DNA of 35,787 nucleotides. It comes from Saprospiraceae bacterium. GTDB taxonomy: Bacteria > Bacteroidota > Bacteroidia > Chitinophagales > Saprospiraceae. Shown here piece by piece: positions 1-35,787 of this stretch. The translations under genes and the position numbers were made by a program. The stretch is taken from assembly GCA_020848695.1 (NCBI GenBank), contig JADLHT010000061.1, positions 1 to 35,787 of the forward strand, read 5' to 3'. The notes under the pieces were generated by a model. The model worked only from the letters and a program-made list of their open reading frames with translations. It had not been told where the DNA came from and did no database searches. Position 1 is the stretch's first letter. Each line of letters opens with the position of its first letter.

Positions 1-50
1 ACATCTCATTAATTTTTATCTTTATGCCATCAGTTCTTTATAAAATTTAA

Positions 51-115
51 GGGTGGGTACCATTACGCTGGAAAGGTGGGTACCTTTACTCCGGAAAAAG
101 TGGGTACCTATGTCA
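51..115. repeat. IS21-like terminal multi-repeat (remnant or edge of an insertion sequence)
   Basis: The nonamer GTGGGTACC occurs three times, starting at 53, 76 and 100, so with a period of 23-24 bp. The spacers are similar to each other (CTGGAAAG and CTCCGGAAAAA types). Short tandem repeats of this GTGGGTACC/CCGGAA kind are characteristic of the ends of IS21-family elements in Bacteroidota. The transposase genes (istA/istB) are not visible, so the element would lie to the left of the window or be lost. The outer boundary is probably near TGTCA at 111-115. Family assignment is from recalled pattern, not from a search. Confidence 0.5.
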
Positions 116-116
116 G

Positions 117-215
117 GATTTTGCAATAAGATTATTTCGTAAGCTCATTGATCGTTTGGATATAAAAGGTATCATCTTGTCTGAAATAAAAAAGTATTCA
201 ATTACTACTCTTTAA
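117..215 (+). pseudogene. possible 3' tail of a gene cut by the IS-like end
   Basis: One frame is open from the inner edge of the IS-like repeats to a TAA at 213-215. It reads as a plausible protein C-terminus of about 32 residues (DFAIRLFRKLIDRLDIKG, then a Ser/Ile/Lys-rich end). It has no start codon of its own because the reading frame runs back into the GTGGGTACC repeats. It could be the end of a gene disrupted by the insertion, but 99 bp of open frame in AT-rich DNA can also arise by chance. The 227-bp repeat begins 6 bp after this stop. Confidence 0.25.
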
Positions 216-221
216 TGCAAG

Positions 222-448
222 TTTTTCAATTGACTTTCTATTGCGTGCTAATAAGTATTCAAATACTGGCATTTTCTAATTCCGCTTTCGCGTTTCCTTC
301 ACTTGTCGTGCTGTAGCAAGCAATTCCGATTTGCGGAAATCGTTCAGTCATCCTAAAAAAAATAATGACAATATCGGCAGTAAAAATATTCTGTGAACAC
401 TTGACTTTAATGGAATTTTGGCTCTCATGACGGTTCTCAACTGAAAAA
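222..448. repeat. 227-bp dispersed element with terminal inverted repeats, copy 1 (MITE-like)
   Basis: The left end (TTTTTCAATTGACTTTC, 222-238) is an inverted match to the right end (TCAACTGAAAAA, 437-448). The whole unit aligns without a single gap to 31026-31252, with about 169 of 227 identities counted by eye. The best conserved blocks are GTATTCAAATACTGGCA at 255, GCAAGC at 316, TTCAGTCATCCT at 343 and TAAAAATATTC at 381. It encodes no long frame. I infer a non-autonomous mobile element or a structured intergenic element. No target-site duplication is evident. Confidence 0.7.
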
Positions 449-590
449 TTTGGATTTAAAAATATCGAGAACTAATAAAGGTATCTAATATCTGCTATAG
501 AAAATTAAACCGGTACAGCGAGAATATCAATAGGATGTTGATTCTGAAAATTTTGAAAATAGTGTTAGTGTAATTACAATAGTAAAAAGT
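449..590. other. non-coding gap right of the repeat
   Basis: AT-rich sequence between repeat copy 1 and the terminator. No reading frame, promoter box or further repeat that I can support is visible. Confidence 0.5.
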
Positions 591-625
591 TAAAAAAACC
601 CGATCTTACGACCGGGTTCTTTTTC
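591..625 (-). terminator. intrinsic terminator (can work both ways)
   Basis: The stem AACCCGATC (597-605) pairs with GACCGGGTT (610-618) around a TTAC loop, with one mismatch. On the minus strand it is followed by the complement of a run of seven A (591-597), giving a U tract downstream of the gene at 706-1062. On the plus strand TTCTTTTTCC follows, so it could also act in that direction. Confidence 0.75.
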
Positions 626-705
626 CTCTTTTTATCAAAACATTTATCTTTGCTTTATCCAGCGTGATTTCTAAATCAATTTTATACTTGATTCAATTGT
701 ATGAT

Positions 706-1062
706 TTAGTTAATTGATTGTTTAACTTTAGTTTGCTCAAGCCCTATATAGTATTCTACTTCAAGTATATTATTCACATGTTCTAGAACCTTTCTTTCAA
801 ATCCCGGCATTGTGATGGTTACAGTAAAACAGTTAGTCGGTGCACCATGTAATATGAAGTATCCGTTTTCATCAGTTAAGGTATTGACCTTGGTTTGGTC
901 ACATTCTATACTAATGGAAGCTCCTTCAAGCCTGTGTCCGGTTTTTAAATCGTAGAGAACCCCTTTGAATTTGTTGGGATTTATTGCTGGTGTGTTAAGT
1001 TGAGCTATTGAAATGTACGATAGCATCAAGAAGGTTAATAAGAAGATATTTTTCATTTTCAC
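706..1062 (-). CDS. small secreted carboxypeptidase-regulatory-like (CarboxypepD_reg) protein
   Basis: The 118-residue product starts with a signal peptide (MKMKNIFLLTFLMLSYISIA, then Gln, the usual Bacteroidota cleavage context). The rest is one beta-sandwich domain of the carboxypeptidase-regulatory-like type: a G-V-L-Y-D motif with 'LEGASISI' (about 34-52), then 'TDENGYFILHGAP' (about 63-75) and 'VTITMPGFERK' (about 80-90). In Bacteroidota this domain usually heads TonB-dependent receptors. Here it stands alone, so the protein is probably periplasmic or envelope-bound with unknown function. Two start codons two residues apart (1062 and 1056) are possible. It appears monocistronic and is followed by a good terminator. 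The family call is fairly secure, but no specific role can be given. Confidence 0.75.
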   Translation of the reverse strand: MKMKNIFLLTFLMLSYISIAQLNTPAINPNKFKGVLYDLKTGHRLEGASISIECDQTKVNTLTDENGYFILHGAPTNCFTVTITMPGFERKVLEHVNNILEVEYYIGLEQTKVKQSIN

Positions 1063-1488
1063 TCTAATTTTATAGGATTAAGGTTCTCGAAGTTTACTTT
1101 TTGTTTCAAAATCGAGAATAATTTTTTCAGTTTTCAATATTATAGACAAGTAAAATGATGAAAATGTTCCTTTTATTGTGATTGTGCAAATTAAAGTCCA
1201 ACTAATGATTTGGTTAAATCTAAGAGTAATTCCTCTATATTTGATAAATATATATTATTAAAAAAATTAATATAAAAACCAAATCAATTAATTTTTAGAT
1301 TTATATTTTAAAATATAAGTTATTTACAGAATAAAAATTATAATATTCGCCTTTTTAGTTGAATAATCAGAATTAAATAATTAATTTCTTAAAAAAAGAA
1401 TAATTATTTGAATATTTAATAATATTTGGAATATAATTCTGTAAGTTAAAGAGCTGTTAATAAGTAAACTTGAATTCTCCAATAATCT
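1063..1488. other. very AT-rich intergenic region
   Basis: The 426 bp lies between two minus-strand genes. The stretch from about 1220 to 1440 is extremely AT-rich, with runs of A and T, and has no frame of note. It should hold the promoter of the 706-1062 gene and the 3' end of the hexosaminidase transcript, but I see no clear TAnnTTTG box and no hairpin followed by a U tract. Confidence 0.5.
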
Positions 1489-3855
1489 TTAGTCCAATCT
1501 GAGCTCACCCACAAAAAGCCATGCACCCTTTCCTTCTCCCGGTACACCAGTAGGAATAATCCCATAGTTCTTGACCAATATCTTCCAGTATCTGGATGAT
1601 ACCGGTTTGTCCAGATTCATAATCAAATTGATGGATCTTCCGGGTCTTAGACCTGGTTCAAAGATTTTTAAAGTTTGGTAATTTTTACCATCTTCAGAGG
1701 CAAGAAGTTCGATTTTTGAGGGCATATAAATCCATGAACTTTCTTCCTGAAAGACTTGAATAGAGAAACGGGATATACTATCTGCCTTTTCCAATTCTAA
1801 AAATGCTTCAAGATCTGATCCGTTATCAAAGCCTAGCCATTCAACACCTGAAAATTTGTTTTCTGGCGCATCAATTCCATTGATAAGGGCAATGCTTCCA
1901 CCTGAACTATATTTCTTAGAGGGTTGATTAATCAAAATTAATTTTGATGCCGTGGATTTACTTTTTTGATATTGAATAGACAATGACCTTCCCAAAGTAT
2001 GATCAGCCAACTGATACCAGCATTTAAATTCCTTAGATGCCAATAAATTGATGCTATCTGAATGTAGATATTCCTGAAATAGACCTTCCTCGTTTGATTT
2101 GCTTTCCATAAGAATTTTTCCAGGAACAGGAGGTTTGGTAAAATATAAGAAGAGTCCTTTCTGATTAAGATTTGTTTTATACTGAAGGTCTAAATATGCC
2201 TGGGAAAGATTAATATTATTTCTAGAGAACCAAGCGAAATGATGTTTCAATCGACCTAAAAAATCTTTATAATCTTTGTTTTCCGTCTTTGTCCAGTTCA
2301 CTTCCGCCAAAGCTATTGCCCTTGGAAATGCCATGTATAAAGCTTGTTCATTAGTCGGAATATACTCAGTCCATACATTACCCTGTGAACCTAGGATGTA
2401 TTTGGTGAATTCAGGTTTTAACTCAGAGGGAACAGGTTGAAATGAATATACTTTTTCTAGAGACGTATATCCACCGATAGCTAGTGGTTCATCCATGGAA
2501 GTGGATTGATAATGATCAAAATAACAGTGTGTTCCGGGACACATGACTACATCATGCTTCTGATTGGCAGCTGCAATCCCTCCTTCCGTTCCTCTCCAGG
2601 ACATTACGACTGCATTTTGTGAAAGTCCACCTTCTAAAATCTCGTCCCAACCTATGAGTGTTTTTCCTTTTTTAGTTAAATGAAGATCCATTTGTTTGAT
2701 AAAATACGATTGGAGTTCTTCATAATTTTTCAATTTTTGACGTTGCATTATTTTTGAACATTCCTGACTATTTTTCCACACGTCTTTTACTACTTCATCA
2801 CCCCCGATGTGAATAAGTTTTCCGGGAAACAATTCGCAGACCTCATTTAAAACATCTTTCATGAACATCAAGGTGGTATCGGTCGGACAAAGGGTATTAT
2901 CAGATACTCCCCAGGTTGTAGCCACACCATACGATTTAGCAGGATTACAACTTAAATGTGGGTAGGCTGCAAGAATCGCCGCTGAATGACCCGGCATTTC
3001 AATTTCCGGAATAATCTCTATGTATCTTTCTTTGGCATATCGAACAATCTCCTTAATTTCTTCCTGAGTATAGAATCCTCCATATTCCGTATCATCGTAC
3101 TTAACCGGATTAGAACCATAGGCTCCAATAAGCGTTTTTTTTCGGATTGATCCTACTTCTGTGAGCAAAGGATACTTCTTGATTTCAATTCTCCAACCCT
3201 GATCATCGGTCAAATGCCAATGAAACTTGTTAAACTTATATCGTGCCAGCAGGTCAAGATATTGCTTAATAAAGTCAGTAGTAAAAAAATGCCGACTTAC
3301 GTCAAGGTGCATTCCGCGATAAGAAAACTCTGACTGGTCTTCCATCACCAGAAAAGGAATCTTAATAAAATTACTTTGCTCAGAAAGTTGTATAAGAGAT
3401 TGTAATCCATAGAACAGTCCTTGTTCGAGTTGTGCACTGATCTGGATTCCAGTTTTGTTTACCTGAATAGTATAAAGATCCGGATGCCTGTCAACGAAGG
3501 GTAATTGAAGTACAATACTCTTGACTTTTCCTGGTTTTGGAGATTTTGATTCAACAATTTTTACATTGGGAAGATTGAGTGATTTTTGATAGAGACGGGC
3601 TAATAATTTGATTTCATTATTATTCTCCGGGATAATAATTTGTTTAACTTCAGATAATTTCAAGAAGCCGGGCGCAATTCTAATGGATAAGGGTTGCGGA
3701 ATAATAGAATGAGAAAAAGCAAGATTCAAACGATTCTGTTGATTAACATGATTTTGTACAACTTTTTGTATTGTCCGTGCAGAAGTATCGTCGGCTTTCG
3801 CATAAGTTGAAAAACAAATTAAAAAAATTAATAATAAATATTGATTGAGTTGCAT
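1489..3855 (-). CDS. secreted beta-N-acetylhexosaminidase, glycoside hydrolase family 20
   Basis: The 788-residue enzyme would remove terminal N-acetylglucosamine or N-acetylgalactosamine from glycans or chitin oligomers. A signal peptide (about 1-21) places it in the periplasm or at the surface. A GH20b-type N-terminal domain (about 52-170) leads into the catalytic barrel (about 178-540). Seen motifs are RGMHLDVSRHF (180-190), WHLTDDQGWRIE (213-224), PEIEMPGH (283-290) and HIGGDEV (349-355). D353-E354 is the substrate-assisted catalytic pair. The C-terminal 250 residues look like a chitobiase-type beta segment and a discoidin-like carbohydrate-binding domain ('LEKADSISRFSIQVF', 'SRYWKILVKNYG'). 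No T9SS tail is apparent. The gene stands alone and divergent from 3974. Family and chemistry are secure; the natural substrate is unknown. Confidence 0.93.
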   Translation of the reverse strand: MQLNQYLLLIFLICFSTYAKADDTSARTIQKVVQNHVNQQNRLNLAFSHSIIPQPLSIRIAPGFLKLSEVKQIIIPENNNEIKLLARLYQKSLNLPNVKIVESKSPKPGKVKSIVLQLPFVDRHPDLYTIQVNKTGIQISAQLEQGLFYGLQSLIQLSEQSNFIKIPFLVMEDQSEFSYRGMHLDVSRHFFTTDFIKQYLDLLARYKFNKFHWHLTDDQGWRIEIKKYPLLTEVGSIRKKTLIGAYGSNPVKYDDTEYGGFYTQEEIKEIVRYAKERYIEIIPEIEMPGHSAAILAAYPHLSCNPAKSYGVATTWGVSDNTLCPTDTTLMFMKDVLNEVCELFPGKLIHIGGDEVVKDVWKNSQECSKIMQRQKLKNYEELQSYFIKQMDLHLTKKGKTLIGWDEILEGGLSQNAVVMSWRGTEGGIAAANQKHDVVMCPGTHCYFDHYQSTSMDEPLAIGGYTSLEKVYSFQPVPSELKPEFTKYILGSQGNVWTEYIPTNEQALYMAFPRAIALAEVNWTKTENKDYKDFLGRLKHHFAWFSRNNINLSQAYLDLQYKTNLNQKGLFLYFTKPPVPGKILMESKSNEEGLFQEYLHSDSINLLASKEFKCWYQLADHTLGRSLSIQYQKSKSTASKLILINQPSKKYSSGGSIALINGIDAPENKFSGVEWLGFDNGSDLEAFLELEKADSISRFSIQVFQEESSWIYMPSKIELLASEDGKNYQTLKIFEPGLRPGRSINLIMNLDKPVSSRYWKILVKNYGIIPTGVPGEGKGAWLFVGELRLD

Positions 3856-3946
3856 ATTTCAAAACGATAAGAATATTAAAGACCACAAATCAACGAATTT
3901 TTTAGAGAATTGTTATCTAAGCACAAGCTCACTAGAAAAAAGCAAC

Positions 3947-3954
3947 TACCTTTG
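3947..3954 (+). promoter_or_regulatory. Bacteroidota -7 box (TACCTTTG)
   Basis: An exact TAnnTTTG match lies 20 bp upstream of the ATG at 3974. No TTG at the usual -33 spacing is seen. It supports this start and a very short leader. Confidence 0.6.
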
Positions 3955-3973
3955 CAAATAATTTTTTGAACAA

Positions 3974-4579
3974 ATGTTTACAATAAATATATATCTCAAG
4001 TTTGCAATAATATTCATTGGATTGATTGGAGGAGTAATATTATGGTGGGCATATGGTTTTTGGTATGCATTTCCATTTATGTTGATAGGAATTCTGATGT
4101 TGGTAAGTTATCTCATGTTGGGAACGATCCAATCTGCTTCACAATTGATGCAAAAGATGGATTATGATGCTTGCTTAAAAAGACTCAATCTTACACTTAG
4201 TCCTAAATTATTATATGTAACCAACAGAGCCTATTATTATTTGATCAAGGGTTCAATAGAGGTGCAAAGAGGTGATAAGAATGACGCAGAATTTTGGTTT
4301 AATAAAGCCAGCGCACTCAAATTACCAACAGATAACGAACGTGCTATGATCTTAATGCAAATGATCAATATTCAGATCAATAAAAATCAATGGACACAAG
4401 CAAATAATTCTTATCGGGAATTAAAGAAATTGAAAATAACCACAGATTTATTTAAAGAACAGATCGATATGCTCGATCAGGCGTTCAAACAACAGGGAAA
4501 GGTAAAAATGTCAGGTCAAATGGACCAGAGATCAATGTTTAGACCGGGTGGAAAAAGAAGGATGCCTCGCATGAGGTAA
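3974..4579 (+). CDS. two-helix membrane protein with a TPR-like cytoplasmic domain
   Basis: The product has 201 residues. Two hydrophobic helices (about 7-25 and 29-50) form an N-terminal hairpin with no signal cleavage site. A helical region follows (about 55-170) with tetratricopeptide-like spacing: 'YYYLIKGSIEVQRGDKNDAEFWFNKA' style residues at 87-112, and a second unit containing 'NQWTQANNSYRELKKL' at about 138-153. The tail is basic (GGKRRMPRMR), suggesting contact with nucleic acid or acidic lipid heads. I recognise the architecture (membrane-anchored TPR protein) but not a named family. A TACCTTTG box at 3947 serves it. It lies alone between the hexosaminidase and uvrC. Confidence 0.75.
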   Translation: MFTINIYLKFAIIFIGLIGGVILWWAYGFWYAFPFMLIGILMLVSYLMLGTIQSASQLMQKMDYDACLKRLNLTLSPKLLYVTNRAYYYLIKGSIEVQRGDKNDAEFWFNKASALKLPTDNERAMILMQMINIQINKNQWTQANNSYRELKKLKITTDLFKEQIDMLDQAFKQQGKVKMSGQMDQRSMFRPGGKRRMPRMR

Positions 4580-4913
4580 TCATTGTAAGTAATACAATCA
4601 ATTCAATAATACAGAATTCTACAATCACATTTTTTCATAAGTCATAAGATTATACTTAAAAGGAGGGATTGCTATGATAAATATTTCAAACCGATTATTG
4701 AAATTACTATCATTATATTTCTAAACATTTTAAGGTTGAGAAATTCGAAATAATGTAAAGTTAAGTCTTCAAAAGTGATAAGTGAAAGTAGCTAGTTTAT
4801 AAGTACAAAAATTGCGATTTCAGCAATAGGAAGAAAAAGTGGTGTAAGTCTTATTATTCAATAGCTACTATTATTATCCATAATTCTCATTGAGTTGAAA
4901 TCAAATTGAATTT
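4580..4913. other. intergenic region upstream of uvrC
   Basis: About 330 bp with no supported gene. A weak inverted repeat (ATTGTA / TACAAT) near 4583-4600 lacks a U tract. AT-rich DNA runs to the uvrC promoter box at 4914. I see no RNA gene here. Confidence 0.5.
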
Positions 4914-4921
4914 TACCTTTG
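4914..4921 (+). promoter_or_regulatory. -7 box of uvrC (TACCTTTG)
   Basis: An exact TAnnTTTG. Transcription would start near 4927, only a few bases before the ATG at 4932 and the TTG at 4939, so the leader is about 5-12 nt. Confidence 0.6.
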
Positions 4922-4938
4922 TCTGAATTATATGAGTT

Positions 4939-6756
4939 TTGACCAGCGAAGAATTTAGGCAACTTTCACCAACGCTTCCCAATGATCCTGGAGTGTACCG
5001 TTTTATAAATTCAAAAAATGTTATTCTCTATGTTGGCAAAGCTAAGAACTTAAAGAACAGGCTTTCATCCTATTTCGGTGACAAATCTCACATTACCAGT
5101 AAAATTAAATCACTTACTAAGTCTGCAAACAGAATTGAGTACACCGTAGTTGAAACAGAGCATGATGCACTCTTGTTGGAAGCTACGCTCATTAAGTCTA
5201 ACCAACCCAGATATAACGTCATGCTTAAAGACGGGAAGACGTATAGTTATATCTGTATAAAGAATGAAGATTTTCCAAGAGTGTTTTTTACTCGAAAAGT
5301 AATCAAGGACGGTTCAACTTATTTTGGACCTTATACCTCAAAGTTCAGAGTTCAAACCCTTTTAGACTTGATAAAAGGACTATTTCCTTTGAGAACCTGT
5401 ACACTCAATCTGAGTCCACTGTCCTTGTCAAAGGCTAATTATAAAGTATGTCTTGAATACCATATCAAGAATTGTTTTGGTCCCTGTGAAAAATTGGAAA
5501 CTGCAAAAGAATATAAAGAGCGTCTGGATCAGATTAAAAATATCCTTAAAGGTCATCTGAAACCCGTAAAGGATTATATTCACTTAAGAATGAGAATGTA
5601 TTCTGATCAAATGAATTTTGAGAAAGCTCAGGAATGGAAAATCAAGCTTTCTGCATTCGAAGATTATCAAAGTAAGTCAACAGTAGTAAGTACTACTTTT
5701 CATGACCTCGATGTCTTTGGGATGGCGACAGATGATCAATATGTTTATATAAACTACATTAAAATTATACATGGGGCGATTCATCAGACTTTGACTATTG
5801 AAGCTGAAAAAAATCTCGATGAGGACGAAGCCGTAATTTTGTCTTTGGCCATAGAAAAATTAAGAACTCAATTTAACAGTATTGCGCAGGAGATTATCGT
5901 TCCCATTCGAAATATCAGTATTGATTCTAAGCTTACCGTTACGGTTCCTAAGATTGGTGACAAAAAGAAGCTATTGGAACTATCTGAGAAGAATGCAGTG
6001 TATTTTAAAATGCAGAAACAAAAAGAAGCACTTAATAGAATAAAAAAAGTAACACCGACTGAAAGAATACTATCCACGCTTAAAGCTGACCTTCATATGA
6101 ATGAGATTCCTTTACATATTGAATGCTTTGATAATTCAAATATTCAAGGATCAAATCCTGTAGCTGCCTGCGTAGTATTTAAAAATGCAAAACCATCCAA
6201 AAAGGATTACCGCCACTTCAATATAAAATCAGTTGAAGGCCCAAATGATTTTGCGTCCATGGAAGAAATTGTATATAGGCGTTATAAAAGAATAATTGAT
6301 GAAGGGCAGTCTATTCCTCAATTAATAGTAATCGACGGTGGTAAAGGACAACTTTCATCTGCGATGAAGTCCATTGATCAACTGAATTTGCACGATAAAG
6401 TTGTTGTCATTGGAATTGCAAAAAAATTAGAAGAGATATATTTTCCGGATGACCCGGTTCCTCTTCATATCAATAAGAAGTCGGAATCATTAAAACTTAT
6501 TCAACAAATACGCAATGAAGCACATCGGTTCGGAATAAGTTTTCATAGAGATAAGCGTTCCAAAACGATGATACAATCTGAACTCGACCTCATCAAGGGG
6601 ATTGGAGAGAAAACTCGTTCCAAATTATTGAAAGAATTTGGTTCCTGGCAAAGAATTATGGATGCTGAAGAAGTAGATATTGTAAGTCAGGTGGGTAAAT
6701 CAATCTATCATAAAATTAAGACACACCTCGAGCAAAAGAATATTAAACAGATCTAA
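4939..6756 (+). CDS. uvrC: excinuclease ABC subunit C (UvrC)
   Basis: This is the nucleotide-excision-repair nuclease that makes both incisions around a lesion handed over by UvrA/UvrB. The 605 residues are of normal length. The GIY-YIG domain is at about 15-95 (PGVYRF 17-22, YVGKAKNLKNR 31-41, E74/E81). Next come a Cys set C154, C171, C179, C183 that matches the spacing of the iron-sulfur site described for UvrC, and a UVR motif at about 205-240. The RNase-H-like half has ECFDNSNIQG (395-404), IDGGKGQL (465-472) and HRFGISFHR (529-537). A helix-hairpin-helix tail is at about 548-600. The in-frame start is TTG at 4939. An ATG at 4932 is one base out of frame: one T fewer in the TTTT at 4937-4940 would join it to the gene. 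The function is secure, the start is not. Confidence 0.96.
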   Translation: MTSEEFRQLSPTLPNDPGVYRFINSKNVILYVGKAKNLKNRLSSYFGDKSHITSKIKSLTKSANRIEYTVVETEHDALLLEATLIKSNQPRYNVMLKDGKTYSYICIKNEDFPRVFFTRKVIKDGSTYFGPYTSKFRVQTLLDLIKGLFPLRTCTLNLSPLSLSKANYKVCLEYHIKNCFGPCEKLETAKEYKERLDQIKNILKGHLKPVKDYIHLRMRMYSDQMNFEKAQEWKIKLSAFEDYQSKSTVVSTTFHDLDVFGMATDDQYVYINYIKIIHGAIHQTLTIEAEKNLDEDEAVILSLAIEKLRTQFNSIAQEIIVPIRNISIDSKLTVTVPKIGDKKKLLELSEKNAVYFKMQKQKEALNRIKKVTPTERILSTLKADLHMNEIPLHIECFDNSNIQGSNPVAACVVFKNAKPSKKDYRHFNIKSVEGPNDFASMEEIVYRRYKRIIDEGQSIPQLIVIDGGKGQLSSAMKSIDQLNLHDKVVVIGIAKKLEEIYFPDDPVPLHINKKSESLKLIQQIRNEAHRFGISFHRDKRSKTMIQSELDLIKGIGEKTRSKLLKEFGSWQRIMDAEEVDIVSQVGKSIYHKIKTHLEQKNIKQI

Positions 6757-6829
6757 GGGCAGTTTGAAGAACAAGCTTAAAAGCTAGCTAAATTTGCTTT
6801 ATCGCTTTGAAAATCAGGCTGGAAGAACT

Positions 6830-6837
6830 TACCTTTG
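6830..6837 (+). promoter_or_regulatory. -7 box of the ppiD-like gene (TACCTTTG)
   Basis: An exact TAnnTTTG about 80 bp upstream of the start, in the 162-bp gap after uvrC. It implies an independent promoter for the foldase and a leader of about 75 nt with A- and T-runs. Confidence 0.6.
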
Positions 6838-6918
6838 CAAAACTTTTCAAAAAAAAAGCATTTTTTTTACGATTTTTTTCAATGTAATTAATTGATTATC
6901 AACAACTAAGTTTATAAA

Positions 6919-9054
6919 ATGGGAATTATTACGAGCATTAGAAAACGCCTTTGGGTAGTCACTATTTTGATGGCTCTGGCTTTATTGGGCTTCATCGTTA
7001 TGGATATGACCTCTGGCAAATCGTCTTGGCTCTTTGGCGGCAGTGATAGAGAAAACGTTGCTTCAGTAGCCGGAAAAGATATTAGCTGGAAGGAATTTCA
7101 ACAGACTGAGAATGTTCTTTATCGAAATGCTACGGATGTAGATGTATTTGGAAGGAAAGAATATGTGTGGAATCAAATGGTTGAGAAAGCTATTCTTGAG
7201 AAAGAAGCATCTATTAATGGTCTGATGGTTACGGACGCTGAATTGAAGGAATTACAATTCGGAAATGAATTATCGCCTATTGTTCAAAGGAATTTCAGAG
7301 ATCCAAACACAGGACAAATTGCAAGAGACCAGCTGAATCAGTTTCAGACCGGGCTTGACAATAATTCATTGCCACAAGAAGCGGTTGATTTTTGGAAGAT
7401 ACAAACCAAAGAAATAATCAAAGACCGATTAGAATCTAAAGTTGATGGATTGGTTAAAGGGGCACTTTTTATGCCAAATTTTATGGTTGAAAGACATTTT
7501 CAGGAAAGTAATGAAAAGTTGGATTTTTTATTTTCGAGGATAGCCTATAATCTGGTCAAAGATGAAGAGGTTGGTCCAATTACCAGTGAAGAGATCATAA
7601 CATTTATGAATAAGAAGAAACCACTTTTTGAAAATAAGGAGGAAACAAGGGATTTAGAATATTGCATGATTGCAGTTAATCCTACTTTGGATGATTCAAT
7701 TCGAATTCAAAATGAAATTGCGTCTAAGATTGAAGGCTTTAAGAATTCGACCAAAGATTCCTTATACATAGTAGCTAATTTTGGAAAATTTGATGAAACC
7801 TATTTTAAATACAAAGAAGCTCCTGAAGCAATAAGGGATACATTAATAAATTTTAAACCGGGAGATATTCTAGGACCATACATTAATAATGGGGAGTACT
7901 GTATCACTAAAATTCTTGGAAAGAAGATTCTTCCCGATTCAGTTCGATCCAGACATATCCTTAGAAGAGTTGAGACCAGGGATCAATATCTTGCTGCCAA
8001 TAGATTATTGGACAGTATCAAAACCGTAATTGAAACCGGTAAAGGAAGATTTGATTCTTTAGCAGTACAATTTAGTCAGGATCCCGGATCCGGCATTAAA
8101 GGGGGAGATCTTGGATTTGCTTCCCAGGGTATGATGGTCAAAGAATTCAATAACAAATTGTTTTTTACCGGTGAAAAAGGTAAATTATACATCGTTGCAA
8201 CACAATTTGGATTACACCTGATTGAAATCCTGGAAGAAAGATATTATACCAAAGAAACAGCAATGCAATTGGGAACTATATCGGAAACGATCCAACCCGG
8301 CGATAGTATTTTAAATGTGAAGCTTGACGAAGCTCAAAGACTAATTGAATCGAATTCAACTTTAGAAGGATTAAACAAGGCCATCAGTGAAGGAAAAACT
8401 TATGTAATGGATTATGCGGGGAATTTAATCTCAACGACCTACAAAATTGATAAAATTGGAGAAGCCGCAAACAATACCACAAGAGACATGGTCAGATGGG
8501 CATTCAATCCTAATACCGAAGTTGGAAGTACCTCACCAGAAGTATATACTACTCAGGATCCTGTAAAGAAATTTACAAACAGATACATAATCTGTGGACT
8601 TGCTGCAATCAACCCAAAAGGGCTTCCCAATCCTATGGCTGTTAAAGACCGTGTAAAAGATGCAATAATGAATGAAAAGAAGTTTAAGTTTATAAAAGAT
8701 AAGTTAGGATCGGTGACAGCCTTAAGTTCAACTTACGGTGAATTCATATCTAAAGTTGATACAGCTACCGAAGCAACGACCAATGGTCAACAGGTTCCTT
8801 TGTATGGTTATGAACCGGATATCTGTACGTATGCATCTAAATTAAATCCTGGACAGGTTGGCGGCCCTTACCAAGGAGAAAGTGGCGCATATATCATTCA
8901 ACTCACGAGCAAGAAGGATCCCGGAGTTGCTTCTAATCTTGAAACATTCAAAAGATTCTATAAGCATCCTGCCATGAATACCATTTCCAAATATCTTATG
9001 GCATCATTAAAGAACAGTTATAAACTAAAAGACAACCGGAGTAATTTCTTTTAA
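6919..9054 (+). CDS. ppiD: PpiD-type membrane-anchored peptidyl-prolyl isomerase / SurA-like chaperone
   Basis: The 711-residue product assists folding of secreted and outer-membrane proteins on the periplasmic side of the inner membrane. One N-terminal anchor helix (about 11-28) is preceded by basic residues (SIRKR), the PpiD pattern. A SurA-like helical chaperone region follows (about 45-200). A parvulin (PpiC) domain sits at about 342-440, with SRHILRR (344-350), 'FSQDPGSGIKGGDLGF' (385-400) and 'FGLHLIEILE' (430-439). A second, degenerate parvulin-like half may occupy 560-680. Length and layout match Bacteroidota PpiD. It has its own promoter box at 6830 and a strong terminator at 9074, so it appears monocistronic. 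Confidence 0.9.
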   Translation: MGIITSIRKRLWVVTILMALALLGFIVMDMTSGKSSWLFGGSDRENVASVAGKDISWKEFQQTENVLYRNATDVDVFGRKEYVWNQMVEKAILEKEASINGLMVTDAELKELQFGNELSPIVQRNFRDPNTGQIARDQLNQFQTGLDNNSLPQEAVDFWKIQTKEIIKDRLESKVDGLVKGALFMPNFMVERHFQESNEKLDFLFSRIAYNLVKDEEVGPITSEEIITFMNKKKPLFENKEETRDLEYCMIAVNPTLDDSIRIQNEIASKIEGFKNSTKDSLYIVANFGKFDETYFKYKEAPEAIRDTLINFKPGDILGPYINNGEYCITKILGKKILPDSVRSRHILRRVETRDQYLAANRLLDSIKTVIETGKGRFDSLAVQFSQDPGSGIKGGDLGFASQGMMVKEFNNKLFFTGEKGKLYIVATQFGLHLIEILEERYYTKETAMQLGTISETIQPGDSILNVKLDEAQRLIESNSTLEGLNKAISEGKTYVMDYAGNLISTTYKIDKIGEAANNTTRDMVRWAFNPNTEVGSTSPEVYTTQDPVKKFTNRYIICGLAAINPKGLPNPMAVKDRVKDAIMNEKKFKFIKDKLGSVTALSSTYGEFISKVDTATEATTNGQQVPLYGYEPDICTYASKLNPGQVGGPYQGESGAYIIQLTSKKDPGVASNLETFKRFYKHPAMNTISKYLMASLKNSYKLKDNRSNFF

Positions 9055-9073
9055 GGGAATTAAACCAAAGAAT

Positions 9074-9108
9074 AAAGCCTCTGTAACTTCAGAGGCTTTT
9101 TTGTTTTT
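9074..9108 (+). terminator. intrinsic terminator after the ppiD-like gene
   Basis: A perfect stem GCCTCTG (9077-9083) / CAGAGGC (9090-9096) with a six-base loop, extended by AAA/TTT and followed by TTTTTTGTTTTT. Confidence 0.92.
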
Positions 9109-9201
9109 AAAGATCAGCATTGAGAACTGATTAAATACAAACAGATAATTTACTCATTCCGAATATTATTGTATGTTTACCCAATCAAACAAAATTAGGA
9201 A

Positions 9202-10761
9202 ATGAGTACTGCACTGTATCTATTGATTTTCGGCTGGATCTTTGTGATCGTTTGGGTTCCAATCGTTATTCTATCTCAGAAAAAAACCCATCCTTCAGCC
9301 TTATTTACACTTTTCTTCACTGAATTATGGGAAAGATTCTCTTTCTACGGAATGAGAGCATTTTTGATCTTTTATATGACCAAAGAGTTGTTCTCTCAGA
9401 TTCAGGATGGAACTGCTGATGCCAAGGCCTATGGTGTATATGGCGCTTTCAACGCATTACTTTATGCAGCTCCAATAGTGGGAGGAATGATCGCAGATAA
9501 GATACTTGGATTTCGAAACACCATTATTTATGGTGGGTTGATGATGGCAGGTGCTCAGTTTGTATTAGCCTATAATGCTTATTTAGGCAATAACAGCGAA
9601 TGGATTTTCTTCTTGGGATTGGGTTTGCTCGCAATTGGTAATGGATTTTTTAAACCTAATATTTCCAGTTTTCTAGGAACTTTTTATGATCGAAATGACA
9701 AGAGAAAAGATTCCGCATTTACTATTTTTTATATGGGAATAAACATTGGTGCTTTCTTAGCACCAATTACTTGCGGTTATTTAGCGCAACAGGTACATTG
9801 GTCTTTGGGATTTCTTGCTGCAGGCGTAGGTATGCTGGTCGGATTATTTGTATTTTACAAAAATATGAGTAAGTATGAAGATAAAGGTAATCCGCCAAAT
9901 CCTGAAAAACTCAAAACACAAAAGTTTTTAGGAATGCCAATGGGTCTAGCCATTCTTGTAATCTCTCTTCTCTGTGTACCGGTGTTCAGTTTTTTAATTA
10001 AAGCGGAAGGAGTAACCAACTATATTTTATTGATTGTTGGATTTGCTGTAATTGGATATATCCTCTACAACTCATTTACATCTGAGGATAGGGAAGAAGG
10101 ACAACGACTTTTGGTTTTTATTGCCTTGTTTATTTTTCATATGTTGTTCTGGGTATTATTTGAACAGGCAGGTGGATCATTAAATGTATTGACAGAAAGA
10201 TATATCAATAAGCATGGAGTTGAAGCCTCGCAGTTTCAATCCGTTAATGCCTTATTGATTATTCTCTTAGCTCCCGTATTCACCTGGATCTGGCTTCAAT
10301 TGGGTAAAAGAAATTTAGAACCGAGATCACCCATTAAGTTTTTTCTAGCTCTATTGCAGATGGCACTGGGGTATTGGATTATCGTCATGGGAGTAAAAAC
10401 AGGAATAGCTAGTGGTGCCGAGATACCTTTGATCTTTTTGTTATTGATGTACCTGTTCCACACTACAGGTGAATTGAGTTTATCTCCGGTAGGATTGTCC
10501 CTTGTGACCAAACTATCGCCGGCCAAAACGGTCGGATTTATTATGGGTTCCTGGTTTCTGTCCATTGCTTTTGCGCACAAAATAGGGGGCTATTTAGGGC
10601 AGTTGATTGCATCGCCTGCGGCCGGATCCGATCGGGTTTCGGAATTAAATGGTTTTATGGACGTCTATATGCAATGGGGAGTTTACATTGTTTTGGGTGC
10701 GAGTGCTATTTTGCTTGTTATTTCACCCTGGCTCAAGAAATGGAGTCACGGAGTCCATTAA
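9202..10761 (+). CDS. POT/PTR2-family proton-coupled di-/tripeptide transporter
   Basis: This 519-residue inner-membrane symporter imports di- and tripeptides with protons. Fourteen or so hydrophobic segments span the protein. The POT signature ExxERFxYY appears as ELWERFSFY at 41-49, and the second signature 'KPNISSFLGTFYDRND' follows at about 151-166, with 'DSAFTIFYMGINIGAFLAP' just after. The C-terminal half carries 'FWVLFEQAGGSLN', also typical. The closest named type would be DtpT-like. A TATGTTTA (one base off TAnnTTTG) lies about 30 bp upstream. It lies between a strong terminator and a separate gene, so it is probably transcribed alone. Confidence 0.94.
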   Translation: MSTALYLLIFGWIFVIVWVPIVILSQKKTHPSALFTLFFTELWERFSFYGMRAFLIFYMTKELFSQIQDGTADAKAYGVYGAFNALLYAAPIVGGMIADKILGFRNTIIYGGLMMAGAQFVLAYNAYLGNNSEWIFFLGLGLLAIGNGFFKPNISSFLGTFYDRNDKRKDSAFTIFYMGINIGAFLAPITCGYLAQQVHWSLGFLAAGVGMLVGLFVFYKNMSKYEDKGNPPNPEKLKTQKFLGMPMGLAILVISLLCVPVFSFLIKAEGVTNYILLIVGFAVIGYILYNSFTSEDREEGQRLLVFIALFIFHMLFWVLFEQAGGSLNVLTERYINKHGVEASQFQSVNALLIILLAPVFTWIWLQLGKRNLEPRSPIKFFLALLQMALGYWIIVMGVKTGIASGAEIPLIFLLLMYLFHTTGELSLSPVGLSLVTKLSPAKTVGFIMGSWFLSIAFAHKIGGYLGQLIASPAAGSDRVSELNGFMDVYMQWGVYIVLGASAILLVISPWLKKWSHGVH

Positions 10762-10811
10762 TCCTTCGATTTTTTAACAATTGTTTAAACCCTGATAGAA
10801 ATCTAAGGATC

Positions 10812-10819
10812 TAATTTTG
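10812..10819 (+). promoter_or_regulatory. -7 box (TAATTTTG) of the TlpA-like gene
   Basis: An exact TAnnTTTG 41 bp before the ATG at 10860, giving a leader of roughly 35 nt. Confidence 0.5.
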
Positions 10820-10859
10820 CGTCCATAATAACGGAATCAATTTTCGTATTTGCATTCTT

Positions 10860-12272
10860 ATGAAAAATCTAAGTCTAGTTTTAGTTACAGGTTTAAGTTT
10901 ATTGTTCAATGAAGTCTATGGACAAAAAGACAGTTGCGATATCAAGTTTTACATTGACGGGATGATAAGTGGAAAGGTAAAGTTGATAGGAGCATACGCC
11001 GATCAAAATTACCTTGCGGATTCAGCAATTGCCAATGATAAAGGTTTTTTTGAATTCAAACGCAAATCACCTTTAAAACCCGGCTACTTCTATGTGATAT
11101 TACCGGATTACAGTAACATTCATTTTATGATTGACAAGGATGATCAATTTATGACTGTACATACCAGGAAATCTGATCTATATGGATCCGCTCAAGTTAA
11201 GGGAAGTGAAAATACTCAATTGCTCTATGAGTCATTTATCATGCAACTCCGTCATGAATTAATTAGTGACTCGCTGAATAAAATTATAAAATCTAAAAAC
11301 AGTACCGATCCTACTTATGCAGAAGCCAAAAGTGAGTTTAAAAAACTGGCAGATGAAAGGGAAGCACATATCGAAGAAATTAAAAAGAATCATCCACATA
11401 CATTTTATACAAAATTCAAATTGTCCGGTCAAAATCCTGCAATAATTGATGTAAGAAAGACTAATGGAGATCTTGACACTTCTGGACAAATGCGTTTGTT
11501 CAGAACTCAATTCTGGGATAATGTTGATTTGAGCGATGAACGTTTGTTGTATACCCCTGTAATTGCCAACAAATTGAAAATGCATTTTGATGACCTTACG
11601 ATTCAGCAACCCGATTCTTTGATTGCACAAGCGGATATTGTCATTAAAAAGTCTATGGCCAATTTGGAAATGTTTAAGTTCGTAAGTAATTGGTTGGTCA
11701 TTAAGTATCAACCTACCAAGACTAAGATAATGGATGGAGAAGCAGTATTCGTTCATGTGATTGATAAATACTTTACGAAAGAACTGGCTTCTTGGTACAA
11801 TGATAAAGAGCTTGCTGATGTACGCAAGAAAGCTGATGAAATGAAAGCAAGTTTATTGTATCGAATTGGTCCGGATGTTGTCTCAGTTGGTCCTGCCGGA
11901 GAAGTTAGATCGATTTATGAAATAAAGTCTCCCTACATTATTGTCTATATGTATGATACCAAATGCGAGCATTGTCAAAAAGAAACTCCTTTGCTGCGAA
12001 AATGGTATGATGATTGGAAAAGCAAGGGGGTAGAAGTATTTGCAATTGTTCTCAATTCAACAGAAGAAGAATGGAAATCATTTATACAACAAAATAGAAT
12101 GGAAGTTTTTTCCAATGTTCGAGATCCAAGCAATAGATCCATTTATGGGAAATATTATGTTGATATTACCCCGGAAATCTATGTACTCAACAAGGAAAGA
12201 AAAATCATCGGTAAGAATTTGAAAGTTGAGCAGATCGCAACAGTAATCGAGCGCGATATGAGGAAGAATTGA
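10860..12272 (+). CDS. TlpA-like thiol:disulfide oxidoreductase with DUF4369/DUF5106-type N-terminal part
   Basis: The 470-residue protein begins with a signal peptide (about 1-21, ending VYG before Gln), so it acts in the periplasm. The first ~115 residues form a beta-rich DUF4369-like domain ('GKVKLIGAYADQNYLADSA', 'GFFEFKRKSPLKPGYFYV'). The middle (about 120-330) is helical and resembles DUF5106. The last ~120 residues are a thioredoxin fold with the redox motif CEHC (369-372) in 'MYDTKCEHCQKETP' and a cis-proline site in 'DITPEIYVLN'. It is probably a reductase or isomerase of periplasmic disulfides. The natural partner is unknown. It is convergent with the lipoprotein gene at 12302, only 29 bp apart. 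The domain names for the N-terminal part are recalled, not searched. Confidence 0.88.
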   Translation: MKNLSLVLVTGLSLLFNEVYGQKDSCDIKFYIDGMISGKVKLIGAYADQNYLADSAIANDKGFFEFKRKSPLKPGYFYVILPDYSNIHFMIDKDDQFMTVHTRKSDLYGSAQVKGSENTQLLYESFIMQLRHELISDSLNKIIKSKNSTDPTYAEAKSEFKKLADEREAHIEEIKKNHPHTFYTKFKLSGQNPAIIDVRKTNGDLDTSGQMRLFRTQFWDNVDLSDERLLYTPVIANKLKMHFDDLTIQQPDSLIAQADIVIKKSMANLEMFKFVSNWLVIKYQPTKTKIMDGEAVFVHVIDKYFTKELASWYNDKELADVRKKADEMKASLLYRIGPDVVSVGPAGEVRSIYEIKSPYIIVYMYDTKCEHCQKETPLLRKWYDDWKSKGVEVFAIVLNSTEEEWKSFIQQNRMEVFSNVRDPSNRSIYGKYYVDITPEIYVLNKERKIIGKNLKVEQIATVIERDMRKN

Positions 12273-12301
12273 GTGATTACAATTTTTTACTCTGCAATTT
12301 T

Positions 12302-12880
12302 TTATTTCTTATATATTCTATGTTTCGACTTGACTTCAATAGAGATTATTTCACCTTGAAAATTTCCTTCCTTATCAATAGGAAATAGAAAATTTTTATC
12401 CGCTTCTAAGCTGCCTTTGGTTGGAAAATAGACTTCCACACTATGGACAAACCACCCATTTAAATCCGGAGCCACAAAAGCATTCTTAATACCGGTCTCT
12501 AATTTCGCTTTAAATTCAAGTCCAATAGGCTGCAATTCAATATTTTTTTCATATAAAAATTGGTAACTTACTTTGCCTCGAGCTTTAATATTCAATCTTG
12601 TAATACTTGATGGATCAAACATAGCAATTCGAAATTCTGATATAATATGTTCTTCTGTACAAACATTTTCGACCAGTTCACTCCATTGAAATACACGATT
12701 GTTGCCATCCATATAAGTATTAAGGTACTTATCACTTGTCTGACCTTGCCCAAGTAAATATATATCTGCTGTACTTTTAGGTCCACAAGGCGAATCATCG
12801 AGAAGATCATCTATAAGTTTACATGAATTTAAGCCCAACAATATTAGAATAGAAACCAACAGGAAAATGAAATTTTTCAT
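12302..12880 (-). CDS. lipoprotein of unknown function
   Basis: The 192-residue product has a lipoprotein signal (MKNFIFLLVSILILLGLNSC, lipobox LNSC, lipidated C20). The residues after the Cys are KLIDDLLDD. Acidic residues this close to the Cys resemble Bacteroidota lipoprotein export signals for surface display, though the fit to the K-(D/E)2 form is loose. The mature part (about 32-192) is beta-rich with no enzyme motif I can identify, and one further Cys pair is possible (C32 and the Cys in 'ENVCTEEH'). A TACTTTTG box lies 57 bp upstream (complement of 12937-12944). I do not recognise the family. Confidence 0.8.
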   Translation of the reverse strand: MKNFIFLLVSILILLGLNSCKLIDDLLDDSPCGPKSTADIYLLGQGQTSDKYLNTYMDGNNRVFQWSELVENVCTEEHIISEFRIAMFDPSSITRLNIKARGKVSYQFLYEKNIELQPIGLEFKAKLETGIKNAFVAPDLNGWFVHSVEVYFPTKGSLEADKNFLFPIDKEGNFQGEIISIEVKSKHRIYKK

Positions 12881-12936
12881 ATGTTAAATAATTTAAAAAT
12901 GAGAGATTTAGTATTTTTATTTTGAAAACATTTAAA

Positions 12937-12944
12937 CAAAAGTA
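12937..12944 (-). promoter_or_regulatory. -7 box (TACTTTTG) of the lipoprotein gene
   Basis: The complement of CAAAAGTA fits TAnnTTTG and lies 57 bp upstream of the start at 12880. Confidence 0.45.
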
Positions 12945-13053
12945 CTATTTATTTGGGGAAAAATGATTTTTTCTATATATTTATTTTGAATATGGATATA
13001 TATATAATCGTTTTAAGATTATTGAATATTTCAATGAGAACTTTGGAATGCTC

Positions 13054-14409
13054 TCAGCAACTAGAACGAATCCCTCTTTCTCTAATATCCAATTGACCAT
13101 TTTCCAAACGAAGAACCCCTCGAGGGCAAACAGCAGAGCAAATGCCACAACCTACACAGCTGGCACGAACAATGTCTTGTCCTTTTTGCGCATAGGACTT
13201 GACATCTATACCCATTTCGCAATAAGTGCTGCAATTTCCACAGGATATACATTGTCCGCCGTTTGTCGTAATTCTGAATTTTGATTTTTTACGTTGTATT
13301 AATCCAAGTATTGCGGCCATTGGACAACCGAATCTGCACCATACTCTTGAACCCATTAATGGATAGAAACCTACACCGATTACCCCGGAAAAGGCTGCTC
13401 CAATGAAAAATCCATACCAGCGGCTTAATTGATAACTATTAAAAATAAGAAATTCTGCCTTGCCTGAAAATCGGGTATATAAGGTCATAATTGTCATAAC
13501 AATTACAAAGACCAGAATGGAATAAATCATCCATCTTTCTATCTTCCAGGATTGAATAGACTTATCTGAAAGTTGACGGAAAGGATCTCCCGCTGTTTCT
13601 GCAAGCCCACCACAGCCACAAACCCAGGAACAATACCATCTTTTGCCAAAGTAATAAGTCAGTATTGGCGTAAACACAAGAATGCTGAGTATTCCCCATA
13701 TAAGTATGAAGATTCCAAAACTTCCGTTTTGGAGCATCTCATCAATATGCCAACTATAAAAGAAAGAATAATTCAGTGGCCAAATATTTTTAAAGTCATT
13801 GAAAGGTAGATTTAGACTAATTAAAATCTCTGGCAAGAGAAAAGCGATCATTGTCTGAAAAAAAATTATTGACAGGGTCCTAATACACTGATATCGGTTA
13901 TGTCTGTATTTATAGATAAATTTTACTCCTAAAAGCAAAATTATTAAAGTGTATAATACACCATATACAAACCATTGACTTGTGGGTTTTCCTTTAAGCA
14001 AATGACTTAAAGGATCAAACAGCTTAATAAGTCCTGAATTGTTCCCGTTGTCAGAATGTCCCAAATATTGTGGAAACCAATACAACAATACGTAAAACAC
14101 TGTTAAAAATATTCCCAAAGCCCAAGCCCAAACACCTCTGTTGGTCAATGAATTAAACCATACTTTATCATTTTTGATACCTCGTGTTTTTCCTTTATAT
14201 TGATAATGAGAATAGAGAATAGATCCGAAAATGATAAAACCAAATCCGGTCGCGAGAATAATAGATGGCTGTATATCTATGGAACCTATACAGTATAATA
14301 ATTGTATGATAATACCAATTACAATAAAGGTTAAGGAAAATTTTTGAGCAGTATTAAGAGATGAACTCAATTGATGACTGCTGATTGATAATGATTCTTG
14401 TTGGTTCAT
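13054..14409 (-). CDS. polyferredoxin membrane protein of the NapH/NosR-like type
   Basis: This 451-residue inner-membrane protein has about six hydrophobic helices. Its cysteines form a set typical of quinol-linked electron-transfer proteins: CSWVCGCGG (C260, C264, C266), CRFGC (C358, C362), then two soluble 4Fe-4S motifs CxxCxxCxxxC at C387/390/393/397 and C418/421/424/428. Such proteins pass electrons between the quinone pool and a partner through bound Fe-S clusters. No flavin-binding FMN domain like that of NosR is present. It is the last gene of a three-gene operon: its ATG lies 5 bp after the stop of the FAD oxidoreductase. The protein ends with a Cys (RSSC). The architecture is secure; the partner and direction of electron flow are unknown. 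Confidence 0.88.
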   Translation of the reverse strand: MNQQESLSISSHQLSSSLNTAQKFSLTFIVIGIIIQLLYCIGSIDIQPSIILATGFGFIIFGSILYSHYQYKGKTRGIKNDKVWFNSLTNRGVWAWALGIFLTVFYVLLYWFPQYLGHSDNGNNSGLIKLFDPLSHLLKGKPTSQWFVYGVLYTLIILLLGVKFIYKYRHNRYQCIRTLSIIFFQTMIAFLLPEILISLNLPFNDFKNIWPLNYSFFYSWHIDEMLQNGSFGIFILIWGILSILVFTPILTYYFGKRWYCSWVCGCGGLAETAGDPFRQLSDKSIQSWKIERWMIYSILVFVIVMTIMTLYTRFSGKAEFLIFNSYQLSRWYGFFIGAAFSGVIGVGFYPLMGSRVWCRFGCPMAAILGLIQRKKSKFRITTNGGQCISCGNCSTYCEMGIDVKSYAQKGQDIVRASCVGCGICSAVCPRGVLRLENGQLDIRERGIRSSC

Positions 14410-14414
14410 TTCAT

Positions 14415-15746
14415 TCAGGTATTAAGAAATTGATTAACCAAATCAAGACTTCTGGATGAAGAAAAGCGAATTGTTTTATTACACTTTTGATTGAACAGGT
14501 TTACAATTTCTGATTCAAATTCAGGATAGAATTCCGGATCAAAATTTGCTAGCGATAAATTTTCAATTACATTTTGGATTGGATATTTTTCTTTGATCCA
14601 TTTTTCACAAACTTCGTGTCGATATCTTATTCCCAATAAATTGAATCCGAGTATGATACTTGAACTTTTGTCATAAACCAATCGAATGGAATGCAATCCG
14701 TTCTTATGCTCCCAATAAATAGAGTCTGTATTGGGATCTTTTACGGGAACATAGCCATAAACTTGATATTCGATGTCAAAAAATTTTGCAGAATTATACC
14801 AGATACCGGGATGATATTCTGTAGGTAAACCGCAAATTGTTGACGCAACAGTTTTTCCCATTATTTTTCCTGTGTACCATACCGCTTCAATGGATTTTCT
14901 GCCAGAATCAGGGGAGAGTAATTCTGCACAATCCCCGATCGCAAAAATGTCTTCTATATTTGTCTGTAAATGTGAGTCAACAAGAATTCCTTTGTTGAGC
15001 TTAAGTTCTGAGTCTTTAACGAACGAGATATTAGGACTAACACCGATTGTTAATCCAACAAAATTGCAAATAATGTTTGTTCCTGATTTCGTATTAATTG
15101 ATTGAACAGTTGTTTCACCCAATATTTCTTCTAATTCTTCATCAAGTCTAAGATCAATTCCATGTGTACGTATATGATTGTTAATCAATTGGGATTCTTC
15201 TTCAGGCAAAATATTGTTCCAAAAACTTTTTTCTCTGACCAGCATAGTAACCGGAATATTTCTGCTGCTCAACATTTCTGCTAATTCAATTCCAATGAGT
15301 CCTCCTCCAACAATGACTGCTCGGTTGATTCCATTATTTGTTTTTTCTTCCAATGAGTGTAAATCCTGTAAATGATAAAGAGCTTGTACACCTATTAGTG
15401 AATTTCCTTTGCAAATGTAATTGTTGGATTGGGAGCCACTTGCAATAATTAACCGATCATAATCAATAATATTTCCGGATTGAAGTGCAATCTTTTTATT
15501 GCGGATATTTATTTGGATAACATGATCTTTTAATCTGTTAATTCTGTTTTTGATCCAGAATTGATCGTCATAGAGTTTGGTATGTTCCCATTTCATATGA
15601 CCCATATAAATATACATTAGTGCGGTTCTAGAATAAGGAAATTCACATTCAGAGGAAATCATAAGAATCTTATGTTGTGATTTTTTACGGATATATCTGG
15701 CAGCAGTTGTGCCTGCAATACCATTTCCGATTATTACAACTTTCAT
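14415..15746 (-). CDS. FAD-dependent pyridine-nucleotide oxidoreductase
   Basis: The 443-residue flavoprotein has the two-dinucleotide-domain fold of rubredoxin/ferredoxin reductases and NirB-type N-terminal domains. The FAD motif is GNGIAG (7-12), the NAD(P)H motif GGGLIG (147-152), and the second FAD motif 'IFAIGDCA' (267-274). There is no CxxxxC or CxxC redox pair in the expected place, so it is not a disulfide reductase. It more likely moves electrons between NAD(P)H and an Fe-S carrier. The start follows the DUF547 stop after one base, and its own stop is 5 bp before the polyferredoxin start, so translation is probably coupled. The most economical reading is that it feeds or drains the neighbouring Fe-S protein; that is inference. 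Confidence 0.88.
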   Translation of the reverse strand: MKVVIIGNGIAGTTAARYIRKKSQHKILMISSECEFPYSRTALMYIYMGHMKWEHTKLYDDQFWIKNRINRLKDHVIQINIRNKKIALQSGNIIDYDRLIIASGSQSNNYICKGNSLIGVQALYHLQDLHSLEEKTNNGINRAVIVGGGLIGIELAEMLSSRNIPVTMLVREKSFWNNILPEEESQLINNHIRTHGIDLRLDEELEEILGETTVQSINTKSGTNIICNFVGLTIGVSPNISFVKDSELKLNKGILVDSHLQTNIEDIFAIGDCAELLSPDSGRKSIEAVWYTGKIMGKTVASTICGLPTEYHPGIWYNSAKFFDIEYQVYGYVPVKDPNTDSIYWEHKNGLHSIRLVYDKSSSIILGFNLLGIRYRHEVCEKWIKEKYPIQNVIENLSLANFDPEFYPEFESEIVNLFNQKCNKTIRFSSSRSLDLVNQFLNT

Positions 15747-15747
15747 C

Positions 15748-16476
15748 TTATGCTTTATTGAGTGACCAATCGTAGTCCAAAAATATAATTTTTGTTGAAG
15801 AGTTTATTTTAATTACAGAATATTTGTTGATAAAGAAGATGAGATTTCCAAAATCTTTTCCGTACCAATCAAATATTTTAGAAAGCTTACAACTGCTTTT
15901 TTGAATGATATTGAATTTAGCTGAATTAATAAAATCCCTAGTTCTTGAATCAAGTTGTTCTTCAAGTAAATTAGGAAGAAAAACAATGTTGTATAATGGT
16001 GGACAGGATTTTGCAGCACAGTTAATGGCAAAATGTATTCTGGGTTCATTCCAATTTTCTCTTAGGATCTTGTGCTCAATATCATTTAAAGTTTTTATTT
16101 TCTTGTTAAAATGAAAAACCGTTCTATCCCAAACTTTACCATGATCAAGATCCATTATACTTTGCAGTGGATAGTTTTCTATTATTAATCTCAGAGTCAT
16201 GATATTGTAGATATTGATCCAGTATGCAATTTGCTCATTTTTTGTAGAAGGTTCTTCATGCAAACTGATCATTGCTTCAGATATTGCAATTAGTTTTATT
16301 TTTTGATTTTTTAGGTAAGAGTAATTTACCTCTCCATGACGATTTACACCATGAGTCAATAAATTCTGGTACGAAGTATAGCATTCTGAAAGTGTCTGGC
16401 TCTGGACATTAATAGATAATAGCATTACCCAAATTAAGAATAATACAATTGAAAAATAATTTTTAATGATTAGCAT
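15748..16476 (-). CDS. secreted DUF547 protein
   Basis: The 242-residue product has a signal peptide (about 1-26, ending NVQS before Gln), then a DUF547 domain over most of its length. Typical blocks are 'EQIAYWINIYNIMTLRLIIENYP' (about 82-104, with the W-I-N-x-Y-N core), 'LNDIEHKILR' and 'RIHFAINCAAKSCPPL' with two conserved Cys. The family has no settled biochemical function. Many members are exported and the Cys/His pattern suggests a catalytic or metal-binding site. It is the first gene of the operon with the FAD oxidoreductase (1-bp gap) and the polyferredoxin. No clear -7 box is seen in the 98 bp upstream. Family assignment is good; function is unknown. Confidence 0.85.
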   Translation of the reverse strand: MLIIKNYFSIVLFLIWVMLLSINVQSQTLSECYTSYQNLLTHGVNRHGEVNYSYLKNQKIKLIAISEAMISLHEEPSTKNEQIAYWINIYNIMTLRLIIENYPLQSIMDLDHGKVWDRTVFHFNKKIKTLNDIEHKILRENWNEPRIHFAINCAAKSCPPLYNIVFLPNLLEEQLDSRTRDFINSAKFNIIQKSSCKLSKIFDWYGKDFGNLIFFINKYSVIKINSSTKIIFLDYDWSLNKA

Positions 16477-16574
16477 TAAGATATTTCCAAGCCATTTTGC
16501 TGCAAATCAAATCTATTATAAACTAAAGAATAATAATTTTTTAATGCATAATTCCATTCTTTTAAAAGGGGATA

Positions 16575-17960
16575 TTACTGGTCCGGCTTCTTTTTGTGAT
16601 GCCATTTTTTCTTTTTAAAATTCTTATTAGTCTCTGAATCTCCCTTATTAGCGTTTTGGCTAGTTTGATTTTGATCAGCAGGATTAGTCGATTTTGGATT
16701 CTGGATTGAGTGCTTTTGAGGATTGTTGGATTGATTCGGATTAGGTCTATGTTGTTGATTAGTTCTGTTTTGTGGATTGACAGATTTATTGCTTTTTTGT
16801 TCTGGTGAATTCAGACCAGTTTCACTTTTATTTGGAAAATTTTTCTTTTTCTTTTTCTTCTTTTTCTTCTCTACAGGTAACTCAATAACTCCTGTTACAT
16901 CGACAAATTTTTCTTCAGGTTTGGTCTCAACATTATTTTCCTCTACGGCGATAATTTCATCCGGTAATTGGCCGATATCATTCATTTTTTTAATTCTGCG
17001 AACCTCGTCAGGAGAAATCGGCATGACGATACTTCTGCCTTTATTGGGTTCGTAGAGATAATATAAGACGCCTTTGAATATATCTACTTTAACGAGAGAA
17101 GCGTGTCCATTTTTAGATTTAAGCAGTTCAACATCATTAGGATATTTTTCCAATTCTTCAATATACATATCCAGCTCATAATTAAGACAGCATTTAAGCC
17201 TGCCACACTGCCCACTTAATTTAGATTGGTTTATGGCAATATTTTGATATCGTGCGGCATTGGTACTTACGGATTTAAAATCAGTCAACCAGGTAGAGCA
17301 ACAAAGTTCTCTTCCACAGGATCCGATTCCACCAATACGAGCTGATTCTTGTCTGGAACCAATTTGTCGCATTTCTATTTTTATCTTGAATTCCTTGGCG
17401 TATTGCTTAACCAGTTCTCTAAAATCAACCCAACCATCTGCTGTATAATAAAAAGTCGCCTTTTTCAAATCAGCCTGATACTCTACATCACCAATCTTCA
17501 TATCAAGTTTAAGATTCCGTGCGATTACTCTGGATTTTACCATTGCGGGCTGTTCGAAATTTCGGGCTTCAACCATTCTTTCGATGTCTCTGGAGTTGGC
17601 ACGACGCAAGATATCACCTGTAATGCGATCCTCTTTAAAATTTTTCTTTTTCATTTGAAGACGTACCAGGTCTCCCATAAGTGATACTCTCCCCACATCC
17701 CAATTACCATTTCCAAGGTCAATCACAACAAGATCACCCGTTGTATATTGATAGTAGTCGGGAAGCCGGTAGAAAGACTTACGGCTTCCGTTTTTAAAAC
17801 TTACTTCTGCAAATCGATATGGTATTGGATCTTCCAGATCCATCACTGTTAGCCAATCATAAGTATTTAATTTGTTACAACCGCCGCTATTGCAATGCCC
17901 TTTATCACCACAACCAGCAGGAGTACCATTTTTGCCGGTACTACATCCTGAACAACCCAT
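16575..17960 (-). CDS. ricT: PSP1-domain protein RicT (YaaT family)
   Basis: This 461-residue protein belongs to the family whose Bacillus subtilis member (RicT/YaaT) works with RicA and RicF in RNA maturation and binds Fe-S clusters. The N-terminus is Cys-rich (C3, C6, C17, C23, C28). The PSP1 core has 'GSCGRELCCSTWL' (C215, C220, C221) and 'SGQCGRLKCCLNYE' (C252, C257, C258), the hallmark of the family. Residues after about 340 are low-complexity: a nine-lysine run, then an Asn/Gln/Pro-rich tail ending in basic residues, likely disordered. It follows holB by 17 bp, the same holB-yaaT order as in B. subtilis. In this window there is no ricA or ricF homologue, so a different partner set is likely. 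Confidence 0.9.
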   Translation of the reverse strand: MGCSGCSTGKNGTPAGCGDKGHCNSGGCNKLNTYDWLTVMDLEDPIPYRFAEVSFKNGSRKSFYRLPDYYQYTTGDLVVIDLGNGNWDVGRVSLMGDLVRLQMKKKNFKEDRITGDILRRANSRDIERMVEARNFEQPAMVKSRVIARNLKLDMKIGDVEYQADLKKATFYYTADGWVDFRELVKQYAKEFKIKIEMRQIGSRQESARIGGIGSCGRELCCSTWLTDFKSVSTNAARYQNIAINQSKLSGQCGRLKCCLNYELDMYIEELEKYPNDVELLKSKNGHASLVKVDIFKGVLYYLYEPNKGRSIVMPISPDEVRRIKKMNDIGQLPDEIIAVEENNVETKPEEKFVDVTGVIELPVEKKKKKKKKKNFPNKSETGLNSPEQKSNKSVNPQNRTNQQHRPNPNQSNNPQKHSIQNPKSTNPADQNQTSQNANKGDSETNKNFKKKKWHHKKKPDQ

Positions 17961-17977
17961 GTTCTTTATATTTTAAA

Positions 17978-19126
17978 TCAGCTTTTCCGTAGAATTGCTG
18001 ATAGCTTTATCAAAAAATCAAGCAGCAAGATACGAATATTTGCATTCCTTTGGATGCCAAAAATGCATTCCTCAATCAGAATGACAATTTTCTCGATAGA
18101 TTCATGATTAATTTTAGTCGAAATTTTCCTTGAGTAGTCTAGTAATTCATTGGATGATTGATTAGGTTGACTATAAGGAGCTTTAAGGCATAACTCAAGG
18201 ACTGAATTTAAAAATTGAAAATATTGCTTCATTTCATCTCGAGTCAACAAAATGATTTTATCAATCCAATCCAGATAATTCAAGGGATCAACAATGTAAG
18301 AAGCTCTAAACATTTGTTTAATTAGTTCCATGTGTTTGATACCTTCCTCTTCAACCCATTGAATACTAAGTGATACATTCCCTTCACAGACCAAGGCATA
18401 TTCGCTGGCTTTCGATTCCGCAACATTGAAATTCTGTTTTAGGTACTCTTCAATATCATTCGTTTCTACTGGCCTTAATAGATATTCCTGGGCTCTTGAT
18501 TTAACAGTAGCTAAAAGCGATTTGGAATCTTCACTCAGTAAGATCAGATAGGAATTAGTAGGTGGTTCTTCTAATAGTTTCAGCAGAATATTTGATTCTT
18601 TGCCTAAATACTCCGGTAACCAGATCAGCATTACATTACAATTGGATTCAAAAGGTTTGAAGCTCATTCTTTCTATAATGCTCTTTGCTTCTTTAGCAGT
18701 TATATTTGCTTGTTTATTTTCAGCATCTGCTACTTTAAGCCAATTTTGAATATTCATATATGGATTTTTTATCACAGAGTTTCTAAACTCCTGATAATGA
18801 TCTGTACACAATGATCCTGATCCAATAGTAGGAAAACTATAATTGAGGTCAGGATGGATCATATGAATAACCTTATAGCAGGAAGCACAGGTGCCACAGG
18901 GCTTATCTTCTTCCTTACACAATAGAAGTTGAGCGAGATGCAATCCAATGAGAAGCTGACCTGATCCCGGAGGTCCTGATATTAAACTGCAATGTGGAAA
19001 TCGTCCTTCCTGAGCAATCTTATTGAGCAAATTCAAGATATGAGATTGTGATAAGATCTTTTCTGACCACAAAACTTTAGGATATCTTATTTTTGAAACA
19101 GGTATTTCTTCTTCTGAGAAAAGCAT
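17978..19126 (-). CDS. holB: DNA polymerase III, delta' subunit of the clamp loader
   Basis: This 382-residue clamp-loader subunit helps place the sliding clamp on primed DNA. It has the AAA+ fold with a degenerate Walker A, GPPGSGQL (51-58), in which the usual Lys is Gln, as expected of the non-hydrolysing delta' subunit. The zinc module has C70, C77, C80 and C83. The motif 'VKSRAQEYLL' stands where gamma/delta' proteins have SRC. The listed start is ATG at 19126, but a -7 box TACCTTTG (complement of 19131-19138) ends only 4 bp before it, so the transcript would begin at or inside this codon. A TTG at 19072 (residue 19) fits the usual N-terminus of the family better. It leads the holB-ricT operon. 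Confidence 0.9.
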   Translation of the reverse strand: MLFSEEEIPVSKIRYPKVLWSEKILSQSHILNLLNKIAQEGRFPHCSLISGPPGSGQLLIGLHLAQLLLCKEEDKPCGTCASCYKVIHMIHPDLNYSFPTIGSGSLCTDHYQEFRNSVIKNPYMNIQNWLKVADAENKQANITAKEAKSIIERMSFKPFESNCNVMLIWLPEYLGKESNILLKLLEEPPTNSYLILLSEDSKSLLATVKSRAQEYLLRPVETNDIEEYLKQNFNVAESKASEYALVCEGNVSLSIQWVEEEGIKHMELIKQMFRASYIVDPLNYLDWIDKIILLTRDEMKQYFQFLNSVLELCLKAPYSQPNQSSNELLDYSRKISTKINHESIEKIVILIEECIFGIQRNANIRILLLDFLIKLSAILRKS

Positions 19127-19130
19127 ATGG

Positions 19131-19138
19131 CAAAGGTA
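19131..19138 (-). promoter_or_regulatory. -7 box of holB-ricT (TACCTTTG)
   Basis: The complement of CAAAGGTA. It lies immediately next to the ATG at 19126, so either the mRNA is leaderless or the protein starts further in. Confidence 0.65.
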
Positions 19139-19492
19139 AGAAAGAGCTGTTAAGGTTAGGAAGATAGAAGCATGAAAAATTGAGATCCTAATGGTAATCT
19201 GTTAATGAGAATTTACTAAATTTTTTCTTCGAATTGACATAAAAAATTTCATATAGATGACTGCTAAATATTTGAAATCCAATCTCAATAATGTAAAACA
19301 AAGACTTTTTTCTACACAAACTATGTTTTAACAATTTTATTCAATTAGCGAATTTCAGTTAAGACAAAAATTTGTTTATCAGCTTCAATGGCCTAAAGTA
19401 TTAATTAAGTGAAAGGTAATTTGAAATGTTTATTAATCTTTATCAAATTAATGAAACTATTCTACCTTAGCAACGAATAAGAATAATAGATT
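19139..19492. other. divergent intergenic region holB / SDR
   Basis: About 350 bp of AT-rich DNA. A TACCTTAG at 19463-19470, one base off TAnnTTTG, could serve the SDR operon at 19493. No RNA gene, hairpin terminator or repeat is evident. Confidence 0.45.
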
Positions 19493-20194
19493 ATGAATGC
19501 TTTGATAACAGGATCCAGCAAGGGTATAGGCTATGCAATCGCTAAAAAATTTGTTCAGAACAATATCAATGTCATATTGCATTCAAGAAATATCATTGAG
19601 TGTGAATCGGCAAAATCTGAATTGGAACTTCTCAACAGTAAGGGTAATATCTTATGTTGCGAAGCGGATCTTTCCAAAAAAAATGGTATAGAAATCTTAA
19701 GCGAATTTGTCTATAAGAATATTCAAGAGCTTGATATTCTGCTGAACAATGCAGGTACCTATATCAAAGGTGATATTCTGAATGCACAGGAAGGAACTTT
19801 AGAAAAATTGATGGATATTAATTTGTATTCAGCCTATAATCTGACCCATAGATTAATTCCCAAATTAAGAAAAAGCAGAAGCGCACACATCTTTAATATT
19901 TGTAGTATTGCAGGCCTAAATCCCTATAAAGGTGGTAGCCTTTATTGTATTTCGAAGTTTGCGATGAATGGATTTTCACGTTGTCTGCGGGAAGAGTTAA
20001 AATCAGAAGGAATAAAGGTAACAACTGTATATCCCGGTGCAACCTGGTCAGATTCATGGAAGAATTCAAATGTTTCTGATTCAAGAATTATGCAAGCGGA
20101 AGATGTCGCCGAAGCAATAATATCTTGTATTAGAATGAGTCCAGCCGCTGTAGTTGAAGAGATTTTGTTAAGACCTCAACTGGGAGATTTATGA
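19493..20194 (+). CDS. short-chain dehydrogenase/reductase (SDR, classical)
   Basis: The 233-residue cytoplasmic oxidoreductase has a full classical SDR motif set: TGSSKGIG (6-13) for the dinucleotide, NNAG (85-88), N110, S138, Y151 and K155 (YxxxK as YCISK). 'PGATWSDSW' (181-189) follows as the substrate-loop region. The substrate cannot be named from sequence. The stop overlaps the start of the deiodinase-like gene by ATGA (20191-20194), so the two are translationally coupled and may act on related compounds. It is the first gene of the operon that continues to the WD40 protein and dcd. Confidence 0.9.
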   Translation: MNALITGSSKGIGYAIAKKFVQNNINVILHSRNIIECESAKSELELLNSKGNILCCEADLSKKNGIEILSEFVYKNIQELDILLNNAGTYIKGDILNAQEGTLEKLMDINLYSAYNLTHRLIPKLRKSRSAHIFNICSIAGLNPYKGGSLYCISKFAMNGFSRCLREELKSEGIKVTTVYPGATWSDSWKNSNVSDSRIMQAEDVAEAIISCIRMSPAAVVEEILLRPQLGDL

Positions 20195-20859
20195 TTGAAA
20201 ACTATAAATCTATTCAATATGAAGCACTTCACTTTGATGAAAAAGTGATGCTTAAAAGAGCAGAGGAGTTTTTTCATCTTATGAATCATAGAAGAAGCGT
20301 AAGATCTTTTTCATCGCGTGCCGTTCCCGAAAAAATTATTGAAAACTTAATTAAGACTGCAAATACTTCTCCTTCAGGTGCTAATAAACAGCCTTGGATT
20401 TTCTGTGTGATAACCAATCCTGAATTGAAAAGGAAAATTCGAATTGCCGCAGAAGAAGAAGAATATAAAGCGTATCATGGAGGAATGTCCGAAGACTGGA
20501 AAAAAGACTTGAGCTATCTGGGTACGGACTGGAAAAAAGAATTTCTTGAAATTGCGCCTGCTCTGATTGTTGTCTTTCGAAAACCATATGATATAGTCAA
20601 CGGACAAAAACGAAAAAATTATTATGTTCAGGAGTCTGTAGGATTGGCTTGTGGAATGTTGTTGGTAGCTATACACAATGCAGGCCTTGTTTCCTTAACG
20701 CATACACCTAGTCCTATGAATTTCTTGCAGGAGATATTAGCACGTCCTGAGAATGAAAAACCATTTTTACTCATTCCTTTTGGTTATCCGGATGAAAAAG
20801 TATTTGTCCCGGATATTCATAGAAAAAATATGGAACAGGTTTTAAATTGGTATAAATAA
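20191..20859 (+). CDS. iodotyrosine-deiodinase-like flavoprotein (nitroreductase superfamily)
   Basis: The 222-residue FMN protein aligns by eye with iodotyrosine deiodinase over nearly its whole length: RRSVRSFSS (34-42), 'TSPSGANKQPW' (59-69), 'EEEEYKAY' (88-95), 'TDWKKEF' (112-118), 'VGLACGMLLVAIHNAGL' (150-166) and a final 'FGYPDEKVFVPDIHRK' segment. The residues that close over iodotyrosine in the animal enzyme (Glu157, Tyr161, Lys182) correspond to E91, Y95 and K116 and are all kept. So it is probably a reductive dehalogenase of halotyrosines rather than a general nitroreductase. A bacterial homologue from Haliscomenobacter has been studied. It overlaps the SDR by ATGA and is followed 12 bp later by the WD40 gene. 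Confidence 0.85.
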   Translation: MIENYKSIQYEALHFDEKVMLKRAEEFFHLMNHRRSVRSFSSRAVPEKIIENLIKTANTSPSGANKQPWIFCVITNPELKRKIRIAAEEEEYKAYHGGMSEDWKKDLSYLGTDWKKEFLEIAPALIVVFRKPYDIVNGQKRKNYYVQESVGLACGMLLVAIHNAGLVSLTHTPSPMNFLQEILARPENEKPFLLIPFGYPDEKVFVPDIHRKNMEQVLNWYK

Positions 20860-20871
20860 TGTCAACTACTG

Positions 20872-21768
20872 ATGGTTAACTTATATAAAGAATTCCTTGG
20901 GCATCATGGATCCATTTACGCATTATCAAGATGGAGTGAACAGGATCAGTTTTTAAGTGCAGGTGGAGATGGCTCGATAGTTAGATGGTCTATTGATAGT
21001 ACAGATGGTATAGTTCATGCTCAGGTTGGAGGACATATATTTTCACTTTGCTATATTTATAAAGAAAAATTTTTATTTGCGGGAATAGACAACGGAAGTA
21101 TTTACTGTATTCCGGATGATAAAACTTTGTCTCCAAGAAATTTCGTCATTTCACGAAAGGCAATTTACAATATTGAAAACTTCAATGAATCGACTTATTT
21201 GGTAAGTCAGGATGGAATTTTAACTATTATCAAATCAGATCGATTTGAACAATTGGAATTTTATAAAGTAAGTTCATCCGGTCTGCGGAGTGTTCTACAT
21301 AGTAAGTTGAGGAATGAGCTTTTATTGGGTACTCAGCAGGGAGATATTATTGTTTTCAATCAAGAGAATAAAAGTTTTAATAAGTTTAAAACGGATTTGG
21401 AAAAAACAATTTTCAAAATGTATGAAAACGAAAAGAATTCTGAATTAATTATAGTTGGAAGGGATGCCCGAATTCATATCTTGGATTTATTCACTTTGCA
21501 GCCGAAAAGAGAACCCATTAAAGCGCATTGGTACACGATCAATGATTTGTTATTCATTTCTAATACTCGATTTCTTGTAACTGCAAGCAGAGATAAAAGC
21601 ATACGGATCTGGGAAGTAGAAAGTTTTGAACTCTTATATGAAATTAATTTTTTAAAAGATAAAGGACATAAAGCATCTGTCAATAAATTGCTTTGGCTGG
21701 AATCGGCAAATGTCTTACTTTCGGCCTCTGATGACAGAAGCATTAAAGCCTGGAAGATTAGAACATGA
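20872..21768 (+). CDS. WD40-repeat beta-propeller protein
   Basis: The 298-residue protein has about six to seven WD40 blades and no signal peptide, so it is cytoplasmic. The clearest repeats are the first ('GHHGSIYALSRWSEQDQFLSAGGDGSIVRW', starting at residue 10), 'AHWYTINDLLFISNTRFLVTASRDKSIRIWEV' (about 218-249) and 'GHKASVNKLLWLESANVLLSASDDRSIKAWKI' (about 264-296). The middle blades are worn. It is a likely scaffold for protein contacts; no enzymatic function is implied. Its TGA overlaps the ATG of dcd (21765-21768), so it is coupled to dCTP deaminase. ATG at 20872 is the only sensible start; an ATG at 20859 runs into a stop at once. Confidence 0.85.
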   Translation: MVNLYKEFLGHHGSIYALSRWSEQDQFLSAGGDGSIVRWSIDSTDGIVHAQVGGHIFSLCYIYKEKFLFAGIDNGSIYCIPDDKTLSPRNFVISRKAIYNIENFNESTYLVSQDGILTIIKSDRFEQLEFYKVSSSGLRSVLHSKLRNELLLGTQQGDIIVFNQENKSFNKFKTDLEKTIFKMYENEKNSELIIVGRDARIHILDLFTLQPKREPIKAHWYTINDLLFISNTRFLVTASRDKSIRIWEVESFELLYEINFLKDKGHKASVNKLLWLESANVLLSASDDRSIKAWKIRT

Positions 21769-22301
21769 TACTGAGTGACAAAGAAATTCTGCAAGCAATA
21801 GATCGGAACAATATAGTGATTCAACCTTTTCGCCGGGATTGTCTGGGTACGAATTCTTATGATGTACATCTTGGGCATTCTTTGGCAGTATATCGAGATC
21901 GGGAACTGGATGCCAAAAAACATAATCAAATCGATATTTTTACTATTCCGGAATCAGGTTTCGTTATTCAGCCGGGAACGCTTTATTTAGGAGTTACGGA
22001 AGAATATACTGAGACACACCACACGGTTCCATTCCTTGAAGGCAAGTCCAGTGTTGGCAGATTAGGAATAGATATACATGCTACCGCAGGTAAAGGAGAT
22101 GTTGGTTTTTGTAATTACTGGACCTTGGAAATTAGTTGTGTGCAACCGGTACGAATATATTCAGGAATGCCCATTGGACAATTAATTTATTTTAAGGTAG
22201 AAGGTAAAATCGAGAATTTTTACAATAAAAAGTCAGACGCAAAGTATAATGATCGTGTGGCATTTCCGGTGGAAAGTATGATGTGGAAGAATAAATTCTA
22301 G
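21765..22301 (+). CDS. dcd: dCTP deaminase
   Basis: The enzyme converts dCTP to dUTP and ammonia, a source of dUMP for thymidylate synthesis. The 178-residue length fits the monofunctional family. The conserved GRSSxGR segment is GKSSVGR (93-99). S95 and R99 match E. coli S111 and R115, A108 matches A124, and E122 in 'WTLEIS' matches the catalytic E138. The segment after 'ATAGKGDVGF' differs from the E. coli 'HRIDPGW' form, so a bifunctional DCD-DUT cannot be fully excluded. The ATGA overlap with the WD40 gene makes it the last member of a four-gene operon. No terminator with a U tract follows. Confidence 0.9.
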   Translation: MILSDKEILQAIDRNNIVIQPFRRDCLGTNSYDVHLGHSLAVYRDRELDAKKHNQIDIFTIPESGFVIQPGTLYLGVTEEYTETHHTVPFLEGKSSVGRLGIDIHATAGKGDVGFCNYWTLEISCVQPVRIYSGMPIGQLIYFKVEGKIENFYNKKSDAKYNDRVAFPVESMMWKNKF

Positions 22302-22479
22302 TTTGAACTAATCCTGTAATTAGAATGCCTTTCAAAAAGAAATACTTGATGAATTGAGCATTGTAATTGGTAATTGTTGAGTTCATAAGAGTCTTACAAA
22401 ACGGAGTATTAATTCCCTTCAGAATGTTTGAAATACTTATCATCAAGGGATTAATCATATCAGGTATTCAAATTATTTT

Positions 22480-22487
22480 TAGCTTTG
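22480..22487 (+). promoter_or_regulatory. -7 box of prfA (TAGCTTTG)
   Basis: An exact TAnnTTTG. It overlaps the in-frame TTG at 22485, which therefore cannot be the start, and predicts transcription from about 22493. Confidence 0.65.
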
Positions 22488-22504
22488 CTGCCCGAATTTG
22501 AAAT

Positions 22505-22510
22505 AGGAGG
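22505..22510 (+). promoter_or_regulatory. AGGAGG in front of prfA, unusually close to the ATG
   Basis: A perfect Shine-Dalgarno hexamer with only one base between it and the ATG at 22512. That is too close for normal pairing and is unusual in Bacteroidota, where such sequences are mostly absent. It may be chance or a brake on initiation. Confidence 0.4.
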
Positions 22511-22511
22511 A

Positions 22512-23582
22512 ATGGATTTATTGAAAAAATTAGAAGCTGTACATGACAGATATCAATTTCTTGAAGAAAGATTATCTAATCCGGACCTGCTAGCAAATCT
22601 ATCCGAATATAAAAAAATAAGTAAAGAGTATAAGGATCTCGAAGAAATTGTAGCTTCATATCGTGAGCTAAAAAAGCTATATCAAAGTCTGGAATCGGCC
22701 AATGAAATGCTAAATTCTGGTGACCCGGAAATGAAAGAATTTGCGGATGCAGAAATTACGGAAATTAAGATTCTGATTGAATCTTTGGAAGAGAAATTAA
22801 AAGTTCAGTTGGTTCCAAAAGATCCTGAGGACAGCAAAGACGTAATATTTGAAATACGTTCAGGAACCGGTGGAGACGAAGCTAGTTTGTTTGCCGGTGA
22901 TTTATTCAGAATGTACACAAGGTATTTTGATGGACAGGGTTGGACCTATGAAATTGTTCTTGAAAGTCCCGGATCTGTTGGAGGGTACAGTAAGATCGTA
23001 TTGGATGTAACTGGAACTGATGTGTATGGAAAAATGAAATTTGAATCCGGAGCACACCGCGTACAACGTGTGCCTGATACAGAGGCTTCAGGTCGAGTTC
23101 ATACCTCAGCAGCAACGGTTGTAGCTATGCCAAAAATGGAAATCGAAGACATTGATGTCAACAAGGCTGATCTAAGAGTAGATACTTTTCGATCAAGCGG
23201 TGCTGGAGGTCAACACGTCAACAAGACAGAGTCCGGAGTTAGATTTACACATATCCCTACCGGTATCGTTGCAGAAAGTACGGATAGTCGATCTCAACAC
23301 AAGAATCGAGAAATTGCTATGGGAAGACTTATTCAAAAAATCAGAGACACACAGGTTGAGGCTTATGAGAGTTCGGTAGCGGCGCACAGAAAGTCATTGG
23401 TTGGAACGGGAGATCGTTCTGACAAGATCCGAACGTATAATTTTCCGCAAAACAGGATGACAGATCACCGAATAAACTATACATCCTATAATCTCACGGA
23501 TATCATGAACGGCAACATTGAGGATATTCTTGAGGCTCTCAGAATTGCTGAGAATATGGAAAAAATGAAAGGAGAATCGTAG
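22512..23582 (+). CDS. prfA: peptide chain release factor 1
   Basis: RF1 ends translation at UAA and UAG. The 356 residues starting at 22512 match E. coli numbering: the stop-codon reading tripeptide is PDT at 188-190 (PAT in E. coli) and the peptidyl-hydrolysis motif is GGQ at 232-234 in 'SSGAGGQHVNK'. The Asp in PxT is a variant of the usual Ala or Val. The preceding block 'FESGAHRVQRVP' and the following 'HTSAATV' are standard. The reading frame is open upstream to a TTG at 22485, but that codon lies inside the -7 box and would add nine residues not seen in the family. It is apparently transcribed on its own. Confidence 0.95.
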   Translation: MDLLKKLEAVHDRYQFLEERLSNPDLLANLSEYKKISKEYKDLEEIVASYRELKKLYQSLESANEMLNSGDPEMKEFADAEITEIKILIESLEEKLKVQLVPKDPEDSKDVIFEIRSGTGGDEASLFAGDLFRMYTRYFDGQGWTYEIVLESPGSVGGYSKIVLDVTGTDVYGKMKFESGAHRVQRVPDTEASGRVHTSAATVVAMPKMEIEDIDVNKADLRVDTFRSSGAGGQHVNKTESGVRFTHIPTGIVAESTDSRSQHKNREIAMGRLIQKIRDTQVEAYESSVAAHRKSLVGTGDRSDKIRTYNFPQNRMTDHRINYTSYNLTDIMNGNIEDILEALRIAENMEKMKGES

Positions 23583-23641
23583 CTTACTTTTTTGTAAAAT
23601 TATTGACATACATCAATTCTTGATTTGAATTCATGACAAAT

Positions 23642-23649
23642 TAATTTTG
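23642..23649 (+). promoter_or_regulatory. -7 box (TAATTTTG) before the zinc-ribbon pseudogene
   Basis: A TAnnTTTG match 16 bp upstream of the ATG at 23665. It suggests that the pseudogene still has its promoter. Confidence 0.4.
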
Positions 23650-23664
23650 TTCACACCTTTGGAA

Positions 23665-23937
23665 ATGGCGGAAATCTATAAAAAATGTCAATGCAGTGAA
23701 ATGCCTAGGAAGAAATCTCCAAATGCAGGTGGCTTCAATTAAGATGGATCGATCAATAAAGAGTTTTGTGCTTTTTGTTTTGAGAAAGGCGAGTTTACCA
23801 ATCCCGAAATGACAGTAACTGAAATGCAGGAATTTGTAAAAAGTAAAATGAAAGAAATGGGTTTTCCGTCTTTTCATTGCGGACTTTTCACTAAAGGAAT
23901 CCCAAAACTTAATAGGTGGAAAAAAATTAGGTCTTAA
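23665..23937 (+). pseudogene. zinc-ribbon domain protein, broken by an in-frame TAA
   Basis: One frame from the ATG at 23665 to TAA at 23935-23937 reads as a small 'putative zinc ribbon' protein of about 90 residues. It is interrupted only by TAA at 23740-23742 (codon 26). After the break come 'DGSINKEFCAFCFEKGEF', 'TNPEMTVTEMQEFV', 'KMKEMGFPSF' and 'GLFTKGIPKLNRWK', all familiar from this family. The first Cys pair is also damaged: CQC replaces the usual CxxC, while the second pair CAFC is intact. No frameshift is needed, so the break looks young. It could be a real pseudogene, a sequencing error at one base, or less likely a readthrough gene. The family assignment is recalled. Confidence 0.75.
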
Positions 23938-24170
23938 AACGCAATGATATGTACTTGTACTTTTAAAATATGTCGCTTTTATCGGTTCAACTCAGCTAAT
24001 TTTCAATGCGAGATTAGAAACATTCATGATCTTAGTATGAGTTAGACATCTTAATGTATTTTATCTCATCTGAGATCTTCTAAGAAAAATCATATAAAAT
24101 ATGTCATATTATGATAATTTACAATACGTTTTACCCAAACTGGCGTTAAATTAATACCAACAGTAGCTCT
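23938..24170. other. intergenic sequence after the zinc-ribbon pseudogene
   Basis: AT-rich. It contains only a 33-codon open frame from 23944 with no family look. No terminator hairpin is seen. Confidence 0.4.
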
Positions 24171-25226
24171 TTATCTTTTTATCTTCAGTTCGAAATCCAG
24201 ATCATTGCATTTAATCAAATGCTCGATAGCCTTTAATCTAATGTATCTTGAAGCTCTGAAATTGCGGTCTGAAAAATGAATTTTTTCCAATCCTAATTTC
24301 AATTCTCTGACGGCTTCAGAAAGATTTATCTGTGGTTGATGCAAAGGTGCCATTTTTCCGAATAAATCAAAATTAACTTTATAGGATCTTCTATCGGGTT
24401 GTGCATTGGGATTTATAAATACTTGGACATCCTCAAAAAGTTCTTGTACTGCATGGGCAAGTTCTTTAATCTGATAATTCCAAATATTGCTTCCGGTATT
24501 TACGATCAGAAAATGATCTCCTGATAATCGATGACATGCCCAATCCATTGCTCTGCTCATGTCTTTTACATGAATCAAGGGTCTCCATGGAGTTCCATCA
24601 CTGAGTATATTAATTTTCTTATCAACAATTGCTGATGCAACAAAGTCATTCAAAACTAAATCCAATCGCAATCGATCACTAAATCCACAAGCAGTTGCAA
24701 ATCTCAAACAAGTTATTTTGAAATTTTGATCTGCAAGAGAAGCCAGATCTATTTCTGTATTTACTTTTGACTTAGCGTATGCCGTTAATGGGTTAAGCGC
24801 ACTCTCTTCAACTCTCGGTGCACCATCTGCAAAACCATAAACACTACAGCTGCTTGCATAGACAAAAGATTTAACACCTTTCCCCTTAGCAATTCTTGCA
24901 ATTTCAACTGCGCTTAAATAGTTGATATCCAATGTAGGCTTTTCAAAGGCGTTACCCATCGGATCATTAGAAATCGCAGCCAAATAAATGATAGAATCAT
25001 AGTTGGTTAAAATATCAACATTAAAATTTCTAACGTCTCCATAGTGTTGCACATCTAAACTGGTATCGTTTGAGATTCCGAAATGGGTAAAATGAGGAAT
25101 AAAATATCCGATGTCATAACCGGCAATATAAAGTTCAGCATGCACAGATCTAAAATGTCTTGTAGCAACAGGACCTATATAGCCCAGGTTTCCAATGATT
25201 AAAATTCTTCCAATTTCTAAAGCCAT
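24171..25226 (-). CDS. NAD-dependent epimerase/dehydratase (extended SDR)
   Basis: The 351-residue cytoplasmic enzyme is of the nucleotide-sugar epimerase/dehydratase type. GNLGYIG (12-18) is the NAD loop, 'DVRN' (64-67) contacts the adenine, and 'YLAAISNDP' (81-89) follows. The catalytic set is S125/S126 in 'ASSCSVYG', Y150 and K154 (YAKSK). The late block 'PWRPLIHVKDMSRAMDWA' is the usual substrate-side motif. UDP-glucose 4-epimerase or a dTDP-sugar enzyme are both possible; the substrate cannot be settled. No other sugar gene lies beside it, so it is an isolated single gene. The 302 bp upstream (25227-25528) has a terminator for the next gene and no obvious promoter box. Confidence 0.87.
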   Translation of the reverse strand: MALEIGRILIIGNLGYIGPVATRHFRSVHAELYIAGYDIGYFIPHFTHFGISNDTSLDVQHYGDVRNFNVDILTNYDSIIYLAAISNDPMGNAFEKPTLDINYLSAVEIARIAKGKGVKSFVYASSCSVYGFADGAPRVEESALNPLTAYAKSKVNTEIDLASLADQNFKITCLRFATACGFSDRLRLDLVLNDFVASAIVDKKINILSDGTPWRPLIHVKDMSRAMDWACHRLSGDHFLIVNTGSNIWNYQIKELAHAVQELFEDVQVFINPNAQPDRRSYKVNFDLFGKMAPLHQPQINLSEAVRELKLGLEKIHFSDRNFRASRYIRLKAIEHLIKCNDLDFELKIKR

Positions 25227-25471
25227 AAATATTCAAAAGTTTATCAAATCCAGATAAATCTATTTTAAGAATAGATATTATTTGGAATTAGTAATAGGTT
25301 AAAATATATAGCGGTAAATTTAATTATTATTAATCACACAGTTTTCCAAATATCGGAGAACTGATTTATTAGAAGTCTTTACTATTAACAAAAGTAAATT
25401 TTGAGAACAAGAAATTACAATCTTCTCGTCTTCAATTTTAACCGGATATTGATATTCTTATGCATCTTTTT
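25227..25471. other. AT-rich intergenic region
   Basis: No frame, repeat or TAnnTTTG box that I would support. It must contain the promoter of the epimerase gene. Confidence 0.4.
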
Positions 25472-25506
25472 CTCAAAAAAAAAGCCTCAGGAATTGCTGA
25501 GGCTGA
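25472..25506 (-). terminator. intrinsic terminator after the Omp28-like gene
   Basis: On the minus strand the perfect stem GCCTCAG / CTGAGGC (25484-25490 with 25497-25503, six-base loop) is followed by nine U. Confidence 0.92.
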
Positions 25507-25528
25507 TATAATTTACGAAAAGAATTTC

Positions 25529-26533
25529 TTAAGGATTATAGGATTCTTTGATCCATCGTTTGGTAACTTTTTGTCCTTTCGACTCGAGACGAACCAGATA
25601 CATTCCACTTTCAAAATGAGAAACCGGTATATCAAGTCTGTTATTATTGCTCGTTATTATACCCTGAGTCAGAACCTGACCCATGATATTTAAAAGAATG
25701 TACTTACCTCCATCAAGATTCTTGTTCAACTGAATACTTAGATTTATACGTACCGGATTATATAAGATTTTTACATCCGAGGCAGAAAGATCTCTGGAGG
25801 AGGTAGTCAGATCAAATTTATTTCCTGAATTCAAGACTTCCTTGCTGGTCTCATCCTGAACCCATACGAGTAGATAAGTTTCGCTTTCAACCCATGCGGC
25901 ATTCACTGAATAATTAAATGATAGATTCACAGATGACCCATTCTCAGCTAAAGTTATTGGGTCGCCATTAGTTGCGGAAATAAACTTTCTAAATACGTCA
26001 TAATGAACTTTTTCTCCATTAGGAGTTGCCTGATTTCTAACTTTTTCAGCAATAGCAGCAAAAACTTTGAAATTATTTCCTGCAGGTTTGATTCCAACCG
26101 TTTTAATTTCAACAGTTACTTCTCTGTTACTTGTACCTGTTTCTTTAACAAGGACTTCAATAGGAGATGTTTTTGCCAACTCAGCATCCAAGATCGATTT
26201 AGTTACAGAAGACGCTGACTTTTTAATCAATCCATTGATATATACGGTCGGTGTGCTGCTCGCTCCCAAAAATGAAACACGTTGATCCTGTTCAGATTTG
26301 TTGGCCTGATAAAATACACAAGACACATAAGGAAATTTAGGGTGAATGGCCAGATGATGGTAAGATCCTTCATAAGGTTTGATTGTATTGTAAAAACCCG
26401 GATTACTTGCTCCACAAACACCACAATTGGAATTGGTAACATGCTCAAGGAAAATATATCTCTTAGCCTGACCAAAAGATAAAGAGAAGGAAAGTACGAA
26501 AATAAAAATCGGTAAAAATCTATTCATACACAT
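25529..26533 (-). CDS. Omp28-like thioredoxin-fold protein with T9SS type A sorting domain
   Basis: The 334-residue product has a signal peptide (about 1-21, cleavage before Gln22). A thioredoxin-like domain with CGVC (37-40) in 'EHVTNSNCGVCGASNPGFY' follows, then 'STPTVYINGLI' (the cis-Pro region). This is the pattern of Omp28-related surface proteins. A beta-rich middle section follows. The last ~75 residues (about 258-334) form a Por-secretion-system sorting domain: 'VKILYNPVRINLSIQ', 'YILLNIMGQVL', 'SHFESGMYLVRLESKGQKVTKRWIK'. So it is exported to the outer membrane and across by T9SS, probably attached to the surface. TAACTTTA near the start (26547-26554) is a weak -7 candidate. The start could also be Met3 (26527). 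Confidence 0.9.
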   Translation of the reverse strand: MCMNRFLPIFIFVLSFSLSFGQAKRYIFLEHVTNSNCGVCGASNPGFYNTIKPYEGSYHHLAIHPKFPYVSCVFYQANKSEQDQRVSFLGASSTPTVYINGLIKKSASSVTKSILDAELAKTSPIEVLVKETGTSNREVTVEIKTVGIKPAGNNFKVFAAIAEKVRNQATPNGEKVHYDVFRKFISATNGDPITLAENGSSVNLSFNYSVNAAWVESETYLLVWVQDETSKEVLNSGNKFDLTTSSRDLSASDVKILYNPVRINLSIQLNKNLDGGKYILLNIMGQVLTQGIITSNNNRLDIPVSHFESGMYLVRLESKGQKVTKRWIKESYNP

Positions 26534-26623
26534 AAGTTCTGAAGGGTAAAGTTAGTTATAGTTTCAGTAAAAAGTCTGTATTTAACATATTAAATTAAAA
26601 ATTAATATAATAAATTTATATGT

Positions 26624-26631
26624 TATTTTTG
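26624..26631 (+). promoter_or_regulatory. -7 box (TATTTTTG) of the large envelope gene
   Basis: TAnnTTTG, 13 bp before the ATG at 26644, so the leader is only a few bases. Confidence 0.45.
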
Positions 26632-26643
26632 ATCCTGATTTAA

Positions 26644-29600
26644 ATGGCTGATTTACATAATTTTAGAAAATTTCTTAGCCCCGTAATAACCCTGTTATTT
26701 TTCTATTCCATTTCAGCACAAGAGTCATCATTAATACAGTTAAAAACACCTTCATTACACCTGGTTCAGCTTGGCGATACAAACTGGATTGATACTACGA
26801 GCTTAAGAGTTCGACTTTTACACAGCTTAATGGATGTCAGTTCTTCATTCTATAGACTCAAAGGTTCAAACATAGAAATTGACACCTCTTTTCTTAAAGA
26901 CAGTTTGCTAATTCAGTTTCGCATATTCCCTTATCAGATCAATAAGCCTTATTTTATTTATGATAGTTTGGAACATCATGAACCCATACCACCGGAATAT
27001 TCTATGCTTAAAAGAAAAATTAACAAGCAAGATTGGTGGGATAAATCAGGATTAGAATACTCCGGGAATTATACCAGAGGATTAAGTATTGGCAACAATC
27101 AGTCATTAATAGTAAATTCAGCACTTAACCTTCAATTAATAGGAGATCTGGGAGAAGGACTAATGATAACAGGCGCAATTACAGACAACCAGATTCCTAT
27201 TCAACCTGAAGGTAACACGAGACAGATTCAGGAGTTTGACCGATTATATATAGAATTAAAGAAAAATAAAACCAGTCTGATTGTTGGTGATTTCGATTTG
27301 CAAAAGCCACAAGGATATTTTCAGAACTATTTTAAAAAATCATTAGGAGCAAACCTTCATTTAGAAAACAACTTTAAAGGAATAAATTTAAAACAGTCCG
27401 GCTCCATTGGAATTTCGAAAGGGAAATTTAACCGATTGAACATCTCCATTGTCAATTCAAACCAAGGACCTTATCGATTAAGAGGGAGAGATGGAGAGAA
27501 CTTCATTATAATACTTGCCGGATCAGAAAAGGTTTTTCTTGATGGAATTTTGCTAACACGAGGTGACGATGCGGATTATATTATGGATTATAATTTAGGA
27601 GAATTAAGATTCACACCAAGAAGATTGGTTACGGATCAAATGAGGCTGATCGTAGAATTTGAATATACGGACCAGAATTATCTGAGATCTTTAATCAGTT
27701 ACAATCTTAATGCTCAAAATAAGAATTGGAAGGCATACCTGAATTTTTATAGAGAGAACGACAGTAAAAAACCTTCGGTAAACAATGATCTGGATTCCAC
27801 AGAAACAATAATTCTCAGTAATAGCGGAGATCAGCAAAATTCTGCGATCAGTTCGAGAGTAAACAGAGCAGGGGCTTCTTTTAGACCTGACCGGGTTTAT
27901 TATAAGGCTAAGGATACCATGGTAGTCATTCAAGGTACAAGTTTTCAAAAAGAGATTTTTGAATATACCGCCAATGCGGACTCTAATTCTCTTCAAATTG
28001 TATTCACGGAAATCGGTGTCAACAAGGGTGAATATCAATTAGCTCAAAGCAACGTAAATGGCAGAGTGTATCAATGGGTTGGAGTTCACCCTGGCACAGG
28101 TGTCCCCTTAGGATCTTATGCACCTTACAGGGTACTTGTTGCACCGAGAAGTCATACCTTGACTTCAATAGGAATGCAATACAACACCGATAATACGAAA
28201 AAGCTTTCCTTCTGGCTGGAAACAACCTTATCATATCTGGATAAAAACAAATTGTCCGGTCTCAATGATGATGACAATCTTGGATTCGCAACCAAAGTAA
28301 ATCTTTCTGCTCCTGCATTAAACTATAATAAATGGACTTGGAAAAATACAGGAAGCCTGGAGATCAACAATAAAAATTTTGTTGCTTTGAATCCTTATCG
28401 GAATCCTGAGTTCAACAGAGACTGGAATATTGATTCTCAGACGGGATTCAATGATCAGTTAATACAGGTAAGTTCAAAAGTTAGTCATGACAATAGACTT
28501 AACATTGATCTACAGTACAACCGATTCCAAAGAATGAATGAATATCTTGGGAACAAAACCATTCTTGAGCTAACACATATTGACTCAATGAATGAATTAA
28601 GAGCTAAGTTAGATTTTTTAAATGCAAGAAATAATTCACAAAGTTCAGTTTTTTTCAGACCTGAAATAGTTTATAAAAGAGCGCTTACAAAAAGTTTCTC
28701 AGCTGGCTTAGGTTTTGAACAACAACTTAATTCTCGCAAGGAGGAAAGTTCAGATAGTCTATTGCTTTCCAGCTTTGAGTTTAAAGTTGTTTCCTCTTTT
28801 GTAAAGTGGCAGAAGACAGATAATCAATCATTGCAATTAGACTGGAAAAGAAGAATAGATGATCAAGTTAAAGAGAATACATTAGAAACATTTAGTGTTT
28901 CCGATGAGTTTGGTATTACCGGTAGTTTGCAAAATACCAGATCAGGTTCATGGAAGGCAGATTTTACAGCAAGAAATATTACTTATCAGGATGAACAACT
29001 CAATGACAGTTTATCTCAGTATAATTTTTTAGGGCAGCTGGATCATTCTCTAAACGTTTTTAAAAATGCTATTCGGGTCAAGAATATCTATGCCTTGCAA
29101 TCCGGTGCAGAACCACGTGTAGAGTATGTTTATGAAGAAAGGAGACCTGGTGATGGAGATTATATTTATTTAGATTTTAACCAAGATGGAATTAGACAGA
29201 GTGGTGAATACGTTTTTGCTCCGGATATTGACACAGCGAGATATATAAAAATTCAATTATTCAATTCAGAATATTTTCAAACTTATCAAAGTTCAATAAA
29301 CTCCGTTTTTAGTATAGATTTTGGAAGAATAAATAATTTGAATCCTTCTAATTTATTGTCCAAATTTTCCTATGAATCAATTTTAAGATTCAGCAATAAA
29401 ATTTCTCCGCAGAGTTCTGTTTTAGATAGAATAAATCCTTTTATTCAATCGTCTGATACACAGAACATAATTGCTTTTCAGAAGGGATTGAATCAACAGT
29501 TATTTTTTAATCGAGCCAATCCCGGATATGAGGTTTCTCTGCAATATATTCAAAATGAAAACAGACAATTGCTCCTGGCCGGAATAGAATCCAGGTTAAA

Positions 29601-30120
29601 GAAAGAATGGCTTCTTAAATCTCGATGGACATTTTTAAGAAGATTTGATTGTCTTTTAACTACAGGTTTGCAAGAAGAAGGAAGAAAAACGGAATTTTAC
29701 AATTTGCAAAATTATAATATCCGATCCGGAGGTATAGAACTTGCTAGTGTATTTAGATTGAATAGGACAATTAGATTGCAATTAGGTGCAAAATGGAAGA
29801 ATGCCGATGAGATTTTTAATAGGATTGAATCAGCTCAGACACTTGAATTTTATCACCAAAGTCAACTTAGTTTCAGTAGAAAATTTAATGGAAGATTGGA
29901 CCTTAGATTCATTAGAAATTCTTATAAAGGAATAGCTGGATCTGCCGTCGAATACGTTATGCTGGATGGTTTGAAAAATGGTAATAATCTAACCGCCGAA
30001 GTGATTATTGATTGGAGACTTTCATCTATTCTGTTTGCTCAGTTTTCTTATTCAATAAGAAAGCCTTCGGGTGTGGAATCAATCAATACGGGGAGAGTTA
30101 GTTTGCGGGCAAACTTTTAA
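26644..30120 (+). CDS. very large predicted outer-membrane beta-barrel protein, uncharacterised Bacteroidota family
   Basis: The 1158-residue protein has a signal peptide (about 1-25, cleavage before Gln/Glu). I recognise a conserved but unnamed Bacteroidota family by 'SGNYTRGLSIGNNQSL' (about 137-152), 'ITDNQIPIQPEGNTRQIQEFD' (about 180-200) and 'LIVGDFDLQKPQGYF' (about 210-225). An acidic loop at about 844-855 (DFNQDGIRQSGE) has D-x-N-x-D-G spacing like an EF-hand calcium site, in the 'YIYLDFNQDGI' context of this family. Many amphipathic strands with alternating Tyr/Phe follow, and the chain ends RVSLRANF, a C-terminal Phe as in beta-barrel proteins. It is a probable outer-membrane protein of unknown role. 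It is followed 34 bp later by pirin. No T9SS tail is present. Confidence 0.75.
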   Translation: MADLHNFRKFLSPVITLLFFYSISAQESSLIQLKTPSLHLVQLGDTNWIDTTSLRVRLLHSLMDVSSSFYRLKGSNIEIDTSFLKDSLLIQFRIFPYQINKPYFIYDSLEHHEPIPPEYSMLKRKINKQDWWDKSGLEYSGNYTRGLSIGNNQSLIVNSALNLQLIGDLGEGLMITGAITDNQIPIQPEGNTRQIQEFDRLYIELKKNKTSLIVGDFDLQKPQGYFQNYFKKSLGANLHLENNFKGINLKQSGSIGISKGKFNRLNISIVNSNQGPYRLRGRDGENFIIILAGSEKVFLDGILLTRGDDADYIMDYNLGELRFTPRRLVTDQMRLIVEFEYTDQNYLRSLISYNLNAQNKNWKAYLNFYRENDSKKPSVNNDLDSTETIILSNSGDQQNSAISSRVNRAGASFRPDRVYYKAKDTMVVIQGTSFQKEIFEYTANADSNSLQIVFTEIGVNKGEYQLAQSNVNGRVYQWVGVHPGTGVPLGSYAPYRVLVAPRSHTLTSIGMQYNTDNTKKLSFWLETTLSYLDKNKLSGLNDDDNLGFATKVNLSAPALNYNKWTWKNTGSLEINNKNFVALNPYRNPEFNRDWNIDSQTGFNDQLIQVSSKVSHDNRLNIDLQYNRFQRMNEYLGNKTILELTHIDSMNELRAKLDFLNARNNSQSSVFFRPEIVYKRALTKSFSAGLGFEQQLNSRKEESSDSLLLSSFEFKVVSSFVKWQKTDNQSLQLDWKRRIDDQVKENTLETFSVSDEFGITGSLQNTRSGSWKADFTARNITYQDEQLNDSLSQYNFLGQLDHSLNVFKNAIRVKNIYALQSGAEPRVEYVYEERRPGDGDYIYLDFNQDGIRQSGEYVFAPDIDTARYIKIQLFNSEYFQTYQSSINSVFSIDFGRINNLNPSNLLSKFSYESILRFSNKISPQSSVLDRINPFIQSSDTQNIIAFQKGLNQQLFFNRANPGYEVSLQYIQNENRQLLLAGIESRLKKEWLLKSRWTFLRRFDCLLTTGLQEEGRKTEFYNLQNYNIRSGGIELASVFRLNRTIRLQLGAKWKNADEIFNRIESAQTLEFYHQSQLSFSRKFNGRLDLRFIRNSYKGIAGSAVEYVMLDGLKNGNNLTAEVIIDWRLSSILFAQFSYSIRKPSGVESINTGRVSLRANF

Positions 30121-30154
30121 TCTGATTCTTTGTTTAATAGTTAAAAAAAGAGAA

Positions 30155-31018
30155 ATGTTTCGACCTGTTGAAAAAATTCTGAATCCACCTTCATTTCACA
30201 TGGTAGGAGACGGTTTCAGAGTGCACAATTTCATTCCTGGAGCTGTTACTATGGAGAGAATGAATCCAATTATAATGATGGATTACAATTCTAAGTATTA
30301 CTTTTCACCAACTGATCAACCAAGAGGTGTTGATGTACATCCACACAGAGGATTCGAAACTATTACGATTGCGTACAAAGGAAGAATTGCACATCATGAC
30401 AGCAAAGGCAACTCAGGGATTATCGGTGAAGGTGAAGTTCAATGGATGACAGCAGCATCGGGAATTCTTCATAAAGAGTATCACGAAAGAGAATTTAGTA
30501 AACAAGGAGGGGAATTTCATATGGTTCAACTTTGGCTGAATCTTCCTGCTAAATACAAAATGATTGAGCCAAAATATCAAAGTATAGATAAAGACAGTAT
30601 TGAAACAATTAAAATAAGTGAGCTTTCAAGGATCGAATTAATTGCCGGAAAATATAAAGCCCATCAGGGACCGGCAACAACTTTTACAAATGCTCATCTT
30701 TCAAATATCTATCTTAAGCAAAGTGAAGAATGTGAGTTTAATTTTAGATCAGATGATAATACTTGTATTCTGATTGTTGAAGGTTCAGTTGAATTAAACA
30801 ATGATTCTAAAATTTCTACAGATCAATTTGTCTTGTTCAAAAATCAGGAAGGGATGATCAAAATAAAAGCACTTGAGGATGCAGTTGTCCTGTTGATCAG
30901 TGTTGAACCTATTCATGAACCTATTGCTGCCTACGGACCTTTTGTGATGAATACTCAGGATGAGCTTCGAGAAGCATTCAGAGACTATCAGATGGGAAAA
31001 TTTGGAGAATTGAATTAA
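30155..31018 (+). CDS. pirin family protein
   Basis: The 287-residue cytoplasmic cupin protein has its metal ligands intact: H62 and H64 in 'VDVHPHRGFETI', H106 and E108 in 'ILHKEYHERE'. These match the Fe ligands of human pirin (H56, H58, H101, E103). Some pirins are quercetin 2,3-dioxygenases and others regulators; activity cannot be told here. The frame is open upstream to 30071, but that would overlap the preceding gene by 50 bp and add residues not seen in the family, so ATG at 30155 is chosen. It follows the large envelope gene by 34 bp, so it may be cotranscribed. The stop lies 7 bp from the 227-bp repeat. Confidence 0.9.
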   Translation: MFRPVEKILNPPSFHMVGDGFRVHNFIPGAVTMERMNPIIMMDYNSKYYFSPTDQPRGVDVHPHRGFETITIAYKGRIAHHDSKGNSGIIGEGEVQWMTAASGILHKEYHEREFSKQGGEFHMVQLWLNLPAKYKMIEPKYQSIDKDSIETIKISELSRIELIAGKYKAHQGPATTFTNAHLSNIYLKQSEECEFNFRSDDNTCILIVEGSVELNNDSKISTDQFVLFKNQEGMIKIKALEDAVVLLISVEPIHEPIAAYGPFVMNTQDELREAFRDYQMGKFGELN

Positions 31019-31025
31019 ACCTAAA

Positions 31026-31252
31026 TTTTTCAGTTGACTTTCATTTACGAATTAAAATGTATTCAAATACTGGCACTTTCTTATGCCGATTTTGCGGTAC
31101 TTTAAATTGTCTTGTTGTCGCAAGCCATTCCTTTTTGCGCTAATCATTCAGTCATCCTCAACGAAAAGATGAATATGTTTGTGGTAAAAATATTCCGTAA
31201 GCAAATCAATTCATAGGACTTTTGACCCTCATTCCGAAACTCAACTGAAAAA
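31026..31252. repeat. 227-bp dispersed element with terminal inverted repeats, copy 2 (MITE-like)
   Basis: The left end TTTTTCAGTTGACTTTC (31026-31042) is mirrored by the right end TCAACTGAAAAA (31241-31252). The whole unit is exactly as long as copy 1 at 222-448 and aligns to it without gaps at about 74% identity, hand counted. It starts 7 bp after the pirin stop and ends 6 bp before the stop of the convergent deacetylase, so it fills the intergenic gap. The paired ends would let the transcript fold back. Transposon or structured 3' element are both open. Confidence 0.75.
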
Positions 31253-31258
31253 ATAAGG

Positions 31259-31936
31259 TTAAAGCGTACCTTTAATATTCACAGATAAGGAAGCAGATTT
31301 TTGATTTAGCTCTTCCGAATGTATTGAGTCCAAGTTTTTAAAAACAAAACCCTTTGATGAATAATATTCCAGAATTCGTGGAAGGGTGTATTTTAAATTT
31401 TTCCACGCTTTGATACTGTCATGAAAAACAATAATTGAACCTTCTCGAGTATTTCTTAAGACATTTTCGTAACAATCTCTCGGGTCTATGAAGGGATCAA
31501 AGTCACCACTCAATACATCCCACATAATAATTTTGTATTTGTTTTTTAATGCTCTAAATTTAAATGGGGTGAGACGACCATATGGCGGTCTAAAAAAGGA
31601 GCTTTGAATATATCGGTCAGCAAGGTTAACATTTTTTACATATTGCCTTGTCAGAGTCCCCCAACCCGACAAATGGTTATAGGTATGATTTCCTATAGTA
31701 TGTGAGCGACTGATAATTTGCTGAAATATTTCGGGATTTTTTTGAACATTTTCACCTACACAGAAGAAGCTTGCTTTTGCATTATACGCATCAAGTTGAT
31801 CCAATACCCAAGGAGTTACCTCAGGAATAGGTCCGTCATCAAAAGTTAAAAAGATGGATTTGTCACAATCTTCAACTCTCCAGATCAACTGTGGCATAAG
31901 TTCCTGTACAAATCGAGGAGTAAAACTGAAGAACAT
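31259..31936 (-). CDS. polysaccharide deacetylase (NodB domain, carbohydrate esterase 4)
   Basis: This 225-residue metal-dependent hydrolase removes acetyl groups from N-acetylated glycans such as peptidoglycan or chitin. The NodB motifs are complete: TFDDGP (31-36, catalytic base and metal Asp), HTIGNHTYNH (79-88, metal H84/H88), RPPYGR (116-121), 'WDVLSGDFD' (139-147) and 'VFHDS' with the last catalytic His. No signal peptide is evident: the first 20 residues (MFFSFTPRFVQELMPQLIWR) are only mildly hydrophobic, so location is uncertain. The last ~25 residues extend past the domain. Its stop lies 6 bp from the 227-bp element, opposite pirin. It is divergent from gltX. Confidence 0.92.
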   Translation of the reverse strand: MFFSFTPRFVQELMPQLIWRVEDCDKSIFLTFDDGPIPEVTPWVLDQLDAYNAKASFFCVGENVQKNPEIFQQIISRSHTIGNHTYNHLSGWGTLTRQYVKNVNLADRYIQSSFFRPPYGRLTPFKFRALKNKYKIIMWDVLSGDFDPFIDPRDCYENVLRNTREGSIIVFHDSIKAWKNLKYTLPRILEYYSSKGFVFKNLDSIHSEELNQKSASLSVNIKGTL

Positions 31937-32030
31937 ACAATTAAATTCTGGTTAAGAATGATACTTTTAAGCCTTAAAATTAAACAAACTGTTGAAAAAC
32001 AGGCATTTTTGCGATTTATTTAACAGCTCA

Positions 32031-33563
32031 ATGACAAAAGACATTCGTTTAAGGTTTGCACCAAGTCCGACGGGGGCACTCCACATAGGAGGATTGAGAA
32101 CTGCCCTTTATAATTATTTGCTGGTAAAGAAATTAAGAGGACAATTCATACTTCGAATTGAAGATACAGATCAAACTCGTTTTGTTCCTGGAGCTGAAGA
32201 ATACATCATTAATTGTCTTAAATGGGCAGGACTAATTCCGGATGAAGGTGTAGGATTTGGAGGGGATTATGGGCCATATAGACAATCAGAAAGAAGTTCA
32301 ATCTATCGTAAATATGCACTTCAACTTATCGATCAGGGAAAAGCTTATTATGCATTCGATTCGACGGAAGATCTCGAGCGAATGAGAACTGATTTGGTTA
32401 CTGAACAGAACACCATGCCGAAGTATGATTTTAGAACTCGGATTAAAATGAGAAATAGTCTAAATCTACCAAAAGAAGAAACAGAAATATTACTTCGATC
32501 AGGAACTCCACACGTAATTCGCCTTTGTGTACCTCCCAGTGAGCAGGTGAAAATAAATGATGTTATAAGAGGTGAAGTAGTTTTTAACTCTGAGGAATTG
32601 GATGATAAGGTACTCATAAAATCAGATGGTCTGCCAACCTATCATATGGCTAATGTTATTGATGATCGATTAATGAAGATATCTCATGTCGTACGAGGAG
32701 AAGAGTGGTTGTCGAGTACCGCACATCATGTATTGTTATATCGGTTTTTTGGATGGGAAGAGGAGATGCCGGTATTTGCACATCTTCCACTAATATTAAA
32801 ACCCAACGGTAAAGGTAAATTGTCCAAACGAGATGGTGCTGAGTTTGGTTTTCCTGTTTTTCCTATGAATTGGATTACAGAAAAGGATAATTTTTTAGGA
32901 TTTAAAGAGTTTGGATTTTTGCCTGAGGCAGTTTTAAACTTTTTAGCCTTATTGGGATGGAATGATGGAACTAAGCAAGAAATATATTCTTTAAGCGAGA
33001 TGATTGAAAAATTTTCACTAGAACAAATTGGAAAATCAGGAGCAAGATTTGATTTTGAAAAAGCAAAATGGTTCAATGCACAGTATATTCAGAAGTCAAG
33101 TTGTTCTATTATAAAATCATATATTGTCGAATTATATAAAAGCAATAAGATAAAAATCGACGATACCGAATGCGACACAATATATTCACTGTATAAAGAT
33201 CGAGTACAATTGCTTACAGAATTTTATTCACAGGGTAAATATTTGGTGTCGGATGAAATAGAAATTAGTAAGGAATATATTGAGAAGAAGTGGAATCATC
33301 AATGGTACGAGAAATATAGTAAATTGATTTCTGAGTTTGTATTGTTACAGATCTGGGATAAAGATAGTTTAGAATCGGTTTTGAAGAATTTTATGGAGAG
33401 GGAATCCTTAAAAATGGGAGAACTTCTTCCGGCATTACGAGTAATGATGTCTGGAATTCCAACAGGACCTGATATTTATCTCATGATTAACGGACTGTCT
33501 AAGGATAAGTTTATAAATAAACTGAAAATGAGTTTGGAGAAAATTAAATTAGCGAAAGTATGA
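32031..33563 (+). CDS. gltX: glutamyl-tRNA synthetase
   Basis: This class I synthetase charges tRNA-Glu (discriminating or not cannot be told). The 510 residues from 32031 contain the HIGH motif as HIGG (18-21 in 'APSPTGALHIGG') and KLSKR (263-267), with 'RIEDTDQTR' (42-50) and 'YHMANVIDDRLM' (204-215) as the amino-acid and tRNA blocks. The tail from about 330 is the anticodon-binding domain. The open frame extends to a TTG at 31992, but the ATG at 32031 is the family start. Its last bases (33560-33563, ATGA) overlap the MBL hydrolase start, so the two are coupled. No clear -7 box is seen in the 94-bp gap from the deacetylase. Confidence 0.96.
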   Translation: MTKDIRLRFAPSPTGALHIGGLRTALYNYLLVKKLRGQFILRIEDTDQTRFVPGAEEYIINCLKWAGLIPDEGVGFGGDYGPYRQSERSSIYRKYALQLIDQGKAYYAFDSTEDLERMRTDLVTEQNTMPKYDFRTRIKMRNSLNLPKEETEILLRSGTPHVIRLCVPPSEQVKINDVIRGEVVFNSEELDDKVLIKSDGLPTYHMANVIDDRLMKISHVVRGEEWLSSTAHHVLLYRFFGWEEEMPVFAHLPLILKPNGKGKLSKRDGAEFGFPVFPMNWITEKDNFLGFKEFGFLPEAVLNFLALLGWNDGTKQEIYSLSEMIEKFSLEQIGKSGARFDFEKAKWFNAQYIQKSSCSIIKSYIVELYKSNKIKIDDTECDTIYSLYKDRVQLLTEFYSQGKYLVSDEIEISKEYIEKKWNHQWYEKYSKLISEFVLLQIWDKDSLESVLKNFMERESLKMGELLPALRVMMSGIPTGPDIYLMINGLSKDKFINKLKMSLEKIKLAKV

Positions 33564-34978
33564 GAATAAAATTTTGTGGGGCAGCTGAGGAAGTTACGGG
33601 AAGTTCACATCTAATTACTCTGGAAGATGGGTTTACAATCCTTTTGGACTGTGGATTGTTTCAAGGGCATATTGTCAATATTGATAATCTGAATTCAAAA
33701 TTCAAATTCAATCCCAAAGATATTGATCTGATGATCCTTTCACATGCGCACATTGATCATTGTGGCAGATTACCCATGTTGGTCAAGCACGGATTCAAGG
33801 GTAAAGTTATAAGTACTCATGCAACTAGAGATCTAGCCGCAATCATGATGATGGATACAGCTCACATCATGGAACGTGATGTTCAGTATTATAATGATAA
33901 ATTGCAGGAGAAGAAAAGAAAAAATTCTACTTATAAAGGAGTTAAAAGGGAGGTACTCTACTCCGCTGAAGATGTTGCGCGTACCATGGAATTGTTTGTC
34001 TCAATGTCCTATGATCAACTGGTAAAAATTGAAGAAGGTATTTATTTGTTATTTACGGATACAGGTCATATCCTTGGGTCTGCAAGTGTAAACTTAAGAA
34101 TCAAAAGAGGTTCAGATGATTTGCGTTTGGGATTTTCGGGAGATATCGGAAGACCCGACAGACCAATATTGAAGGATCCACATCCTATGTTGCCAGCTGA
34201 TGTGGTAATTACAGAATCTACTTATGGAGATAAGCTGCATTTGGAAAAACCGGATGAAACCAATAGATTTTTAGAGATCATTTCCAAAACTTGTGTAAAA
34301 CAAAAAGGGAAAGTAATTATTCCGGCATTCAGCGTTGGTCGAACTCAGGAAATTGTTCATAAGTTGGACGTCTTGGTTAATGAAAAACGTTTACCCAGAA
34401 TCAAAGTGTACGTGGATAGTCCATTATCGGTTAATGCAACAGATATTTTTAAATCCCATCCTGAGTGTTTTGACTATGAACTGCATCAGTATATGATAAA
34501 AGATCCGGATCCTTTTGGATTCAATAGTCTTCGTTATGTACATGATGTTGAAGAATCCAAAGCTTTAAATTCTTCCAAAGAACCATGTATAATTATTTCG
34601 GCTTCCGGAATGATGAATGCAGGAAGAATAAAGCATCATGTAGCAAATAATATTGAAGATAGCAATAACACAATCTTGTTTGTGGGATATTGCTCACCTG
34701 AGACACCCGGAGGAATTCTTAGAAATGGTGCCAAAGTGATTAAGATGTTTGGTGATATAAAACAAGTTAAAGCAAACATTGAAATTCTGGATTCTTTTTC
34801 TGCACATGGTGATAAAAATGAAATGTTACAATTTCTTGAAAATCAGAGAAACACTTCCTTAAAGACCTTTCTAGTACATGGTGATTCTGAAGTAATACCT
34901 ATTTATAAAAATTTCCTTCAGGATCATGGATTTGGCAATATCTTTATACCAAAGCTGGGTGAAGAAGTTAGTATATAA
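33560..34978 (+). CDS. MBL-fold hydrolase with beta-CASP domain (RNA-processing type exonuclease)
   Basis: The 472-residue cytoplasmic enzyme joins a metallo-beta-lactamase domain to a beta-CASP insertion and RMMBL tail, the arrangement of RNases and CPSF-73-like nucleases. Motif 1 is HAHIDH (62-67), with further ligands in 'FTDTGHILGSAS' (about 165-176) and 'GFSGDIGRP' (about 191-199). The C-terminal motifs include 'SFSAHGD' and 'FLVHGD' near the end. Similar single genes in bacteria have been annotated as 'RNA specificity factor' or exonuclease homologues. It starts by ATGA overlap with gltX, and comM follows after 42 bp. The family is secure, the substrate is unknown. Confidence 0.9.
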   Translation: MRIKFCGAAEEVTGSSHLITLEDGFTILLDCGLFQGHIVNIDNLNSKFKFNPKDIDLMILSHAHIDHCGRLPMLVKHGFKGKVISTHATRDLAAIMMMDTAHIMERDVQYYNDKLQEKKRKNSTYKGVKREVLYSAEDVARTMELFVSMSYDQLVKIEEGIYLLFTDTGHILGSASVNLRIKRGSDDLRLGFSGDIGRPDRPILKDPHPMLPADVVITESTYGDKLHLEKPDETNRFLEIISKTCVKQKGKVIIPAFSVGRTQEIVHKLDVLVNEKRLPRIKVYVDSPLSVNATDIFKSHPECFDYELHQYMIKDPDPFGFNSLRYVHDVEESKALNSSKEPCIIISASGMMNAGRIKHHVANNIEDSNNTILFVGYCSPETPGGILRNGAKVIKMFGDIKQVKANIEILDSFSAHGDKNEMLQFLENQRNTSLKTFLVHGDSEVIPIYKNFLQDHGFGNIFIPKLGEEVSI

Positions 34979-35020
34979 AGAAAAATTTACCCGCTTAAAT
35001 AGATACTAAATACATGAGAC

Positions 35021-35787
35021 ATGCTTATAAAATCTTTTTCGGCTTCGGTACATGGTGTAGATGCGCGAACTATAATTGTAGAAGTTAATGCTGGTGGAAC
35101 AGTTGCTGCAGGAAAATTAAATTATTTCTTAGTAGGCTTACCAGATAATGCCGTAAAAGAAGGACAACATCGTATTGAAACGGCAATAAAGAGTATCGGT
35201 TATCAGTTTCCTAGATTAAAACTGGTTATTAATCTTGCACCGGCTGATCTACGCAAAGAAGGCTCCTACTTTGATCTTCCAATTGCACTAACCATTCTGG
35301 CGGCTACCAAGCAGATCAAAGGAGAAAAACTTAAAGATTATTTAATTCTGGGTGAACTTTCTTTGGATGGAAGTTTGCGCCCGGTGAAAGGTGTACTTCC
35401 TGTAGCTATACAAGCTAGAAAAGAAAATTTTAAGGGGATTATTGTTCCAAAAAGTAATGCCTTGGAAGCTGCAATAGTTAATCAGATTGATGTAATTGGA
35501 GTTGATAATCTGGAAGAAACAGTACAATTCATTCAAGATGAAAAATCAATACCACCTGTTGTGTTTGATACAAGAGAAGAATTTGCTTACAAGCAATCTA
35601 AATACGAGAAAGATTTTTCCGAGGTTAAAGGTCAAAACAACATTAAACGAGCCTTAGAAATTGCTGCTGCAGGTGGTCACAATGTCATTCTAATTGGTCC
35701 GCCAGGTGCCGGTAAAACCATGCTTGCACAAAGGCTTCCGGGGATTCTTCCGCCACTTTCAATCAACGAGGCGTTAGAAACCACAAA
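35021..35787 (+). CDS. comM: YifB/ComM-type Mg-chelatase-like AAA+ ATPase (5' part; gene runs off the window)
   Basis: The frame from ATG 35021 is open to the window end: 255 residues of a protein normally about 510 long. The N-terminal ChlI-like fold has 'VEVNAGG', 'FLVGLPDNAVKE' (36-47), 'RIETAIKSIGY' (51-61), 'INLAPADLRKEG' (70-81) and 'SLDGSLRPVKGVLP' (114-127). The AAA+ part begins with Walker A GPPGAGKT (226-233) in 'GGHNVILIGPPGAGKTMLAQRLPGI'. Walker B and later parts are outside. Members promote DNA recombination during natural transformation. An ATG at 35014 is out of frame and 35021 is the family start. It follows the MBL gene by 42 bp and may share its transcript. Confidence 0.93.
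   Translation, partial: MLIKSFSASVHGVDARTIIVEVNAGGTVAAGKLNYFLVGLPDNAVKEGQHRIETAIKSIGYQFPRLKLVINLAPADLRKEGSYFDLPIALTILAATKQIKGEKLKDYLILGELSLDGSLRPVKGVLPVAIQARKENFKGIIVPKSNALEAAIVNQIDVIGVDNLEETVQFIQDEKSIPPVVFDTREEFAYKQSKYEKDFSEVKGQNNIKRALEIAAAGGHNVILIGPPGAGKTMLAQRLPGILPPLSINEALETT

Follow-up and report, generated by a model that had tools for sequence, protein, structure and literature searches.

A probable IS1380-derived MITE of a Saprospiraceae genome carries a three-hairpin repeat whose structure is conserved elsewhere in the family

The two similar sequences that stand about 31 kb apart in the window (the whole stretch of 35,787 nucleotides analysed here, on contig C61 of a 3.18 Mb genome in 66 contigs, G000) are best explained jointly as copies of an IS1380-derived MITE that serves as carrier of a separate, family-wide three-hairpin repeat and is now decaying neutrally, a reading to which we assign a probability of roughly 0.87. 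The MITE itself is ordinary, and it is the structured module within it that merits follow-up.

The initial annotation described a pair of equal length, 222-448 and 31026-31252, that aligns without an indel at about 74% identity, and the count bears this out: 169 of 227 positions agree (74.4%), as against a mean of 61.7 (sd 6.9) over all offsets on both strands of the window and only 94 for the second-best placement. The inverted ends and the blocks common to both copies are also as described. The pair is thus real, but the element is longer than was proposed, since with its target duplications it occupies 211-459 and 31015-31263, over which 181 of 249 positions are identical. Copy 1, a long form on the plus strand (211..459, including both 5-bp duplications TTTAA/TTTAA), has its terminal inverted repeats at 216..233 and 437..454 and encloses a three-hairpin module at 281..353. 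Copy 2, also a long form on the plus strand (31015..31263, duplications TTAAA/TTAAA), has its terminal inverted repeats at 31020..31037 and 31241..31258 and its module at 31085..31157. The two modules, both on the plus strand, score 64.7 and 48.7 bits, respectively, with model R1, which incorporates the consensus of the own-genome module copies. To the left of copy 2 lies a pirin gene (30161..31018, plus strand) whose stop codon (31016-31018) falls within the left duplication, and to its right a polysaccharide deacetylase gene (31259..31936, minus strand) whose stop codon falls within the right one. At the start of the contig, window positions 50-120 hold three near-repeats of GGTGGGTACC that resemble an insertion sequence end, which we presume to be IS21-like.

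Both copies belong to a family with some 20 members in G000, where only two had been reported, as judged by BLAST of both copies, an iterated nhmmer profile built on 14 fetched loci, a consensus search and a short-copy search that used a G002 copy; further copies lie in related genomes. The family is dispersed, multi-copy, without a transposase gene and shorter than 500 bp, the length given for MITEs in the part of PMC10969869 available to us. Its members in G000 fall into 11 long copies (9 full and 2 truncated), six short copies of ~180 bp that lack the centre (C6, two on C10, C36, and C5 and C22, the last two known solely as matches of the short-copy search) and three minimal copies of 51-53 bp that comprise barely more than both ends (C19, C58 and C42), plus fragments. 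The copies on C43 and C36, 71% identical to each other, have ~50 bases of downstream flank in common. Pairwise, the nine full long copies are roughly equidistant at 63-73% identity, and each carries 37-52 substitutions relative to their own consensus, a divergence of 15-23%. The absence of indels noted at the outset holds for the window pair and not for the set, in which 399 substitutions are accompanied by 9 indel events; three of the nine copies have none, and since the mean over the set is one indel event per copy, the window pair represents its favourable extreme. Column conservation is over-dispersed (57 of 223 columns unchanged, where a binomial predicts 36), and divergence is lower in the module region than in the MITE arms (0.146 versus 0.19 over the nine full copies). 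The unequal columns and the less diverged module may leave room for weak constraint or for subfamilies.

Could the whole element of ~240 bp instead be a non-coding RNA or cis-regulatory element, conserved and held at constant length by selection? The indel-free pair, the preponderance of substitutions over indel events and the over-dispersed columns would all suit such an element, and the fold predicted for copy 2 surpasses that of most shuffles (z -2.3 and -2.6). However, on neither strand is the fold of copy 1 better than that of shuffles, the 11 own-genome modules show no covariation, shorter size classes and truncated copies exist, the single orthologous spacer examined is empty, and the window has no Rfam match at gathering score, all of which makes this reading very improbable. 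The earlier suggestion of selection on length or structure accordingly finds no support in the MITE copies of this genome, given their equal distances, the stems of the embedded module, which are no better paired than with shuffled partners, and the ~180 and 51 bp classes; for the last two reasons selection acting on the whole element is likewise unsupported.

The ends of the element provide evidence for insertion as a transposable unit. The terminal inverted repeats of ~18 bp, as in MITEs, read CCCARATTTTTCAGTTGA against TCAACTGAAAAATYTGGG (the end sequence is also written CCCARATTTTTCAG), and the insertion target is a 5 bp TTNAA that is duplicated outside both ends. Target duplications were assessed from the five bases beyond each end in 28 copies from G000, G001, G002 and G032, of which 27 were usable after the C6 copy of G000 was excluded by its end score. 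Exact direct duplications (TTTAA, TTAAA, TTGAA or TTCAA) flank 10 of these 27 copies and exact inverted ones flank none; shuffling the partners gives a mean of 4.6 exact matches (P = 0.004), in a test in which two near-identical G001:C25 copies are not independent. Summed positionwise agreement of the left and right pentamers is borderline (P = 0.058). The end-finder misplaced the C6 copy and that on C99 of G032, which by eye have TTTAA/TTTAA and were left uncounted. Both window copies have an exact duplication, which is absent in seven of the nine full long own-genome copies. The two G001 copies, at G001:C25 2045-2220 and 7360-7535, are short relatives of the MITE, each of which interrupts a gene presumably of lipocalin type; the stretches around them are nearly identical and separated by 5.3 kb.

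An empty site was found at one locus by means of the pirin gene beside copy 2. Eight of the nine genus genomes, own included, encode the pirin protein, and among the fetched pirin loci the deacetylase gene and gltX adjoin it solely in G002, a member of the same genus. There the three genes keep the same order, pirin ends with the same two residues, and the spacer shows no relation to the MITE where the two genes converge. These observations bear on a further reading, in which an intergenic sequence spread by segmental duplication or gene conversion without transposition. The flank stretch shared downstream of the C43 and C36 copies and the near-identical surroundings of the two G001:C25 copies would agree with it, but the remaining flanks that were compared look unrelated by eye, the target duplications vary between copies and the copies are spread over many contigs; we consider duplication alone extremely unlikely.

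Which transposase would have moved such an element? Two end patterns were run over the nine genus genomes, with a reversed control that gave four hits; once known MITE copies were set aside, 16 hits with no more than one mismatch were left. When these 16 loci and the minimal copy C42 were scanned for a partner end, one partner was found at transposon distance, delimiting a 1443 bp element at G002:C132 1854-3296 in which MITE-like ends surround a transposase frame. Its ends, TTTAGCCCAAATTTTTCAGTTGG and, inverted, TTTATACTAAATTTTTCAGTTGA, differ from the MITE end by 2 and 3 mismatches in 23, respectively; 30 of 459,548 positions in 50 other fetched loci lie within six mismatches of the 23-base end, a rough background in that some of those loci themselves contain MITE ends. 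The 263-aa frame between these ends matches NF033539 (transpos_IS1380) with E 3.8e-33 and 114.7 bits, below the NCBIfam cut-off of 180 and over positions 3-247 of 419, and also matches PF13701 with E 2.7e-17. Because the frame stops early, this IS1380-like copy is regarded as broken, and none of the 16 end-like loci of the genus genomes holds an intact IS1380-like element. An additional inverted repeat, TTGAGTTTA / TAAACTCAA, is present at the ends of the G002 element and immediately outside them. For a transposase with the same inverted ends, the search thus yielded an IS1380-type frame between near-identical ends, in a broken copy and with those few mismatches. Since a broken IS1380 element with nearly the same ends is present in a relative, the MITE is, judged from sequence, most likely a derivative of the IS1380 family. 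IS1380 members make target duplications of 4-5 bp and have ends starting with CC. The portions of PMC4133298 and PMC9330008 available to us give no duplication length for the family. Taken with the many copies, the target duplications and the empty site, the broken transposase gene between matching ends upholds the original proposal of a dispersed family with inverted ends.

The module within the long copies is of a different nature. In other genomes, the counterpart of the segments at 281-353 and 31085-31157 stands outside any MITE. The module measures 73 nt in the long copies and about 67-83 nt over the family, and comprises three hairpins in fixed order with near-constant single-strand joints, TTCACT.. 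and ATCGTTCA.TCATCC. In alignment A3 (six copies and one consensus), 95.2% of the cells are paired, 12 of 19 pairs show change on both sides, none of them in hairpin 1, and covariation reaches 0.657 as compared with 0.182 (sd 0.040) after shuffling and at most 0.173 when the structure is slid. Two larger alignments overlap and, having been fitted to the structure, are biased in its favour; they give 93.1% paired, 19 of 19 pairs and covariation of 0.686 versus 0.165 (A4, 34 distinct copies) and 92.5% paired, 18 of 19 pairs and covariation of 0.609 versus 0.151 shuffled (A5, 46 distinct copies taken from 38 loci, with a single locus for each genome). Pair types in A5 are no more numerous than in shuffles, which reached the same number in 173 of 500 cases, and hairpin 1 lacks its outermost pair in 25 of 45. 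Within G000, by contrast, the covariation test proposed for the stems is negative: the 11 modules are 72.6% paired versus 72.1% when shuffled, with covariation of 0.144 versus 0.143. The secondary structure of the module is kept by selection across Saprospiraceae, outside the MITE, and pairing is decaying within the MITE copies of G000.

The strand on which this structure acts can be approached through wobble pairs. Across hairpins 2 and 3 of 70 distinct copies there are 25 A-C and 7 G-T oppositions (P = 0.002, with copies that are not independent and hairpins picked after the fact), and therefore minus-strand wobbles outnumber plus-strand wobbles. Hairpin 1 disagrees, with 5 of each type at its inner pairs and 27 G-T versus 1 A-C at its outermost pair. 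The minus strand may be the working strand of the module, hairpin 1 notwithstanding. No known RNA family was recognised: Rfam gives no match at gathering score in the window, and at seven module loci it gives five unrelated hits, all far under the gathering score.

The MITE and the module differ in their distribution. At E 0.001, the long MITE consensus matches 8 of 60 relatives (own included), although in G005 the match is confined to the module and in G013 and G021 it consists of weak pieces. The short-copy search, with at most six candidates scored per genome, matches at least 6 of 120 family genomes at 1e-5, own included and G013 among them. Short copies of the MITE without the module occur in G000, G001, G002, G003 and G032. 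Over the right half of the consensus, six G002 copies reach 88-93% identity and are therefore taken to be younger than the long copies of G000. Plasmids gave no match to the long form and phages none to the short form. The module stands alone in G002, G003, G005 and G007, the last of which has no MITE match. Model R1 matches 18 of 60 relatives at E 0.01, two of them outside the family and marginal (E 0.0066 and 0.0075), and model R2 matches 49 of 120 Saprospiraceae genomes, with at least 39 matches in the richest when at most 41 candidates were scored per genome. Among 395 genomes of the phylum, six of which are listed under the family, R2 matched four, all Saprospiraceae, and none of about 389 outside it, with scoring limited to 12 candidates in each genome and the stricter filters of large searches. 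A strict module pattern run over the genome contigs returned one record and is too strict for mapping distribution. Literature searches, for which most subscription papers lay beyond reach, showed, among the titles and abstract openings listed, no description of the three-hairpin module. Tandem modules with a period of ~67-73 bases are seen at G452:C17 1434-1567 and G031:C111 4429-4642. In G000, two nearly identical stand-alone modules lie at or near contig ends (C12:1-71 and C15:167272-167342) and may represent a single repeat at which the assembly broke.

Most of the modules examined lie outside open reading frames. Among 41 module copies (of 47 matches), 31 do not overlap an open frame, five lie wholly within a frame of 100 codons or more (probably spurious in some cases), and five overlap a frame end by 1-7 bp. 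Where non-overlapping genes stand on both sides (20 loci), these are by eye co-directional at 13, convergent at five and divergent at two. At G005:C101 8960-9028 the module lies in frame, and alignment of its gene to a paralogue from that contig shows a gap of 23 residues there, a position that MAFFT does not reproduce when three further pieces are added (five in total). The gene that bears this module matched Colicin_D alone (a colicin-D-like C-terminal domain); the Hint reading of it stems from its neighbours, PT-HINT being found in another gene. Four more overlaps fall in two gene families, two in G005 and two in TPR-CHAT genes of G003, the latter at G003:C36 2459-2533 and 5884-5958 in the same frame of two tandem genes. 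By eye all four share a minus-strand frame, and the one that was aligned shows no clean insertion. A solved-structure search with a TPR-CHAT protein gave, among the matches listed, matches to its TPR part only. In G007:C2 a module overlaps the 3' end of each of three tandem genes (2029-2097, 4813-4882 and 7605-7673) and is repeated with the gene; the one scanned has TPR repeats and a caspase domain.

How did the two elements come to travel together? In the favoured reading, the MITE would derive from, and would have been moved in trans by, an IS1380-family transposase; in an ancestor of G000 one MITE would have gained the 73-nt module in its middle; and the composite would then have been amplified, ceased moving and begun to decay neutrally. 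The module itself would be a separate REP-like repeat of Saprospiraceae whose structure is maintained by selection elsewhere. A single insertion followed by amplification is suggested because the 11 recognisable long copies of G000 align over identical junctions. The copy at G002:C91 differs in its junctions and, at the junction used in the own genome, retains the sequence of the short form, and for this reason it is read as a separate module insertion. The right junction of G002:C71, C118 and C25 is of the own-genome type, and these insertions may not be independent of it.

An alternative hypothesis is that the module is the primary mobile unit, moved as single-stranded hairpins by a RAYT/Y1-like enzyme of its own, and that the MITE arms are no more than a frequent landing site for it. 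The module does occur alone and in tandem in many genomes, and the MITE has received it at least twice, at different junctions (the own type and G002:C91), both insertions ending in ...CATCC. However, 11 of the 13 modules in G000 lie within MITE copies and align over the same junctions, and therefore it is the MITE that would have moved the module in that genome. Moreover, G000 has no match to Y1 (PF01797), and 14 of the 21 Y1 matches of the genus, examined over ~1.5 kb either side where the contig allowed, gave one weak module match nearby (15.3 bits, E 0.015). On these 14 of 21 matches a Y1/RAYT partner for the module was rejected, and we judge the hypothesis as a whole unlikely. Somewhat less doubtful, although still speculative, is the idea that the module is an undescribed Saprospiraceae-wide mobile element that acts as single-stranded nucleic acid, is moved by some enzyme, hitchhikes in MITEs and is at times retained in frame within proteins. 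Compensatory evolution between dispersed repeats offers a handle on whether selection acts on a transposition substrate or on an RNA function, and the branch that decays within the MITE constitutes an internal neutral control for a module that stays paired elsewhere in the family.

Under the favoured reading of an IS1380-derived carrier, the element is a case of a MITE carrying another repeat, and several known systems invite comparison. With the IS1380 family itself (NF033539, PF13701) the link is the remnant in the same genus, with its near-identical ends and IS1380-type frame; unlike IS1380 insertion sequences, the MITE has no transposase, and the known candidate for its parent is a broken copy. 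The BrickBuilt MITE of Porphyromonas gingivalis, as far as described in the part of PMC4596501 available to us, has IS5-like ends and a 23-nt minisatellite inside. Both elements have inverted ends and no transposase, are intergenic, show putative target duplications in some copies and enclose a second repeat, but BrickBuilt carries tandem-repeat cargo between IS5-like ends, whereas the present element has IS1380-like ends and a structured cargo that also occurs by itself. REP elements, in the accessible text of PMC3733652, bear GTAG or CGTC tags on a single hairpin of 20-40 bp, and the CGTC repeats have no associated transposase. Like them, the module is a short, palindromic, dispersed repeat that is mostly intergenic and sometimes within genes. 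Unlike them, it has three ordered hairpins over about 67-83 nt, by eye its ends (CCGC.. on one side and often ..TCATCC on the other) carry no GTAG or CGTC tag, and it lacks the RAYT association in the Y1 searches of G000 and of the genus given above. Finally, Rickettsia palindromic elements can sit in frame in protein genes, according to the portion of PMC10969869 available to us; the module may do likewise, although most of the copies examined lie outside open frames and the in-frame cases are few and belong to two gene families.
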